Assembly (NCBI GenBank): GCA_017454905.1
Contig: JAFTCB010000062.1
Location: 124,001-188,000, forward strand
Source: Bacteroidales bacterium
GTDB lineage: Bacteria > Bacteroidota > Bacteroidia > Bacteroidales > UBA932
Direction of reading: 5' to 3'
DNA length: 64,000 bases
Position 1 is the first letter of the stretch. Each line of letters opens with the position of its first letter. The notes under the pieces are model-generated. The model had not been told where the DNA came from. It did not search any database and was given only the letters and a program-made list of their open reading frames with translations. A program made the position numbers and the translations under genes. Positions 1 through 64,000 of the stretch are shown piece by piece.

Positions 1-483
1 CTCGTGGGCGTTGCCCGTGGCGGGATCGTACTCATAAGCGCGCTCATATTTGTTCGAGGAGACGTCGCAGCCGCCGTTCTCCAGCAGGATCACGAGCACA
101 TGGCCGTCTGCCTTGTAGCGGTAGCAGGCCATCTGGAAACCGTCGTAGCAGTCTCCGTTGAAGAAACTGTGCTCCAGCCTGTTGCACGGCCCGACGAACT
201 CCGTATAGCCGTCAAATGCCTGCCGGAGTTCTTCCTTGATGCCGTCCTTGACGCTCTGCGCGGCATACTTCTTCGTCATGATGTTGTCGCCGAATGCCGA
301 GAAGATCTTGAAAAGTTCGTCGAAGGTGAAAGGTTCGGCGTCAACGGACCCGGCCGCCGCCGGGGCGGCGGTCTCCTTCGCCACGGAAGAAGGATCATTT
401 TCCTGTGCGGAACTCTTGGTGCCGCCTTTGCAGCCCGTCGCGATCAGCGTACAGGCAGCAAGAAGGATAAACAGTCTTTTCAT
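1..483 (-). CDS. Partial lipoprotein of unknown function (N-terminal 161 residues)
   Basis: Reading the minus strand from the ATG at 483 gives an open frame that runs off the left edge without a stop. It begins with Lys-Arg, a hydrophobic stretch and a lipobox ending IATGC (Cys18), so the product should be an exported, lipid-anchored protein. A short Ser/Ala-rich linker follows, then a soluble domain with three cysteines (in GPCNR, GDCYDG and GGCDV) and aromatic-rich strands. I do not recognise the family. The downstream part is outside the window, so length and domain content are unknown. It lies 11 nt downstream of the Nudix gene on the same strand and may share its promoter. Confidence 0.75.
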   Translation of the reverse strand, partial: MKRLFILLAACTLIATGCKGGTKSSAQENDPSSVAKETAAPAAAGSVDAEPFTFDELFKIFSAFGDNIMTKKYAAQSVKDGIKEELRQAFDGYTEFVGPCNRLEHSFFNGDCYDGFQMACYRYKADGHVLVILLENGGCDVSSNKYERAYEYDPATGNAHE

Positions 484-494
484 ATCTGGATCGA

Positions 495-1106
495 TTAAAC
501 TTTCGCTTCGCGGAAAACTTCCTGGATGGAAGGATAGGTGTTCTTGAGATAGGGAGGGAGGCTCGACCGGGCGACCCAGGCGGCGCGGGTGATGTCTTCC
601 TCGCGCTGCGGCGTCAGGTTGACCGGGTCGGTGTAGAGCATGTCGTACCACCAGGTGTGCTTGAGGTGCCAGATCCCGTCGCGCAGGTAGCAGTGGTCCG
701 TCACGCAGATCAGATCGCGCAGCGCCAGCTGGTCCACCCCGGTCTCCTCCTGCACCTCCCGGAGGGCGGTCACGGTGATCTCCTCTCCTTCTTCCCGATG
801 GCCCTTGGGAAGGTCCCAGAGGCCGTTGCGCTGGATGAGCAGGTAGTCGCCCCGGCGGTTGGACACCAGGCCGCCCGCGGCATCCACTTCGCGGAACTCG
901 GCACACACGCGGCGGTACATCCAGGCGGTGTTGTCCGTGGGGATATAGATGCGGGAGAGCGAGCGGGAGGCTTCGAACATCGCCACCAGGGTATGGATAT
1001 TGATGCTTTCTCCGAAATGGAACTCCACGGCGTTGGGATCGGCCAGCGCCTGTTCGTCCGGACTGCAGATGATGATGCAGCGTTTTTCGAAGTATATTTT
1101 ATGCAT
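495..1106 (-). CDS. Nudix hydrolase
   Basis: 203 residues. A complete Nudix box Gx5Ex7REUxEExGU spans about residues 102-124 (GHREEGE ... REVQEETGV), with the metal-binding glutamates intact. The Nudix fold starts near residue 70; the first 70 residues are an extra N-terminal domain seen in several Bacteroidetes Nudix proteins. The family hydrolyses nucleoside diphosphates linked to another moiety, but the substrate cannot be told from the sequence. A perfect -7 promoter element lies 18 nt upstream of the start, in a palindrome shared with the divergent SRPBCC gene. Confidence 0.88.
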   Translation of the reverse strand: MHKIYFEKRCIIICSPDEQALADPNAVEFHFGESINIHTLVAMFEASRSLSRIYIPTDNTAWMYRRVCAEFREVDAAGGLVSNRRGDYLLIQRNGLWDLPKGHREEGEEITVTALREVQEETGVDQLALRDLICVTDHCYLRDGIWHLKHTWWYDMLYTDPVNLTPQREEDITRAAWVARSSLPPYLKNTYPSIQEVFREAKV

Positions 1107-1117
1107 CAGAAATTTGC

Positions 1118-1133
1118 TATCTTTGCAAAGATA
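1118..1133. promoter_or_regulatory. Palindromic divergent -7 promoter element
   Basis: TATCTTTGCAAAGATA is a perfect 16-bp palindrome. Each strand therefore reads TATCTTTGC, a full match to the Bacteroidetes -7 consensus TAnnTTTGC. The plus-strand copy precedes the SRPBCC gene (ATG 1151) and the minus-strand copy precedes the Nudix gene (ATG 1106). The two polymerase sites overlap completely, so the genes are probably transcribed in a mutually exclusive way. Confidence 0.65.
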
Positions 1134-1150
1134 ATGATATTTTTTTGACT

Positions 1151-1594
1151 ATGACAGCACACTATACGAGCAAGCACGGTCAGGTGGCCAAACGGCCTGA
1201 GGAGCTTTTCATGGCGTTCACCGATCTGCGGAATTTCGCGCAGATGGTCCCCCAGGGGCAGGTCCAGGCCGAGATCCAGGCGGATTTCGACACCCTTTCC
1301 GTCGTGGTCCAGGGCTTCAAGATCGGGGTCCGCGTGGATGACCGGGAGCCTTACCGGCTGATCCGCCTGGGCAGCACTGAGTCACCCGTGGAGTTCGTGG
1401 CCGTGCTGCATTTCGAGCCTTCTGCGATTCCGGGCCGGACCGATTTCTGGATCGACCTGGATGCCAATCTGAATTTCATGATGAAGACGATGCTGGGCGG
1501 CAAGCTCCAGCAGGCGCTGGACAAGATGGTGGACGGCCTCGTGGATGCTTCCGAGGGCCGGATGCCGCAGATGCCGGACGGTTTCCGCAAATGA
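1151..1594 (+). CDS. SRPBCC (START-like) family protein
   Basis: 147 residues from the ATG at 1151; a TTG two codons earlier is in frame but less likely. The pattern (N-terminal strand, RPEELFMAFTDLRNF helix, antiparallel strands, long C-terminal helix ending LDKMVDGLVDAS) fits the small SRPBCC/polyketide-cyclase-like fold that binds hydrophobic ligands. No signal peptide, so cytoplasmic. No catalytic residues can be named. Its stop overlaps the start of the RsmF-like gene (ATGATGG at 1591), so the two are probably co-translated. Confidence 0.65.
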   Translation: MTAHYTSKHGQVAKRPEELFMAFTDLRNFAQMVPQGQVQAEIQADFDTLSVVVQGFKIGVRVDDREPYRLIRLGSTESPVEFVAVLHFEPSAIPGRTDFWIDLDANLNFMMKTMLGGKLQQALDKMVDGLVDASEGRMPQMPDGFRK

Positions 1595-3018
1595 TGGAGG
1601 AGGCTTCCGTCTCGGTCCGCCTCAATCCTTTCAAGGGGCTGGCGGGTCCGGAGGGCACGCCCGTGCCCTGGTCTCCCTATGGCCGCATCCTCTCCTCGCG
1701 TCCCAATTTCACCCTCGATCCCCTCTGGCACGCCGGCTGTTACTATGTCCAAGACAGCTCCGCGATGTTTGTAGGATACGCCTTTCGGCAAGTATTAGCC
1801 GATTGCTCTCCGTTACGCGGCAGCCAGCCTCCGGAAACGTCTCGCTGTGCTCGACCCCACCGCTGCGCTTCGCTTGCGGTCCCCCCTCTTACGATGCCGA
1901 GGGTGGCACGGTTTCCTGAGGCTGCTGCCGCCTCCACTTCCGCGCAATCGGAAAACGCTGCCTCGGAATGTCTTGAGCGGAGCGAAGTCCGCATCAGCGG
2001 ACCGGCCGGCCCCGGGACTTTGGCGGAGACAAAGTCGGAAAGGGGATTGAGGCCGCAGGGGGTCGCAGGGGGCAGAGCCCCCTTCACAGGCAGAGATCCA
2101 AGACCCGTCAGGGTCTTGGATCTCTGCGCGGCGCCTGGGGGGAAGACGACGGATCTGGCGGCATCGCTGCGGGAGGCCTGCGGGAGCGGGTTCGTGCTGG
2201 TGGCGAATGAGGTGATGAAGGCGCGTGTGGGCGTGCTGGACGACAACGTCGCACGCTGGGGCGACCCGTGCGTGGTCGTCACGAACGCGGACCCGGCGGC
2301 ATTCGCCCGGATGGAAGGCTGGTTCGACATCATCGTCGCAGACGTACCTTGCAGCGGCGAAGGCATGTTCCGCAAAGACCCCCGCGCCCGGGAAGAATGG
2401 AGCCCGGCCGTCGTGGACCTCTGCGCGGCCCGGCAGCGCCGCATCCTCGCGGACGTCTGGCCCGCCCTGCGCGAAGGCGGCTACCTGCTCTACAGCACCT
2501 GCACCTACGAAGCCGCCGAAAACGACGACAACCTCGCCTGGGCGGCCGAAGAACTCGGCGGCGAAATCCTGTCGCCGGAAGACATCTTCACCGGATACGG
2601 CGTCCGCCGCACCCCCCACGGGCACCTGCTGGAAGCCGGCGTCGTCCCCGGCGAAGGCCAATGGGCGGGCGTACTCCGCAAAACGGCCCCCCAGCGCACG
2701 GCAGCCCGCGCCGACCTCACCACGCTCCACCCCCTCCGCCAGGGCCTCCGCAAAGGCGAGGCAAAAGGAAAAGACTTCCTTCCCGACCCGGACTACGCAT
2801 TGAGCATAGAATTTGATAGCAAGGAATATCCGGCCGCGGACGTCGACCTGCAGACCGCCCTGCGCTTCCTGCACCGGGACGCGCTCGTCCTGCCCCAGGC
2901 CGCACCCGGCTACAACGTGATTACATACCTCGGCCACCCTTTGGGCTTCGTCAAGAACATCGGCGCCCGATGCAACAACCTCCTCCCGAAGGCCCGCCGG
3001 ATTTTGATGGATATATGA
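1591..3018 (+). CDS. rsmF: RsmF-type 16S rRNA (cytosine-5) methyltransferase with internal insertion
   Basis: 475 residues of the NOL1/NOP2/Sun family, SAM-dependent methylases of cytosine C5 in rRNA. Visible motifs: the N-terminal HAGCYYVQDSSAMF block (residues 47-60), SAM-binding RVLDLCAAPGGKT (174-186), DVPCSGEGMF with one catalytic cysteine, and YSTCTYEAAEND with the other. The C-terminal domain, typical of Bacteroidetes RsmF, ends LLPKARRILMD. Residues about 71-170 interrupt the link between the N-terminal domain and the SAM motif; they are Arg/Ser/Pro/Ala-rich and resemble nothing in the family. The frame stays open across this insertion, so the gene may still be functional. The N-terminus is some 15-20 residues shorter than usual. 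The start overlaps the upstream stop. Confidence 0.85.
   Translation: MMEEASVSVRLNPFKGLAGPEGTPVPWSPYGRILSSRPNFTLDPLWHAGCYYVQDSSAMFVGYAFRQVLADCSPLRGSQPPETSRCARPHRCASLAVPPLTMPRVARFPEAAAASTSAQSENAASECLERSEVRISGPAGPGTLAETKSERGLRPQGVAGGRAPFTGRDPRPVRVLDLCAAPGGKTTDLAASLREACGSGFVLVANEVMKARVGVLDDNVARWGDPCVVVTNADPAAFARMEGWFDIIVADVPCSGEGMFRKDPRAREEWSPAVVDLCAARQRRILADVWPALREGGYLLYSTCTYEAAENDDNLAWAAEELGGEILSPEDIFTGYGVRRTPHGHLLEAGVVPGEGQWAGVLRKTAPQRTAARADLTTLHPLRQGLRKGEAKGKDFLPDPDYALSIEFDSKEYPAADVDLQTALRFLHRDALVLPQAAPGYNVITYLGHPLGFVKNIGARCNNLLPKARRILMDI
1801..2126. repeat. Hairpin-rich element inserted in-frame in rsmF
   Basis: This stretch corresponds to the extra ~100 codons of rsmF. It holds four successive perfect hairpins: GTCCGC/GCGGAC (1987-2002), GACTTTG/CAAAGTC (2016-2036), GGGGGC/GCCCCC (2068-2082) and a 16-bp stem (2091-2106 with 2111-2126, 4-nt loop). 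The right arm of the last stem is the rsmF sequence encoding RVLDLC itself, so its left arm is an inverted copy of the gene at the junction. The CGCAGGGGGT...GGGGG...CCCCC pattern resembles the repeat unit at 13331-13571. The left boundary is estimated from where family similarity stops. Confidence 0.6.
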
Positions 3019-3863
3019 AAATGAAAAGACTGACCCTGCTGGCCGCCGCCCTCCTCGCATGCGCGGCAGCCTTCGCACAGGACACCACCGCAGAAGAATT
3101 CAAGGCACGCTACGAGCGCCTCGTCCGCAACGTCGGCTACTCCGGAGTCGGGGTAGAGACCCTGCTGGACCGCTGGGAAGAAGCCTGGCCGGAAGACACG
3201 GACGTGCCCGTGGCCCGGTTCAACTACTACCTCGACAAATCCCAGCGCACGGAAATGGTCGCGAAACCCGGGCTGAAGAAATACCTCGGAAACCCGCCGT
3301 CCATGACCCTGAAATCACCGGAAGGCGAGGACATCCCGTACTTCGAAGAAAACCTCTACGACGACGGACTCTTCGGCGAGGCCATCCAGGTACTCGACCG
3401 GCAGATCGCCGCCCGTCCCGCCGAACTCCGCTTCCGCTACCTCAAGGCCTCGGCCCTGCTCAACTATGAAAAAGAGCACCCGGACATGGCCGCCAACGAA
3501 CTCAGGCAGCTGATCAAGCTCCACACATCGTCCCGCCCCTCCTGGACCCTGGACGGCGAACCCGCCGGCGAGGATGTCTTCCAGCAGGGCATCGGCGAAT
3601 TCTGCTACCTGTTCTGCCAGGTCGGCAGCCCGGACAGCTACGAGTACTTCCGCGACATCTCCGAGCAGATGAACAAGCTCTTCCCCAAGAACCCCGTTTT
3701 CCTGGACAACATCGGTTCCTACTGGCAGGTCGCGATGGGCAACGACAAGCAGGCCGCGAAGTACTACAAAAAGGCGTTGAAACTCGACCCGGAAGACTTC
3801 GCCGCCCGGCGGAATCTGCAAATCATTGAAAAAAAGCAGGCCGCATCGAAGAAAAAGAAATAA
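3015..3863 (+). CDS. Secreted TPR-containing protein of unknown function
   Basis: 282 residues from the ATG at 3015, which overlaps the rsmF stop (ATGA). A signal peptide of about 22 residues ends AFAQ. The body is helical, with one clear tetratricopeptide unit near the C-terminus (NIGSYWQVAMGNDKQAAKYY, then KALKLDPEDFAARRNL) and a less clear one around residue 150. The C-terminus is Lys-rich. TPRs mediate protein-protein contacts; the likely location is the periplasm. The partner is unknown. An in-frame start further upstream at 2970 would put a proline-rich tail before the signal peptide and is rejected. Confidence 0.7.
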   Translation: MKMKRLTLLAAALLACAAAFAQDTTAEEFKARYERLVRNVGYSGVGVETLLDRWEEAWPEDTDVPVARFNYYLDKSQRTEMVAKPGLKKYLGNPPSMTLKSPEGEDIPYFEENLYDDGLFGEAIQVLDRQIAARPAELRFRYLKASALLNYEKEHPDMAANELRQLIKLHTSSRPSWTLDGEPAGEDVFQQGIGEFCYLFCQVGSPDSYEYFRDISEQMNKLFPKNPVFLDNIGSYWQVAMGNDKQAAKYYKKALKLDPEDFAARRNLQIIEKKQAASKKKK

Positions 3864-3921
3864 AGCGTGAAACTTTTGGCTTCGGTTTGCCGTATTAGAA
3901 AAGCATGGCATTTCCGAACGT

Positions 3922-4992
3922 ATGAAACTTTCACAATTCGACTTCGAACTCCCGCAGGAGAGAATCGCCACGGAACTGATGCCCGAAATCGACGGGCACA
4001 TCCAGTGGCGGGATGAATGCAAACTGATGGTCCTCCACAAAGATACCGGCGAGATCGAGCACCGGCAGTTCAAGGACATCATCGACTATTTCGGCAAACG
4101 GGACCGTTTCGTGCTCAACGACACCAAGGTCTTCCCCGCCAAGCTCTTCGGCAAGAAAGAGAAGACCGGCGCGGACATCATGGTCTTCCTGCTGCGCGAG
4201 CTCAACCGCGAGCAGCGCCTCTGGGACGTGATCGTGGACCCCGCACGCAAGATCCGCATCGGCAACAAACTGTATTTCGGCGACGACGAGAGCATGGTGG
4301 CCGAGGTCATCGACAACACGACCTCGCGCGGCCGTACCCTGCGATTCCTGTATGACGGTCCGTACGACGAGTTCAAGGCGGCCCTCTTCGCCCTCGGACA
4401 GACCCCCGTCCCCGAGTGGGTCAAGCAGACCCCCACGGCCCGGGATGCCGAAGAGTTCCAGACCATCTTCGCCACGCACGAAGGCGCCGTCTCCGCGCCG
4501 GCGGCCGGTCTGCATTTCAGCCGGGAGCTCCTCAACCGGATGATCCTCAACGATATCGACAAGACCTTCATCACCGTCCACATGGGCATCGGACATTTCC
4601 GCACCGTGGACGTGGAGGACCTCTCCAAGCACCGCATGGACGGCGAACGCATCATCATCAGCGAGCAGGCTGCCGACGAGATCAACCGGACCAAGCGCGG
4701 CGGGCACAAGATCTGCGCCGTGGGCGTGACCGTGATCCGGGCCCTGGAGACCTATGTCACCACGGACCATGAGGTGCGGGCCAACGACACCTGGACCAAC
4801 AAGTTCATCTTCCCGCCCTATGAGTTCTCCATCCCGGACGCCATCGTCTCCAATTTCCACCTTCCGGAGTCGACCATGCTGATGTCCGTAGCAGCCTTCG
4901 GCGGCTACGAAAAGGTCATGAACGCCTACCAGAGCGCGCTGGACAACGGATACCGCTTCGGTCCCTACGGCGACGCGCTGCTGATCGTCTGA
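3922..4992 (+). CDS. queA: S-adenosylmethionine:tRNA ribosyltransferase-isomerase QueA
   Basis: 356 residues, normal length for QueA. The enzyme moves the ribosyl part of SAM onto 7-aminomethyl-7-deazaguanine at the tRNA wobble position, forming epoxyqueuosine. Recognisable segments are the N-terminal MKLSQFDFELPQERIA, RFVLNDTKVFPAKLFG, the central APAAGLHFSRELL, ITVHMGIGHFRTV and the C-terminal NFHLPESTMLMSVAAFGG, all hallmarks of the family. It has its own start region after a 58-nt gap, and a strong terminator follows its stop. Confidence 0.95.
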   Translation: MKLSQFDFELPQERIATELMPEIDGHIQWRDECKLMVLHKDTGEIEHRQFKDIIDYFGKRDRFVLNDTKVFPAKLFGKKEKTGADIMVFLLRELNREQRLWDVIVDPARKIRIGNKLYFGDDESMVAEVIDNTTSRGRTLRFLYDGPYDEFKAALFALGQTPVPEWVKQTPTARDAEEFQTIFATHEGAVSAPAAGLHFSRELLNRMILNDIDKTFITVHMGIGHFRTVDVEDLSKHRMDGERIIISEQAADEINRTKRGGHKICAVGVTVIRALETYVTTDHEVRANDTWTNKFIFPPYEFSIPDAIVSNFHLPESTMLMSVAAFGGYEKVMNAYQSALDNGYRFGPYGDALLIV

Positions 4993-5013
4993 TCCCACGG
5001 GAAAACGACAGAG

Positions 5014-5043
5014 AATCCGCTTGAAGTTTCAGGCGGATTTTTT
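5014..5043 (+). terminator. Rho-independent terminator after queA
   Basis: AATCCGC (5014-5020) pairs with GCGGATT (5033-5039), followed directly by a run of T. It lies 22 nt past the queA stop and separates queA from dprA. Its T-run merges into the -7 element of the next promoter. Confidence 0.75.
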
Positions 5044-5051
5044 ATATTTGT
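5043..5051 (+). promoter_or_regulatory. -7 promoter element for dprA
   Basis: TATATTTGT matches TAnnTTTG and lies 20 nt upstream of the dprA ATG at 5072, directly behind the queA terminator. No clear -33 TTTG is seen. Confidence 0.5.
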
Positions 5052-5071
5052 CCGGACCAAAACTATGAAAA

Positions 5072-6241
5072 ATGGACAAAGACATTTCTCCCCTGGTGAG
5101 CGCCATCGCGCTCAACGCCATCTTCGGCAACGAGCCGAAGTTTTCCCATCACCTCATCGACGCCCTCGGCTCCGCCGAAGCGCTTTTCAATCTCGCCGAA
5201 GCGGAGCGGCTGGAGCTTTTCGGCCCCTACCGTCCCCGCGTCGCGCAGATCGGGCCGCAGGCCCTGGAAGCCGCCCGGAATGAGTTCGAGCGCCTTTCCG
5301 CACGGGGCGTCCAGTTCCTCAGCATCTTCGACGGAGGCTATCCGGAGGCGCTCCGGGAGTGCCCGGACGCGCCGCTGCTGCTCTATGTGCGCAGCATCAC
5401 CCCGGCGGCGGAGCTGTTCGCCGGGCGCCCCGCCGTCGCCATCGTGGGCACGCGCGACCAGAGCCTCTACGGCCGCGAATGCTGCCAGCGCATCGTGCAC
5501 GCCCTCGCGGAAGCGCCCGCCCGGCCTGCGGTCATCAGCGGACTCGCCCTGGGCGTGGACATCACCGCGCAGGCCACCGCACTCGAATGCGGCCTGCCCA
5601 CCGTCGGGGTCAGTCCGGTCGGCATCGAGGACGTCTATCCGAGGCGCCATGCGGCTTTCGTGGAACGGATGGTCTCCACCCCCGGATGCGCCCTGGTCAC
5701 GGATTACCCGCCCGGTACGGCGCCGGTTGCATTCACCTTCCTGCGCCGCAACCGCATCATCGCCGGGCTTGCCGGCGCCACGGTGCTCATCGAATCCCGG
5801 CTCAAGGGCGGCGGGATGATCACCGCCCGCATGGCCGCCGGCTACGGGCGCGACGTCTTCGCCGTCCCCGGCCGCATCGACGACCTCCGCTCGCAGGGCT
5901 GCAACCTGCTGCTTCAGGAACAGGTCGCGGCCCCCGTCGCTTCGCCGGAATCCCTCCCGGCCCGGATGGGACTCGGCCGGCGGCGCCGCACGCGGACAGC
6001 GGACCTCGCAGCCGCCGTCCGGGACCGTTTCTCCCCCGCCCTTCCCGCCGGCGAAGTGGAACAGCTCGTGCAGATCGCCGGAGTCATCCGCGCGCAGCGG
6101 GGCATCTGCTTCGACGAACTGTGCCGGGAGACCGCCCTCAGCTACGCCTTCATCGCCCGTGCGGCCGGACTGCTGGAAGAAGAAGGGTTTATCGGCATCG
6201 ATCTGCTCCAGCGGTGCACCATTAACACAAAAAATGCTTAA
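5072..6241 (+). CDS. dprA: DNA-processing protein DprA (Smf)
   Basis: 389 residues, full length. DprA binds incoming single-stranded DNA during natural transformation and loads RecA. The Rossmann-like domain is clear: VAIVGTRDQSLYG, then VISGLALGVDITAQATAL (usually SGLARGID), FLRRNRIIAGLAGATVLIES and the VFAVPGRIDD segment. An N-terminal helical region and a C-terminal winged-helix domain (last about 60 residues) complete the usual architecture. Possession of dprA does not prove competence. It is followed 11 nt later by tatD. Confidence 0.95.
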   Translation: MDKDISPLVSAIALNAIFGNEPKFSHHLIDALGSAEALFNLAEAERLELFGPYRPRVAQIGPQALEAARNEFERLSARGVQFLSIFDGGYPEALRECPDAPLLLYVRSITPAAELFAGRPAVAIVGTRDQSLYGRECCQRIVHALAEAPARPAVISGLALGVDITAQATALECGLPTVGVSPVGIEDVYPRRHAAFVERMVSTPGCALVTDYPPGTAPVAFTFLRRNRIIAGLAGATVLIESRLKGGGMITARMAAGYGRDVFAVPGRIDDLRSQGCNLLLQEQVAAPVASPESLPARMGLGRRRRTRTADLAAAVRDRFSPALPAGEVEQLVQIAGVIRAQRGICFDELCRETALSYAFIARAAGLLEEEGFIGIDLLQRCTINTKNA

Positions 6242-6247
6242 CTTTGT
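6239..6247 (+). promoter_or_regulatory. Possible -7 element just before tatD
   Basis: TAACTTTGT matches TAnnTTTG and overlaps the last codon of dprA. It ends only 5 nt before the tatD ATG, so a transcript from it would have almost no leader. No -33 match is clear; it could be chance. Confidence 0.3.
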
Positions 6248-6252
6248 ACTGG

Positions 6253-7023
6253 ATGGAGTTCATCGACACGCATACCCATACCTATGATGAGGCTTTCACC
6301 GGGTGCGAAGACGAGATCGTCGCGCGCGCCCTCGCCGCCGGCGTGTCCGTCCAGCTGCAGGCGGATGTGGATTCGCGGGAGCGGGGGCGGATGTTTGCGC
6401 TCGTAGAGCGGCACCCGGGCGTGCTGCGGCCGATGCTCGGCCTCTACCCCGGCTCCGTGGACAAGGACTGGCGGAGCGAGATCGACGCCCTGGAAGCCTG
6501 GCGCGGCCGGGGAATCGTCGCCGTCGGCGAAATCGGGCTCGACTACCACTACGGCGCGGACACCAAGGAAGAGCAGAAAGCGGCCTTCCGCACGCAGCTG
6601 GAGCTCGCCGCCTCCTGGGACCTGCCCGTCAATATCCACCTGCGGGAAGCCACGGAGGATTTCCTCGCCATCCTGGGAGACTGCCGCCACCTCCACCTGC
6701 GCGGCAACCTCCACGCCTTCAGCGGCAGTGCCGAGTTCTTCGACCGCGTGCGGCGTCTCGGCGGCGACTGGTATGTCGGGATCGGCGGCGTGCTGACCTT
6801 CAAGAAAGCCTCCATCGCGGAGGACATCAAGCGCATCCCCCTGGACCGCATCCTGCTGGAGACCGACGCGCCCTACCTCACCCCGGTCCCCCACCGCGGC
6901 GAGCGCAACGAAAGCGCATACATCCCCCTGATCGCCGCATTCCTCGCCCGCCAGAAAGGCATCAGCGTCGAAGAAGTCGCCGCTGCCACCACTGCCAACG
7001 CCAAAAGACTGTTCGCCATATGA
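6253..7023 (+). CDS. tatD: TatD-family metal-dependent hydrolase
   Basis: 256 residues from the ATG at 6253; an in-frame TTG at 6244 is possible but gives no extra conserved sequence. Family signatures are present in order: FIDTHTHTYD metal-binding HxH at the N-terminus, GEIGLDYHYG with the Glu ligand, NIHLREA, HAFSGSAEF with a His ligand and ETDAPYLTPVPHRGERNE at the C-terminus. TatD proteins are TIM-barrel metal-dependent nucleases with 3'-5' exonuclease or deoxyribonuclease activity. The stop overlaps the start of the asparaginase gene by 4 nt. Confidence 0.92.
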   Translation: MEFIDTHTHTYDEAFTGCEDEIVARALAAGVSVQLQADVDSRERGRMFALVERHPGVLRPMLGLYPGSVDKDWRSEIDALEAWRGRGIVAVGEIGLDYHYGADTKEEQKAAFRTQLELAASWDLPVNIHLREATEDFLAILGDCRHLHLRGNLHAFSGSAEFFDRVRRLGGDWYVGIGGVLTFKKASIAEDIKRIPLDRILLETDAPYLTPVPHRGERNESAYIPLIAAFLARQKGISVEEVAAATTANAKRLFAI

Positions 7024-8087
7024 AGCTGAATTTCAAATTCTTCCCGGAGAAGACGACCCGGACGGCCGTGCTGCTGATCTATACCGGCGGCACGATCGGC
7101 ATGAAAGAAGACCCCGCCGACGGGACCCTCAAGCCCTTCGATTTCAGCGGGATCCTCGAGGAGGTCCCCGAACTGCGGAAGTTCGCGATGAAAATCGACT
7201 CCTACGCCTTCAACCCGATCATCGACTCGTCCGACGTCGAGCCCTCGCTCTGGCAGGCCCTCGCCCGCCTGATCCAGGAACGCTACAACGACTATGACGG
7301 ATTCGTCATCCTACACGGCACCGACACCATGGCCTACAGCGCCTCCGCGCTGAGTTTCATGCTGGAAAACCTGGGCAAGCCTGTCATCTTCACCGGCAGC
7401 CAGCTTCCGATCGGGCAGCCGCGCACCGACGGGAAAGAGAACCTGATTTCCGCCGTGGAGATCGCCACGGCGAAAGACTCCCACGGGCATCCGATGGTGC
7501 CGGAAGTCTGCATCTGCTTCAACTCGCAGCTGCTGCGGGGCAACCGCAGCGTCAAGGTCAACGCCACCGGTTTCGACGCCTTCAAGTCGCCCAACTATCC
7601 GCTGCTCGCGACGGCGGGCATCAACATCAAGTACAACAACAGCTTCATCCACTACGGCTACGACCGCCGCAAAGGGGTCTCCATCCACACCGCGCTGGAC
7701 ACCCGCGTGTCGGTGCTCAAACTGCACCCGGGCATCACGGAGCAGGCCGTCCGGGACATCCTGCTCGGGGACGGCTCGCGCGCCGTCATCCTCGAGACCT
7801 ACGGGGCCGGCAACGCGCCCTGCCGTCCGTGGTTCCTGGCCCTGGTCCGGGAAGCCGCCTCACGCGGCAAGATCCTGCTCAACGTGACCCAGTGCCTGAG
7901 CGGAGACGTGGACATGGACATCTATGCCACGGGGCGTTCCCTCAAGGATGCGGGCGTGATCTGCGGACACGACATCACGACGGAGAGCGCTCTCGGGAAA
8001 TTGTTTTACCTCATGGGAGAGCATGCCGACAATGAGAAAGTCAAGGCCCTTCTGGAGAAAAACCTCAAGGGCGAAATCTCAAAATAA
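7020..8087 (+). CDS. ansA: Type I (cytoplasmic) L-asparaginase
   Basis: 355 residues, starting at the ATG that overlaps the tatD stop. It hydrolyses L-asparagine to aspartate and ammonia. The first catalytic threonine is in LIYTGGTIGM and the second in HGTDTMAYSASAL. ENLGKPVIFTGSQLPIG, the FNSQLLRGNRSVKV segment and a conserved C-terminal LNVTQCLSGDVDM also match. There is no signal peptide, unlike the periplasmic type II enzyme. Asparaginyl-tRNA synthetase lies 2.5 kb downstream, with no evident link. Confidence 0.93.
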   Translation: MKLNFKFFPEKTTRTAVLLIYTGGTIGMKEDPADGTLKPFDFSGILEEVPELRKFAMKIDSYAFNPIIDSSDVEPSLWQALARLIQERYNDYDGFVILHGTDTMAYSASALSFMLENLGKPVIFTGSQLPIGQPRTDGKENLISAVEIATAKDSHGHPMVPEVCICFNSQLLRGNRSVKVNATGFDAFKSPNYPLLATAGINIKYNNSFIHYGYDRRKGVSIHTALDTRVSVLKLHPGITEQAVRDILLGDGSRAVILETYGAGNAPCRPWFLALVREAASRGKILLNVTQCLSGDVDMDIYATGRSLKDAGVICGHDITTESALGKLFYLMGEHADNEKVKALLEKNLKGEISK

Positions 8088-8090
8088 GTA

Positions 8091-8120
8091 TTGATAAATG
8101 AAATTTTTTTACTAAATTGC
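8091..8120 (+). promoter_or_regulatory. Likely promoter of the exbB operon
   Basis: TTG at 8091-8093 and TAAATTGC at 8113-8120 are 19 nt apart, close to the Bacteroidetes -33/-7 layout, though the -7 lacks one T of the consensus. It sits in the 105-nt AT-rich gap upstream of exbB and leaves a leader of about 65 nt rich in A and T. Confidence 0.4.
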
Positions 8121-8192
8121 ACCGCTTTTAGATATTTAAGCACGACCATAAACGCATATAATTATCACAACTAATACATTATTAAATTCATT

Positions 8193-8939
8193 ATGAAAAA
8201 GTTTTTCATGTTTTTGGCAGGTGCGGGCTCTATGGTCCTCTCTGCAACCAGCGCATTCGCCCAGGAAGAGATGAGCGCAGCCGATCTCCTCAGCGGCAGT
8301 GAGCAGCCCCTCAACCAGGCGCTCAAGCAGAAGTTCATCGAAGGTGGTCCTGCCTTCATGTCCCTGATTATCATCTGCTTGATCATCGGTCTCGCCCTTG
8401 CTATCGAGCGTATCCTCTATCTTTCCTTCTCCAAGATCAACACCAAGAAGCTCGTCGAGAAGGTCGAGGCTGCCCTCAATGAAGGTGGTATCGAGAAGGC
8501 CAAGGAGGTCTGCCGCAACACCCGCGGTCCCGTCGCCAGCATCTTCTACCAGGGTCTGCTCCGCTACGACCAGGGTCTTGACGTGGTTGAGAAGACCATC
8601 GTCTCCTACGGTTCCGTTCAGCAGAGCCAGCTGGAGAGCGGCCTGAGCTGGATCTCCCTGTTCATCGCCATCGCCCCGTCCCTCGGATTCCTCGGTACGG
8701 TTATCGGTATGATCAACGCCTTCGACGCCATCCAGGCTGCCGGCGATATCTCCCCGAACGTTGTTGCAGGTGGTATGAAGGTCGCCCTTATCACGACCGT
8801 CGGCGGTCTGATCGTCGCCATGATCCTCCAGGTTTTCTACAACTACATCCTTGCGAAGATCGAGTCCATCACCATCGACATGGAAGACTCCTCCATCAGC
8901 CTGATCGATGTCCTGACCAAATACGGCCAGAAGAAATAA
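8193..8939 (+). CDS. exbB: MotA/TolQ/ExbB proton channel family protein
   Basis: 248 residues. ExbB forms the pentameric inner-membrane channel that, with ExbD, couples the proton gradient to TonB-dependent outer-membrane transport. Residues 1-24 look like a cleavable signal (ending AFAQ), which is common in Bacteroidetes ExbB. One membrane helix follows near residue 50 (FMSLIIICLIIGLALAIERI), then a cytoplasmic loop and two further helices (WISLFIAIAPSLGFLGTVIG and the GGLIVAMILQVF segment) with the conserved LGFLGTVIGM motif. It is first in a four-gene operon. Codon use is more T-rich at third positions than in flanking genes, suggesting high expression. Confidence 0.92.
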   Translation: MKKFFMFLAGAGSMVLSATSAFAQEEMSAADLLSGSEQPLNQALKQKFIEGGPAFMSLIIICLIIGLALAIERILYLSFSKINTKKLVEKVEAALNEGGIEKAKEVCRNTRGPVASIFYQGLLRYDQGLDVVEKTIVSYGSVQQSQLESGLSWISLFIAIAPSLGFLGTVIGMINAFDAIQAAGDISPNVVAGGMKVALITTVGGLIVAMILQVFYNYILAKIESITIDMEDSSISLIDVLTKYGQKK

Positions 8940-8978
8940 TTATCCAAACCCCGTTTTAACAGTCTAAAAAACTGAATA

Positions 8979-9422
8979 ATGAAACTTAACAAGATTTTCA
9001 AGTGGGGAATGGTGGTGCTGATCCTTATCAGCGTCGCGATCATGGTCTGGGGCTTCGTTGCAGGCTTTGCAGAAGGCAATGTCGCGAAGAAGCCTACTGA
9101 TGTGCTGCTCACCTGGGCATACATCATGATCGGCATCGCCCTCTTCTGCTGGGTAATCGTCGGGCTCTTCATCAGCATCAAGAACGATCCGAAATCCCTC
9201 GTCAAGATGGGTATCGTGCTCGTCGGTATCGCTGCTGTCTGCCTGGTCTCCTACCTGCTTGCGAAGGGCAACCCCGTCCCCGGCTACATGGGACCCGAGG
9301 TCTCTGCCGGCATGCTCAAGCTTACTGATACCATCCTGATCCTTACGGCCATCGCCGGTATCGGCGCGGTCGCGGCCATCATCGTCGGTGAAATCCGTCT
9401 GGCGATCACTAACAAGAAGTAA
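8979..9422 (+). CDS. Small membrane protein of the exb operon
   Basis: 147 residues with four predicted membrane helices (starting near residues 9, 45, 76 and 111) and short polar loops. I see no enzymatic motif. It stands between exbB and the first exbD with gaps of 39 nt and 2 nt, so it is co-transcribed and co-translated with the channel genes. Proteins of this kind often accompany exbB-exbD-exbD operons in Bacteroidetes without an assigned role. A part in assembling or modulating the ExbB/ExbD complex is an inference from position only. Confidence 0.75.
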   Translation: MKLNKIFKWGMVVLILISVAIMVWGFVAGFAEGNVAKKPTDVLLTWAYIMIGIALFCWVIVGLFISIKNDPKSLVKMGIVLVGIAAVCLVSYLLAKGNPVPGYMGPEVSAGMLKLTDTILILTAIAGIGAVAAIIVGEIRLAITNKK

Positions 9423-9424
9423 TT

Positions 9425-10009
9425 ATGGCAAAGAAAACACCAGCAATCAATTCGAGTTCTACGGCCGATATCGCATTCCTGTTGTTGTGCTACTTCCTGA
9501 TGACCACAACGATGGGTTCGCACTTCGGATTGTCCCGTCGTCTCCCCCCGATGCCTGATCCCAATCAGAAGGTCGAGGACCAGAAGGTCAATCGCCGCAA
9601 CATCATCGTGGTGAAGATCAACTCTGCCGATAGGATTCTTGCCGGTACCGATGCCATAGATGTCTCTCAGCTCAAAGATAAGATCAAAGAGTTCTTAAGC
9701 AATCCTGCCAACGACCCGAACCTTCCCGAGAAGGAAGTGAAGGAGATCGAAGGTTACAGCAAGGGCACCTACCCTGTTTCCAAGGGTGTCATCTCCCTGC
9801 AGAACGACCGTGGTACCAGCTACCAGGCCTACATCGCCGTCCAGAACGAACTGGTCAAGGCCGTCAACGAACTTCGTGATGAGTTCTCGATGCGTGAGTT
9901 CGGCAAGGTCTACAGCTACCTGGACGAAGATCAGCAGAAGATCGTGCGTGACTGTATCCCGCAGAACATTTCCGAGGCAGAGCCTAAGGACGTCGGCAAA
10001 AGAAGATAA
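9425..10009 (+). CDS. exbD: ExbD/TolR family biopolymer transport protein (first copy)
   Basis: 194 residues. A short N-terminal tail is followed by one membrane helix with the conserved acidic residue (SSTADIAFLLLCYFLMTTT), the proton-binding Asp of ExbD/TolR. A periplasmic domain fills the rest. It is longer than classical ExbD (about 140 aa): residues about 80-130 carry an extra charged segment typical of one of two Bacteroidetes ExbD types. It starts 2 nt after the preceding membrane protein and is followed 14 nt later by a second exbD. The two may form a heterodimer in the ExbB pore. Confidence 0.9.
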   Translation: MAKKTPAINSSSTADIAFLLLCYFLMTTTMGSHFGLSRRLPPMPDPNQKVEDQKVNRRNIIVVKINSADRILAGTDAIDVSQLKDKIKEFLSNPANDPNLPEKEVKEIEGYSKGTYPVSKGVISLQNDRGTSYQAYIAVQNELVKAVNELRDEFSMREFGKVYSYLDEDQQKIVRDCIPQNISEAEPKDVGKRR

Positions 10010-10023
10010 TAGGAGATAAGATT

Positions 10024-10491
10024 ATGTCAAGATTCAAGAAAGGCGGCAAAAAAGAAATGCCGGGGATCACTTCCAGTTCCCTCTCGGATATTGTGTTTAT
10101 GCTCCTGTTCTTCTTCATGGTCACCACGCAGATGCGTGAGACCGAGCAGAAGGTCAAGGTCACCACGCCTGAGGCATCCGAAGTCGTCAAGTTGGAGCGC
10201 AAGGACCTCAACTCATACATCAACATCGGTTCTCCGACCCTGCAGTATCAGGGCCAGTACGGTACCGATGCCCGTATCCAGTTGAACGACGCTTTCCGCA
10301 CCACCGATGACATCCGTGACTTCATCGCCGCAGAGCGTGACGCCCTGAGCGAGGCTGACCGCCAGCTCATGACCGTGTCCATCCGCGCTGACCAGGACGT
10401 CAGAATGGGTATCGTTACCGATGTTAAGCAGGAGCTCAGACGTTGCTCCGCGCTTAAGATCATGTACTCAGCCAGAAAGCCCGCCAAATAG
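10024..10491 (+). CDS. exbD: ExbD/TolR family biopolymer transport protein (second copy)
   Basis: 155 residues with the same layout as the first copy: basic N-terminus, membrane helix SSSLSDIVFMLLFFFMVTT with the conserved Asp, and a periplasmic domain ending VTDVKQELRRCSALKIMYSA. It is the last gene of the operon and is closed by a terminator 21 nt after its stop. Bacteroidetes commonly carry two dissimilar ExbDs in one operon; division of labour between them is not defined by the sequence. Confidence 0.9.
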   Translation: MSRFKKGGKKEMPGITSSSLSDIVFMLLFFFMVTTQMRETEQKVKVTTPEASEVVKLERKDLNSYINIGSPTLQYQGQYGTDARIQLNDAFRTTDDIRDFIAAERDALSEADRQLMTVSIRADQDVRMGIVTDVKQELRRCSALKIMYSARKPAK

Positions 10492-10512
10492 GCAGAGGCC
10501 GTAATGAATATG

Positions 10513-10543
10513 AGCAGCCCCCTTCAACGAGGGCTGCTTTTTA
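10513..10543 (+). terminator. Rho-independent terminator of the exb operon
   Basis: AGCAGCCC (10513-10520) pairs with GGGCTGCT (10531-10538) and is followed by T residues. It separates the exb operon from asnS, which starts at 10560. Confidence 0.8.
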
Positions 10544-10559
10544 AAATCTATCAATCGAA

Positions 10560-11963
10560 ATGAAGGAAATACTTCGCACCAAGGTGAAGGACCTGCTCAC
10601 GATGGAAGCAGGCCGGGAAGTTCTGGCCAAAGGTTGGGTCAGGACCAAGAGAGGGAATAAAGAAATCGCGTTCATCGCGCTCAACGACGGCTCCACGATC
10701 AAGAACGTCCAGATCGTCGTGGACAAGAATGCCGAGACGGAACCGGTGCTCGCCCAGATCAGCACGGGCGCCTGCATCGGCGTCCTGGGAAGTCTTGTCG
10801 AGTCCGTGGGAAGCGGCCAGGCCGTCGAGATCCACGCCAGTGAGATCACCGTGTACGGCAAATGCGATCCCGTACGTTATCCGCTCCAGAAGAAGGACAC
10901 GTCCTTCGAGTATCTGCGGACCGTCGCCCATCTCCGCCCCAGGACCAATACCTTCGGCGCCATCTACCGGCTCCGCAGTCAGATGGCCTTCGCCATCCAC
11001 GAGTATTTCCACAGCAAGGGCTTCGTGTACGTCCATACGCCGCTCATCACCGCGTCCGACGCGGAAGGAGCCGGACAGATGTTCCAGGTCACGACCCTCG
11101 ACCTCGAGAACGTGCCCCGCGACAAGAAAGGCCGCGTCGATTACGGCAAGGACTTCTTCGGCAAGCAGACCAGCCTGACCGTGAGCGGCCAGCTGGAAGG
11201 CGAACTCGGCGCCACGGCCCTCGGAGAGATCTACACCTTCGGACCGACCTTCCGGGCCGAGAACTCCAACACGCCGCGCCACCTCGCTGAATTCTGGATG
11301 GTCGAGCCGGAAATGGCCTTCTACGACATCAAGGACAACATGGACCTCGCGGAAGACTTCATCAAGCACCTCGTATCCTACGCCCTGGAGCACTGTATGG
11401 ACGACATCCAGTTCCTGAATGACCGCTACGATCCGGAACTGGTCGAGCGCCTGCGCAGCGTCATCGGCACGGAATTCGTGCGTCTCGAGTACACCGAGGG
11501 TATCCGCATCCTGGAGGAAGCCGTCCGAAACGGCGTCCAGTTCGAATACCCGGTCTCCTGGGGCATCGACCTGCAGAGCGAGCACGAGCGCTACCTGGTG
11601 GAGAAGCATTTCGGCAAGCCAGTCATCCTGACGGGTTATCCCAAGGACATCAAGGCCTTCTACATGAAGCAGAACGAAGACGGCAAGACCGTCCGCGCCA
11701 TGGATGTCCTGTTCCCGAAGATCGGCGAGATCATCGGCGGCTCCGAGCGTGAAGCGGACCTGGAGAAACTCGAAAAGCGTATCGACGAGCTCAAGATGAG
11801 CCGCCGGAACCTCGAGTGGTACATCGACACCCGACGCTTCGGCAGCTGCCCGCACAGCGGCTTCGGCCTGGGCTTCGAGCGTCTGCTCCTCTTCATCACC
11901 GGCATGTCCAACATCCGGGACGTCATCCCCTTCCCGAGAACCCCTAAGAACGCGGAATTCTGA
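10560..11963 (+). CDS. asnS: Asparaginyl-tRNA synthetase
   Basis: 467 residues, standard length. A class II synthetase that charges tRNA-Asn. The N-terminal OB-fold anticodon-binding domain covers about residues 1-110 ([20 protein letters not shown]). The catalytic core has motif 2 [20 protein letters not shown], whose ending marks AsnRS rather than AspRS, and motif 3 [15 protein letters not shown] near the C-terminus. Its stop overlaps the udk start by one nucleotide. Confidence 0.96.
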
Positions 11964-12583
11964 TGTTAGTCATTGGTATCGCCGGTGGATCCGGCTCAGG
12001 CAAGACCACGGTCGTCAAGGCCATTACCCGCGAGCTGAATGCGAAGCGGGTGGTCGTCATCCCCCAGGACTCCTACTACAAGGACTCCAGCGACCTCTCC
12101 GACGAGGAGAAACGCAACCACAATTTCGATCACCCGGACGCGATCGACTGGGAACTGCTCTGCGAGCAGCTCGCTGAACTGAAAAGCGGCAAGACAATTC
12201 AGCAGCCGGTGTATTCCTACATCTCCTGCTCCCGTTCCAAGACAGAGACGGTGACCGTGGAACCGGCCGACGTGATCATCATCGAAGGGATCCTGATCTT
12301 CACCTGCGAGCAGCTCCGTGAGCAGATGGACGTCAAGATCTTCGTCGACGCGGACGATGACGACCGGCTGATGCGCGTGATGGCGCGCGACATCAGCGAG
12401 CGCGGCAAGGACGTCCACTGGGTCATCGAGCGCTACTCCCGTACCGTCAAACCGATGTACCTCCAGTTCATCGAGCCGAGCAAGCGCTATGCAGACATCA
12501 TCATCCCGCAGGGAGGACACAACAAGGTGGCCATCGACGTGATCAAGGCCACGATCGAGAAATCCCTGAAGGAAAAAGCCTAG
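11963..12583 (+). CDS. udk: Uridine kinase
   Basis: 206 residues. It phosphorylates uridine and cytidine in pyrimidine salvage. The P-loop GGSGSGKTT is at residues 8-16, followed by IPQDSYYKD and NFDHPDAIDWELL, both diagnostic of Udk, and IIEGILIF with the conserved base-binding region after it. Cytoplasmic, no extra domains. It overlaps asnS by 1 nt and is followed 6 nt later by a TonB-like gene. Confidence 0.94.
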   Translation: MLVIGIAGGSGSGKTTVVKAITRELNAKRVVVIPQDSYYKDSSDLSDEEKRNHNFDHPDAIDWELLCEQLAELKSGKTIQQPVYSYISCSRSKTETVTVEPADVIIIEGILIFTCEQLREQMDVKIFVDADDDDRLMRVMARDISERGKDVHWVIERYSRTVKPMYLQFIEPSKRYADIIIPQGGHNKVAIDVIKATIEKSLKEKA

Positions 12584-12589
12584 CTCACC

Positions 12590-13327
12590 GTGCGCCGGCT
12601 CTCCAGCGAAGACAAGGCAGGCATCTACACCACCGTGATCGTCCATCTCGCGGTGGTGATTGTCTTGTTGCTGGCAGGGCTGGATTATACGATCAAGAAG
12701 GAGAACAGTTTCGTGCTGGACTTCTCCAAGTACGAGGAGCTCGAGCGGCTGCAGGAAGAAGCAGAAAAGCTGCAGAAGGAAGCCGAACTCAAAGAGAGCA
12801 TCACCCGGAAACTGGAGCAGGAGCTGGGCCATGCTTCGGAAATCCGCGGCGTAGCCGTGGACCGCGCCGCCTTGAAGGACGACCGGGGCACGGATGCGGA
12901 AAAGCTCTACGAAGACGCCAGAAGGCTGCAGGAAGAGCTGGCAAAGGGTTATGAAGTGCAGGAGGACGATGTCGCCGATCCGGGCACGCCAGAGCCTCAG
13001 AAAAAGCAGGAAACGAAGCCCAGGGAAGACGCCCCAGTGTACAGCGGGCCCTCGGTCGTCTCCTACTTCCTGGAAGGGCGGAAAGCCAGCCATCTGCCCA
13101 TTCCGGCCTACCGCTGCATGGGCGGCGGGCAGGTCACCGTGCTGATCACGGTCAATCCCTCCGGCGCGGTCGTTGCGGCGAAGGTCGATGACGCCGTCTC
13201 CTCCAAGGACGGCTGTCTGCGGAACTATGCCATCCGCGCGGCCCGCCTCTCCAAATTCTCCGCCAAAGCCGACGCCGCCCCAAAACAGCAAGGCAACATC
13301 GTCTACGAATTCGTTTCCCAGTATTAA
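12590..13327 (+). CDS. TonB-like periplasm-spanning protein
   Basis: 245 residues, starting with GTG 6 nt after udk. One N-terminal membrane helix (VIVHLAVVIVLLLAGLDYTI) is followed by a long charged helix with coiled-coil character (about residues 45-125), a Pro/Lys/Glu-rich linker and a C-terminal domain (about 150-245) resembling the TonB C-terminal fold. Such proteins bridge the inner and outer membranes and transmit ExbB/ExbD energy to TonB-dependent receptors. The exb operon is 2 kb upstream, which fits, but receptor specificity is unknown. No classical Pro-Glu/Pro-Lys repeat is seen. Confidence 0.65.
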   Translation: MRRLSSEDKAGIYTTVIVHLAVVIVLLLAGLDYTIKKENSFVLDFSKYEELERLQEEAEKLQKEAELKESITRKLEQELGHASEIRGVAVDRAALKDDRGTDAEKLYEDARRLQEELAKGYEVQEDDVADPGTPEPQKKQETKPREDAPVYSGPSVVSYFLEGRKASHLPIPAYRCMGGGQVTVLITVNPSGAVVAAKVDDAVSSKDGCLRNYAIRAARLSKFSAKADAAPKQQGNIVYEFVSQY

Positions 13328-13330
13328 AAA

Positions 13331-13571
13331 GGCATAGTGAAACGGACAGCGTCCTTTTTTTGTTGCCTTTTCATTGCCGCCCGGGACTCGGAGCGCAGCG
13401 ACCAGAGGGGGTGTCGGGGGAAACTTCCCCCGGCATAGTGGAACGGACAGCGTCCTTTTTTGTTGCCTTTTCATTGCCGCCCGGGACTCGGAGCGCAGCG
13501 ACCAGAGGGGGTGTCGGGGGAAACTTCCCCCGGCATAGTGAAACGGACAGCGTCCTTTTTTGTTGCCTGAA
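13331..13571. repeat. Tandem ~100-bp repeats in the tonB-like / regulator intergenic region
   Basis: A unit beginning GGCATAGTG(A/G)AACGGAC recurs at 13331, 13432 and 13532: two full copies of 101 and 100 bp and a third of about 36 bp. The copies differ by one base substitution and one T in a T-run. Each full copy contains GGGGGAA-AC-TTCCCCC, a 7-bp hairpin. The units are too long and too few for a CRISPR array, and no protein is encoded. The pattern is like a dispersed palindromic repeat amplified in tandem. Confidence 0.85.
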
Positions 13572-13607
13572 AGGCAACAAAAAAGGACGCGCTCCTGGTG
13601 CGCGTCC
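13550..13607 (+). other. Long hairpin with an overlapping alternative hairpin
   Basis: GCGTCCTTTTTTGTTGCC (13550-13567) is perfectly complementary to 13573-13590 across a 5-nt loop, an 18-bp stem. A second stem, GGACGCGC (13585-13592) with GCGCGTCC (13600-13607), uses six of the same bases, so the two structures exclude each other. It may end the asnS-udk-tonB transcript, or transcripts on both strands, or act as a switch; the sequence does not decide. From 13608 to the promoter at 13762 I see no further feature. Confidence 0.55.
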
Positions 13608-13761
13608 CGAAAAACCAATTATTAACCGTTAGTATCCAGGATATCGTTTAAGGTTAGGACTGCTTGTTTTTATGTATGTCAAAGGTAGTCACGGCAGGGA
13701 TAAAATTTGTCGAATATAATGCTGATTCGGTGGAATATCGTCCAAAATCCAGAAAAAAGTG

Positions 13762-13770
13762 TAATTTTGT
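13762..13770 (+). promoter_or_regulatory. -7 promoter element for the propeller/AraC regulator
   Basis: TAATTTTGT matches TAnnTTTG and lies 18 nt upstream of the ATG at 13789. It is the only good match in the 180 nt between the hairpin and the gene. No distinct -33 element. Confidence 0.5.
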
Positions 13771-13788
13771 ACGGAAAAGAATCCAATC

Positions 13789-16653
13789 ATGCATTACCGT
13801 GAGTATCTCTGCCTGTGCCTATTGATGACAGGCCTGCTGGCGGCGGCGCAAGCGCCGCACACCTTCACCCGCTACGGCCGGGAGAACGGATTTGCCGGTA
13901 CGACCGTGGAAAGCATGGTACAGGACGAACACGGACAACTCTGGCTGGCGACCTGGGGCGGGCTCTACAGTTTCGACGGCCGGACTTTCCAGAACTACAA
14001 GACCAGCCTCCCGGACGACCGGGACAATCCCCGCAGCAACCGTTTCGTAGATGTAGAAGCCTTCGGCCAGGACGAAGTCCGCGTCGTCTCCTATGACAAC
14101 CACCTGTACCGGCTCAACCCGCGCACCCGCGTCCTGGATCCTGTAGACTGCAAGGGCCACGGCATCCAGCAGATTCTCCGCCCCACCGCGACAAGCACCT
14201 TCTACCTGACACCGGAGAACGAAGTCCTGGACGGCACCTTCTCGCACTACTGCACCGTCAGCCGCAACGCGACCGTACACTCGATCATCCGCGACATCGA
14301 CGGAGAGATCTGGATCCTGACCAGCCAGGGCATCTACCGGAGCGGGGCCCAGACGGTCGAAGTGCCGACTTTCTGCGCCGAAGTCGTGGACAGCGCCCTC
14401 TATATCGGATCCGTCGCGGGCGAAGTCCTGCGGTACCAGGACCAGCAGCTCTCCTCCCTGCCCACCCAGCTCACCGGAGATATCACGTTCATCGCCAAGG
14501 TCCCCCGCAAGCAGGAACTGCTCATCGGCACGGACACGCAGGGCATCGAAATCCACAATCTGATCGACGATTCCCACCGGCACATCCCGCTCGTCAACAC
14601 CTCCGACGAAGACGGCTCCTTCATGTGCAGCACAGACCTGCGGGGCAACCTCTGGATCTATTCGACGCGCGGCAGCCTTTTCTGGTACGACCCGGAGCAA
14701 TACAGACTGGTCCCCTTCCTGAACAAGAACATGCAGCAGGGCTGGAACTCCGAGACCGGGATCACTTCCTTCCTCCCCGACCGGCAGGGCAACCTCTGGA
14801 TCGGTTCGACCTGGGGCGGCTTGGAACGCGTCATCTTCCAGGAAGACAATTTCAAGTTCCGCACCATCGACGGGAGCGGACAGGTATCCCCCCAGAACAG
14901 CGTCCGTGCCCTGGTCCAGGACCGTTCAGGCTGGATCTTCGCCGCGACACGGGACAGCCGCCTGCACGCTTTCGACGAGACCCTCCGGGAACGGGGCGCC
15001 TGGGATACGCAGCAGCCGGGCTATGCCATCACCATCGACCATGACGGGAAAATCTGGGTCGGCACCAAAGGCGCCGGCCTGATCGAAATCTCCCGCCAGC
15101 CCGGCGATGCCAGCGCAACCCTCATCCGCCAGAACCACTACCCGAAAGACGAACTCTTCTACGGCCCCAACAGCGACAACATCTACTCCCTGCTTGAAGA
15201 CGGCTCCCGGCGGCTCTGGATCGGTACTTTCGACGAAGGAATCGCCTACGTGGACCTGAATCAGCCGGACCGGCTGTTCATCAGCAAGAAGAACCGGCTG
15301 AGTTTCCCCACGGACCGGCGCAACCGCATGCGCTGCCTGGCCATCGGACCGGACGGACGGCTCTACGCCGGCGGACAGATCGGGCTCTTTGTCTGCGAGA
15401 AGCCCTCCGGAGAGCCGGAGGAAATGCATTTCGAGCGTTTCTCCCAGATCCTGGACTACGACATCCAGCACATCCTGTTCTCCAGCCAGGGAGACCTTTA
15501 TGTCTCGTCATTCGGCGCAGGCCTGCTGAAATTCGACAGCACCGATCCCGACAGCGGTTTCCACGCCTATACCATCAACGACGGCATGCTGTCCGACTAC
15601 ATCCTCTCCACCATCGAAGATGACGCCGGCAACCTGTGGATCGCCACGCAGGGCGGCCTGAACCGCCTCAACCTCCAGACGGGCAGCCTCATCGGCTTCC
15701 CCTACGACCGGCTCGGACATCTGATGCGCTTCAACGAAGGCCAGCCGCTCCGCGGCCGGGACGGCAATCTCTATTTCAACACGACCGCCGGCATCCTCTA
15801 TTTCAATCCCCGGGAAATCTCCAACAGCAATTTCACCCCGGAGATTGTCATCCAGGCCCTGTATATATCGGGCGTACGCCATTATTTCCAAGGGAAAGAG
15901 CCCATCCGCATCCTCCCGACCGACGGCATCCGGGCACAGTTCGCCGCCACGGACCTGACCGCACCCGAACAGATCCTCTACTCCTATAAGCTGGAGGGCG
16001 TGGACAAGGACTGGGTCCACCTGGGACACCAGGCCACCCTGAGCCTCCCGCCGCAAAGGCCCGGCCGGTACACCCTGCGCATCCGCTCGACCAACGGAGA
16101 CGGCCTGGAAGTGGACAACGAACGGGACATCGTCTTCCTGGTCCGCCGCAACTTCCTCCAGTCCGGCTGGGCCGGACTGATCTATCTGCTGATCGCCGTC
16201 GCGATCATCTTCCTGCTGCTCAATTCCCGGAAGCGGCAGCCCGCCGGCCCGGACCCGGCGGAGGATCCGCGGCTGAAAGGCCTGCACGGAGATGACCTCC
16301 GCTTCGTCGAGACCTACACGGGCTACCTGCAGGCGCACCTGGACGACGGCAACCTGGACGTCCCGCAGATGTGCGGAGCCATGGGCGTCAGCCGCTCCGT
16401 CCTCTTCGAGAAATGCCGGGCGCTGCTGGACACGACGCCGGCCATCTTCCTGCGCCGTCTCAGGATGGAACGCGCGCAGGCGCTGATCCGCGAAGGCGGC
16501 CGGACGATGGCCGAAATCTCTTACGCCGTGGGATTCAACGATCCCCACTATTTCAGCCGGATCTTCAAGCAGGAGTTCGGGATGACACCCACCGAATACC
16601 GCGCCAAAGTTGCCAATCCGCCTGCAGACAGCGGGACGCCGCCCCAGTCATAA
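13789..16653 (+). CDS. Membrane-anchored sensor-regulator: Reg_prop/Y_Y_Y sensor fused to AraC HTH, no kinase
   Basis: 954 residues. A signal-like N-terminus is followed by repeated two-component-regulator propeller blades (motifs such as GQLWLATWGGLYSF, GNLWIGSTWGGLERV, GNLWIATQGGLNRL) to about residue 700, a Y_Y_Y domain, one membrane helix (about 792-811) and an AraC-type double HTH (about 845-940; TMAEISYAVGFNDPHYFSRI). This is the outline of the hybrid two-component systems that sense glycans in Bacteroides, but histidine kinase and receiver domains are absent; only about 30 residues join membrane and HTH. It probably binds a periplasmic oligosaccharide and acts directly on DNA. It ends 9 nt from the convergent esterase gene; control of the pectin genes is an inference. 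Confidence 0.88.
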   Translation: MHYREYLCLCLLMTGLLAAAQAPHTFTRYGRENGFAGTTVESMVQDEHGQLWLATWGGLYSFDGRTFQNYKTSLPDDRDNPRSNRFVDVEAFGQDEVRVVSYDNHLYRLNPRTRVLDPVDCKGHGIQQILRPTATSTFYLTPENEVLDGTFSHYCTVSRNATVHSIIRDIDGEIWILTSQGIYRSGAQTVEVPTFCAEVVDSALYIGSVAGEVLRYQDQQLSSLPTQLTGDITFIAKVPRKQELLIGTDTQGIEIHNLIDDSHRHIPLVNTSDEDGSFMCSTDLRGNLWIYSTRGSLFWYDPEQYRLVPFLNKNMQQGWNSETGITSFLPDRQGNLWIGSTWGGLERVIFQEDNFKFRTIDGSGQVSPQNSVRALVQDRSGWIFAATRDSRLHAFDETLRERGAWDTQQPGYAITIDHDGKIWVGTKGAGLIEISRQPGDASATLIRQNHYPKDELFYGPNSDNIYSLLEDGSRRLWIGTFDEGIAYVDLNQPDRLFISKKNRLSFPTDRRNRMRCLAIGPDGRLYAGGQIGLFVCEKPSGEPEEMHFERFSQILDYDIQHILFSSQGDLYVSSFGAGLLKFDSTDPDSGFHAYTINDGMLSDYILSTIEDDAGNLWIATQGGLNRLNLQTGSLIGFPYDRLGHLMRFNEGQPLRGRDGNLYFNTTAGILYFNPREISNSNFTPEIVIQALYISGVRHYFQGKEPIRILPTDGIRAQFAATDLTAPEQILYSYKLEGVDKDWVHLGHQATLSLPPQRPGRYTLRIRSTNGDGLEVDNERDIVFLVRRNFLQSGWAGLIYLLIAVAIIFLLLNSRKRQPAGPDPAEDPRLKGLHGDDLRFVETYTGYLQAHLDDGNLDVPQMCGAMGVSRSVLFEKCRALLDTTPAIFLRRLRMERAQALIREGGRTMAEISYAVGFNDPHYFSRIFKQEFGMTPTEYRAKVANPPADSGTPPQS

Positions 16654-16662
16654 ATCTGCCGG

Positions 16663-17955
16663 CTACCTCAGGTGCTGCAGGATCCACTCCATGTGGCCGC
16701 GTTCGACGTCATCCGTAGACCAGTGTTCGTTGATCGGCGTGATGACAGCGTCCTTGGGGCAGGTCAGGGTGTTCCAGACAGCATAGGAAGTCGTCGGCGT
16801 GCAGACGTCGTCATTGTAGCCCCAGGTCATCCGGACCGGGCAGGTGATGTGCCGGGCGAAATTGACCGCATCGAAATAGGACAGCGTCCGGACGTGCTCC
16901 GGCGTCAGGATTTCCCGGCTCATGTGGGGATATCCGCCCGTGCGACCGGGTTCGGCATAGCCGGCCATGTCGGCCAGCGCCGGGTGGTTGACCACGCACT
17001 GCGTGACGCGTTTGTCCAGGCCCGCGGCGACCAGCGACAGTCCCCCGCCCTGGCTGCCGCCCTGCACGGCGACATTCTTGCCGTCCCATTCGGGAAGCGA
17101 GGTCAACAGGTCGATGGCCCTGACCATGGCCACGTACACATGGCGCATATAATAGCGCTCGCGGGAGTCGATCCCGTTCTCGAGATAGCCGTTGGTGGAG
17201 GAATTGAAGGCCGCCGTGATCTCGGCAAAGGTCTCATCGCTGATGCGCGGGTCCAGGCCGTGGATTTCCATCTCCATGCGGATGAACCCGTGTTCCGCAT
17301 AGAAAGGCTTGGGATTCTTGATGGTCTTGATGCCGGCACCCGGCGGACAGAGCACAGCCGGGCAGGAGCCCTTCTGCGCCCCCGCCGGCAGGAAAAGATA
17401 GGCGTAGATGCATTGGCGAGCGTTGACCTTGAGCTTCACCAGGTCGCATTCCACCTTCTCCGTGCACAGCGCCGGATAGCGCTCGCGGGTATAGGAGAGC
17501 GGCGTCCCGGCGGCTTCGTCGAGCGTCTGCTGCCAGAAGGCACTGAAATCCGCAGGCTCTTTCGTGTACGGGGCGATCTTTTCCGGCGAGAAGCCGACTT
17601 TGACATGGTGCTTGTAGGTTTTGCCGTCCACTTGGACGCTGAGGCGCAAATCGCGGAAGCCGGGCGTGCGGCGCGTACCCATGTCGATGGTGCAGACGCC
17701 GCCCTTGAGGACGGCCGTGCCGTGTGCGTCATCCGCCAGACGGTCGTCCGCCAGCGTGTATTCGATCACACCGTCGCGCGGGATGCCGTATTTCAGGAAC
17801 TGGATCCGGACGGAGGCCTTCTCGCCGGTCTTATAGAGCCAGTCGGCATGGTCGGGTACCGTAACCCAAAGATAATCCGAACGGTAGGGGTAGTTCTCCG
17901 CCGAGGCGGAAAAGGCGCACAGCAGCGCCAGCAGGAGGATGGTCAATCGTTTCAT
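16663..17955 (-). CDS. Secreted acetyl esterase of the AXE1/CE7 type
   Basis: 430 residues from the ATG at 17955, which gives a clean signal peptide (ending FSASA); the longer open frame adds a tail before it. An N-terminal beta domain (about 25-130) precedes an alpha/beta-hydrolase domain. The nucleophile elbow is GGSQGGG, the acid is probably in GYNDDVCTPTT and the His in NEHW near the C-terminus. CE7 enzymes deacetylate xylan, cephalosporin C and short acetylated sugars; next to pectinases it may remove acetyl groups from pectic oligosaccharides. It lies downstream of GH95-CE8 but behind a terminator. Confidence 0.82.
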   Translation of the reverse strand: MKRLTILLLALLCAFSASAENYPYRSDYLWVTVPDHADWLYKTGEKASVRIQFLKYGIPRDGVIEYTLADDRLADDAHGTAVLKGGVCTIDMGTRRTPGFRDLRLSVQVDGKTYKHHVKVGFSPEKIAPYTKEPADFSAFWQQTLDEAAGTPLSYTRERYPALCTEKVECDLVKLKVNARQCIYAYLFLPAGAQKGSCPAVLCPPGAGIKTIKNPKPFYAEHGFIRMEMEIHGLDPRISDETFAEITAAFNSSTNGYLENGIDSRERYYMRHVYVAMVRAIDLLTSLPEWDGKNVAVQGGSQGGGLSLVAAGLDKRVTQCVVNHPALADMAGYAEPGRTGGYPHMSREILTPEHVRTLSYFDAVNFARHITCPVRMTWGYNDDVCTPTTSYAVWNTLTCPKDAVITPINEHWSTDDVERGHMEWILQHLR

Positions 17956-17971
17956 CGGGGGTAGAAGGGGT

Positions 17972-18009
17972 TGAAATAAAAACTGCTGTGGGGACAGCCC
18001 CACAGCAGT
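17972..18009 (-). terminator. Terminator between GH95-CE8 and the CE7-type gene
   Basis: On the minus strand a 12-bp perfect stem (ACTGCTGTGGGG at 17982-17993 with 17998-18009) is followed by a T-rich run at 17972-17981. It begins 9 nt after the GH95-CE8 stop and ends 17 nt before the esterase start, so it should lower or block read-through into the esterase. Confidence 0.75.
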
Positions 18010-18018
18010 CAGTTTGCC

Positions 18019-21000
18019 TTACCAGCGGTGCGGATCGCCGCCGAGGACGTTCTCCACGGTGTATTCCGCCGCTTCGGCGGGGGTGAGGGCGCGCAGGCCC
18101 GTCCACTTGGCGCGGCCGTTCATGTCAGCACGGCGGCCGCGGTTGCCGTATTCATAGAGGTGCAGGTCCGGGCTCGTCTCGACATAGGGCTTGCCCCAGT
18201 TGGTCGGCCAGCCGAGCGGATCCATCTCGTCACAGAAATCGGAACGCAGGATCGCGACCTTGGGATAGTTGTGCCAGGGACGGCCGATGGCAATGCTGCG
18301 GCCGTCATCCCCGTCGCGGGGCGAACCGGAAGCGTAGGTGAAGCGGCAGCCGTTGAATACGAAACCGTAAGGCTGCAGGCGCGGAGTGGAGGGCGCCGTG
18401 ACCCAGCCGCCGCCCCAGGAGCGGATCTCACAGTTCTCGAACCAGGCGATGGCGCCGCCGTAGATGTAGTCGGTGCGGCCGACGACCAGGCAGTTCTCGA
18501 AATAGGCCCGCTTGCCGTCCTTCCAGAGATACATCGTATCCTGGTAGCCGGTGATATCGCAATCTGCCACATACAATTTGTCTCCCAGCAGGGCGAGCGC
18601 CTGCGCCTGGGCCACGGGACCTGCCGTATTGGCCAGGGTCAGGTGCTCGATGCGGCAGTTGTCGCCCACCACCGTCAGGGTGGCGGAAGTCTTGAGCAGG
18701 ACGGGATCGGAACGCATCCACTTGCGGGCCGACTCCTGCGGGAGGCGCGCCCCGGCGTAGATGTCCGGACCGTCGTACATGTGGTAACTCACCACGGTGC
18801 CCTTGCGGCTCTCGCCGCGCAGGGTGATGTTCCGTTTGCTCTCCGGGATGAGGAGTTTCTCCTGGTCATAGACGCCGTCCTTGATCAGGATCACCCAGCG
18901 GCCCTCCGCGAAATCAGGAGCGGCGTTGACGGCCGCCTGGATGGACGTGTAGTCGCCGCTGCCGTCGGCCGCCACGACGGCGTCCGCACGGTCTGCAGCC
19001 GCTGCATCGCAACGCACCGTGACTATCTGGCCCGGCACCGTCTCGATGTCGTACTCAAACGCTTCGGGAGCCACATAGCCGCGCACCGGCGCCTTCTCGC
19101 TGACCAGCGGGCGGGCTATCTCCTGGGAGCCGAAGAGCGGATTGGGATTGGTACCGGAAGCCGCTTTCAGGCCTTCGCCCGACAGGGCATCATAGGAACG
19201 CAGGCGGAGGTTGCCGCCAATGGTGGAACGCAAACGGGCCTCAACGATGTGGCCGTCCTTCCAGACCAGTTTCTCCAGGACGAAGCCGCCGCGGGCACGC
19301 AGGCCTTCCACGGAGCCGTCCGCGAGCGCATCCGGCAGGGCCGGCAGCAGGTGCACGGCACCGTCATGGCTCTGGAGCAGCATCTCCGCGATGCCGGCCG
19401 TGCAGCCGAAGTTGCCGTCGATCTGGAACGGCGGATGGGCGTCGAAGAGGTTGGGATAGGTGCCGCCCGACTGGCCGTACTGGATGGCGGGATTGACCAG
19501 GGAGAGCTGGTCCTTGATCAGCTTGAAGGCATGGTTGCCGTCCAGCATGCGGGCCCAGAGGCAGACCTTCCAGCCCATCGACCAGCCCGTAGAGGCGTCG
19601 TTGCGCTGGATCAGGGTGTTGCGCACGGCTTCGGTGAGCACCGGCGTACGGTACGGGGAGATCTGGTAGCCCGGGTAGAAGCCCCAGAGGTGCGAGACGT
19701 GGCGGTGATGGTCATTGGGGTTGTCCCAGTCTTCCCACCACTCCTGCAGTTGACCGTGCTGTCCGACCTGCATCGGCGGCAGGCGGCGGCGCATCGCATC
19801 CAGCGTGTCTGCGAAAGCCGCATCCTCCCCGAGGATCGCCGCGGCGCGCGCCGTGTTGGTGAAGAGATCGGTCACCAGCTGGTTGTCCATCGTGATGGCT
19901 GGGAAAATATTGGATGTGCGGCCTGCCGGACGGTTCTCCGGAGAGTCCGAAGGCACGACGACCAGGTAGCCGGTATGGGGATCCTCGACGAGGAAGTCGA
20001 CGAAGAACTCGGCCGCCCCCTTCATCAGCGGATATGCCTCTGCGAGATATTTCTCATCGCCGTTGTAGAGATAGCGGTCCCAGAGGTGCTGGCACAGCCA
20101 GGCGCCGCCCATCGGCCAGAGGCCGCAATAGGCATAGTCCAGCGCACCGGTGATGCGCCAGAGGTCGGAATTGTGGTGCAGCACCCAGCCCCGGCAGCCG
20201 TACATGTTCCGGGCGGTGCGGGCACCGCTCTCGGAGAAGTCGCGGATGATGTCCAGCAGCGGTTCGTGCAGTTCCGGCAGGTTCGTCAGCTCCGCAGGCC
20301 AGTAGTTCATCTCCAGGTTGATGTTGGTGGTATAGTTGCCGCACCAGGGAGCCTTGATGCGCTGGTTCCAGATGCCCTGCAGGTTGGCAGGCTGGCTGCC
20401 GGGCTGCGAACAGCTGATCAGCAGATAGCGGCCGTACTGGAAGTAGGTCGCCACCAGCGGCGCGTCCTCCGTCCACTGGAAGGCCAGGATGCGGTAATTG
20501 ACCGGGCGATCCTGGTAGTGGGACGCTCCCAGATCCAGTTTCACGCGGTCGAACTGCTTCTTGTAGGCAGCCACGTGCGCGGCGAGCGCCTTGTCATAAG
20601 GCTTGGATGCGTTCTTCAGGTAGGCGGCGCTGCGTGCGAGCGGATCCCCGGACACATCCTTATAGTTCACGAAATTGGTAGCCATCGCGATATGCAGCAG
20701 CACCTCCGTGGCACCCTCCACGCGCAGGGATTCGCCGGCGGCGGTCACTTTGCCGCCCTTGGCGGTGACTTTCGTATCATCGACATAGCGGATCGCACCC
20801 GGAATGCCGCCCTTGTCGTCGCCCTTGCCCTCCAGGCGAAGAATGTTGCCGCCCGGCGTACTGACGCGGGTATCCTGCATCGGTGTCTCATAGAAGAGCT
20901 CGCAGGAGATCGCCTTGGGCTTGGAAGCCGTGATGCGGACGATGATGAGCTGGTCGGTGAACGAGGCGAAAGCCTCCTCCACATACTCCACGCCCCCGAC

Positions 21001-21468
21001 CTTGTAGCTGGTGCGCACGACGGCCCGGTCGATGTCGAGTTCGCGGCGGTAATCCGTCACTTCCCCTTCGCGGCCCGGAAACTTGATTTTCAAGGATCCG
21101 GCCGTCTGGTAGGACATCTCCTCGCCGACCGGCGAAAGGAAATTCTCGTCTCCCAGTTTCTGGGCTTCATCATACTGGCCGGAGAAGACCAGGTCCCGCA
21201 TTTTCTGGAGATTCTGCAGGCCCTTCGGATTCCAGTTCTCGTAAGGACCTCCCGTGGAGATGGTCTCCTCGTTGAGCTGGATCTCTTCGACTTCGGTGCC
21301 GCCGTAGATCATGGCACCGATACGGCCGTTGCCGACCGGCCAGGCCTCTTCCCAATAGGCAGCCGGCTTGTCGAACCAGATGACGTTTTTCGGACTTGGC
21401 GCTTGCGCATACAGGCAGGTCAACGCCGCAGCAAACGCACCAAACAGAGTCAGGATTTTCTTCATATC
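18019..21468 (-). CDS. GH95 glycosidase fused to CE8 pectin methylesterase
   Basis: 1149 residues from the ATG at 21468 (signal peptide ending CLYAQ). Residues about 27-815 are a GH95 domain (alpha-L-fucosidase / alpha-L-galactosidase): [14 protein letters not shown], the probable acid Glu575 in [22 protein letters not shown] and Asp683 in PFQIDGNFG. Residues about 828-1149 are a right-handed beta-helix pectinesterase with [18 protein letters not shown] (normally DFIFG) and the Arg of IGRPW. GH95 removes terminal L-Fuc or L-Gal, CE8 removes methyl esters from galacturonate; both bonds occur together in rhamnogalacturonan II. It has its own promoter and a terminator. The GH95 substrate is not determined. 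Confidence 0.9.
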
Positions 21469-21487
21469 GCAATAGATTATTGGCGAT

Positions 21488-21520
21488 ATAAAGATACTCA
21501 CAATCTTGCTTATCGGCAAA
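21488..21520 (-). promoter_or_regulatory. Promoter for GH95-CE8
   Basis: On the minus strand TTTG (21520-21517) and TATCTTTAT (21496-21488) are 20 nt apart, close to the -33/-7 arrangement of Bacteroidetes promoters. The -7 element ends 19 nt before the ATG at 21468. The last positions deviate from the G of TAnnTTTG. Confidence 0.5.
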
Positions 21521-21562
21521 CCCCACCCGAAAAAGCGTCCAACACGGTCCAAAAAACAATAA

Positions 21563-22675
21563 TCATTTTTCTGGATAGACGATCACCCGTATCCGGTTAT
21601 CATCTGAATCCTCCGGAGAGAATGCCTGCATGATTCTGTCTCCGGCCGAAAAACTGTAGTATATGATATCTTTCTCTCCGACTTTGAACACATCCGCAAG
21701 CCTTCGGTCGCCAGATGCCTTTCCGGAAAAAGCCTCGCCAGTCTCTTTATTGTAGAACAGAAGTATTCGCTCGTCTTTACGGAAATAGATCAAGGCCCCC
21801 AACCAATGATCTGTCTCAAAATACTGTGAGACACTGTAATATACAGACTCTTCGAAAGGCTTTTCCATCGCCCGGACTGAGGCGGGCCATTCGACATCAT
21901 ACTTGAACTGATAAGGAACCGTCAACACCCCTTCAGATGAATAATGATAGATTTCATTTTTATCCTGTTCACCCCGAAGAGTCAAGGTTCCGTCGCTCAA
22001 ACGATGGAAATTCGTATAAGGAATATATGATTTGACATGCCTGAAATCATCGTCCAAAGGTGCAAGTACCCGGGCAATGGTTCCGTCCCTGTCTACATCG
22101 ATCAGGCCGGTCGGATTGGTCGGCACTGCAGGATTGCCAAATGAAATATAGACCAAATATGACCCGTCTTCCTTTACTGCGAAATCATTGAAAATACCGA
22201 CACCATCTTCCAGCACTATCTGGCGAAGGTATTCGCCGGATTCGGAATATACTACAATCCTGCGGGTCGCAATATCGTAAACGCTGATCTGTCCGTTGGA
22301 CGGATTCACATCAAAACACTCCATCTTGACCCATTCATTTTCCGCACGTCCCTTGCGGGAAAGATTTAGTAAAACCTGTCCGGCATCATCGAATACCAGA
22401 ATCGATTGTCTCCTGAAATCTGTCAGATAATAGCGGCCACAAACATATTTTATCGAATAGACGTATGAAATCGGAAAACCCGGATCCACATAAAAGACCC
22501 GGGGAGGGTCCACGATATCATATAGCGATATCCCTGCCTCCCTGTCCGGCCCCTTCAGTTCCACTGGTATCTCCTGCATGTTTATTTCCTTGTCAACATG
22601 TCTTCCGGATTGGCATGCTATAGAAAAAAATGACAAAAGAAACAACCAGACGATATCTTTCAGTCTTTCTTGCAT
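21563..22675 (-). CDS. 6-bladed beta-propeller lipoprotein (copy 1)
   Basis: 370 residues. A signal peptide with lipobox FSIAC (Cys21) leads into repeated four-stranded units with the spacing of the 6-bladed beta-propeller family common in Bacteroidetes (often listed as DUF5128). Characteristic blocks: [71 protein letters not shown] and [14 protein letters not shown]. It is clearly a paralogue of the propeller at 22956-24095. The ATG lies inside the last codons of the upstream cysteine-rich peptide gene (16-nt overlap), so translation is coupled. The likely place is the cell envelope; ligand and activity are unknown, and binding or processing of the peptide is an inference. Confidence 0.82.
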
Positions 22676-22908
22676 AAGTCATCCTCTTCTGAAATAGCAC
22701 ACATTGTATACTGTTGCTCCCGGCAACACAAAATCGTTTTATAGACTGGTTCCCGGTCTTCTCCGAGAAAGATCACTTCTATTTCTACGGGGCGCATGCC
22801 TTTCCCGCTTTCCCAGGTCTGGGCCTTGGCGTAGGAAGTCGTAAACAACAAGGCAGACAACGCGATGGAAAGAAAGAAAACAAAAAGAGCAGCGATTTTC
22901 TTAATCAC
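22660..22908 (-). CDS. Small exported cysteine-rich peptide (copy 1)
   Basis: 82 residues. An N-terminal membrane/signal segment of about 28 residues ends SYAKAQ. The mature part of about 52 residues begins TWESGKGM and holds all four cysteines (61, 62, 70, 79) in the pattern CC-x7-C-x8-C, written CCREQQYTMC then EEDDLC. The paralogue at 24080 has exactly the same spacing and the same W-x4-GM, CCR-x-Q, TMC and DLC residues. It recalls the NVEALA peptides found next to beta-propeller lipoproteins in Bacteroides but has no NVEALA motif. Two disulfides, or a metal site, could form. Function unknown; signal, cargo or toxin are all open. Confidence 0.75.
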   Translation of the reverse strand: MIKKIAALFVFFLSIALSALLFTTSYAKAQTWESGKGMRPVEIEVIFLGEDREPVYKTILCCREQQYTMCAISEEDDLCKKD

Positions 22909-22955
22909 GTTATAATTGTTGAATTATGAGTTTTATCATTCATGTCGGCTAACGA

Positions 22956-24095
22956 TCATTCCGGGAGTCCCTTCTCCATATATACCTTTACATAAATCTT
23001 GTTATCTGCGGCATCCTCTTTATAAGCGGAAGGATTATCCGGGAACATCAGACGATCCCCCGCAGAGAACTGATAATAAGGCAGATCTCCCTTTTCGTAC
23101 GGAAGAACATCCTGGAAGGTGATTTTCCCTTTTTCAGTTTTCCCGGTATAGCACTCCCCCGTCTCTTTGTTATAATAAACCAGCACAGAATGCTTTTCCT
23201 GATACCTTACAAACATTCCCAACCAATGATCAGTTTCGAAATACTGCACAATATCATAGTAATCAGGTTCCTCAAATGGTTCGGTCATTTTCCGCATCGC
23301 CTCAGACCAGGTCACATCATAGGCAATCTGGTAAGGAATGGAGAGCACGCCGGCGCGGTCGATATGGTAAATCTCGTTTTTGTCCTGCTGTCCGTGCACG
23401 GTCAGCGTACCGTCGCTGAGCCGATGGAAATTCACGTAGGGCATATAATTCAAAATAAGTTGAAAATCATCGTCCAACGAGGCCATGACCCTGGACAAAT
23501 TGCCGTTCCGGTCCAATTCAATCAATCCGCGCGGATTGCTGCTGCCCGGAGTTCCGTGGGAAACATAAATCAAATATGAACCGTCCTCCCGAACCGCGAA
23601 ATCCTGGAAAACCCTCACGCCTTTGGCAAGGTCAAACGACCTTGCATACTGGCCGTCTTCGGAATAGACGACCATCCTTCGACGATCAATATCATAGATG
23701 CTGATCTCACCATTTGCCGGATTGACATCAAAACACTCCATGGACACATACTCGTACTCCGCCCGCCCCCTGCGGGACAGATTCAGAAGGATCCGGCCAT
23801 CATCATCAAAAACAAGAATGTTCCGGCGCCGAGAATCCGTCATATAATACCTGCCCCGGACATATTTGAGCTGATAAATCTGTGTCATCGGTTGCGGCGG
23901 ATCCACAACAATCGTCTGCGGATGCTCGACGATGTCATACAAAGAGATTCCGGTCACCCTGCCGGGGCCTTTTAGCTGGACAGGAATTCCAATAGTCTCG
24001 GAATCCGCGCTATCTACCCTTCTATCGCAAGAACCTGCCACAAGCACAAAGGCCACTAGAAGCAAAAAAAACTCTATTCTCATTGGCCCGGACAT
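22956..24095 (-). CDS. 6-bladed beta-propeller lipoprotein (copy 2)
   Basis: 379 residues from the ATG at 24095, the position equivalent to the start of copy 1; an ATG at 24083 (overlapping the peptide stop as ATGA) gives a shorter signal peptide and is about equally likely. The lipobox is VAGSC. The propeller blades match copy 1 nearly block for block ([83 protein letters not shown]), so the two arose by duplication. The start lies within the peptide-2 gene. A 47-nt gap separates it from the next peptide gene. Activity unknown. Confidence 0.82.
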   Translation of the reverse strand: MSGPMRIEFFLLLVAFVLVAGSCDRRVDSADSETIGIPVQLKGPGRVTGISLYDIVEHPQTIVVDPPQPMTQIYQLKYVRGRYYMTDSRRRNILVFDDDGRILLNLSRRGRAEYEYVSMECFDVNPANGEISIYDIDRRRMVVYSEDGQYARSFDLAKGVRVFQDFAVREDGSYLIYVSHGTPGSSNPRGLIELDRNGNLSRVMASLDDDFQLILNYMPYVNFHRLSDGTLTVHGQQDKNEIYHIDRAGVLSIPYQIAYDVTWSEAMRKMTEPFEEPDYYDIVQYFETDHWLGMFVRYQEKHSVLVYYNKETGECYTGKTEKGKITFQDVLPYEKGDLPYYQFSAGDRLMFPDNPSAYKEDAADNKIYVKVYMEKGLPE

Positions 24096-24334
24096 AAATC
24101 ATTCTGCATAGCAAGATTGCACATAGTATCATCTTGCGGCCTGCAACAACGGATAAATCCGGTCATCTCTTCTCCTTCGTCCATCACCTCAGGATCACCA
24201 ATTACATAAGTTATCTTTACTTCCTGCATTCCGGTATTCTCTTTCCAATCCGCACGAGCCGTCGTTTTGGAAAAACAAAGAAGTAACATAACGGCAAGAA
24301 CAGCTGATAAAGCAATGATAATTGTTTTTTTCAT
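24080..24334 (-). CDS. Small exported cysteine-rich peptide (copy 2)
   Basis: 84 residues. A hydrophobic signal segment (about residues 1-28, ending TTARA) precedes a mature part starting DWKENTGM. Four cysteines at 63, 64, 72 and 81 give CC-x7-C-x8-C, identical in spacing to copy 1, within CCRPQDDTMC and NDLC. A fifth cysteine at position 20 lies in the signal segment. Between the conserved W-x4-GM and the cysteine block, length and sequence vary, as in families of processed peptides. It overlaps the following propeller gene and lies 20 nt after the CxxC lipoprotein gene. No function can be assigned. Confidence 0.75.
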   Translation of the reverse strand: MKKTIIIALSAVLAVMLLLCFSKTTARADWKENTGMQEVKITYVIGDPEVMDEGEEMTGFIRCCRPQDDTMCNLAMQNDLCPGQ

Positions 24335-24354
24335 AATAAATGAGGTTAATACTA

Positions 24355-24909
24355 TCAGTTTGCAAAACTTCCAGAAATTTTACGTCGGATGTAAGAATAA
24401 GCATGTAGGTCATTGCGCAAGTCACCGACGAACAGGACCGTTCCTTTTTGATCAGTCAATATATCCCCGGAACCAGTCCTGGTCGAAAGGCCGTTTTCCG
24501 AAGCAAAGACTCCCTCCCGATCAAGGAATACCGGCCGGCTGAAATATCCTTCGTCAAGCGTCTCAGCCAATATCCCGGTCGTGTACTCTTTCCGAGGCTC
24601 CAAGAGAAAATAATACTTAATTTTATCCTCCCCCAAATGAGAGATCAACTCATCCCACAAGTAGTACTGTTTTAACAAACAGGTGCTGCATGATGCCGGG
24701 CCGTCAAAATGAATCAATCGGAAAGGCTTTGCCTCATCTTCCGAGAATGGGAATCCCTTGTCGAGAATCTCTCCCTGACGGATAGCATCAAAAGAACCGA
24801 ACAAACTGAAATCAATTTGTTTAGATTCAATCTGAACATCCTGTCTGCAACAACATAGCAGACAACAGATGAAAAACAATGCGGTCACTCTTGTTATCAT
24901 CCCCGCCAT
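24355..24909 (-). CDS. Thioredoxin-like lipoprotein with CSTC motif
   Basis: 184 residues from the ATG at 24909; GTG at 24915 and ATG at 24900 are alternatives. The N-terminus is hydrophobic and cysteine-rich (FFICCLLCCC), with a lipobox-like site. The body has the order expected of a thioredoxin-like fold: a strand IHFDGPAS, an active-site-like CSTC (CxxC) at the start of a helix, a strand (KYYFLLEP), RPVFLDREGVF, and a strand pair LTDQKGTVLFVGDL, where TlpA/AhpC proteins carry their second half. It probably acts as a thiol-disulfide protein in the envelope. Its position directly before the cysteine-rich peptide genes suggests those peptides as substrates, an inference. Confidence 0.65.
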   Translation of the reverse strand: MAGMITRVTALFFICCLLCCCRQDVQIESKQIDFSLFGSFDAIRQGEILDKGFPFSEDEAKPFRLIHFDGPASCSTCLLKQYYLWDELISHLGEDKIKYYFLLEPRKEYTTGILAETLDEGYFSRPVFLDREGVFASENGLSTRTGSGDILTDQKGTVLFVGDLRNDLHAYSYIRRKISGSFAN

Positions 24910-24915
24910 CCTCAC

Positions 24916-25317
24916 TCATTCTATCTCAAAACTGCCGAAATATACCCGTCCGTCAGATAAAGTGAATATTATCTCGTAGGTACCTACATCCCCTGAGATC
25001 AAAAATGGATGGACTCCCTGGGTGGCATTCACCGTAGCCTGCGAGTATGCGCCAGTGGTCAAGTTCTCTATCTCAACCGAGATCGAGCCTAAATCAAAAG
25101 CAATACTCACAAGAACACAAGAAAGAGACGGGTAATAAGCCGCCTCAATGGGAATCGTCCCGGGCGCACGAATAATAGGACTACCACCATAGTTCTCATC
25201 GTTAATAATAATCGGGATGGTGTCTTCGCCATCTGCATAACAATAAATTCCAGTGAGGCTGGTAAGCAACCCCGCAAGACACATCATAGTAATGATGAAT
25301 AGGCTTTTCTTTTTCAT
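24916..25317 (-). CDS. Secreted DUF3244-like protein
   Basis: 133 residues. A signal peptide of about 28 residues (ending CYADG) is followed by a single small beta-sandwich: IPIEAAYYPSLSCVLVSIAF, then VEIENLTTGAYSQATVNATQ, and GTYEIIFTLSDGRVYFGSFE at the end. This strand order and the closing G-x-Y-x-I...G-x-F pattern resemble the DUF3244 domain found in Bacteroidales exported proteins. It is the first gene of the peptide/propeller operon and starts 23 nt after a perfect -7 element. No enzymatic residues are seen. Confidence 0.6.
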   Translation of the reverse strand: MKKKSLFIITMMCLAGLLTSLTGIYCYADGEDTIPIIINDENYGGSPIIRAPGTIPIEAAYYPSLSCVLVSIAFDLGSISVEIENLTTGAYSQATVNATQGVHPFLISGDVGTYEIIFTLSDGRVYFGSFEIE

Positions 25318-25339
25318 TTTGTGCTCAGCATTAACAAAT

Positions 25340-25348
25340 GCAAAGATA
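25340..25348 (-). promoter_or_regulatory. -7 element of the peptide/propeller operon
   Basis: The minus strand reads TATCTTTGC, a perfect TAnnTTTGC, 22 nt upstream of the DUF3244-like start at 25317. The rest of the AT-rich gap 25318-25560, between the TPR regulator stop and this operon, shows no gene or clear terminator. Confidence 0.6.
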
Positions 25349-25560
25349 GAGTAAGCACAGAATAGAATACAAATATAGCTTTAAAAAAAACATTACAAGG
25401 TGCCCGCATAATTATTTGAATAACAAACCGTTGCGAGCATGTAATAAAAGGATATATTACATATTCATCGAAAGGATAGCCACTCTTATAATAACTTGCT
25501 TATTTACAATATATTACACAGCCTTATTCTATTCTTCAGCCTTTCGGCTCTTCGTAATGA

Positions 25561-27231
25561 TTACCTACGAATATCAAACAGAGAGTCGTAGTCCGCATCG
25601 AGTAATGACCCTATTTGTTCTTTTAAGCGATGCTTCTTCACTCGCACATTGTTGGGGGTGATTCCAAACTTGGCGGCAACCACATCCGAGGGAAGATCAA
25701 GCAAGCAGCAGCACAAAAACAACTGTTCTTGTGGCTTATTCTGCATGTTCAGTTTCTGTAACAAAGGAATAATTGCCCCATCGAGTTCGCGATCCAAGCG
25801 CAGAACCAATTTCTCTCCTGAATCATCTATATCATAGACTTGTGACAATTCTTCCTTGATAGCTGCCATATCAGCATCTTTTGTAAACCATGCGGGCATT
25901 CCTCGGTGGTCCAGACGCCAAATGGCAGTCCGTAACCGACCAGCCTGTTTAAAACGGGATATACGCTCTCGTCTAGCGACGTCCCGGAAATGACTCAATT
26001 GTTTCTTAAGTTGCGCGGATTCAGCCTCCTGTTCCGCTGCTTCTTTCTCTAATGCAGAGCATATGCCCCAAACCCGGGTTCTTTCCTCATCAATCTTTTT
26101 TTTCCTAAGAAAAACTAGCACTAGTACTAATGACAATAGGAGTAAAATAATGAAAAGTATCGCGATATTGATCCGATAATGCAATTGCTTCTGCCTGGCT
26201 GCCTGATTATAAAAACTAGAAATAGCGTCCGTCACAGAGTCAGACAGGGCACGCTGAATCTCAGCATCTTCCGAAACGCGCGCTTGAGATAATGTTTCGT
26301 AGGCGGTTTTATAATCCCCATTGGCCAGCGCATATCGACTTTTCCAAATTGCTACATCCATAGGAGAGGACTCAAAATATTGCTCTAATTGCTTCAACAG
26401 GTCCCTTGCTTCTTGATGCCTTCCAGAAAGCGCCAGCGCATATACATAGGCCCCCGCGTCCTGCAAAGATAGCCGCTGTCCTAACTCTTTTTGTTTTCTA
26501 TCCAGAAGTGCTATAGCCTCTTCAGGTTCAGGCTCAGGCTGCAAAACTTTCATTCGGGCATAATTGGAAAGAAAGATGGACTGTGCATAGGGATTGGAAG
26601 ACGAAGACGCTATACCTTTCTGAAACAGCGAATCGGCGTGCTCCCATTCTCGCAAAGTAAAGCAGGATATGGCCAACTGTCCCAACGCAATATCCTGCAT
26701 CGGGTCATTGATGGCACAGAACTCGGATAAGCCCTTCTCTGTATATTCTTTCTCCTTCTCTATGTTGTGAACAGAATTATAAATAGAAGCTTCGGCCATA
26801 TACAGAACCCCAAGAGCATGCTTGTCTGTCACAACCCCCGCATAATCTTCTGCACGAGCATAGAACACCGCTGCGGCGTCATAGTCTTTACAATCTTGTG
26901 CGATGCGCCCCTGATAGTGAAGTGTCTTCATCTTCTCGTCGGCCGAGCCATGATGCTCGTACCACGACACCGCAGGATCTAGTATTTCTGTTGCCGTGAT
27001 GTCCTTGTAGCACTTGTCCAAAGCCATCGTCCGAAGCAGCGAATACCGCGCCCGCAGGGCACGGGTCGTCAAGGCCGTGGAGTCTACGCCTTCCAGCACC
27101 GCCAAGGCGCTGTCCGGACGCTCATTGATATAAGATTCCACATCATCCAGAACTGCCGTGACGCGCAAACTTTTGGACGGGCCGCAAGCCGAAACAAGCA
27201 CAAGCGCTACAAAGGCGAGAATCCGAATCAT
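25561..27231 (-). CDS. TPR - membrane helix - coiled coil - HTH regulator lipoprotein
   Basis: 556 residues. A lipobox-like start (VLVSAC) precedes tetratricopeptide-type helical repeats (about 25-320), a membrane helix near 340 (INIAILFIILLLLSLVLVLV), a coiled coil (about 365-410) and a C-terminal helix-turn-helix resembling sigma-70 region 4/LuxR (KPQEQLFLCCCLLDLPSDVV, then NNVRVKKHRLKEQIGSLL). This matches the Bacteroidetes TPR regulators that put a sensor in the periplasm and an HTH in the cytoplasm. Its ATG overlaps the GH2 stop (ATGA), so it is read with the pectinase operon, while it stands directly upstream of the peptide/propeller operon, its plausible target. The first ~85 codons are GC-rich, the rest AT-rich. 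Confidence 0.78.
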   Translation of the reverse strand: MIRILAFVALVLVSACGPSKSLRVTAVLDDVESYINERPDSALAVLEGVDSTALTTRALRARYSLLRTMALDKCYKDITATEILDPAVSWYEHHGSADEKMKTLHYQGRIAQDCKDYDAAAVFYARAEDYAGVVTDKHALGVLYMAEASIYNSVHNIEKEKEYTEKGLSEFCAINDPMQDIALGQLAISCFTLREWEHADSLFQKGIASSSSNPYAQSIFLSNYARMKVLQPEPEPEEAIALLDRKQKELGQRLSLQDAGAYVYALALSGRHQEARDLLKQLEQYFESSPMDVAIWKSRYALANGDYKTAYETLSQARVSEDAEIQRALSDSVTDAISSFYNQAARQKQLHYRINIAILFIILLLLSLVLVLVFLRKKKIDEERTRVWGICSALEKEAAEQEAESAQLKKQLSHFRDVARRERISRFKQAGRLRTAIWRLDHRGMPAWFTKDADMAAIKEELSQVYDIDDSGEKLVLRLDRELDGAIIPLLQKLNMQNKPQEQLFLCCCLLDLPSDVVAAKFGITPNNVRVKKHRLKEQIGSLLDADYDSLFDIRR

Positions 27232-30200
27232 AGGCAGGAAGGAGTTTTCAGCAGGTTGAGCAGCAGCTGTTGCCCGACAACGTTGGCGTAGTTCTCCTCG
27301 CTGAGGTCATAAGTGCCCATCGCCTCGTTGGCGCCGTCGAGATCCAATTGGGCGGCAAGGCCATCCTGCGACGCCCCGGCAGCCGCAGCAGTCTCTCCGA
27401 TGCAGGCGGGGATGTCGAGCGTCGTGAGCAACACCTGCCCGCGCCCGGCGCGGATGCGGCTGAGCACGGAATAGACTTCTTTCTTGTGATCCGCCACGGC
27501 AGCTGCCAGGATCTCGCCGTTGAAAGCGCGCAGGCCGATGCGGCGACGTACATAAGTCGCGAAGCACTGATACTCCCAGTTGAAGACGCAATCCTGCGGG
27601 AGCCCCTCCCAGACGGGATCGGCGCGGTTGAAGAAGTTGCCGCCGTACCAGGCGGTCCCGATCACCTTGCTGCCGCGGTAATCCATCACCTCTTTGTCGG
27701 CGAAATACTCCGCCCAGCGTTCGGGATTGTCCACCACGACGAGCGTATGGCCCTTGTAGACCCATTCCATGATGTCGCTCATGCCGCTGCCCCACTGGTC
27801 CGGCTCGAAATCGCCGACCAGCAGCCACTCGCCCGCAGGCGTGCCCTTCTCGTAAGTCTCCGGCCGGATGCCGAAACGGCCCAGGAAGGCCGCCAGACGT
27901 CCGCTCTTGTCCGCGACGGAGCCGGCCGCCGGAATCCCGGAAGCGTCCGGCGCCACGGCGAAGATCTCATCGAAGCCCTCGCAGACGCTCTGCCCGCGGC
28001 GGTCCAGCAGGCGAGCCTCCACGCGGCTGTAGCCGGCTTCCGGTACCGTGAAATCAAACCCGTCGGCAAGGCACTCTCCATAGACCACGCCGCCGCTGAC
28101 CTTCACCTTGCGCGAAGCGCGCTGCAACACGGAGCCGTCCACCCCCTGGAGGGCAATCTCCAGGGTATAGTCCCCCTTGAGGTTCTTCTCGTTGATGATG
28201 AACACGTCTGCAGTGGTGCTGCACCCGACCGGGAGCACCTTGTGGTTCAGCTTGACGGAGAGCACCAGCGGCCGGTTGAAGCGGGCGATCAGTTCCGGGT
28301 CGCCCTTGAGGAAGCGGTAGTTGTCCACCACGCCGGAGTGGTCCTCAAGCTTGAAACTCTCCCAGCCATTGATGGCGTAGCCGTCCACGATGTTGTTGAT
28401 GCGGATGTTCTCGATGATGCGGCCCTGGTAGTAGTAGGACACGTTGCCCATCGCCGTGGTCAGCGCGTCCACAGAGGGGAAAGCCTTGGAGAAGCCCCGC
28501 TCCTTGAGGAACCTGTCATACGCATCGTACCAGCCGAGGTAGTCCTGCGCCTCCCAGGACCGCGTCTTGCCGCTGCGCAGGATCTCATCCCGGATGAGCG
28601 AGAGGCGCGGCGGCGTGCCGATGGCGCCCTCTTCGCCCCAGTAGATGATCTCGTCGCGGTGCTTCGAACCGCGCAGGTATTCGTCCTTGTTGACATAGAG
28701 CGCGTCATGATAGACGCCCGGGCCGCCGGCGTGGTGGTTGTCCCACCAGCCATAGTCGTGGAAGGTATCGTCGAAGGGCATCAGGTGCGTCTTGAAACGC
28801 GCATTGGGCTCGTTCTCCGGGTTCTGCCCGTTGCTGGAGTTGTACACCAGGATGCGGGTGGGGTCCAGCCGGTGGCCCATCGCCATTTCTTCGTAGTCCT
28901 GCCGCTGTGGGGCGGCGCCGCGCTCGTTGTGCATATTGTAGATCACCAGCGAGGGGTGACTACGGTCGCGCAGGATCATCCGGCGCAGTTTCTCATCGCG
29001 GTACGCGAAATAGAAGCGGCTCTGCAGGTCGTCGTCATCGAAGCGGTTCGCCGGGTACTGGTTGCCGCCGGGCTCCTCCCAGTAGAGCAGGCCCAGTTCA
29101 TCGGCCCAGTCCAGCACGCGCCGCTGGCCGATGGTGCGGTGGAAATTGAGCATGTTGAGTCCCAGAGCCTTGGCGGACTCGATCTGGCGGCGGGCCAATT
29201 CATCAGAGGGCATGATGCCGTTGTCCGGCCAGAAACTCCAGGAGATGGAGGTCCGTACCACAATGCGTTTGCCGTTCAGATAGAACTGCCGGTCACCCGC
29301 CACGTCCCGCACCTCAAACCAGCGGAAGCCGAAACGGCGGGAGTCGCTGTCCGCCCCGAGCCGGACCGTGAGGTCGTAGAGGTTGGGCTCTTCCACGCTC
29401 CAGAGTTTCGCCTTGGGCAGGCGGATGTCATATTGGCGCACGGTCTCCCCCTGCGGCCAGCCGCCGGGATAAGCCTTGCGGAACACTTCGGCGCCGTTTT
29501 TCTCCCGGATGATGAGCTCCAATGGCCCTTCCGCGGCCTGTTCCGCGCTGACGCTCACCTGCACCGCGATAGCGTGCGGGTCCGGGCGATTCTGCACGAA
29601 AATATCGGAAATATACGTCTTTGGCGTCGCCGTGAGCTGCACGCGGCCGGTGATACCGCCGAAGCCGTGGGTCGGGTTGGTGCGGTATTCACCCCAGGTA
29701 TAGACCTGGGAGTCCTTCCAGTTGAAGTTGCCGTTGGGGTCGGTGATGCGTACGCTGATGATGTTGCGCGCGCCGAATTCCAAGGCATCGGTGATGTCGA
29801 AACTAAAGGGGGTGCTGTTGACGAGGTCATAGCCCACAAACTTGTGGTTGACGAAGACCTCGGCCCGGAAGCGCACGGCCTCGAAGTCGATGCTCACGCG
29901 CTGTCCGGCCCAGTCGGCCGGGATATCCACCGCTGTCTCGAACCAGCTCACGCCCACATAGTTGCCGGTCACGCCGAAGGTCTCGCCGTTCCAGCCCCAG
30001 AGGTATTCCTCGACGGTGGCGGGCAGATGGATGCCGCGCACCTGCGGCTGCTCAAGCAGGGCCCAGCCGCCGCTCGGGATGCGCACCGGCAGGGTACGTA
30101 CGTCCACGGGCGGGAGGTGCAGTTCTTCGTTTTCCCAGGTCGCATCGAGGTCCAGGGTGATGTTCCAGTCACATTCCGACAGGTCAAGCTGTCCGCGCTG

Positions 30201-30269
30201 GGGCGGTATGGCTGCAGATGCACACAGACAGAGGAATGCAAAGCAGATCAGAACGGCTAATTTTCTCAT
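27228..30269 (-). CDS. Secreted glycoside hydrolase family 2 protein
   Basis: 1013 residues with a signal peptide ending CASAA. Order: sugar-binding jelly-roll (about 85-215), immunoglobulin-like sandwich (about 220-320), TIM barrel (about 325-620) and a long C-terminal extension. The acid/base is Glu449 in YNMHNERG (the usual N-E pair) and the nucleophile is in YWGEEGAIG (about 546). GH2 covers beta-galactosidase, beta-glucuronidase and related exo-enzymes; the exact sugar is not determined. The last ~250 residues resemble a flavodoxin-like or glutamine-amidotransferase-like fold without an obvious active site. Neighbours (PL10, PL1-CE12-CE8) point to pectin side chains as substrate. Confidence 0.82.
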   Translation of the reverse strand: MRKLAVLICFAFLCLCASAAIPPQRGQLDLSECDWNITLDLDATWENEELHLPPVDVRTLPVRIPSGGWALLEQPQVRGIHLPATVEEYLWGWNGETFGVTGNYVGVSWFETAVDIPADWAGQRVSIDFEAVRFRAEVFVNHKFVGYDLVNSTPFSFDITDALEFGARNIISVRITDPNGNFNWKDSQVYTWGEYRTNPTHGFGGITGRVQLTATPKTYISDIFVQNRPDPHAIAVQVSVSAEQAAEGPLELIIREKNGAEVFRKAYPGGWPQGETVRQYDIRLPKAKLWSVEEPNLYDLTVRLGADSDSRRFGFRWFEVRDVAGDRQFYLNGKRIVVRTSISWSFWPDNGIMPSDELARRQIESAKALGLNMLNFHRTIGQRRVLDWADELGLLYWEEPGGNQYPANRFDDDDLQSRFYFAYRDEKLRRMILRDRSHPSLVIYNMHNERGAAPQRQDYEEMAMGHRLDPTRILVYNSSNGQNPENEPNARFKTHLMPFDDTFHDYGWWDNHHAGGPGVYHDALYVNKDEYLRGSKHRDEIIYWGEEGAIGTPPRLSLIRDEILRSGKTRSWEAQDYLGWYDAYDRFLKERGFSKAFPSVDALTTAMGNVSYYYQGRIIENIRINNIVDGYAINGWESFKLEDHSGVVDNYRFLKGDPELIARFNRPLVLSVKLNHKVLPVGCSTTADVFIINEKNLKGDYTLEIALQGVDGSVLQRASRKVKVSGGVVYGECLADGFDFTVPEAGYSRVEARLLDRRGQSVCEGFDEIFAVAPDASGIPAAGSVADKSGRLAAFLGRFGIRPETYEKGTPAGEWLLVGDFEPDQWGSGMSDIMEWVYKGHTLVVVDNPERWAEYFADKEVMDYRGSKVIGTAWYGGNFFNRADPVWEGLPQDCVFNWEYQCFATYVRRRIGLRAFNGEILAAAVADHKKEVYSVLSRIRAGRGQVLLTTLDIPACIGETAAAAGASQDGLAAQLDLDGANEAMGTYDLSEENYANVVGQQLLLNLLKTPSCL

Positions 30270-30296
30270 AACGGGGAATTTGGTTTTTCATGAAAG

Positions 30297-33077
30297 CTAT
30301 TTTTCACCAGCCATCACGCCCTCATAGGTGTACCGGGCGGCTTCGGCGGGGGTCAGCCGGTGGGACCACCCCGCGCGGGCAGCGGTGCCGGCTCCGGGGC
30401 CGTAGCAATCATATTCGGCGTAGTACGCCGTCTGTTCGTTGCTCTCCTTTCCCCAGTTGTGCCAGCCCTCCGGGCGGATGTGGGAGTCGAGTTCGCAGTG
30501 CAGGAAAACGGTCTGCGCGTAGGGCCGCCAGGGACGTCCCAGATAGACTCTCTCCACGCCAGGGTCGGCCGTCAGGCGGCAGTCCTTGAAGACGTAGCCG
30601 AAGGGCTGGCCCTCCAGCGAAGAAGCCGCCGTGACATAGGAGTCGGCCTTGGAGCGGATCTCGCAGCGCTCAAACCAGGCGATGCTGCTGCCGAAGATAA
30701 AGTCGGTCGTGCCCTCGATATAGCAGTCGAAAAAGGCATTGCGGATGTGCTGGCCGTCCTCGGCGTACTTGCCGAAAGTATAGAGGGTATCCTGGTTGCC
30801 CAGGAACCGGCAGCGGCGGGCGGTGAAGCGGTCACCGTTGGTAAAGAGCGCGACCGCCTGGCCCACACGGCCGGCGTCGTTCTCGACCGTCAGGTCCTCA
30901 AGCGTGACGTCCTCCGCATGCACGAACATCGTGGCGCTCCCGGAAGTACCCACGGTCCCCGGGGCATTGCCCCAGGGCAGCGAGGCATAATTCCCATATA
31001 CAATCACGGTATTCGCCGCATCCAGTCCCTTCAGGAGCAGGTGACGCTTGTTCCAGGGGATCACGACGCGCTCGCGGTACACACCGGGCTTGATCAGGAT
31101 CGTGTATTGCCCGTCATGCAGGGCGTCCGGTGCCGCGTCGATGGCAGCCTGGACGGTCAGGTAATCGCCGCGGCCCTGCTGGTCCACGACGGCGTCCCAG
31201 TGCACCAGGTGCTTCGCGATTTCGGGGAGTTTGACGCGGATGGAGTCGCAGACGATGTCGCAGTTGCGACGGGCGCCGAGCGGCGTGGAGTGGGTGTTGT
31301 CCTGGATGCCCTGGGGCTTGGCCGGGCACACGCCCGGCTCGATCCACATGAAATAGGGGCGCGAGGCGAGGTCACCCGCCTGCTTGAGCCACTGAATCGT
31401 GGCCTGCTCCATGTCGATCAGGGGCACGCCCCGCTCGGCCGCCACGGCGCGCATCGAGGCCGGGTACTCCCCGTGCGTGGTCTCGTCGAGGACATTGTTG
31501 TAGAAATGGCGGCGCGCCACCGGCGTGAGCAGCACCGGCGTGGCCCCCAGTTCGCGGGCCGTGTCGATGAAGAGGCGCAGGTAGTCCTGCCACTCGGTCC
31601 AGGCGGGCGCGTAGCCCTTGCCCTTGGGCTTCTGGTCGTTGTGGCCGAACTCGATGAAGAGGTAGTCGCCCGGGCGGATGTTCGCCTTGACGCGGTCCCA
31701 GATGCCCTCGGCGATGGCCGTCTTGCAGCTGCGGCCGTTCTTGGCGTAGTTGATCACCCGCACGCGCCCGTCGAGGAAATTCTCGAAGACCATGCCCCAG
31801 CCGCGTTCGGGATTGAGCCCGCTGATATCCTTGTCGGCCATGGTGCTGTCGCCCATCAGGTGGATGGTGAAATCGAAACTCTGCTCCGGGGCCTTCAGCG
31901 CCAGGGTCGGGCCGGCGCCCTTGCGCACAAGGGCCGGGACCTTGGATGCCGGCAGGGCCGTATAGGCGTAGGGCATCTCCACGGTGCCGCGGTCGGCGGG
32001 CGTGAATTTCTCCCGGAAAATGTTGCCCCGGAACTGCCAGGCGAGGGCATCGTCCGTGCCCTCGAAGATGTTGTTCACCCCCTTCTCGAAGTAATTGCCC
32101 TCGATCAGCACTTCGGATTGGATCCGGGCATTGATGGCAGGAGCGCCGTTGCCCGCGCAATCGTACAGGTTGTTGAGCAGGTGGACCTTGCCGAAGCGCA
32201 CCACCGGCATGCGCACCTCGCATCCCGCGCCCCAGATATTGCAGGCGAAGGTGATGTTGAGATTGTCCACGCCCTGGTCCGGCCGCTCACTGCTGCCGAT
32301 CAGGTTGGAGGCCTTGTGGTCGTAGGCCCTGTCGGTGTACTGGAAGACGCACCAGCTCACGGTGATGAAGTCCGAACGGGAGTTGATGTCGAAGTTGCCG
32401 TCCATCCCGTCGGTAAAGCTGCAATGGTCCACCCAGACATGCTTCGTGCCGTTCGAGAGGGTCAGCAGGTCCGCGCCGCCCACGTCGATGGGACCGGGCC
32501 CCACCAGCGCCAGGTTGCGGATGATAATGTTCTCGCAGGCGTTCAGGCTGAACAGGCCGGCGCTGCGGTAGACTTCCTTCGCATCGCCCGTGTGGTCGAT
32601 GATGGCCTGGCGGGTGTGCTGTTCGCGCTCTTCCGCCACCCGGACGCCGTTGGAGAGTTCTCCCCCGCCGCCTTGGTCGGACATCGCCTTCACCCCCGTG
32701 TCATCCAGGAGTTTGCGGAGTTCGGGCGTAACCTCGAACTGCGTGCGGATGCGGGCGCCGTTGACGCCCAGCAGCGTCTTGCCACGCAGGCCGCGGAAGG
32801 GCATCGAACTCGAAATGATGAAGTCGCCGCGGGCACCGTCGAACACGATCACGTCATAGTCCTTGACGGCTTTGATGACGTCCTCGCGCATGTCGAAGCC
32901 GTTGCTCTGCAGCACGATGGTCCGGGCGGGATCACCTCCGGTCAACACATAGCCGCTGCCTTCGGTCAGCGAAAAAGCGGTCGCCCAGCCGAAGGGCGCG
33001 TCGGGCAAAGGTTGTGCGGCTCCGGCCGCCGTCAGGCACAGCGCAGCCGCCGCGAAGCAGGAAAGGAATCTTCTCAT
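30297..33077 (-). CDS. Trimodular pectinase: PL1 pectate lyase - CE12 acetylesterase - CE8 methylesterase
   Basis: 926 residues with a signal peptide ending AGAA. Residues about 25-395 are a PL1 beta-helix (VWVDHCSFTDGMDGNFDI, TVSWCVFQYTD, CEVRMPVVRFGKVHLLNN). About 402-625 is an SGNH hydrolase of the rhamnogalacturonan acetylesterase type: GDST with Ser411, FIEFGHNDQK, and D593-x-x-H596 in DNTHSTPLG. About 627-920 is a CE8 pectinesterase with GNQDTLY, TDFIFGSS and YLGRPWRPY. One exported chain can thus remove acetyl groups, remove methyl esters and cut the unmasked galacturonan by beta-elimination. It sits 6 nt after PL10 and 27 nt before GH2 in the same operon. Confidence 0.92.
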   Translation of the reverse strand: MRRFLSCFAAAALCLTAAGAAQPLPDAPFGWATAFSLTEGSGYVLTGGDPARTIVLQSNGFDMREDVIKAVKDYDVIVFDGARGDFIISSSMPFRGLRGKTLLGVNGARIRTQFEVTPELRKLLDDTGVKAMSDQGGGGELSNGVRVAEEREQHTRQAIIDHTGDAKEVYRSAGLFSLNACENIIIRNLALVGPGPIDVGGADLLTLSNGTKHVWVDHCSFTDGMDGNFDINSRSDFITVSWCVFQYTDRAYDHKASNLIGSSERPDQGVDNLNITFACNIWGAGCEVRMPVVRFGKVHLLNNLYDCAGNGAPAINARIQSEVLIEGNYFEKGVNNIFEGTDDALAWQFRGNIFREKFTPADRGTVEMPYAYTALPASKVPALVRKGAGPTLALKAPEQSFDFTIHLMGDSTMADKDISGLNPERGWGMVFENFLDGRVRVINYAKNGRSCKTAIAEGIWDRVKANIRPGDYLFIEFGHNDQKPKGKGYAPAWTEWQDYLRLFIDTARELGATPVLLTPVARRHFYNNVLDETTHGEYPASMRAVAAERGVPLIDMEQATIQWLKQAGDLASRPYFMWIEPGVCPAKPQGIQDNTHSTPLGARRNCDIVCDSIRVKLPEIAKHLVHWDAVVDQQGRGDYLTVQAAIDAAPDALHDGQYTILIKPGVYRERVVIPWNKRHLLLKGLDAANTVIVYGNYASLPWGNAPGTVGTSGSATMFVHAEDVTLEDLTVENDAGRVGQAVALFTNGDRFTARRCRFLGNQDTLYTFGKYAEDGQHIRNAFFDCYIEGTTDFIFGSSIAWFERCEIRSKADSYVTAASSLEGQPFGYVFKDCRLTADPGVERVYLGRPWRPYAQTVFLHCELDSHIRPEGWHNWGKESNEQTAYYAEYDCYGPGAGTAARAGWSHRLTPAEAARYTYEGVMAGEK

Positions 33078-33083
33078 ATCGGG

Positions 33084-34682
33084 TTATTCAGCGTCTTTGT
33101 CGATAAAGCGGATCAGCGCCGCCATCTTGTTGATATAGTCGCGCGTAGAAATGCACATCGTGCCGTCCGTACAGCGGTAGGGAGAGGTATCGTACTCGTC
33201 ACCCACGTTGGTGGAGCCGTACTTCGTCTCGTCGCTCGGAGTCGTCGGAGCACCGGGCTTGTAGGGGTTCGAAGTGCTGCCGAGCGGGCTCAGCCAATAG
33301 CCTTCCGGCTTCAGCGCGGCGATGATGTCCGCCACCTCCTCGCGGGGACCGCGGACCGTCGCATAATACTTCTGAAGCGGGACCAGTTCCTTCTCCAGCA
33401 GCGGAGAGCCCTTGACGACCTCCTCCACCGGCTGCGCCTTCAGCTCCTCATACTGCCGGCGGAGCGCCTTCACGTTCACGCGACTGGCGGAACTGTAGTG
33501 CCCGATGGTGCCGGAGATGTCCTGACTGGTGAAATAGTGGCCGTTGTACCAGTTGGAGCCGACACGGTGCACATAGAGCGGCGTCCCGGTCTCCGGGTCG
33601 ATGAAGCGGGGCACCAGGATGGCATCCGGATCATTGTTCGGGCGGCCCCAGCGGGCCTCCTCGGAGGCCGGGAGTTTCTGGGACTCCAGGAAATCCAGCG
33701 CCGCCGGGATGCCCGCGAGGAAGCGCGTGTCGCCGGTCAGGCGATAGTATTCCATCATCTGGCGGATCATCGCCACGGTGGTGCTGGAATTGACGGCGCG
33801 TGGCTCGTACGAACGGGCATGCGCCGGCTTGAGGTCATCCGGTGTATACTGGTCAGCCCAGCCGGCGTAAGGAGCGCCCTGCTGGAGCAGGATGCACAGG
33901 TACATCGCCCGGTAGATCGGCTCCTTGAGGCCCGGCATGCCGAGCGTCTGGTAGCACTGCACCAGGAAATCGATGCACTCGGGGATCACGTCGTCGTTGA
34001 GCGTGATGAACGAGCTGTAGTCCGCCTTCCCCCGGAAGGGGTGATTGTACATCAGCGGCCAGCGCTGGGGCCAGCCGCCGTTGGGATACTGGCTGTTCAG
34101 CACGAAGCCGATGGCCTTGTCGAGCGCGGGGCGCAGCGAGGGGTCGTATTTCTCCACATAGATGCGCAGCAGGAACTTCGCGCACTGCGAGGTGCAGGAG
34201 TCGTCGAAGGTGGCATTGCCGTAGTAATGCTGGAACTCCTCCAGGCGCCAGCCGCTCTGCCCGACGGTCGCGTACCAGTCCTTGAGCGAGGCCTCTCCGG
34301 CGAAGTCGAAGGTGTAGTTCCAGCCGCCATTGTCCTGCTGGCCCCAGATCAGGGCCCGGGCGACCTTCCTGGCGGCTTCGTAGTAATATTCGTCCCCGGT
34401 GGCGTGGTAGGCGTCCAGCAGCAGGTGCCCCATCTGGGGCGTCCCCGGGTCCTGGGTCCAGACCATCGTGCGCTTGGCTTCCATTTCTCCCCATTGGCGG
34501 GAGAGGTCCGGGAGATAGTTCCACACGAAGCCTCCGCGGTAGCCGACGACATCCATCATGTACTGCGTGGCGGTTTTCATCGTCTCGAGGGCCTGCGCTT
34601 CGAGGGATTTGGGCTTGGCGGACAGGGCCAGCGGGACGAGAAGGGTAAGAATCAGGAAATAACGGTTAAATCTGTGCTTCAT
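33084..34682 (-). CDS. Pectate lyase family 10 (PL10)
   Basis: 532 residues with an N-terminal signal peptide (ending ALSA). The (alpha/alpha) toroid of PL10 is recognised by NGGWNYTFDF, NSQYPNGGWPQRWPLMY, ITLNDDVIPECIDFL and the conserved block around residues 355-395 (LDFLESQKLP, RWGRPNNDPDAILVPRF, the latter usually beginning with a run of aromatic residues). PL10 cleaves polygalacturonate by beta-elimination, leaving 4,5-unsaturated ends. First gene of the operon PL10 - PL1/CE12/CE8 - GH2 - TPR regulator; it shares a 70-nt divergent promoter region with the KdgF-like gene. Confidence 0.88.
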   Translation of the reverse strand: MKHRFNRYFLILTLLVPLALSAKPKSLEAQALETMKTATQYMMDVVGYRGGFVWNYLPDLSRQWGEMEAKRTMVWTQDPGTPQMGHLLLDAYHATGDEYYYEAARKVARALIWGQQDNGGWNYTFDFAGEASLKDWYATVGQSGWRLEEFQHYYGNATFDDSCTSQCAKFLLRIYVEKYDPSLRPALDKAIGFVLNSQYPNGGWPQRWPLMYNHPFRGKADYSSFITLNDDVIPECIDFLVQCYQTLGMPGLKEPIYRAMYLCILLQQGAPYAGWADQYTPDDLKPAHARSYEPRAVNSSTTVAMIRQMMEYYRLTGDTRFLAGIPAALDFLESQKLPASEEARWGRPNNDPDAILVPRFIDPETGTPLYVHRVGSNWYNGHYFTSQDISGTIGHYSSASRVNVKALRRQYEELKAQPVEEVVKGSPLLEKELVPLQKYYATVRGPREEVADIIAALKPEGYWLSPLGSTSNPYKPGAPTTPSDETKYGSTNVGDEYDTSPYRCTDGTMCISTRDYINKMAALIRFIDKDAE

Positions 34683-34703
34683 CGGTTTTTGATTTCGGTT
34701 TGT

Positions 34704-34734
34704 TCAAAGATAAGAAAATTGTCCCTATCTTTGG
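34704..34734. promoter_or_regulatory. Divergent promoter region of PL10 operon and kdgF-like gene
   Basis: The minus strand carries TATCTTTGA (34712-34704), 22 nt upstream of the PL10 start; the plus strand carries TATCTTTGG (34726-34734), 19 nt upstream of the kdgF-like ATG at 34753. Both fit TAnnTTTG. TTTG/CAAA motifs lie 22-23 nt behind each, slightly longer than the usual spacing. The arrangement would allow joint control of lyase and uronate-linearising genes. Confidence 0.55.
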
Positions 34735-34752
34735 CAAAAATACCCACCCGAT

Positions 34753-35211
34753 ATGCATAAATTATTAACCATCCTTTCCCTCGCCACCTGTGTGGCACTC
34801 TGCAGCGCCTGCGGCAGTCAGTCCCAGGACAATCAGGAACCTCAGCAAACCCAAAACGAACAACAATCCATGACACAGCAAAGCGGCAATTTCATTTTCG
34901 AGGCCGAGACCGCGTGGCACGATGCCGGCGGCGGCGCGGAGCGCCAGATTCTCGGTTACAATGACAACATCATGATGGTCAAGGTCAAATTCAAGAAGGG
35001 CCAGGTGGGTGCGATGCACAGCCATCCGCATTCGCAGGTGACCTATGTGGCTTCCGGCGCCTTCGAGTTTACCGTCGGGGATGTGACCAAGATCGTCCGG
35101 GCGGGCGACGCCCTTTACAAGCAGCCCAATATCGAGCATGGTTGCGTCTGCCTCGAGGACGGCATCCTCATCGACTGCTTCAATCCGATGCGGGATACTT
35201 TCCTGAAGTAG
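34753..35211 (+). CDS. kdgF: KdgF-like cupin, exported as a lipoprotein
   Basis: 152 residues. A lipobox LCSAC (Cys20) and a Gln-rich spacer are followed by one cupin domain (about 48-152). It closely follows the KdgF pattern: ILGYNDNIMMVKVKFKKGQ, GAMHSHPHSQVTYVASGAFE, FTVGD, PNIEHGCVCLEDGILIDCFN and PMRDTFL. The metal ligands His-x-His (MHSHPH), a Gln and the His in IEHG are present. KdgF converts 4,5-unsaturated uronates, the products of pectate lyases, to the linear 5-keto form. The classical enzyme is cytoplasmic; here a lipid anchor places it in the envelope. The divergent promoter shared with PL10 supports the assignment. Confidence 0.82.
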   Translation: MHKLLTILSLATCVALCSACGSQSQDNQEPQQTQNEQQSMTQQSGNFIFEAETAWHDAGGGAERQILGYNDNIMMVKVKFKKGQVGAMHSHPHSQVTYVASGAFEFTVGDVTKIVRAGDALYKQPNIEHGCVCLEDGILIDCFNPMRDTFLK

Positions 35212-35220
35212 TTTACCGGT

Positions 35221-38200
35221 TTAGACAGGGTACTTCACCGTAAAACACGCACCGCCAAGGGTGAAGGAACGGCTGTAGGCGATGGTGGCGCCGCAGCGCT
35301 CCAGGATGCTCCGGCTGATGGCAAGCCCCAGGCCGGAACCGCCGTTCTTGGTCGTGAAATTCGGCGTAAACAGCCGCTCGACATTCTCATCCGAAACGCC
35401 CGGACCATTGTCCTCGACCACGATATCATAGAACCCGTCCTCCACCGACTTGCGCAAAGACACGACGATATGCCCCTGCGGAGCATCCCCGATCGCCTGC
35501 ACGGCATTGCCCAGCAGATTAACGAACACACGCGTCAACTGCGGCTTGGGACCCTCCACCCGAACATCCGCCAGGCCGAGATAATCAAAAACGATATTCT
35601 CCTTGTTGTCAAACATGGAAATCTCCTCCTGCAGCAACTGGTCCAGCGCAATCTCCGTCGGCGCCTCGGTATAGAGCTTCGCAAAGGTCGAGAACTCATT
35701 CGCCGTATCGGTCAGGATATCGATATGGTCCAGGATGACCCGGCTGGCCTCCTCGAAACGCTCCTGCCACGCAGGATCCCCCTTCTGCTTGAGCCGGATC
35801 ACCCGCTGGAGCTGCAGCTTCATCGGCGTAAGCGGATTCTTGATCTCATGCGCCACCTGCCGTGCCATCCCGCTCCAGGCCTTGTCCCGCTCGGCCTGCG
35901 CCAGCTTCCGGGAACTCTCGGAAAGCTCCGTCACCATGCGGTTGTAAGCCTGCACGATGGAAGAGATCTCATCATCCCGGTCATACGTGATATACTCCAG
36001 GGAACCCAGGTCCGCGCTGGCCATCTTCTGGCTCATCTCGCTCAGCGGCTTGAACATGCGGTCTACGATCCGGGACACCATGAACAGGGCCATCAGCAGG
36101 AAAAGCAGGAAAAGCGACAGGATGGTCAGCGAATGCATCACGGCATCCTCCTCGAAATCGTACGTATCCTCATTGTACGGCGAGCAGAGGATGGCCAGCA
36201 TGGACCCGTTGTCCGCGAAAAGCGGCGCATACATGCTGTAGAACTTCTGCCGGCCCAGCTGCTCACGCTGGATGAAATGCCGCCGGTTGCCGTAGATGAT
36301 GTTGTAGTAGGCCGTCCCGTTGATCCGCTCCGCCACCATCAGCTGGTCGAAAATCATCGGCGTGGTCGTCATCAGCAAGCGCCCGGAAGGACTGTAGAGC
36401 GTGATATCCGAGCCGGTATCGCTGCCCACCCGTTCGATCAGGCTGTGCACGGTCTGCCAGTCGTTCCCGTTGCCGGCCCCCGTCTCCTGCAGCCCGGCCT
36501 GCATCATCGTCACGATCGAACTGACCTTGTCCGACATCACCGTCTGCCGGTTGCTGTCATTGCGCGAATACACGAAAAGCACGCTCACCAGCGCCATCGA
36601 GAGCAAGGTGAGGATCAGCGAAGCCAGCAGCACCCAGGAGATCCGGGAGCGGTAATAAGTCTGCTGGAAAACCGGCATCTTGGGCTGCCGCAACACACCC
36701 AGCATGAGCATCAGGAAGGTCAGCAGGGCCACCAGGATCCCCGCCACGAGATAAGCCAGCGTCCCGATCTGCGAGCGCGAAATCACGACGGCTTCCCCGT
36801 CACCCACCACATACATGAAATGCCGGTACCCGTCCCGGGCGAAATGGCCGGAATGCGAACCGTACAACTGGACATAGAGCCGGTCGTCAATCCGCGTCGG
36901 ATAAGGATACGGGCCGCGGTAGGACTTCAGGTCCCGCCCCGAATACCGGGCATAAGAATAACCGGAAGGCAGGGACACCTGTCCGGGAGAGGTAATGCCG
37001 AAAATACCGGCGTAGCCCCGCCCGCCCAGGGTTTCCCGGCTCTCCAGGCGCACCAGGACCCGCGAAAGCTCATTCTCATCCGACAGGTAGAAGAAGACGC
37101 CGACATAGTAGGGCTTGCCGTTCTCCCGCCGAGCATACAGGAAGCGGGAATTCTCCGCGATCGCCACGCCGTCCTCCAGGATGGCGTTGAACTCGTCAGC
37201 AGCCTGCCGCGTATTGTTGAAGCGGTTGTACACCCGCGCGGACACCAGATAATCCCGGTCGCTGCCGGAGAAGTAATACTCCGCGATCCGGCTCTGGATG
37301 GCCGATTCCGAACCCTGGAAATGCGACAGGGCGGACAGGATCATGTCGTCCGCGATCTGGGACTCCACCCGGCGCAGACGCAGTTCCAGCGAGATATCCC
37401 GGTCGAATGCCAGCCGGTTCGCGATCAGCCCGAGGCGGTCCTGCTCCTTGCGGAAACCCAGGATGCCGGATACGGTGACCAGGTACACGGCCATCAGCAC
37501 GGACCAGATCACCCGGCCCGTCAGCGAGAAGGAATCGAAATGCCGTCCGGTCATCTTCTCGATCGCCGGTTTCAGCACCTGCAGCTGCAGCGGGATCCCC
37601 GTCAGCATGGTCAGGAAAGACAGGTAGACCACAATGCAGAAAGGGGAAAGTTGCGACAGTTTATACAACTCCAGGGAGAAGCCCGAATTGAGGATAATGC
37701 TCTTCAGCGCGAAGAACGAATAAACCAGTTCCAGGGCGATAACCAGCAAGCCCGCCAGGGTCCCGCCGCTCCGCCTCGCCGGCGTATTCATCCAGTTCCA
37801 GAAGCTCTCCCGCGCCATGTAGGCGACGAACGAAAGCCAGAGGATGGCCAGGTTGATGATGATCACCGCACCCAGCGAATAAAGCCATTCGCCACCGGCA
37901 TACAGCATCGGGGAAAAGATCAGGGCCCGGGTCTGGGAGAACTTCCCCCAGAGGAAGAAGCCGCCCATCACGGTCACAATCCCGATGGCGACGACGCGGA
38001 AACGCCGGAGCGACCGCTCCGCCGACAGATAAAGCAAGAACGCCGACAGGATCAGGAAAAGCGCCAGCCACAGCAGCGGAGAAGAATCGCGTCCCGCAGC
38101 CGACAGGGATTCCAGCATGATCTTGAACTGCGGCCTTCCCTCCACCGTCACGGGAGAGCCCCCGCTGGAAGAAACCGGCCGGATCGTATATTTCCGCGGC

Positions 38201-38727
38201 AGATGCAGATGGCGGTTCGCCCGGGCGGCACGCCCTTCCAGCATATCATCTTTGATCTCCATGCCGGCGATCACCCGCACTTCCCCGCTCCCAACGGCCT
38301 TGGCCAGGTACCAGCGCGTGCCGAAACTATAGAATCCCAGCGAATCCGTGACCTGCAGGAGCGGCGACACCGCCCCCACCCGGGGATCCGCCAGGAAAGG
38401 CACGTAGACCCGCTGGTTGATGTCGTCATTGGCAATCGGGAATTCGTTGCACCAGGACTGGAGCGTGTCCTGGCAATAACGGTACACCACGAAATCCGAC
38501 GGCAGCCGGTCCAGGTCCAGCCACTGTGAAGGATCCTGGGAAAGCGCCTGGCCGATGTACTTGTCGAGCAGGGCCATGCGGCGCACCGCCGCACGCTCCA
38601 CCCGGCGGGCGATGGCAGAAGTGTCCCCCGGCGACTGCGTCACGCGCAACGAAGAGATGAACAACAACGCGCCGGCCAGCAACATGGCCGCGGCACCCCA
38701 TTCCTTGATATTCTTGCCCAGTTTCAT
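35221..38727 (-). CDS. NtrY-like multi-spanning sensor histidine kinase
   Basis: 1168 residues from the ATG at 38727, which overlaps the rlmH stop; the longer open frame covers rlmH in another frame. One membrane helix near the N-terminus, a periplasmic segment, a group of about six helices (residues about 250-470), a second extracytoplasmic domain, further helices, a HAMP segment (IVDRMFKPLSEMSQKMASAD) and a kinase core: His960 in VAHEIKNPLTP, N-box LLGNAVQAIG, VEDNGPG, and GSGLGLAIS. The kinase part is NtrY-like. A possible partner, the NtrC-like protein at 56046, is 17 kb away. It ends 9 nt from the convergent kdgF-like gene. Signal unknown. Confidence 0.85.
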   Translation of the reverse strand: MKLGKNIKEWGAAAMLLAGALLFISSLRVTQSPGDTSAIARRVERAAVRRMALLDKYIGQALSQDPSQWLDLDRLPSDFVVYRYCQDTLQSWCNEFPIANDDINQRVYVPFLADPRVGAVSPLLQVTDSLGFYSFGTRWYLAKAVGSGEVRVIAGMEIKDDMLEGRAARANRHLHLPRKYTIRPVSSSGGSPVTVEGRPQFKIMLESLSAAGRDSSPLLWLALFLILSAFLLYLSAERSLRRFRVVAIGIVTVMGGFFLWGKFSQTRALIFSPMLYAGGEWLYSLGAVIIINLAILWLSFVAYMARESFWNWMNTPARRSGGTLAGLLVIALELVYSFFALKSIILNSGFSLELYKLSQLSPFCIVVYLSFLTMLTGIPLQLQVLKPAIEKMTGRHFDSFSLTGRVIWSVLMAVYLVTVSGILGFRKEQDRLGLIANRLAFDRDISLELRLRRVESQIADDMILSALSHFQGSESAIQSRIAEYYFSGSDRDYLVSARVYNRFNNTRQAADEFNAILEDGVAIAENSRFLYARRENGKPYYVGVFFYLSDENELSRVLVRLESRETLGGRGYAGIFGITSPGQVSLPSGYSYARYSGRDLKSYRGPYPYPTRIDDRLYVQLYGSHSGHFARDGYRHFMYVVGDGEAVVISRSQIGTLAYLVAGILVALLTFLMLMLGVLRQPKMPVFQQTYYRSRISWVLLASLILTLLSMALVSVLFVYSRNDSNRQTVMSDKVSSIVTMMQAGLQETGAGNGNDWQTVHSLIERVGSDTGSDITLYSPSGRLLMTTTPMIFDQLMVAERINGTAYYNIIYGNRRHFIQREQLGRQKFYSMYAPLFADNGSMLAILCSPYNEDTYDFEEDAVMHSLTILSLFLLFLLMALFMVSRIVDRMFKPLSEMSQKMASADLGSLEYITYDRDDEISSIVQAYNRMVTELSESSRKLAQAERDKAWSGMARQVAHEIKNPLTPMKLQLQRVIRLKQKGDPAWQERFEEASRVILDHIDILTDTANEFSTFAKLYTEAPTEIALDQLLQEEISMFDNKENIVFDYLGLADVRVEGPKPQLTRVFVNLLGNAVQAIGDAPQGHIVVSLRKSVEDGFYDIVVEDNGPGVSDENVERLFTPNFTTKNGGSGLGLAISRSILERCGATIAYSRSFTLGGACFTVKYPV

Positions 38728-39197
38728 TCGTGATGATACGGCTCTCCCCGCAGGATGGTGAAAGCCCGGTAAAGCTGTTCTGCAAAAATCGTTCTCACCA
38801 GCTGGTGGGAATACGTCATTTTCGAAAGCGAGAGTTTGCCGTCCGCCCGCGCATACACCGCTCCGGAGAAACCGTAGGCCCCGCCGATCACGAAGACCAG
38901 GTCCCGCCCGGACAGCGTCAGCCGCCTGCCCAGCCATTCGGCAAACTCCAGCGAGCGGTACTCCCGGCCGTGCTCATCCAGCAGGAAGACCTCATCCCCG
39001 GGCTTGACCTGCCGGAGGATCAGTTCGCCTTCTTTCTCCTTGATCTGCTCCCGGCTCAGCGCGGACACGCCCTTGAGTTCCGGGATCTCCCGGACCTCGA
39101 ACGGGACATAATGCTTCAGGCGGGAACTGTACATCTCCAGTCCCTCCCGCACCCAGGGGATATCCGTCTTGCCGACTGTAAGCAGTGTCAGATGCAT
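38724..39197 (-). CDS. rlmH: 23S rRNA (pseudouridine1915-N3)-methyltransferase RlmH
   Basis: 157 residues, standard length. A SPOUT methyltransferase that methylates pseudouridine 1915 in helix 69 of 23S rRNA at the subunit interface. Features: LLTVGKTDIPWV at the N-terminus, LLDEHGREYRSLEFAEWL, the knotted cofactor site FVIGGAYGFSG and the C-terminal LSKMTYSHQLVRTIFAEQLY with YHHE at the end. It lies 1 nt after the PL26-like gene and overlaps the kinase start by 3 nt, an unrelated trio in one transcript. Confidence 0.96.
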   Translation of the reverse strand: MHLTLLTVGKTDIPWVREGLEMYSSRLKHYVPFEVREIPELKGVSALSREQIKEKEGELILRQVKPGDEVFLLDEHGREYRSLEFAEWLGRRLTLSGRDLVFVIGGAYGFSGAVYARADGKLSLSKMTYSHQLVRTIFAEQLYRAFTILRGEPYHHE

Positions 39198-39198
39198 C

Positions 39199-41979
39199 TT
39201 ATTCAGGTTTGTAGCGGCGTGCCCACTCCATCACTTCGATGGCGTTCAGCAGCCATTGCGTCGTACTCGGGGTATGGAGCTGCCACCCGGCCGTCTGCCC
39301 CAGGAAATGCGGATCGCCGTACGGCTTGACCAGGTCCGGCGTCGCCACCTTGGCATCCAGCGGATGCGGCCGGACAGGGGTACCGTCGCTTTCGGTAACG
39401 GTCAGCCCGTTGTCCAGCAGGTTCTTCCAGGCCAGTTCCCCCATCTCCGCGTTCCCTTCGGAATCCGCGATCCAGGCCGCCATGCGCGGCCCGGTCATGC
39501 TCCCGCCGCCGACATGGGCCAGCGCCCGGAAGGCATTGTCCACCTGGCGCCAGAACTCCGGCGCATCTACCGTCGCCTTGATGTCCGCCAGCATCTCCGG
39601 CACACCGAAAATGGTGCTGAACGAGTCCGCCCGCACCTCGGACAGACGATAGCCCAGCAAGGACTTGAGTTTCCGATCGCTCAGGCTCGCCGCGGGGACG
39701 AATTCGGACTTCGGGGCATTCACCTCCCCCTTGACGTCCGGACTTTCGTTCAGCCACACCATGAAACGTCCGGTCTCGGGATCGAAATAGTCGAAGGTCA
39801 GGCGGCCGCTGAGGCGTCCCAGTGCCGTCAGGTCCCGGATCGAATCGAGCAGCCGGTCCCGCCAGCGGACATCGCCCGTCCGCTCCCACTCGATCATCCA
39901 GTTGCCCGCATAGTAGCCCCAGTCATTGAGCGTGGACTTGATGTAGGTGCCGCCCACGGCCCCCCAGGTGCTGATGCGGCGGGCATAATCATAGGCCTTC
40001 TCCGCGCCCAGCTGCTCCGTCATCCGGTCTCCGGTCAGCGGATCGCCGCCGGTCAGATAGTACAGGTAGCGCTTCATCCCGGCATAGCTGATGCGCGGCT
40101 GCTTGGCTCCGTCGCCCCAATGGGAGACATTGTGGCGCGAGCCCAGCGGGGCGAACTGTCCGAGATGGTGGACATCCACCTCGCTGGCGTGCTTCTCCAG
40201 CGCCTCGGCCATCGTCCAGATGTCCTCGCGGCCCGTACGCAGGAAGCAGGTCCACAGCAGCACGTTGGGGGCCAGTTCCACATTGTTCCAGGCCCATCCG
40301 CCGATATCATAGCGCCAGTCGTGGCGAGTAAAGTCATAATTGTGCATCACGTCGCCGTAGTTCCAGAAGCCGTACCAGGAACGCTCATCGATCTGGCGGC
40401 GGTAATATTCCAGGTTCTCGTCCAGCTGCCGTTCGATGCCCGCGTAGACCGGGTCCTCCGGCCGGGGCAGCGCCCAGTAGTCTCCGAAGGCGTGCACGGA
40501 ATAGAAATACTCCGGCGTGCAGCTGTACTGCAGCGGCTTCTGGACGGCCTTGGCCACGGCCAGCAATTCCTCATTGGCCGGGATCCCGTCAAACAGGCGG
40601 ACTTCCAGCGTGGAGCGGTGTCCGACTCCGTAGGGGGATTCCCAGCCCTCCTTGTAGTCCTCGTAGTTGATCCGCAGATCATGGGGCACGGTATCATAAT
40701 GGCGCATGTCCATCGCCGGTCCGTCCGGCGACCAGAGCCAGGCCGTCAGGTAGCCGGCCTCCTCCCCCGCCCGGTCCACATGCAGGGCGGCAGGATAACT
40801 CTGCCAGAAGTCCTTGACCCCGACGAACAGGCTGCCGGAGCAGTCCCCCAGCAGGGCGCCGCCCAGCGAGCGAGCGCCTTCGACGTAGTGGACCCAGGAG
40901 CTTTCCGGACTGGTGCGCTTGTCGATCGTGAACCCGTTGGATCCGGTCTGCACCAGGCGCATGTCTCCCCAGACCGGGCAGGTCTGCAGCGCGGCGCGTT
41001 CCGAAGCGGACAGATCCGCTTCATCGGGAAGCCGGGCTCCCCGCAGATAATCCTGATAATGCTCGACGAAAATGCGTCCCGCGCTCGGCCGGTAGCCCGG
41101 CGCCAGGCGGACCGGCTCGCACCAGAATCCGGCGCCATCCTCCCCGTCGCCCGCGAAGCGGACATGGCGGTTGTGCACCTCCTCGCGGAACGGCACGCGG
41201 AAGCGGACGCCCAGTCCCGCGACGAAATCTTCCCGGCCGTCGCTGTCGAAGACGAAGGAATGTGTGATCTGGATCGTGGGCATATCCGCATAGAAAATGC
41301 AATAGACCGCATACGGGAGCCATTCCCGGCCGCCGGCGGCCCGGTGCCGGCCTTCCACCTTGACGACGGCCCGCATCGGATTGTCCTGCACCAGGGTCAG
41401 TTTCTCCACCCGGCCCAGACACTCCTCCTGGCTGACCGTCCGCTGCTCCTGCGTCCCGGTGCGGCGCTCCCACACCGCCACCAGGGCGGCCTCGGAAGCA
41501 ATCAATTTATCCCCGAGCGTCAGGTCGCGGATGAAGGCGGAGCCGTCGGCAGGAAACAGGCAGTCCAGCGCCCCGGTATGGATGCGGATACCGTCCGCAT
41601 CCCGGTGCGCCAGGGTACGCGGTGCAGGGGTGCCTGCCGGTTTGCGGCTCCGGGATTTCGGCGCGGGCCGCACTTCCAGTTTCAGTTCATTCCGGACCGC
41701 GTCCGGGGTACCTGTGACGGCCATTCCCAGCCATTTCAGCGATCCGTCCGGCCAGTACGCCAGCGGCCAGCTGCCCGAAGGGACGATGTGGCCGGCGGCA
41801 TCGGTCAGGATGAAAGTTGCGTCGGGCCGGACGGTCCCCTTGGCGAACGGGACGCCCCAGGATGCGCCCTGACGCACGGCGGCCTCCCGTCCGGGTATCG
41901 GCCGGAGGTCGATCTGCTCCGCCCGGGACAGGAAAGATCCCGCAACGGACAAGAGCAGGAGGATGAGATATTTCTTCAT
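39199..41979 (-). CDS. Secreted PcRGLX/YetA-like protein, putative exo-rhamnogalacturonan lyase (PL26-like)
   Basis: 926 residues from the ATG at 41979, which gives a signal peptide ending LSRAEQ; an earlier start would add a tail. The order fits the PcRGLX/YetA family: N-terminal beta domain (ASWGVPFAKGTVRP, WPLAYWPDGSLKWLG), a central sandwich (HSFVFDSDGREDFVAGLG, VRFRVPF), then a large alpha/alpha toroid (FGDYWALPRP, FWNYGDVMHNYDF, DIGGWAWNNVELAP, GSRHNVSHWGDGAKQPRISY). The fungal founder, PL26, removes rhamnogalacturonan disaccharides from chain ends. Homogeneous family activity is not assured. It is followed by rlmH 1 nt later and has its own -7 element. Confidence 0.72.
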   Translation of the reverse strand: MKKYLILLLLSVAGSFLSRAEQIDLRPIPGREAAVRQGASWGVPFAKGTVRPDATFILTDAAGHIVPSGSWPLAYWPDGSLKWLGMAVTGTPDAVRNELKLEVRPAPKSRSRKPAGTPAPRTLAHRDADGIRIHTGALDCLFPADGSAFIRDLTLGDKLIASEAALVAVWERRTGTQEQRTVSQEECLGRVEKLTLVQDNPMRAVVKVEGRHRAAGGREWLPYAVYCIFYADMPTIQITHSFVFDSDGREDFVAGLGVRFRVPFREEVHNRHVRFAGDGEDGAGFWCEPVRLAPGYRPSAGRIFVEHYQDYLRGARLPDEADLSASERAALQTCPVWGDMRLVQTGSNGFTIDKRTSPESSWVHYVEGARSLGGALLGDCSGSLFVGVKDFWQSYPAALHVDRAGEEAGYLTAWLWSPDGPAMDMRHYDTVPHDLRINYEDYKEGWESPYGVGHRSTLEVRLFDGIPANEELLAVAKAVQKPLQYSCTPEYFYSVHAFGDYWALPRPEDPVYAGIERQLDENLEYYRRQIDERSWYGFWNYGDVMHNYDFTRHDWRYDIGGWAWNNVELAPNVLLWTCFLRTGREDIWTMAEALEKHASEVDVHHLGQFAPLGSRHNVSHWGDGAKQPRISYAGMKRYLYYLTGGDPLTGDRMTEQLGAEKAYDYARRISTWGAVGGTYIKSTLNDWGYYAGNWMIEWERTGDVRWRDRLLDSIRDLTALGRLSGRLTFDYFDPETGRFMVWLNESPDVKGEVNAPKSEFVPAASLSDRKLKSLLGYRLSEVRADSFSTIFGVPEMLADIKATVDAPEFWRQVDNAFRALAHVGGGSMTGPRMAAWIADSEGNAEMGELAWKNLLDNGLTVTESDGTPVRPHPLDAKVATPDLVKPYGDPHFLGQTAGWQLHTPSTTQWLLNAIEVMEWARRYKPE

Positions 41980-42003
41980 TTGACGGAGATCATTGGTTTT
42001 CCT

Positions 42004-42012
42004 ACAAATATA
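42004..42012 (-). promoter_or_regulatory. -7 element of the PL26-like gene
   Basis: The minus strand reads TATATTTGT, a TAnnTTTG match 24 nt upstream of the ATG at 41979, in the 67-nt gap to the divergent DUF4783 gene. Confidence 0.5.
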
Positions 42013-42046
42013 ATAACGTGGCTCGGAATTTGCAATCATTCCGGCC

Positions 42047-42448
42047 GTGCTACGCTTGCTCAAAATCACGGCAGTCCTCCTGCCCCTGCTCTTCTGCGGA
42101 CGCCTCCTGGCCCAGCCCGCAGGCTATGATGTGTTCATCCCGATCAGCAAATACATGGCGCAGGGCAACGCGGACAACCTGTCCGCCTGGTTCGACGACA
42201 ATCTCGAGATCGCCGTGATCTCCCAGGGCAGCAGCGCCAGCAAGGCCCAGGCCAGGCAGATCGTCAAGACCTTCTTCGACAGCCACACCCCGCGCTCCTT
42301 CGAGGTCAACCACACCGCCGGCAGGGACAACATGAAGTACGCCCTCGGCACGCTGAATGCCGGCGGAGAGAACTACTCCGTCACCATCTTCGTCAGTTCG
42401 AAAGGCAAGACCTACAAGATCCAGCAACTCAAGATCGAGCGGCTCTGA
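42047..42448 (+). CDS. Secreted DUF4783 family protein
   Basis: 133 residues, read from a GTG at 42047; no ATG is available in frame before the signal peptide (ending LLAQ). The mature domain of about 108 residues (ISKYMAQGNADNLSAWFDDN, then FFDSHTPRSFEVNHTA, ending KTYKIQQLKIERL) matches the small alpha+beta DUF4783 fold (SnoaL/NTF2-like) widespread in Bacteroidetes envelopes. Role unknown. Its stop abuts that of the convergent aminotransferase gene with no gap. Confidence 0.75.
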   Translation: MLRLLKITAVLLPLLFCGRLLAQPAGYDVFIPISKYMAQGNADNLSAWFDDNLEIAVISQGSSASKAQARQIVKTFFDSHTPRSFEVNHTAGRDNMKYALGTLNAGGENYSVTIFVSSKGKTYKIQQLKIERL

Positions 42449-43561
42449 TCACCGTCCCGACTCCCTGATCACGCAATCGCAGATACGGTCCGCATCGTCC
42501 GGATGCAGGTCCGGATACAGCGGCAGGCAGAGCACGCCCGCCGCCAGCCGCCGTGCCACGGGGGTCCGGGCGGCTGCAGCAGCCGCGCTGCCCGCATAGC
42601 ATTCCAGGTCGGGAATCAGCGGGAAGAAATATTTCCGGGCGAGGACGCCCGCATCGCGCAAGCGCGCGTAAACCCGGTCACGCAGTTCCTGCCCCTCGAA
42701 GAAAACCGGGAAATAGGCGTCGTTGGGCTCGACCTCCGGCCGCAGGACGGGAAGGCGCAGCCCCGGGCGGCCGTCCAGCCGCGCACGGTACTGACCGGCC
42801 AGCGCATGCCGCCGCCTGAGCGCATCCTCAACATGGCGCATGCAGCACAGGCCCATCGCCGCCTGGAATTCACTCATTTTGGCATTCCCGCCCACGGAGG
42901 CGCAATGCTCCTCGTCGCGGATGCCGAAATTCTTCGCGTCCTCCAGCGTCTGCAGCAGGGAGAGGTCCGCCGTGCAGACGGCACCGCCCTCGATGGTCGA
43001 GAAGACCTTGGTCGCGTGGAAGCTCAGCACGGACGCATCCCCGAAGCGGACCGCCGGGACGCCCCGGTACCGCACACCGAAGGCATGCGCCGCATCGTAG
43101 AGCACTTTCAGCGAATGGCGGGTGGCAACGGCGCCGATCCCCTCCACGTCGCAGACATGGCCATAGACATGGACCGGCAGCACGGCTGCGGTCCGTTCCG
43201 TCACCAGGGCACCGAGCCCGGACGGATCCAGGGTGCCGTCCTCTTCCCGGACATCGCAGAAAACGGGCCGGAAGCCACTGCGCACGATGGCATGGGTGGT
43301 GGACACGAAGGAGAACGGGGTCGTGATGACCTCGGCGCCTGCGGGAAGGCGCAAGGCGGCGAGCGCAGCCTCGAGCGCGAGGTGCCCGTTGGTGAAAAGG
43401 ACCGTGCCGGGGGTCTCCAGATAACCGGCCAGCGCAGTCCGGAACGCTTCGTGCTCCTCGCCCATATTGGTCAGGATGGCGCTGTCCCAGATTTTGCGGA
43501 GTTCCTCGCAATACTCCCCGAAAGGCGGGAGCGACGGACGGGTGACGGGAATCTTTTTCAT
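42449..43561 (-). CDS. DegT/DnrJ/EryC1/StrS family aminotransferase
   Basis: 370 residues. PLP-dependent, typically transfers an amino group to a keto-sugar nucleotide. The PLP lysine is in SFHATKVFSTIEGGA, with LYDAAHAFG (PLP-binding Asp) before it and the N-terminal TNGHLALEAALAAL helix of the family. Length is normal. Last gene of the efp-radical SAM-ATP-grasp-WbqC-GT2 operon; its start overlaps the GT2 stop by 4 nt. The context suggests an amino sugar destined for a surface or small-molecule glycoconjugate. Confidence 0.88.
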   Translation of the reverse strand: MKKIPVTRPSLPPFGEYCEELRKIWDSAILTNMGEEHEAFRTALAGYLETPGTVLFTNGHLALEAALAALRLPAGAEVITTPFSFVSTTHAIVRSGFRPVFCDVREEDGTLDPSGLGALVTERTAAVLPVHVYGHVCDVEGIGAVATRHSLKVLYDAAHAFGVRYRGVPAVRFGDASVLSFHATKVFSTIEGGAVCTADLSLLQTLEDAKNFGIRDEEHCASVGGNAKMSEFQAAMGLCCMRHVEDALRRRHALAGQYRARLDGRPGLRLPVLRPEVEPNDAYFPVFFEGQELRDRVYARLRDAGVLARKYFFPLIPDLECYAGSAAAAAARTPVARRLAAGVLCLPLYPDLHPDDADRICDCVIRESGR

Positions 43562-44472
43562 TTTCTGTAGCGGAGGATCAGGTTTCTGAAAGCACGCGCC
43601 GCATCCCTGCGGAGGCGGTGCAAGGTGATGCCGATCTCGCCGGGGGCGAGCATGGCGGCGTATTGCCTGCGGGCCAGCAGGCCGTTGGAATCAAACAGGC
43701 GTTTCCGGAGCGCGACCGCCCGGTGGCAACGCCCGCCGGTATAGCCGTCCAGCGCATCCAGCATCCGTTTCAGTTCAGCGCGGACTTCGTCAGAGAGCCA
43801 TTTCCCGTTCAGGGAGGTCCAGGAGCCGGGGATTCCGGTCCGGTACACGGACATGCAGTCGTCCAGATAGACCATCCCGCCGCGCAGCGAGCCCTGGATC
43901 TGCAGAACATAATCGTTGACCAGCACATCCCGCATCGGGGTCTGGCGCATATATGCCTCCAGCCGGCACATCAGGGAAGAAGTCGCCACGAAGTTGCCGC
44001 CTCCGAGGATGACCTCTTCCGCAGGGATGACGCAGTCCCGCAGGCGCGGCGCCTGGTATCCGTGCGGCTGCCCGTCCCGCAGGCACAGCGTCCGGTGGGC
44101 ACAGATGTCCGCCTCCGGATGCGCCCGAAGCGCTTCCACCTGCTTGCACAGTTTGTCAGGATCGGTCCACCAGTCGTCCCCTTCGCACAGGGCGACGAAA
44201 CGGCCGCGGATCAGCGGATACAGGAAGGCCCGGGAAACGGCGATCCCTTTCGAGGTCTGGTTCTCCGTCTGGAAGACCCCGCGGATGAGTTCCGGATAGC
44301 GCGCCTGGTACTCCCGCACGATCTCTGCCGTGCCGTCCGTCGAGGCGTCATCGTGCACCAGGACCTCGAAACGGAACGGCGCCCGCTGCGCGACGAAGCC
44401 TTCCAGCGCGTCGCGGATCAGCCCGGCCTGGTTGTATGTCAGGCAGAGGACGGTTACCAAGGGATTATCCAT
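43558..44472 (-). CDS. Family 2 glycosyltransferase
   Basis: 304 residues from the ATG at 44472 (MDNPLVTVLCLTYNQ); the longer frame adds seven non-conserved residues. GT-A fold: VTVLCLTYNQ, EVLVHDDASTDGT, LCEGDDWWTDPDKL containing the D-D metal/nucleotide site, then a variable acceptor domain and a basic C-terminus. No membrane helix. Transfers a sugar from a nucleotide donor; donor and acceptor are not predictable. Overlaps WbqC upstream by 8 nt and the aminotransferase downstream by 4 nt. Confidence 0.88.
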   Translation of the reverse strand: MDNPLVTVLCLTYNQAGLIRDALEGFVAQRAPFRFEVLVHDDASTDGTAEIVREYQARYPELIRGVFQTENQTSKGIAVSRAFLYPLIRGRFVALCEGDDWWTDPDKLCKQVEALRAHPEADICAHRTLCLRDGQPHGYQAPRLRDCVIPAEEVILGGGNFVATSSLMCRLEAYMRQTPMRDVLVNDYVLQIQGSLRGGMVYLDDCMSVYRTGIPGSWTSLNGKWLSDEVRAELKRMLDALDGYTGGRCHRAVALRKRLFDSNGLLARRQYAAMLAPGEIGITLHRLRRDAARAFRNLILRYRK

Positions 44473-45169
44473 CGATGAAAGAATAGTCAGCAAGCATCTC
44501 CTGCAACTGCCCGCGGGTGTTGAACATGATGGCGTCCAGGATGGACAGGCGCTCCACGAACGGACCGCCGGACTGCCGGTAGGCCGGGAGTCCGGACTTC
44601 AGGAAACGGAGCCGGATGCCCTGCCGGGCAAAATCTTCAAAATGATAAAGGCCCTGCCCGCCGATGGCGTTGACATAGGTGTCGGCACCCAGCCGATGGC
44701 AAAAGTCATAAACCCGGAATTCGCGCTTGAAGCGGCTGTTGCCCGGCAGGTCGGAAGTGCGCCCGATGGGGGTATGGATGTCCAGGTAGTCGCAGACTTC
44801 CCGGATGGAATGCTCCAAGAAGCGTGCAAGGTTCTGCTCCGGCCAGCACAGGATGCGTTCCGCCAGCGCATAACCGTCCGCGAAGCAGGGCGCTTTGTGG
44901 TAAGCCATTTCCAGCGTCCGGAGTTTGTCCTCGACGGCGCGGGGGTTCCGGATCAGCTGCCGGTCCAGGATCAGCCGGGACTCCTTGTTCGAACGGACCT
45001 CCATCCGCAGGTACTCCGGTTTCCCGCCGATCAGGATGCGGTTGCGGTTCACCCAGCCGCTGCGGATATAATCATAGTCGTCCGCCAGCAGGAACAGGTC
45101 CGCACACCGGATCAGTTGCCAGTAAGCCAGATAAGGCAGGAGGTAGGGCTGGTTGGCGGCAAGGGTCAT
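44465..45169 (-). CDS. WbqC family protein
   Basis: 234 residues matching the WbqC-like family throughout: NQPYLLPYLAYWQLIRCADL at the N-terminus, the YDYIRSGWVNRNRIL block and a C-terminal LSILDAIMFN. WbqC proteins occur in O-antigen and related surface-glycan clusters, but a reaction has not been established to my knowledge. Its start overlaps the ATP-grasp-like gene by 4 nt. Confidence 0.85.
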   Translation of the reverse strand: MTLAANQPYLLPYLAYWQLIRCADLFLLADDYDYIRSGWVNRNRILIGGKPEYLRMEVRSNKESRLILDRQLIRNPRAVEDKLRTLEMAYHKAPCFADGYALAERILCWPEQNLARFLEHSIREVCDYLDIHTPIGRTSDLPGNSRFKREFRVYDFCHRLGADTYVNAIGGQGLYHFEDFARQGIRLRFLKSGLPAYRQSGGPFVERLSILDAIMFNTRGQLQEMLADYSFIDG

Positions 45170-46368
45170 AACACATCACAGCAGGCCAGGACGGCAGGGT
45201 CATCAGTGTGCAGGACGCAGGCCTTGCGGTCGTCGCCGATGTTGGTCACCGGCAGGCTGGACGCGCGGAAAAGCCCGGAATCGAAGTAACGCTCGTCCAC
45301 GCAGAGCATCATGCCGCAAAGATAATCATCATAGTGCTTGCCTTCCCAGGTCACGGGATAACTGCGCTGCTCCAGGAAGGGCTGGACCACCATGCCGTCC
45401 ACGGGGCGGATCCCGTCCCGGTCCGGCCGCCACAAGCGGCGCCATTTCAGCCGGTTCGTCAGCGGACCGGCATACAGGCCCTCGCTCTTGCCCAGACGGC
45501 AGGGCTTGAGGATGTACTGGTCTTTGCAGTCGCGCGCATCCGCAAGGATGCCGGCGGCAGCCGGGTCGGCGCCCGCCCAGGTCGGGATGGCGTGGGCGCG
45601 CAGGAACGCCGTCTGCTCCGCATCCAGGAAACGGCCGGTGAAGTCATCATCGAACCAGAGCTGCATGAAGCGCTTGTCGTGGATCAGGAAGACATTGCGG
45701 AAATCACTGATCATCCCGGCATCCATCATGGCCCGCAGGGTATCCGGCCGGAAACCGAGCAGGTCGCGCTGATTGAGGGCACTCACCACGAAGGTCCCTT
45801 CCCGCGACCATTCGCTGCGCTTCGCTTCCACATCGTCCGCTTCGTAGATATCCACCGTGTGCCCGTCCCGCTCGTAGAAGCGTTTGTAGAGCCGGATTTC
45901 GCTGGTGCGGTCCGCACTCTTGAGCACGCAGATCCGGCTGCCCGGAGCGGGCAGTTTCCGCATATACTCCAGCAGCTCCGGATAGCAGGTCCGGCGCTCA
46001 GCCCCGGGGAAGCGCTCCATGAAGCGGTCGGCGAAGCGTTCGCTGAACCAGGACAGGAAGATGCCGTGCGCGAAAAAACGGGAAGTGATCTCGCAGAGTT
46101 TCAACGCCCCGTCCGGGGTAATGATGTAGTCCGGCCGCCAGGTCCCGGCCCGGAACGGATACCGGCTCTGGCACTCCAGGACCGCCATTTCGCGCGGCCC
46201 CAGCGGTATTTTCGAAGGGACGAAGTCCGTATAATGCAGGGCGAAATACTCCGCACAGCGGTAGAGGATGACATGCAGGCGGCGCAGTTCCTCGCGCCGG
46301 GCCGGGGTGATGCCCACGGGGCGGTCATGGAACCACTTGAAGTAGTATGGAGCCAGGTCGCTATACAT
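45166..46368 (-). CDS. ATP-grasp-like protein
   Basis: 400 residues, no signal peptide. The C-terminal half looks like an ATP-grasp fold: KDQYILKPCRLGKSEGLYAG (nucleotide-binding Lys and Gly-rich loop), VVQPFLEQRSYPVTW and LCGMMLCVDERYFDSGLF, with acidic residues where metal ligands are expected. The N-terminal half (LECQSRYPFRAGTWRPDYII, LCEITSRFFAHG) recalls glutathionylspermidine-synthase-like proteins. Such enzymes join a carboxylate to an amine or thiol using ATP. Family membership is an inference from motifs. It overlaps the radical SAM gene by 8 nt and WbqC by 4 nt. Confidence 0.55.
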   Translation of the reverse strand: MYSDLAPYYFKWFHDRPVGITPARREELRRLHVILYRCAEYFALHYTDFVPSKIPLGPREMAVLECQSRYPFRAGTWRPDYIITPDGALKLCEITSRFFAHGIFLSWFSERFADRFMERFPGAERRTCYPELLEYMRKLPAPGSRICVLKSADRTSEIRLYKRFYERDGHTVDIYEADDVEAKRSEWSREGTFVVSALNQRDLLGFRPDTLRAMMDAGMISDFRNVFLIHDKRFMQLWFDDDFTGRFLDAEQTAFLRAHAIPTWAGADPAAAGILADARDCKDQYILKPCRLGKSEGLYAGPLTNRLKWRRLWRPDRDGIRPVDGMVVQPFLEQRSYPVTWEGKHYDDYLCGMMLCVDERYFDSGLFRASSLPVTNIGDDRKACVLHTDDPAVLACCDVL

Positions 46369-47602
46369 GCTCGAAAAGCGTCGACTGGTAGCCCAGGCAC
46401 TGGAATCCGTTGGCGTTGACCAGGGGGATTTCCTGCTCGGTGATGCCCAGCTGGCAGCGCACCCAGTAGCAGATGCTGATGCTCATGCCGAGCGTGTCGG
46501 TGTAGTTGCGCATCTTCGCCAGCGCCTCGCGGCTGAGAGCCCGGTCGGGGGCGGTCCGTCCACGCTGCTTGCGGTGATCGGCGTTGGACGGCGGCAGATA
46601 GGCATCATAGAGTTGCCGTTCCAGATCGCTGCCGAAACGGCCCAGCAGGGGCCCGAGCATAGCCAGGTTCTCCATGCAGGCCGTCAGGAACTCCGGTTTG
46701 TAGTTGATGATCCCAGCGTCGTGCAGGGCATCGAAGAAGGAGCGGATGTGTCCGTCGGTCAGCCAGGGCGTGAAGATGGGCTGGACCAGCGCCGAATCGG
46801 CCCGGACACCCCGTTCCCGGCACAGCCGGACGGCACGCATCCGCTCGGAAAGCGGAGCGGCATAGGGCTCCAGCAGGTCCCGGAAAGCGTCGGGCATGAT
46901 GGAGACGCTCGTGTTGAACTGCATCTTGCCCTGAAGCTGTTCGAAAAGGTCCAGCACGGACTCCCCGCCGTCCTTGATCTGCAGATGCTCCGCTCCGGCC
47001 TTGGAGGCGATGAAAAGCCGCGCGCGCGATTCGGGGCACGCACGGAAATGCGCGATGAATTCGCGCAGGATCCGGTGGGCGATGCCCGTCAGCAGCGTCG
47101 CTTCCTGGAAGGCTTCCGTCTTCGGGGAGAAATAGTAATAATGCGGCCGGTTTTCGCTTCCGGGGCCGTTTTTCTCCGCCAGCAGACGGCGCACATACAG
47201 ATGGTAATTCTCCAGGGCGATGAGCGGCTGCTCATGCACCCCGTCCGTGACCAGGCAGTACTGGCAGCCCACGCCGCAGCCCCGGACGGGATTGATCTCG
47301 AAGGTCAGCGTGGGGCAGCGCCCGGTGTAGTTGTGGATTTCCGTCCGCTCGGTGAGCGGATCGATGGCCTGCAGGGTATACCGGGGATGCGGCAGCAGCG
47401 TCCGTTCCTGCAGGCGCCGGGCGAACAGGCGTCCGCCCCGCTCCAGCGCTTCCAGCGTCTCGGCGGAGGGTTGCACTGAAACGCCCAACTCCCGAAGCCG
47501 GGCCGCATCGACAGGATGCTTCGCCAGGTCCGGGAGTTGATAGATATCGGTGGCTCCGGAATAGACCGGAGTATAAGGTATCCAATCAGGCACGTCCGCC
47601 AT
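46361..47602 (-). CDS. Radical SAM protein (spore-photoproduct-lyase-like)
   Basis: 413 residues from the ATG at 47602 (MADVPDWIPYTP); it overlaps the end of efp by 17 nt. The cluster-binding motif is RGCGVGCQYC (C-x3-C-x2-C), preceded by LTFEINPV, the arrangement of the SplB-like branch (COG1533 type). YYYFSPKTEAFQE and FNTSVSIMPDA follow in the barrel. There is no second iron-sulfur motif or SPASM domain. The reaction is unknown. Although it lies directly after efp, it does not look like the lysine aminomutase EpmB. Confidence 0.8.
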   Translation of the reverse strand: MADVPDWIPYTPVYSGATDIYQLPDLAKHPVDAARLRELGVSVQPSAETLEALERGGRLFARRLQERTLLPHPRYTLQAIDPLTERTEIHNYTGRCPTLTFEINPVRGCGVGCQYCLVTDGVHEQPLIALENYHLYVRRLLAEKNGPGSENRPHYYYFSPKTEAFQEATLLTGIAHRILREFIAHFRACPESRARLFIASKAGAEHLQIKDGGESVLDLFEQLQGKMQFNTSVSIMPDAFRDLLEPYAAPLSERMRAVRLCRERGVRADSALVQPIFTPWLTDGHIRSFFDALHDAGIINYKPEFLTACMENLAMLGPLLGRFGSDLERQLYDAYLPPSNADHRKQRGRTAPDRALSREALAKMRNYTDTLGMSISICYWVRCQLGITEQEIPLVNANGFQCLGYQSTLFEHV

Positions 47603-48149
47603 AAGAACGGTCAGCCGTGTTGACGTTGATCTTTTCACCGGTCTCGATGAAAAGCGGAACCATCACCTTGGCACCGGTCTCGAGCGTGACTTCCTTGAGG
47701 GCGGAGGTAGAAGCGGTGTTGCCCTTGACGGCCGGCTCGGAATAGGTAACCTCGAGGGTGACATAGGTCGGGAGTTCGCAGGTCAGGCAGCGCTCTTCGC
47801 CGACGACGAACATCATCTCGACATGCTGGCCCTCCTTCATCAGGTCGGCATTCTCCACGACATCCTTCGGGAGCAGGATCTGCTCGTAGGTCTCTTCGTG
47901 CATGAAGTTGAAACCGTCCTCCTCGGCATAGAGGAACTGGTAGGGACGGCGCTCGACTTCGATCGTCTCGATCTTCATGCCGGCAGTGAAGGTGTTCTCG
48001 AGGATGTTGCCGTTCTCCAGGTTGCGGAGCTTGGTCTTGACGAAAGCGGGGCCTTTGCCCGGCTTGACGTGCTGGAACCAGACAATCTGGCAGGGCTTGC
48101 CGTTGTACTTGAGGAAAAGGCCGTTCTTGAAATCAGCTGTTGTTGCCAT
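47586..48149 (-). CDS. efp: Translation elongation factor P
   Basis: 187 residues, three-domain length. EF-P enters the ribosomal E site and relieves stalling at polyproline. The tip loop reads KPGKGPAF with Lys32 at the position modified in E. coli (Lys34). The proline after GKG resembles the loop of actinobacterial EF-P that works unmodified, so modification may not be needed here (inference). The C-terminal TGAKVMVPLFIETGEKINVN is typical. First gene of a six-gene overlapping operon. Confidence 0.96.
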   Translation of the reverse strand: MATTADFKNGLFLKYNGKPCQIVWFQHVKPGKGPAFVKTKLRNLENGNILENTFTAGMKIETIEVERRPYQFLYAEEDGFNFMHEETYEQILLPKDVVENADLMKEGQHVEMMFVVGEERCLTCELPTYVTLEVTYSEPAVKGNTASTSALKEVTLETGAKVMVPLFIETGEKINVNTADRSYGGRA

Positions 48150-48186
48150 AAATGTATCTTTTTAGTTTGAATTAGCAGATAATCGG

Positions 48187-48195
48187 ACAAATTTA
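48187..48195 (-). promoter_or_regulatory. -7 element of the efp operon
   Basis: The minus strand reads TAAATTTGT, matching TAnnTTTG, 37 nt upstream of the efp ATG and just beyond the ispH stop. It probably drives the whole efp-to-aminotransferase operon. Confidence 0.5.
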
Positions 48196-48209
48196 ACGAA
48201 ATGCCTGAA

Positions 48210-49103
48210 TTAATGCAAATTTTTGATGGCTTCAGCCACTTCTTCCAGCAGCCATTTGGGTGTGGAGGTGGCCCCGCAGACCCCTACCCGGTCGTCCGGA
48301 CGGAACCATTCGCTCCGCAGGCCGGAGACGGAACCGATGTGCCAGGTGCGGGGGTTGGCCCGGCGGCAGAGCTCGCAGAGCACCCGCCCGTTGGAGCTTT
48401 CGCGCCCCGATACGAAGATGACCACGTCGTGGCTGCGGGCAAAATCCTGGAGTTCGCGGTGGCGGGACGCAACCTGCTGGCAGATGGTATCATGGACGGT
48501 CAGGGCAGCGCCCCGCATGGCCGCCTGCAGGCAGGCACGCACGGCCGCATACCCTTCCGGGCTCTTCGTCGTCTGGGAGAACAGTTCGATGTCATGGTCC
48601 GGCCGGATGCTGCAGTCCGCCAGACGCTCCCGCAGCTGCTCCACGGTCTCGACCACGATGACGCCTCCTTCCTCAACCTGTCCCACCAGGCCGAGGACCT
48701 CGGGATGGCCGATCTTGCCGAAAAGCACCACCTGGCCGCCGGCGGGCGCAACACGCGCATACGCTTCCCGGATTTTCTTCTGGAGGCCGAGCACCACGGG
48801 GCAGGTGCAGTCGATGACCTTGATGCCGGATTTCCGGAGGGCTTCATAGACCTGGGGCGGTTCGCCGTGAGCCCGGATCAGCAGCGTATCCCCGACCACC
48901 GGACGGGATGTCGAGTCCAGGTCTTCCTTGACCAGGGTGATGAGGCCGCGGGACTCCAGCCGGGCGAGCTCTTCTTCGTTGTGCACGATGGCTCCGAGCG
49001 AGAACAGACGCCCCTCGCCGGCATCGAGGAACTCCTCGGCCGTGCCGATGGCGCGGATCACGCCTCCGCAGAAACCGGAATGGGGATCGATCCCGACGGT
49101 CAT
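48210..49103 (-). CDS. ispH: 4-hydroxy-3-methylbut-2-enyl diphosphate reductase IspH
   Basis: 297 residues. Last step of the MEP isoprenoid pathway, making IPP and DMAPP with a [4Fe-4S] cluster. The three cluster cysteines are in SGFCGGV (Cys12), DCTCPVV and DTICQQ; IRAHGEPP and SGRESSNGRVL supply substrate residues, and GATSTPKWLLEEV ends the enzyme as usual. It overlaps cmk by 4 nt, a pairing seen in other Bacteroidetes. Confidence 0.95.
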   Translation of the reverse strand: MTVGIDPHSGFCGGVIRAIGTAEEFLDAGEGRLFSLGAIVHNEEELARLESRGLITLVKEDLDSTSRPVVGDTLLIRAHGEPPQVYEALRKSGIKVIDCTCPVVLGLQKKIREAYARVAPAGGQVVLFGKIGHPEVLGLVGQVEEGGVIVVETVEQLRERLADCSIRPDHDIELFSQTTKSPEGYAAVRACLQAAMRGAALTVHDTICQQVASRHRELQDFARSHDVVIFVSGRESSNGRVLCELCRRANPRTWHIGSVSGLRSEWFRPDDRVGVCGATSTPKWLLEEVAEAIKNLH

Positions 49104-49816
49104 TCCTGCTTGCCTCCGTCAGTGCCGGGAGCATCCAGCAGGCCGAACTTCCCCCGGATCAGGCCCTCCGCCCAGGCAATCTCATCGGTCAACCCCATCT
49201 CGGAATTGTCCAGTTCGAAAGCGTCCTCCGCACGCCGCAGCGGCGAAGTCGCGCGGTGGGAATCGATATAGTCGCGCTCCAAGAGATTCTTCATCACCTC
49301 TTCGAAGACCGGATTCTCCCCCTTCGAGACCAGCTCGTCGAAACGGCGCTGGGTGCGCACCTCCGGCCGGGCGGTCATGAAGATCTTGACCTCGGCATCC
49401 GGGAAGACGGTGGTGCCGATGTCGCGGCCGTCCATCACGACGCGGCCGGCGGCGGAGAACTCATGCAGCCGGCGGTCCACATAGGCGCGCACATAAGGTA
49501 CGGCCGCGATGGGGCTGACCTGCGAGGAAACTTCCATCGTGCGGATCTCTTTCTCGATGTTGCGCTCGCCCAGGAACAGGACGGTCCCCTGCCCGAAATG
49601 CAGGTCCAGCGTTTCCAGGGCCTTTTCCAGGACAGGATCGATGGTATTGTCGGAGGCGATCAGGCCCTGCTCCTGCGCGAAGAGGGTCACGCCGCGGTAC
49701 ATCGCGCCCGAATCCAGATAGAGGAAATCAAAATGCTGCGCGATCAGGCGCGCCAGCGTGCTCTTGCCGGTCGAAGAAAAGCCGTCAATGGCAATGGTGA
49801 TATCAGGAAATCGCAT
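49100..49816 (-). CDS. cmk: Cytidylate kinase
   Basis: 238 residues. Phosphorylates CMP and dCMP. P-loop GFSSTGKST (the family also uses GPSGSGKST), LDSGAMYRGVTLFA with the CMP-binding residues, VVMDGRDIGTTVFPDA and the IFMTARPEVRTQRRFDEL lid region are all present. It has its own -7 element and overlaps ispH at its 3' end. Confidence 0.95.
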   Translation of the reverse strand: MRFPDITIAIDGFSSTGKSTLARLIAQHFDFLYLDSGAMYRGVTLFAQEQGLIASDNTIDPVLEKALETLDLHFGQGTVLFLGERNIEKEIRTMEVSSQVSPIAAVPYVRAYVDRRLHEFSAAGRVVMDGRDIGTTVFPDAEVKIFMTARPEVRTQRRFDELVSKGENPVFEEVMKNLLERDYIDSHRATSPLRRAEDAFELDNSEMGLTDEIAWAEGLIRGKFGLLDAPGTDGGKQE

Positions 49817-49834
49817 AATCGTGTGGTCTAGTCC

Positions 49835-49843
49835 ACAAATATA
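49835..49843 (-). promoter_or_regulatory. -7 element of cmk-ispH
   Basis: The minus strand reads TATATTTGT, 18 nt upstream of the cmk ATG, in the 34-nt gap after the GH127-like gene. Confidence 0.55.
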
Positions 49844-49850
49844 AGTCTTT

Positions 49851-51476
49851 TTATTGAATGATGACCTTGCTGTAGCCGCTCTCCCGGCAGACCTTCGGGT
49901 CCAGCAGATGCCAGACCGGCGTGGCGGGGCCGTCGCCCTCCACCCCGTACAGGAGCGGTCCGACCAGGTGCTTGACCGCGCCCGGTTCCGGCTCCTGGTC
50001 CACGGCCGCCAGGCGGAACGTCAGGCGGATCCGGTCGCCGGTCCGCCATTTGCGCGCAATGCGCAGGAAGCCATCCTCGAACACGGCCGGGACCTCCTCG
50101 CCGCAGACCTCCACCCGGAGGTCCTCCGCCCCGTAGGGACGGCGCAGCCGCAGGGCAGCCAGGGACGGTGAAGCCTTCCGGATGCTGAGCAGGATCTCCC
50201 CCTGCTCCGGGTCGAAGGGATAGTTGGTCTTCTCGTCCAGTTGCAAGCCGTCCAGATCCAGCGTGCAGTCGCGGTAAAAAGGCAGCACCACATCCCTGCC
50301 CTGCCGGAAGAAGGCATAAGCGGCAGCGGAGCCGAGTCCCTCCGCCCCGCGCATCGTGCAGCACCAGGAGGCTTCGTCCGTACGGACGGCCAGGTCGTGG
50401 CGGTGCGTGTGGAGCGAAGGGCAGAAATCGCAACCGAAGCCGCCGTTCTCCCGCTGGTCATGGCAAAGGCCGTTGTAGTAGATCAGTTCGGCCTGGTCCA
50501 GGTACTTCGGATCGCCGGTGTGCTGCCACAACTGCACGGCAACCATGTACGAATCCACCACGGCGCAGGGCTCCGACCAGGTGTCATAGCGGCAGAACCA
50601 GTTGTAGTTCTGGTAGCCCTCGGTCATGCCGTACTGCCGGTACAGCTCCCAGCGCTTCTGCACCTCGGGGATGTAGGATTCGTCGCCCGTGATCTCCGCA
50701 TAGCGGATCAGGCCCCGGCAGGCGGTCAGCGAGGCATGGGTCTGCGCCCGGATACCGACCAGGTCCACTTCCAGGAAGCGGGCGATCAGTTCGTCGATCA
50801 ATTCCTTCAGCTCCTCCCCGCCGATGAGTTTGTAGGCGTGGATCAGGCCTTCCATGCCGATGAACACGCAGCCGATATCCGAAGACAGCACCCACTGGGC
50901 GTCATTGTAGACGATTTCGCCGATGGCGTCGCCGAGGTTCTTGCGGCGGCTCTCCGGGTCGATGGGATAGTCCTTGAACATTCCCTTCCCCTTCATGAAG
51001 AGCCCGTCGACGATGGCCCGGATGCGCTCCAGCGCCACGGGATTGCCCGTCCATTCATAATACTCGCACAGCCCCCGCAGCACCCAGCCGTTGCCGGAGA
51101 GCTGCTGTTCGTTGAGCACTCCGTCGTATTCCGGCCCGAAATAGCCGTCGGCGTTCATGAATTGCGGATAATGGTCCAGGATGGTCTGCAGGTAGAGCGG
51201 CTCCCGTCCGCTGGCACGCGCATCGCACACCAGGCCCAGCACGATGCGCCCCTGGGCATCGCCCGGCCACTCCAGCCACAGGCGGGAATGGAAAACAGAG
51301 TCCGGACGGTACATCTCGTCCTCCAGACGGTCGAAATTGCGGTCAATCCGCACGGCCAGTTCGCCGCCGGTCCGGATGGCTTCCGGCGGTACGGGCAGGA
51401 TGCCGTTCTGCTGCGTGCAGGACACGGCCAGCAGCAGGTAGCCCGACAAAAGGGTTGACAGGATACTACGGTACAT
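49851..51476 (-). CDS. GH127-like lipoprotein, putative beta-L-arabinofuranosidase
   Basis: 541 residues with lipobox LAVSC. An (alpha/alpha) barrel is evident in repeated helices (ICEYYEWTG-type, WVLRGLCEYYEWTG, WVLSSDIGCVFIGMEGL, CAVVDSYMVAVQLW), followed by a C-terminal beta domain. The cysteine pair in EASWCCTMRGAEG and the GFGCDFC motif before it correspond to the zinc-cysteine site of GH127 enzymes, where a cysteine is the nucleophile. GH127 and relatives release beta-L-arabinofuranose. Arabinose is a side chain of RG-I and RG-II, which fits the pectin genes, though this gene lies among core genes. Family assignment is moderate. Confidence 0.6.
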   Translation of the reverse strand: MYRSILSTLLSGYLLLAVSCTQQNGILPVPPEAIRTGGELAVRIDRNFDRLEDEMYRPDSVFHSRLWLEWPGDAQGRIVLGLVCDARASGREPLYLQTILDHYPQFMNADGYFGPEYDGVLNEQQLSGNGWVLRGLCEYYEWTGNPVALERIRAIVDGLFMKGKGMFKDYPIDPESRRKNLGDAIGEIVYNDAQWVLSSDIGCVFIGMEGLIHAYKLIGGEELKELIDELIARFLEVDLVGIRAQTHASLTACRGLIRYAEITGDESYIPEVQKRWELYRQYGMTEGYQNYNWFCRYDTWSEPCAVVDSYMVAVQLWQHTGDPKYLDQAELIYYNGLCHDQRENGGFGCDFCPSLHTHRHDLAVRTDEASWCCTMRGAEGLGSAAAYAFFRQGRDVVLPFYRDCTLDLDGLQLDEKTNYPFDPEQGEILLSIRKASPSLAALRLRRPYGAEDLRVEVCGEEVPAVFEDGFLRIARKWRTGDRIRLTFRLAAVDQEPEPGAVKHLVGPLLYGVEGDGPATPVWHLLDPKVCRESGYSKVIIQ

Positions 51477-51511
51477 ATCTGATTGTGTTTGGTCTTGCGT
51501 TTCCGGGCCGG

Positions 51512-52294
51512 CTATTTGCCGGCGGCCAAGGCACGCTCATGCTCCGCCAGGGCGCGCTCCACGGAGACGGAGCGCTTGAGGATGAAGCCCGAACCGAGGT
51601 ACTTGGTACGGACGTCTTCGTCCGCGGCAAGCGCCTGGGGAGTGCCCTGCTGCAGGATCGTCCCCTCGTACAGGAGGTAGGCACGGTCCGTGATGGCGAG
51701 GGTCTCGCCGACATTGTGGTCGGTGATGATCACGCCGATATTGCGGTATTTAAGTTTGGCGATGATATACTGGATGTCCTCCACGGCGATCGGGTCCACG
51801 CCGGCGAACGGCTCGTCCAGCAGGATGAACTTGGGATCGATGGCCAGGGCGCGGGCGATCTCGCAACGTCGCCGCTCGCCGCCGGAGAGCTGGATGCCCA
51901 GGGACTTGCGCACCTTGGACAGGTTGAACTCGTCGATCAGCGACTCCAGGCGCTGGCGCCGCTGTGCGCGCGGAATCCCCCGCATTTCCATCACGGATTC
52001 GATATTGTCTTCGACGGACATCTTGCGGAAGACGGACGCATCCTGGGGCAGGTACCCGATCCCCTTCTGGGCGCGCAGGTACATCGGCAGTTCCGTGATC
52101 TCCTCGTCATCAAGGAAAACCCGTCCGGCATTGGGGACGATCTGTCCCGTGATCATGTAGAAACTGGTGGTCTTGCCGGCTCCGTTGGGTCCGAGGAAGC
52201 CCACGATCTCTCCCTGTTCCACTTCCATCGAGACGCCCTTGACGACCGTCCGCAGACCGTATTTCTTGACGAGATTCTCGCAGCGTAGTTTCAT
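51512..52294 (-). CDS. lptB: LPS export ABC transporter ATP-binding protein LptB
   Basis: 260 residues. ATPase that powers lipopolysaccharide extraction with LptFG. Walker [11 protein letters not shown]-loop YLPQDASVF, signature LSGGERRR, Walker [16 protein letters not shown] and the switch His in ITDHNVGE are all present; [17 protein letters not shown] and [13 protein letters not shown] are typical of LptB. The C-terminus has about 20 extra residues. It starts 4 nt after dnaX. Confidence 0.95.
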
Positions 52295-52298
52295 AAGC

Positions 52299-54068
52299 CT
52301 ATTTGATATCCAGTCCGAGGTCCACGACCAGGTTGCGGACTTCTTCGTTCTTGCTCATCAGGTCTTCCGCCTTTTCCGAAGGCATGTAGATGCGCGGGGC
52401 CTGTTCTTCTTCGGGCAGCACGGCGGGTTCCAGGCGGATGCGGCTGCAGCCCGTCAGGGTGACGAAACGGCTTTCCAGGTCGCGCAGGATGCGTTCTTCG
52501 ATCCATTTCTTCTGGGCTTCGTTGGTCACGGTGAAGGACACGACCTTGCGGTCGCCTTCTTCGCGGAAGTCCAGGTTGGCGTTGGCCAGGGCGTTTGTCA
52601 GGCGCGGCTGGCTGCTGTACATCGCCGCCAGGTCTTTCCATTTGGCGGCGAGTTCTTCGTCCGGGGGGAGCGCCGGCTCCTGCTCCGCTTCCTTCGCCGC
52701 CGGCTGCACCACGTCCGGTTCCTCCTCGCTGAGAAGTGCACTCAGCGACAGCGACGACCCGGACTTCGGCGTCCTGCGGGGCTTCGGCTGAGCCGGCTCC
52801 TCCCGGACGGTATTACCGGGCGTATCCTTCTCCTGTCTGCGGATGGCTTCCGGCGCCGGATCTGCCGCCGGACGGAGTGCAGGCGCTGCCGGCGAAGGAG
52901 CCGCAGGTGCAGGCACAGCAGGAGAAGAAACTGCAGGCGAAGGAGCTGCCGGGCGCTGCGACGCGGTTTCCGGCTGATTCTGCAAGAACGCCAGTTTCAT
53001 CAGGGTGAATTCGATATGCAGCCTCGGATTCGTCGCCAGACGATACCCCGCCTCGCACTGCGTCGTGATGCCCAGCGCGTCATACAGCCACTTCACGCTG
53101 CACCTGCCGCCCTGCTCCTGATACCGGGCGCGAAGCGAATCCGGCAGGTCCAGCAACGCCTCGAGCCCGCCCGTGCGGCTCACCAGCAGGTCCCGCAGGT
53201 GCGCGCTCAGCGCAGAGACGAAATGCAGCGCATTGAAGCCCTTCGACAGGATCTCATCGAAAGAGAGCAGCGCCGTCGCATAATCACCGGCCAGGAACGC
53301 ATCCACCAGGCGGAAACTGTACTCATAGTCCAGTACGCCCAGGTTGCGGATCACGTCTTCGTAGTGGATATCCGTCCCGCAGAATGCGACCGTCTGGTCG
53401 AAAAGGGTCAGCGCGTCGCGCATCGCACCGTCCGCCTTATGGGCGATCACGTGCAGGGACTCGTCATCCACCGTGATCCCTTCCTTCCCGGCGATGCCCC
53501 GCAGGTTGCGCACGATGTCGGGCACGCCGATGCGGTTGAAGTCATATGTCTGGCAGCGGCTCAGGATGGTCGGCAGGATCTTGTGCTTCTCCGTGGTGGC
53601 CAGGATGAAGATGGCATGTGCGGGCGGCTCCTCCAGCGTCTTGAGGAAGGCGTTGAAAGCCGACTGCGAGAGCATGTGCACCTCATCGATGATATAGACC
53701 GAATAGCGTCCCACCTGCGGCGGAATCTGCACCTGGTCCATCAGGTTCTTGATGTCTTCGACGCCGTTGTTGGAAGCCGCGTCCAGTTCATGGATGCAAT
53801 ACGAACGGCCCTCCGCGAAAGAACGGCAGGAATCGCACTCCCCGCACGGCTCCAGGTCCGGACCCGGATGGGCGCAGTTGATCGTCTTGGCGAAGATGCG
53901 AGCGGCACTGGTTTTGCCTACGCCACGGGGGCCGCAGAACAGATAGGCGTGCGCCAGCTGGCCGCGCTGGATCGAGTTCTTCAGGGTCCTGGCGATATTG
54001 TCCTGTCCGATCAGGGATTCGAAAGAGTCCGGACGGTATTTTCGGGCTGATACAACGTAGTCTGACAT
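52299..54068 (-). CDS. dnaX: DNA polymerase III subunit gamma/tau
   Basis: 589 residues. Clamp-loader ATPase: Walker A GPRGVGKT, the zinc-binding cysteines of [15 protein letters not shown], Walker [11 protein letters not shown] and sensor-1 [18 protein letters not shown] low-complexity Pro/Ala/Ser linker (about residues 365-410) leads to a tau-like C-terminal domain. No A-rich slippery site for a programmed frameshift is evident, so a separate gamma form is not expected. Divergent promoter with the gene at 54107. Confidence 0.95.
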
Positions 54069-54073
54069 AGTTT

Positions 54074-54103
54074 ACAAATGTAATGATTTTTACTTAACTT
54101 TGG
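54074..54103. promoter_or_regulatory. Divergent -7 elements of dnaX and the 54107 gene
   Basis: The minus strand reads TACATTTGT (54082-54074), 5 nt before the dnaX start; the plus strand reads TAACTTTGG (54095-54103), 3 nt before the ATG at 54107. Both match TAnnTTTG. Such proximity would give nearly leaderless mRNAs in both directions. Confidence 0.4.
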
Positions 54104-54106
54104 GAT

Positions 54107-54880
54107 ATGAAAACCCGTTTGCTCCATCTTTTTGTTTGCGCGGCGCTGCTGTCTGCCGCGCTGTCCGCCTATGGACAGGGCAAGGTCTATACACGCAAGG
54201 TCCGCCTCGAGGATTTCCCCACCCGCACCACCAAGATCGTCCTCTCCGGCAACTCCATCCTGGAACTCACCCTGCGCGAAGAAGTCGCCATCCACTGGCG
54301 CATCTCCCCCTACGAATTCTGCACACCGGAAGAATACGAAGGCCTGCGGACCTCCAACAGCCACTACTTCCTCAGGCTGGCGCACGACGAGGGCATCTCC
54401 TACCTGATCCTGACCAAAGGGGGCCGGGACGACGAGAAGGAGAGCCTGAAAAAGCCCTTCGAGGTCGTCCGGATGCCGATTGCGAATTATGAAGAGCCCA
54501 GCGGCCGGGAACTGGTCCTGATGGGAGCTTTCCTGGACATCATCCAGGCCTTCGTCGAGGAAGCCATGATCTCCGACCGGACCGCCTATACCGGACTGTC
54601 GGCCGCCAACGGCACGCAGATGCGCGGCAAACGGCTCTACCTGGATGAGGACCGCTCAGACGAGGCCTGCCTGCAGCAGGAAGCGGACGCCCTGGTCGGC
54701 GTCACCATCGCCCCTTCGCAGATCAGTTTCAACACCGTCTGCTACAAGATGCTGATCTCCGCCGACACGCACGAACTGTATTACTTCGAGAAAGCCAGGT
54801 ACCGCGGTCCTGCAGACGGCCGGTTTACGGACGGGGAAATCAGGCGTTTCGAAAAACGCGGTGCGGAAATCTGCCGGTAA
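54107..54880 (+). CDS. Secreted protein of unknown function
   Basis: 257 residues with a signal peptide ending SAYGQ. The mature part starts with a beta-rich segment (VYTRKVRLEDFPTRTTKIVL, EVAIHWRISPYEFCT) and ends in an alpha/beta region with three cysteines. I do not recognise the family and see no catalytic motif. It stands alone between divergent dnaX and a convergent gene 4 nt away. Confidence 0.7.
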   Translation: MKTRLLHLFVCAALLSAALSAYGQGKVYTRKVRLEDFPTRTTKIVLSGNSILELTLREEVAIHWRISPYEFCTPEEYEGLRTSNSHYFLRLAHDEGISYLILTKGGRDDEKESLKKPFEVVRMPIANYEEPSGRELVLMGAFLDIIQAFVEEAMISDRTAYTGLSAANGTQMRGKRLYLDEDRSDEACLQQEADALVGVTIAPSQISFNTVCYKMLISADTHELYYFEKARYRGPADGRFTDGEIRRFEKRGAEICR

Positions 54881-54884
54881 GGGA

Positions 54885-55451
54885 CTATTTGATCAGGGAT
54901 TTGATATAGCCGTCGATATTCTTATCGTGCTCGCCCAGGCCCAGTTTCTTGCGGATGAGCCCGACATTCTGGTAATGGCGTCCGTCTCCGGTATACTGCT
55001 GGATGGCCTTGCCGTTCAGTCCCATCGCATACAGGCAACAGATCTGCAACTCTTCATCAGTCAGGCCGCACTCCCGCAGGCGGGCTATCATCGCCGGCTG
55101 CCAGCGCTCATACAACTGAAGATTATCTTGCATGAAAGTCTCACGTTCTGCGACCAGGGAACCGACTTCCTCCAGAACGGACTCATGCTGCTGGCTGTCG
55201 CCGGAAATCCCGGCTACCAGCAGACGGCCGATCAGGGAAGCGCGCCGCTCCAGCAACTGACGGATGTCTTTGTACTCAACCTGATCCCGGAGCCGGACGA
55301 GCATGGCCCGTTCCATTTCCAGCGTCTTGATCAAGTCCTGCGCCTGCCGCTGGCTCTTCTTGTAACGCGCAATCCACAGACTCTGCAGCACGATGATCAA
55401 GATCAGTGCCGCTAGCAAGACAATGCTCAGAATAAACTTCCAGCCCAGCAT
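54885..55451 (-). CDS. Membrane-anchored coiled-coil HTH regulator
   Basis: 188 residues: one N-terminal membrane helix (FILSIVLLAALILIIVLQSL), a coiled coil (about 30-75) and a C-terminal helix-turn-helix of the LuxR/sigma-70 region 4 kind (GLTDEELQICCLYAMGLNGK, then IRKKLGLGEHD). This is the same membrane helix, coiled coil and HTH order as the C-terminal half of the TPR regulator at 25561, without the TPR sensor. It starts 1 nt after the LytTR gene, so the two regulators are made together. Confidence 0.7.
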   Translation of the reverse strand: MLGWKFILSIVLLAALILIIVLQSLWIARYKKSQRQAQDLIKTLEMERAMLVRLRDQVEYKDIRQLLERRASLIGRLLVAGISGDSQQHESVLEEVGSLVAERETFMQDNLQLYERWQPAMIARLRECGLTDEELQICCLYAMGLNGKAIQQYTGDGRHYQNVGLIRKKLGLGEHDKNIDGYIKSLIK

Positions 55452-55452
55452 A

Positions 55453-55812
55453 TCACTTCCGGCCCAGCAGGGCTTCCTTCACGGATTTCCATTTGCGGTA
55501 GGAAACGTCCAGGACCGTACCGCCGGTCAGGACCACCTGGCGCTTGCGCGCGTTGACATAGCGGATTTCTATGATTTCTGACAGATTGGCCAGCATGTTG
55601 TGGTTGATCCGGATAAAACCCGCACCGTTGAGGTCCTCTTCGAAGAGTTTCAGCAGGCGGACGCAGACCATTTCCGTACCGTCCAGCAATACCAGACGGG
55701 AGACATTCCCTTCACACTGGATGTAAAGGATCTCACCGCTGTGGACCCGCTTGATGGTAGGGCCGGATTTGATGAACAATACCTTCTCAGTAGAGTTTGC
55801 ATTAAGTTCCAT
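55453..55812 (-). CDS. LytTR-type DNA-binding protein
   Basis: 119 residues, essentially a single LytTR domain: the GEILYIQCEGNVSRLVLLDG strand set, FIRINHNMLANLSEI and RKRQVVLTGGTVLDVSYRKW are classical. A receiver domain is missing, so this is a stand-alone binder. LytTR proteins bind short direct repeats upstream of target genes. With the membrane-anchored HTH protein downstream it forms a two-gene regulatory operon with its own promoter. Confidence 0.88.
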   Translation of the reverse strand: MELNANSTEKVLFIKSGPTIKRVHSGEILYIQCEGNVSRLVLLDGTEMVCVRLLKLFEEDLNGAGFIRINHNMLANLSEIIEIRYVNARKRQVVLTGGTVLDVSYRKWKSVKEALLGRK

Positions 55813-55842
55813 ATAACTTCAGTTAATAATGTGGTTTTGATT

Positions 55843-55851
55843 GCAAAGATA
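55843..55851 (-). promoter_or_regulatory. -7 element of the LytTR operon
   Basis: The minus strand reads TATCTTTGC, a perfect TAnnTTTGC, 30 nt upstream of the LytTR start. The rest of the gap 55813-56045 holds the NtrC-gene terminator and AT-rich sequence with no gene. Confidence 0.6.
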
Positions 55852-55982
55852 AGCGACCGGAGTTTTGCAACACCCAAAAAGTTTTACTTTTTTTTACCAA
55901 ATAACCTGTTCAGTGACAATTCCTTGGACAATTTTACACCTGAGATTACCCGGAGCCAAGTTTTGCAAAGACACATAAGGAA

Positions 55983-56011
55983 CAAAAAAAATCCCGCCAC
56001 TTGGGCGGGAT
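55983..56011 (-). terminator. Terminator of the recQ-dnaG-metG-ntrC operon
   Basis: On the minus strand ATCCCGCC pairs with GGCGGGAT (56011-56004 with 55998-55991), followed by a run of T. It lies 34 nt past the stop of the NtrC-like gene. Confidence 0.85.
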
Positions 56012-56045
56012 GTCGCACTTATTTGATTTTAAGTCTCTTGCGGGA

Positions 56046-57191
56046 TTACAAGTTGACATAGTCCCGGACATTGTCCGCACTCACAGGCTCATCCCCCAGG
56101 ATGAGCAGCCGGTCCACCACATTGTCCAGTTCGCGGATGTTGCCGGGCCAGGATTTCTGCTTCAGGAGCCCGACCGCTTCGGGAGAGAAACTGCGGGCAC
56201 GCGCGCCGTCGGTGTATTTCTCCAGGAAATAATCGATCAGGAGGGGAATGTCGTCCCGGCGCTCATCCAGGGACGGGACCTTGATCACGATGACGCTGAG
56301 CCGGTGGTAGAGGTCTTCCCGGAAATTGCCTTTCGCAATCTCTTCCTGCAGGTTCTTGTTGGTCGCGGCGATCACGCGCACGTCCACTTCGATATCCTTA
56401 TCAGAGCCCACGCGGGAGAGTTTCTTCTCCTGCAGGACGCGGAGCACCTTGGCCTGGGCCGCCAGGCTCATGTCCCCGATCTCATCGAGAAACAGGGTCC
56501 CGCCGTCGGCCTGCTCGAACTTGCCTTTATGCTGCTTGATGGCGGAGGTGAAAGAGCCTTTCTCGTGCCCGAACAGTTCGCTCTCGATCAGTTCGCCCGG
56601 AATGGCCGCGCAGTTCACTTCGACGAAAGGCATCGCGCTGCGGTTGCTCTGCTGGTGGAGGTTGCGCGCCACGAGTTCCTTGCCGGAGCCGTTGGGGCCG
56701 ATGATGAGCACCCGGGCATCCGTCGGGGCCACCTTGCCGATCATGTCCCGGATGTGCTGCATCGGGGCGGAGTCCCCGACCATGTCGGCGCCATAGACTT
56801 TCTTCTTCAGCGCCTTGTTCTGGGTGGTCAGGGTCACTTTCTCCGTGGCGTTCTTGATGGTGATCAGGATGCGGTTGAGATCCAGCGGCTTCTGGACGAA
56901 GTCGAAGGCCCCCTTCTTGATGCATTCCACGGCCGTGTCGATGTCGGCATGTCCCGAGATCATCACCACAGCGGCGTCGATCCCCATCTCCGTCAATTTG
57001 CCCAGCACTTCGATTCCGTCCATCCCAGGCATCTTGATGTCGCAGAAGATCACGTCGAATTTCTCTTTTTCTACTTTCTGGAGCGCCACGGCGCCGTCCT
57101 CAGCGGTATCCACCTCATAGCCTTCATCCGTGAGGATCTCCCCCAGCGAATTGCGGATCGCCCGCTCGTCATCGACAATCAGTACTTTCAT
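56046..57191 (-). CDS. NtrC-like response regulator without DNA-binding domain
   Basis: 381 residues. Receiver domain (1-120, phospho-acceptor Asp51 in FCDIKMPGMDG), then an AAA+ sigma-54 activation domain: Walker A GPNGSGKE (165-172), Walker B LFLDEIGD (233-240), and NFREDLYHRL and WPGNIREL further on. The loop that normally reads GAFTGA and touches sigma-54 is GSFTSA (212-217). The protein stops right after the AAA+ lid, so the Fis-type HTH (60-80 residues) is missing. It may act without specific DNA binding, or need a partner. The NtrY-like kinase at 35221 is a candidate partner. Last gene of the recQ-dnaG-metG operon. Confidence 0.85.
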   Translation of the reverse strand: MKVLIVDDERAIRNSLGEILTDEGYEVDTAEDGAVALQKVEKEKFDVIFCDIKMPGMDGIEVLGKLTEMGIDAAVVMISGHADIDTAVECIKKGAFDFVQKPLDLNRILITIKNATEKVTLTTQNKALKKKVYGADMVGDSAPMQHIRDMIGKVAPTDARVLIIGPNGSGKELVARNLHQQSNRSAMPFVEVNCAAIPGELIESELFGHEKGSFTSAIKQHKGKFEQADGGTLFLDEIGDMSLAAQAKVLRVLQEKKLSRVGSDKDIEVDVRVIAATNKNLQEEIAKGNFREDLYHRLSVIVIKVPSLDERRDDIPLLIDYFLEKYTDGARARSFSPEAVGLLKQKSWPGNIRELDNVVDRLLILGDEPVSADNVRDYVNL

Positions 57192-57218
57192 CTCTCGTTG
57201 TTTTCTTTGTGCAGAGAT

Positions 57219-59273
57219 CTAACCAACAATCGCGCCATTGCTGACGGCTTCCTGCGGCGTGATGAAGCGCATCGAGCCGTCGCCCTGCTTCGCCATCAGG
57301 ATCATTCCGTGGCTTTCGATGCCGCGGATGGTCCGGGGCTTGAGGTTGGCCAGGATGCAGATCTGCTTGCCGACCATCGCCTCCGGCGAATAATACTCGG
57401 CAATGCCGGACACGATCACGCGCCGGTCCATGCCGGTGTCGATCGTCAGTTTGAGCAGTTTGTCCGTCTTGGGGACCCGTTCGGCCTCCAGCACGGTGGC
57501 AGTGCGGATATCCATCTTCTCGAATTCTTCGAAGGTGCATTCCTCCTTCTGGGGAGCGACCTGCTTCGCGGCTTCCGCCTTCGCGGCGGCCTCACGCTCC
57601 GCACGGATCCGGTCCAGACGGTCCAGCTGGACCTGAATGGCGTCATCTTCGATCTTGGCGAAAAGCAGTTCCGCCTCGCAGAGCTGATGGCCTGCGGGGA
57701 GCACCTGCGGACGCCCGAGGATCTCCCAGTCCAGCGGCGAGCCGAGCATCTTGCGGAGGCGTCCGGCGGCGAACGGTGTGAACGGCTCGAACGCAATGGC
57801 CAGGTCCGCGCAGATCTGCAGGGAGATATTGAGGATCGTCGCCGTACGGTCGAGGTCGGTCTTGGCCACCTTCCACGGCTCCGTATCGGAGATGTACTTG
57901 TTGCCGACGCGGGCGATGCCCATCGCATCCTTGAGCGCCTCGCGGAACTTGAAGCCCTCCAGGTTCTTCTCCATCGAAGCCTTCAGCAGCGGGATCTGCG
58001 CAAGCACGTCCTTGTCAATCTCCTCCAGCGGGCCGCAGGCGGGCACCTTCCCGCCGAAATACTTGTGCGTGAGCACCATCGCCCGGTTGACGAAATTGCC
58101 GAAGATGGCTACAAGCTCGCTGTTATTGCGCTGCTGGAAGTCCTTCCAGCTGAAATCATTGTCCTTGGTCTCGGGAGCATTGGCCGTCAGCACGTAGCGC
58201 AGGACATCCTCCTTGCCGGGGAAATCCCGGAGGTATTCGTGCGCCCACACCGCCCAGCCGCGCGAGGTCGAGATCTTGTCCCCTTCCAGGTTGAGGAACT
58301 CGTTGGCGGGGACGTTGTCCGGCAGGATGTAGCCGTCGCCGTAGGCCTTGAGCATGGCCGGGAAGACGATGCAGTGGAAGACGATATTGTCCTTGCCGAT
58401 GAAGTGGATCAGCCGGGTGTCCGGGGACTTCCACCATTTCTCCCAGCTGTCGGGCAGGAGTTCCTGCGTATTGGAGATATAACCGATGGGCGCATCGAAC
58501 CAGACATAGAGCACCTTGCCTTCGGCTCCCTCCACCGGGACGGGGACGCCCCAGTCGAGGTCGCGCGTGACGGCGCGCGGCTGCAAACCGCCGTCCAGCC
58601 AGCTCTTGACCTGGCCATAGACATTGGAGCGCCACTCCTGGTGTCCCTCGAGGATCCACTCGCGGAGCCAGGCTTCATAGTCCTGGAGCGGGAGGTACCA
58701 GTGGGTCGTCTTTTTCTTGACCGGCGCGGCGCCGCTGAGTTTGCTCCGGGGATTGATCAGTTCCTCCGGGCTGAGGGTGCTGCCGCACTTCTCGCACTGG
58801 TCGCCGTAGGCACCTTCATTGCCGCAGCGGGGGCAGGTACCCACGATGTAGCGGTCGGCCAGGAAGGTCTTGGCCTCCGGGTCGTAGTACTGCTCACTCT
58901 CCCGGGTGATGAACTTGCCGTCGTCATAGAGCTTGCGGAAAAAGCCCGACGCGTTCTTGGCGTGCACCCCGGAGGAAGTGCGTCCGTAGATGTCGAAGTG
59001 GATGCCCAAGCCTTCGAAAGAGTCTTTGATGATGCCGTGATAGCGGTCCACGATGTCCTGCGGCGAACAGCCTTGCTGGCGGGCCTTGATGGTGATCGGC
59101 ACGCCGTGCTCGTCGGAGCCGCATACATACAGGACTTCTTCGCCGCGCATGCGCAGGTAGCGCACATAGATGTCGGCAGGCACATAGACACCGGCCAGGT
59201 GGCCGATGTGGATCGGACCGTTCGCATAAGGCAGCGCGCAGGTCACGAGGGTTCTTTTGAATTTGTTGTCCAT
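57219..59273 (-). CDS. metG: Methionyl-tRNA synthetase
   Basis: 684 residues. HIGH-type motif in [12 protein letters not shown], zinc knuckle [23 protein letters not shown]-type motif KISTSRGW, and a C-terminal tRNA-binding OB domain ([20 protein letters not shown] region, about 575-684) that makes the dimeric form. It shares one nucleotide with the dnaG stop (TAATG), so translation is coupled. Confidence 0.96.
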
Positions 59274-61276
59274 TATCTGGTGTTTTTTTCTCTTCCCAAT
59301 CTCTGTTTGATCCGGCGCTGGGCCGCCTGGATCTTGACCATCTCCTGGAGGATGGCCTTCTCCTGCTGCTCCGTTTCCGCATCCGGAAGCGAGCGGCGCA
59401 GGGTGTCGTATCGGTCCTGCATGCGCCGTTCGGCATAGCCGAGGATGGCCCGCGGGACCTGCACCACCAACCAGGACGAGGTGGTGGTCATGGCATTTTC
59501 GAACGCCTGGACGGTCAGGCGGTATTTCTCGGTGGAGAGCTCCGCAGCCACGGCAGCCACCCGCCGGTCTTCGCTGTCCAGCAGCCGCTTGACGATCTCC
59601 TGCTGGCTGCAGCCTTCTTCATACAGGGCCATGTAGGCGTCGTAAACGGCGGCATAGGCGCTGTTGGCCATCCGGGTCCCGTCGCTGAAGGCATCGCTGA
59701 TGAAATCCGCCACGCTGGGCTTGTCCTGCTCACTGCCGCTGTAGTAGTCGGAATCACTCTCGAAATCCAGCTCGTCACTGCCGTAGCGCAGCAGGAACAA
59801 CAGCAGGTCCCGCTCGGAAGGCGCCAGGGTGCGGTTCTCCTCCGTCCAGGCACCGGTATCTTCCGGCCGGTCCGCGGCCGGCCCGGGATCCTCGGTGACC
59901 GTCTGGTAGGCCGTCGGCGTCCATCCGTTCTCCCGCCGCCGCTCTTCGCGCAGCGCGGCTTTCCGGGCCTCCTCCTGCAACTGGCGCCGGGTCCGGTTGA
60001 TCCGGTCGAAGAGGATGGAGACCTCGATGCCGAACTGCTGTGCGGTCGCTTCCGCATAGGTGGAGCGCTTGACGGCGTCCGGGATCTGCGCGATCGTGTC
60101 CGCGATGTCGTTGATCAGGCCCGCCTTCTTGAGCGGATCGCCCGCCGCCTGCGAGAGCAGCAGGTCCGTCTTGAAGACGATGAAATCCTTCTCGTTCTCC
60201 GCGATGAAAGCGCGTACCTCCTCCAGCGTATGCTTGCGGGAGAAGGAGTCGGGATCCTCCCCGTCGGGCAGCAGCACGATCCGGACGTTCATCCCTTCGG
60301 CAAGCACCATCGAGATGCCCCGCAGTGCGGCGTGGATGCCGGCGGAGTCCCCGTCGTACATGATCGTGATGTTCTCCGTGAACTTCTTGATGAGACGCAC
60401 CTGCTCCACGGTCAGCGATGTGCCGCACGAGGCCACCACATTGGTGATCCCGAGCTGGTGCATCATCACCACGTCCACGTTGCCCTCCACCAGGATGCAG
60501 CGGTCCTCCCGGGCGATGTCGCTCTTGGCGAAATAGATACCCAGCAGGTTGCGGCTCTTGACGTAGATCTCCGTTTCCGGCGAATTGACGTACTTGGCGG
60601 GGTTGTCCGCGCGCAGGGTCCGGCCGCTGAAGGCGATCACGCGCCCGCTCACGGAGTGGATCGGGAACATCACCCGCTCCCGGAACTTGTCGCTCAGCGA
60701 ACCGTCATCATTCCGGACGGCCAGTCCGGCAGCCTCCAGGTATTCATCCTTGTAGCCGGCCTTGCGGGCGGCATCCACCAGGGCGGTCCGCCCGGAGGGC
60801 GCCCAGCCGAGACCCCACTTGCCGATCGTGGCGTCTTCGATCCCGCGGGCACGGTAGTAAGCCAGTCCGACGGCCTTGCCTTCTCCCGCCTGGAGCTGTT
60901 CGGAGAAGAATTTCCGGGCGAACTCGGACACCAGCAGCAGGCTCTCGCTGCGCTGGCGCCGGGCGATGTCCTCGGCGGATTCCTCCTCCTCGACGATTTC
61001 GATATGATATTTGCGGGCCAGATAGCGCAGGGCCTCCACATACGAGCAATGCTCCTGCTCCATCACGAAGCCTACGGCCGTGCCGGCCTTGCCGCAGCCG
61101 AAGCACTTGTATATGCCCTTGGAAGGCGAGACATAGAAGGAGGGCGTCTTCTCATTGTGGAACGGGCAGCAGGCCACGAAATTGGCCCCGCGGCGCTTCA
61201 GCGTCACGTAATCGCTCACCACATCCGCGATCTGCGCGGTGTCCAGAATCAGATTGACGGTCTCCTGCGGTATCAC
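59273..61276 (-). CDS. dnaG: DNA primase
   Basis: 667 residues. Synthesises RNA primers for replication. N-terminal zinc-binding domain [12 protein letters not shown] with KCFGCGKAG, a RNA-polymerase (TOPRIM-type) core including [14 protein letters not shown] and MYDGDSAG, and a C-terminal helicase-binding region. Overlaps recQ by 4 nt and metG by 1 nt. Confidence 0.96.
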
Positions 61277-63489
61277 GACGCGATCTCACATAGGAATTTG
61301 AGCCGGACCAGCCGGACTTCGTTCTCATAATAGTCCGGCCCCAGGGCGTCAATGGCGGACTGGACGTCATCCGACGTCGCCTCCTCCTTGAAATACCTGT
61401 AGATCTCCTCCACGATCTCCTCGTCCAGGTTCTCTTCGATATAATAGTCCAGATTGAGTTTGGTGCCGCTGGAAACGATGGCTTCGATCTCCGTCAGGAG
61501 CTCTTCCAGTTCCATCCCGCGGGCATCCGCGATGTCCTCCAGGGACATGCGGCGGTCGATGCTCTGGATGATGGCGACCTTGGAAGCGGACTTGTTGGGC
61601 GTGGATTTCACGACAAAGTCGTCCGGACGCTCGATCTCGTTCTCGTCGACGTATTTCTGGATAAGCTTGATGAATTCCTCCCCGAATTTACGGGCCTTGC
61701 CCTCTCCGACGCCCTGGCAGTTCTTGAGCTCTTCGAAGGTAATCGGATAAAGGATGGACATATCCTCCAGGGCGGGATCGCCGAAAATGATCCAGGGCTG
61801 GAGTTTGAGACGCTTCCCGAGGTCCTTGCGCAGGTCCTTGAGCATCGCAAGCAGCACGGGATCGCCTGCGCCGCCGCCCGATTTCATCGCGACGGCTGCG
61901 GCAGCCGCCTCTTCGTCCTCATCGTCATCGTCGCCCTTGGCGGCGAACACCCGGTCTTCCACCAGCTTGAGCTCCCAGGGATCCGAGAGGAACTGCCGTC
62001 CGCTGTCCGTCACATGGATCAGGCCGTAGGTCTCGATCTCCTTGGCCAGCAGATGGGCGATCAGCCCCTGGTGGATGACGGTGCACCAGAACTTCTCGGA
62101 GCGGGGCTTGCCCGCACCGAAGAACTCCAGCTGGTCGTGCTTGTAGGACTTGATCAGCGAATTGGATACGCCGGCCAGGATGTTGGCCAGGTGGTCCAGT
62201 TTGAAATGCTCCGGCAGCGCCTCGATGAGACGGATCACCAGCTGCATCTCCTTCCGGCCGTCAAAGGTCTGCTTGGGATGGATGCAGTTGTCGCAGCACT
62301 GGCAGTTGTCCTGGTGATAATCCTCGCCGAAATAGTTGAGCAGCAGTTTCCGGCGGCACTGGCTCGACTCCGCGTAGGCCAGCACCTCGGAGAGCAGCTG
62401 GCGGCTGATCTCCTGCTCGGCCACCGGCTTCCCCTGCATGAATTTCTCCAGTTTCTGGATATCCTTGTAGCTGTAATACGCGATGCAGAGGCCTTCCTGC
62501 CCGTCCCGTCCGGCGCGTCCGGTCTCCTGGTAGTAACTCTCGATGCTCTTGGGGATGTCATAGTGGATCACGAAGCGGATGTCCGGCTTGTCGATCCCCA
62601 TGCCGAAGGCGATCGTAGCCACGATCACCTGCACCTCCTCCATCAGGAACTTGTCCTGGTTCTCCGCCCGCACCTTCGCCTCCAGGCCGGCATGATAAGG
62701 CAGCGCCTTGATCCCGTTGATGCACAGGAGCTCCGCCATCTCCTCCACCTTCTTGCGGCTGAGGCAGTAGATGATGCCGGACTTGCCGGGATGCTGGCGG
62801 ATGAACTTGATCAGGTCCTTCTCCGGATCCACCTTGTCCCGGATCTCGTAGTAGAGGTTGGGGCGGTTGAACGAAGACTTGAAGACCGCGGCATCGGGGA
62901 TGCCCAGGTTCTTGAGGATGTCGCTCTGGACCTTGGGGGTGGCCGTCGCCGTCAGGGCGATGATGGGGGCCCGTCCGATCTGGTCCACCAGCGAGCGGAT
63001 GCGGCGGTATTCCGGGCGGAAATCATGGCCCCACTCGGAAATACAGTGCGCCTCGTCCACGGCATAGAACGAGATCTTGACCTCGCGCAGCAGCTGGACG
63101 TTCTCCTCCTTGGTCAGGGACTCGGGAGCGACGTACAGCAGGCGGGTCCGCCCCGAGAGCAGGTCCTCGCGGACTTCATCGATCTGCTGGCGGGTCAGCG
63201 AGGAGTTCAGGAAGTGCGCGATGCTCTCCTCCCCGGCCACGAAGCCGCGGAGCAGGTCGACCTGGTTCTTCATCAGGGCAATCAGCGGGGAGATGATGAT
63301 CGCCGTCCCTTCCATCACCAGGGCCGGCAGCTGATAGCACAAGGATTTCCCACCTCCGGTGGGCATCAGGACAAAGGCGTCACCCCCTCCGATCAGGTGC
63401 GAGATGATCTTTTCCTGGTCCGCCTTGAAGGCATCGTAGCCGAAGAACTCCTTGAGTGTCTTGTGTATCAGTGCCGAATCTGGTTTCAT
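61273..63489 (-). CDS. recQ: ATP-dependent DNA helicase RecQ
   Basis: 738 residues. Walker A MPTGGGKSLCYQLPAL, DEAH box in YAVDEAHCISEWGHDFRP, ALTATATPKV, helicase motif VI YYQETGRAGRDG, the RecQ zinc cluster (CRRKLLLNYFGE, NCQCCDNC), winged-helix and HRDC domains, plus a C-terminal extension with an acidic linker (GDDDDEDEE followed by Ala). 3'-5' helicase in recombination and repair. First complete gene of an operon with dnaG and metG. Confidence 0.96.
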   Translation of the reverse strand: MKPDSALIHKTLKEFFGYDAFKADQEKIISHLIGGGDAFVLMPTGGGKSLCYQLPALVMEGTAIIISPLIALMKNQVDLLRGFVAGEESIAHFLNSSLTRQQIDEVREDLLSGRTRLLYVAPESLTKEENVQLLREVKISFYAVDEAHCISEWGHDFRPEYRRIRSLVDQIGRAPIIALTATATPKVQSDILKNLGIPDAAVFKSSFNRPNLYYEIRDKVDPEKDLIKFIRQHPGKSGIIYCLSRKKVEEMAELLCINGIKALPYHAGLEAKVRAENQDKFLMEEVQVIVATIAFGMGIDKPDIRFVIHYDIPKSIESYYQETGRAGRDGQEGLCIAYYSYKDIQKLEKFMQGKPVAEQEISRQLLSEVLAYAESSQCRRKLLLNYFGEDYHQDNCQCCDNCIHPKQTFDGRKEMQLVIRLIEALPEHFKLDHLANILAGVSNSLIKSYKHDQLEFFGAGKPRSEKFWCTVIHQGLIAHLLAKEIETYGLIHVTDSGRQFLSDPWELKLVEDRVFAAKGDDDDEDEEAAAAAVAMKSGGGAGDPVLLAMLKDLRKDLGKRLKLQPWIIFGDPALEDMSILYPITFEELKNCQGVGEGKARKFGEEFIKLIQKYVDENEIERPDDFVVKSTPNKSASKVAIIQSIDRRMSLEDIADARGMELEELLTEIEAIVSSGTKLNLDYYIEENLDEEIVEEIYRYFKEEATSDDVQSAIDALGPDYYENEVRLVRLKFLCEIAS

Positions 63490-63495
63490 AGGGTA

Positions 63496-64000
63496 TCAAT
63501 CTAAAGTGTGGATCGCAAGGCCGGAACGGAGCTTGGGCTCGAACCAGGTGGTCTTGGGCGGCATGATCCGGCCGCTGTCGGCGATATCGATCAGCTGCTT
63601 CATCGAGACCGGATACAGGGCGAAGGCCACGGCCATCTCACCGCTGTCCACGCGGCGGGAGAGCTCTCCCAGGCCGCGGATACCTCCAACGAAGTCGATC
63701 CGCTTGTCGGTACGCAGGTCCTTGATCCCGAGCAGTTTGTCCAGCACCAGGCCGGACAGGATGGTCACATCCAGCACCCCGATCGGGTCGGCGTCATCGT
63801 AACGGCCCGGTTTCGCCGTCAGCGAATACCATTTGCCGCCGAGGTACATCGAGAAGTTGTGCAGGGCGCAGGGATGATAGATCTCCGTGCCTTTCTCCTC
63901 CACGGTGAAATCTTCCGCCAGGCGGGCGAGCAGCGTCGCGGCGTCCATGCCGTTCAGGTCCTTGACCACCCGGTTGTAGTCGATGATCTTGAGCTGGCTC
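63496..64000 (-). CDS. DUF1015 family protein, C-terminal part
   Basis: The frame is open from the right edge to the stop at 63496, about 167 residues; the upstream part is outside the window. The C-terminus is that of the DUF1015 family: KIIDYNRVVKDLNGM, GKWYSLTAKPG, DVTILSGLVLDKLLGI, KRIDFVGGI and PKTTWFEPKLRSGL. The function of the family is not established, and no catalytic residue can be assigned. It lies 6 nt before recQ, so it may be co-transcribed with it. Confidence 0.85.
   Translation of the reverse strand, partial: SQLKIIDYNRVVKDLNGMDAATLLARLAEDFTVEEKGTEIYHPCALHNFSMYLGGKWYSLTAKPGRYDDADPIGVLDVTILSGLVLDKLLGIKDLRTDKRIDFVGGIRGLGELSRRVDSGEMAVAFALYPVSMKQLIDIADSGRIMPPKTTWFEPKLRSGLAIHTLD

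What the first reader, a model, noticed from the sequence alone, without database searches (positions are those of the whole stretch)
21563..24334. Tandem cassettes of exported cysteine-rich peptide plus 6-bladed beta-propeller lipoprotein
Two gene pairs lie head to tail. Each has a small signal-bearing peptide with exactly CC-x7-C-x8-C plus shared W-x4-GM, CCR-x-Q, TMC and DLC, followed by a propeller lipoprotein whose ATG lies inside the peptide's last codons (LC written TTATGC and TTATGT). The overlap geometry and cysteine spacing are preserved in both copies while the rest of the peptide diverges. This recalls NVEALA peptide/propeller neighbours in Bacteroides but lacks the NVEALA motif. 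It could be a secreted peptide system for signalling, competition or surface display, with the propeller as receptor, exporter accessory or maturation factor.
Basis: partly seen in the sequence, partly recalled or inferred. Interest (0 to 1): 0.85.

Follow-up and report, generated by a model that had tools for sequence, protein, structure and literature searches.

The report
Exported cysteine-rich peptides paired with propellers
Two small peptides that look exported and share a fixed cysteine pattern, each followed by its own six-bladed propeller lipoprotein, appear to be a far-diverged form of a gut-bacterial operon type that often also carries a membrane sensor, a thioredoxin-like protein and a signal peptidase, and whose job is unknown.

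Summary
Two head-to-tail pairs lie on the minus strand, each a peptide with a signal sequence and exactly CC-x7-C-x8-C, followed by a DUF5128 propeller lipoprotein. They end one apparent operon after a membrane TPR-HTH protein, an exported 133-aa protein and a CxxC thioredoxin-like lipoprotein. The pair occurs in two further genomes. Of the three next-closest propellers outside the family, two follow NVEALA-type peptides, one of these with exactly CC-x7-C-x8-C. A propeller tree places the window pairs with them, so the window is best read as an NVEALA-type system without the motif. The start/stop overlap is not conserved. In 20 held-out NVEALA loci against 19 control regions: propellers 18 against 2, thioredoxin-like proteins 12 against 1, ToxR-like membrane sensors 9 against 0, signal peptidase I 7 against 0. 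Best reading: an exported, disulfide-bonded peptide held or matured by its propeller and read by an adjacent membrane regulator. The placement rests mainly on the propellers (peptide sequences alone link weakly); the mechanism is inference. No paper containing NVEALA was found in the library searched. Verdict: new variant of a known kind of unknown function.

The parts
24080..24334 (-). peptide A: signal sequence ending in an AxA site (ARA|DW, inferred), mature part CC-x7-C-x8-C
   Evidence: no Pfam or NCBIfam match over a cut-off
22956..24095 (-). propeller A lipoprotein, DUF5128; alternative start 24083
   Evidence: PF17170 75.8 bits, E 4.6e-21; for the alternative start
22660..22908 (-). 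peptide B, GTG start, AxA site (AKA|QTW, inferred), mature part CC-x7-C-x8-C
21563..22675 (-). propeller B lipoprotein, DUF5128
   Evidence: PF17170 70.9 bits, E 1.4e-19
24355..24915 (-). thioredoxin-like lipoprotein with CSTC motif
   Evidence: no Pfam hit of its own; homologues beside peptide-propeller pairs, some joined to DUF1573
24916..25317 (-). 133-aa protein with an N-terminal hydrophobic segment, probably exported and in the same operon
   Evidence: no Pfam or NCBIfam hit
25561..27231 (-). probable transmembrane regulator: TPR-like N-terminal part, membrane segment at residues 350-380, C-terminal HTH
   Evidence: all matches below cut-off; BT3442_fam 67 bits against cut-off 940; hydrophobicity

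Best explanation
This is a motif-less, far-diverged branch of the NVEALA-type peptide/propeller operons of Bacteroidales. Shown by sequence: peptide, propeller and thioredoxin-like gene side by side; relatedness of these propellers to propellers that follow NVEALA peptides; recurrence in other genomes. Inferred: the peptides are exported by Sec and cut at an AxA site (NVEALA itself ends in such a site, ALA). The CxxC lipoprotein helps form or correct two disulfides. The propeller lipoprotein encoded right behind each peptide binds its own peptide at the envelope and stores, presents or matures it. The adjacent membrane-spanning regulator (TPR-HTH here; ToxR-like or kinase at many NVEALA loci) reads the periplasmic outcome and sets operon transcription. 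The likely output is peptide-based envelope or cell-cell signalling. Tandem cassettes give two parallel peptide-propeller channels that share one thioredoxin-like protein and one regulator.
For: Placement: in a tree of 73 propellers, window x2, L008, L009 and L109 (peptide with NLEALA and CC-x8-C-x8-C) form a starred clade (99/98); an 11-row starred clade (96/92) holds 9 of the 11 CC-type pairs. System: thioredoxin-like gene in 22 of 42 loci with a pair against 2 of 43 with propellers only; flank-matched at 2 kb 15 of 33 against 5 of 36, p 0.007. Held-out NVEALA loci against control regions: propeller 18 of 20 against 2 of 19, thioredoxin-like 12 of 20 against 1 of 19, ToxR-like sensor 9 of 20 against 0 of 19, signal peptidase I 7 of 20 against 0 of 19. 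In the first set sensors were found in 10 of 42 loci with a pair against 0 of 43; in 9 of the 10 they are divergent from the nearest peptide, 43-225 bp away in 8 and 760 bp in one.
Against: Peptide sequences alone link weakly: a profile of 7 outside CC peptides finds peptide A at E 0.17, L009 at 0.2 and L008 at 3.6 (the first two are its best untrained hits) and does not find peptide B at E up to 10; the reverse profile finds 1 of the 7 (L183, E 4.6), below chance hits. The window's regulator is not related to the ToxR-like or kinase sensors, and no homologue of it was found in the loci then fetched. No signal peptidase or Wzy_C protein of the L008 type was found in the window's genome, which is 82% complete (the tool warns that such an empty answer proves little). 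Peptide and propeller distances correlate over all 11 CC pairs (r 0.72) but not with one row per close family (r 0.13, p 0.25, n 8). In 15 NVEALA loci the mature peptide covaries with the sensor's periplasmic part beyond its DNA-binding part (partial r 0.39), but so does the leader (0.49), so this is not ligand-specific; mature peptide with propeller given the sensor is 0.18, p 0.12. No binding or expression data, and no structure was obtained.
Confidence: 0.4

Rival explanations
1. Antagonism: the peptide is a bacteriocin-like toxin and the propeller lipoprotein is its immunity protein, kept in matched tandem pairs.
For: Small disulfide-capable peptides that diverge faster than their propellers (A against B: mature parts 17 of 52 identical residues, propellers 204 of 369); tandem cognate-looking pairs; up to 23 NVEALA matches in one genome (G1012).
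Against: By automatic of 144 propellers have no such peptide before them and 7 of 42 NVEALA peptides have no propeller directly behind them. Membrane sensors and thioredoxin-like proteins are not parts that a toxin-immunity pair needs. Dedicated bacteriocin exporters were not searched for.
Confidence: 0.2
2. Envelope redox or stress module: the peptide is a sacrificial or sensing disulfide substrate, the thioredoxin-like protein the actor, and the propeller a scaffold; no message leaves the cell.
For: CxxC partner enriched near pairs; membrane regulators with periplasmic parts next door at many loci.
Against: Cysteine number and spacing vary widely between NVEALA peptides (list), more than I would expect for a general redox substrate.
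Confidence: 0.2
3. Unrelated pairing: the window peptides are an independent invention before a common propeller family, and the likeness to NVEALA peptides is convergence.
For: No Pfam match of the window peptides to NVEALA at E up to 1; weak profile link; other non-NVEALA cysteine-rich peptides also precede propellers (L148, L149, L159).
Against: Same position, same C-terminal cysteine pattern, and the nearest outside propeller (L109) follows an NLEALA-type peptide.
Confidence: 0.15

Closest known systems
NVEALA peptides (Pfam PF14055) before DUF5128 (PF17170) or TolB_like (PF15869) propellers in Bacteroidales
   Same: Peptide with signal sequence and cysteines directly before a 6-bladed propeller lipoprotein; thioredoxin-like CxxC protein nearby; tandem pairs; the same C-terminal cysteine spacing in L112 and a one-residue variant in L109
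   Different: No NVEALA motif and no Pfam match; shorter leader ending in an ordinary-looking AxA site (inferred); no ToxR-like or kinase sensor and no signal peptidase beside it; a TPR-HTH membrane protein instead
NHL-type six-bladed propellers of known structure (4raa putative exported protein; TRIM2/TRIM3/Brat NHL domains)
   Same: Sequence profile match of the propeller (4raa over profile positions 44-386, E 3.4e-24; TRIM2 E 2.3e-27)
   Different: 4raa bears no functional name in the listing; TRIM-NHL domains belong to animal proteins of the cell interior (recalled)
GG-leader peptide bacteriocins of Bacteroidales (recalled, not from a call)
   Same: Small exported peptides of gut Bacteroidales
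   Different: Those use double-glycine leaders and a peptidase-containing ABC exporter (recalled); here the leaders look like ordinary signal sequences

Membership tests
NVEALA protein (PF14055) | match to the Pfam model at its cut-off (27 bits) | tested here: not met
   no hit for either window peptide at E up to 1 nor for L008's at E up to 10; no NVEALA hit over cut-off in the window's genome, best 13.3 bits elsewhere
NVEALA protein (PF14055) | NVEALA-like motif before the mature part | tested here: not met
   no match in the four peptides to the patterns used; L008 and L009 do read NVEVEF, but inside the predicted mature part, which I count as chance
NVEALA-type peptide/propeller operon | cysteine-containing peptide with signal sequence directly before a 6-bladed propeller lipoprotein | tested here: met
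NVEALA-type peptide/propeller operon | propeller within a clade that accompanies NVEALA peptides | tested here: met
   starred clade with L109, then with L112, L025, L032, L106 and two rows without a peptide; L025's own peptide also lacks the motif
NVEALA-type peptide/propeller operon | thioredoxin-like CxxC lipoprotein nearby (frequent, not universal) | tested here: met
   window 24355-24915
NVEALA-type peptide/propeller operon | adjacent ToxR-like or kinase sensor (frequent, not universal) | tested here: not met
   the window has an unrelated TPR-HTH membrane protein
DUF5128 (PF17170) | match over the Pfam cut-off | tested here: met
   70.9 and 75.8 bits against 22.9
NVEALA-type peptide/propeller operon | export, disulfides and peptide-propeller binding | not testable with these tools

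The most novel reading that the evidence does not exclude
Bacteroidales carry a widespread, undescribed class of exported disulfide-peptide signalling systems (membrane sensor, peptide, propeller receptor or carrier, thioredoxin-like maturation factor, often a dedicated signal peptidase), of which the NVEALA motif marks only one leader type and the window shows a second, motif-less type.
Probability: 0.3. Interest if true: 0.85.

Novelty: new variant of a known kind. Interest (0 to 1): 0.6.

Why it matters
NVEALA peptides are common in one Bacteroidales family (55 of 123 genomes at E up to 1e-6), yet no paper containing the word was found in the open library. Showing that they come with membrane sensors, thioredoxin-like proteins and often a signal peptidase, and that motif-less relatives exist, turns a set of domain names into a testable system and extends it to peptides that annotation misses.

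Tried and rejected
Overlap as a conserved feature: rejected. Pectin link: the pairs sit among pectin-degrading genes, but the relatives L008 and L009 have other neighbours (signal peptidase, Wzy_C protein; an outer-membrane efflux protein beside L008), so the link is not conserved. Mobile origin: no relative in viral contigs or plasmids. Wzy_C proteins as part of the system: 7 of 42 loci with pairs and 4 of 43 without, not convincing. Peptide-propeller co-divergence and peptide-sensor co-divergence: not specific. Signal peptidase: 10 of 42 against 1 of 43 in the first set, modest when flanks are matched (7 of 33 against 1 of 36, p 0.024; 5 of 27 against 0 of 23, p 0.054; 4 of 11 against 0 of 15, p 0.022). 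Peptide profile against solved structures: one hit at E 0.24, taken as chance.

Rows dropped: 4 of 56 automatic peptide calls judged spurious by eye (L174, L175, L081 at 1377, L144), leaving 52; also the four of window, L008 and L009, leaving 48; L009; 67 of 88 propellers without a peptide (profile score under 200) left out of the tree. In one search, 42 sensors were found: 22 had no peptide or no propeller at the expected place, identical ones were merged to 18, and 3 near-copies went, leaving 15. In one search, 31 of 42 NVEALA peptides lay before a propeller; with the later propeller list it is 35 of 42, and 33 of 40 in loci fetched by NVEALA hits. In one search the sensor profile took in both ToxR-like proteins and kinases, five loci each.

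Full report
What is there. On the minus strand, in transcription order: a 556-aa probable membrane regulator (27231-25561), a 133-aa protein with an N-terminal hydrophobic segment (25317-24916), a thioredoxin-like lipoprotein with CSTC (24915-24355), peptide A (24334-24080), propeller A (24095-22956), peptide B (22908-22660) and propeller B (22675-21563). Both propellers are DUF5128. The peptides match nothing in Pfam or NCBIfam over a cut-off. Each has a hydrophobic signal ending in AxA (ARA|DW, AKA|QTW; AYA|DW in the relatives). That these are signal peptidase I sites, and that the genes are one operon, is inference.

Close relatives. One scan of the genome collection gave two contigs with one pair each: peptide with CC-x7-C-x8-C, propeller, thioredoxin-like gene (L008, RUG11407; L009, sheep reticulum RGIG6579). 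A peptide profile against 398 genomes of the family matched 6. The four peptides share the cysteines and the W, GM, CCR-x-Q and TMC positions. Propellers are 53-55% identical to propeller A. Mature peptides (A against B, A against L008, B against L008) have 17 to 22 identical residues of 51-52. L008 against L009: dN/dS 0.30 for the whole peptide and 0.14 for the propeller; the mature peptide alone has 4 nonsynonymous and 1 synonymous change, too few to judge.

Link to NVEALA peptides. Among 393 genomes of the order the propeller profile matched four at E up to 1e-15: the window's own, G504, G730 and G474. In G504 and G730 the gene before the propeller is an NVEALA-type peptide: NLEALA with CC-x8-C-x8-C, and NVEALA with exactly CC-x7-C-x8-C. 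G474 has none. In a tree of 73 propellers the window pair, L008, L009 and G504's (L109) form a starred clade (99/98). Adding G730, G081, G017, G470 and two rows without a peptide (G474, G115) gives a second starred clade (96/92) that holds 9 of 11 CC-type pairs; the other two (L157, L183) lie elsewhere. G115 has what looks to me like transposase sequence where the peptide would be. Seven of 48 outside peptides carry CC-x7-9-C-x6-8-C against 0.27 expected from shuffles (post hoc range). By sequence alone the peptide link is weak: peptide B is not found at all by the outside profile. I conclude that the window peptides descend from, or replaced, NVEALA-type peptides in the same slot.

Spread. 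The ten-row propeller profile matched 36 of 295 genomes of the order at E up to 1e-25 and 3 of 198 of the class at E up to 1e-30, all three from the order.

The wider system. In loci fetched by NVEALA hits, 33 of 40 NVEALA-type peptides lie directly before a propeller, of DUF5128 or TolB_like type where Pfam was run. Near pairs a thioredoxin-like protein, sometimes joined to DUF1573, is common: 22 of 42 loci against 2 of 43 loci with propellers only, and 15 of 33 against 5 of 36 with matched 2-kb flanks. A signal peptidase I is found in 10 of 42 against 1 of 43 (identity confirmed by Pfam or NCBIfam for four of them). Membrane sensors are found in 10 of 42 against 0 of 43: five ToxR-like with a winged helix and five histidine kinases, 9 of 10 divergent from the nearest peptide. 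The two kinds share a weakly similar periplasmic part: the ToxR-like N-terminal profile finds 3 of 5 kinases at E 1e-4 to 2e-3 among 4097 frames. In L087 and L088 the order is peptide, propeller, thioredoxin-like, signal peptidase.

Held-out test. Profiles from the first set were run on 20 NVEALA loci from 20 genomes not in that set, and on 19 control regions from 19 of the same genomes: propeller 18 against 2, thioredoxin-like 12 against 1, ToxR-like sensor 9 against 0, kinase type 1 against 0, signal peptidase 7 against 0. The genomes belong to the family of G501, and that family had contributed to the profiles. Eight of the 20 NVEALA loci were shorter than the controls, which works against the finding. 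L188 shows sensor, then peptide, propeller, thioredoxin-like, peptide, propeller, signal peptidase: two cassettes around one thioredoxin-like gene, close to the window's plan. A further 40 NVEALA stretches, without controls and partly from the same genomes or overlapping the first 20, gave propeller 36, thioredoxin-like 27, ToxR-like sensor 28, kinase type 0 and signal peptidase 11 of 40.

How it may work. The window's regulator has a signal-like N-terminus, TPR-like repeats (matches below cut-off), one strong membrane segment and a C-terminal HTH, so it could read a periplasmic state and act on DNA, as the unrelated sensors could elsewhere. From this I infer peptide export, oxidation, binding by the neighbouring propeller and feedback on the operon. 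None of these steps is shown. Tests for co-divergence gave no specific support. No structure was obtained; a solved relative, 4raa, matches the propeller profile nearly full length.

Literature. No paper in the library contains NVEALA. One iron-limitation study lists BT0662 (O-antigen ligase family) and BT0664 (6-bladed beta-propeller) in one table (PMC10434189, passages seen); the numbers beside them (0.132 and 0.353), if they are p-values, are not significant. BF3164 appears in a table of group-specific proteins as a putative lipoprotein (PMC1887533, passage seen). The listings showed no paper on the function of these pairs; no other paper was opened.

Noticed in passing
window 18019-21552 (-): One protein holds a GH95 catalytic domain and a C-terminal pectinesterase.
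   Followed up: partly
window 30297-33077 (-): One protein joins pectate lyase, GDSL lipase/acylhydrolase and pectinesterase domains; with GH2, Pec_lyase, AXE1, PcRGLX and GH127 genes this looks like a pectin-degrading island.
   Followed up: partly
L008 against L009: Identity steps from 86% (first 3.3 kb) to 96% (remaining 7.7 kb, which holds peptide, propeller and thioredoxin-like genes) between two genomes given different genus codes: recombination, transfer or binning error.
   Followed up: no
L148, L149, L159 (one genome, G611): Cysteine-rich peptides with signal sequences but without NVEALA, of other cysteine patterns, also precede propellers.
   Followed up: partly
L026 4640-4910: Transposase-like sequence lies where the peptide would be expected before the propeller (judged by eye).
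   Followed up: no
G1012: 23 NVEALA matches in one 2.5-Mb genome, 88% complete.
   Followed up: no
L008 4728-4982 and L009 4731-4982: Both peptides read NVEVEF after W-x4-GM, a partial likeness to NVEALA inside the predicted mature part.
   Followed up: no
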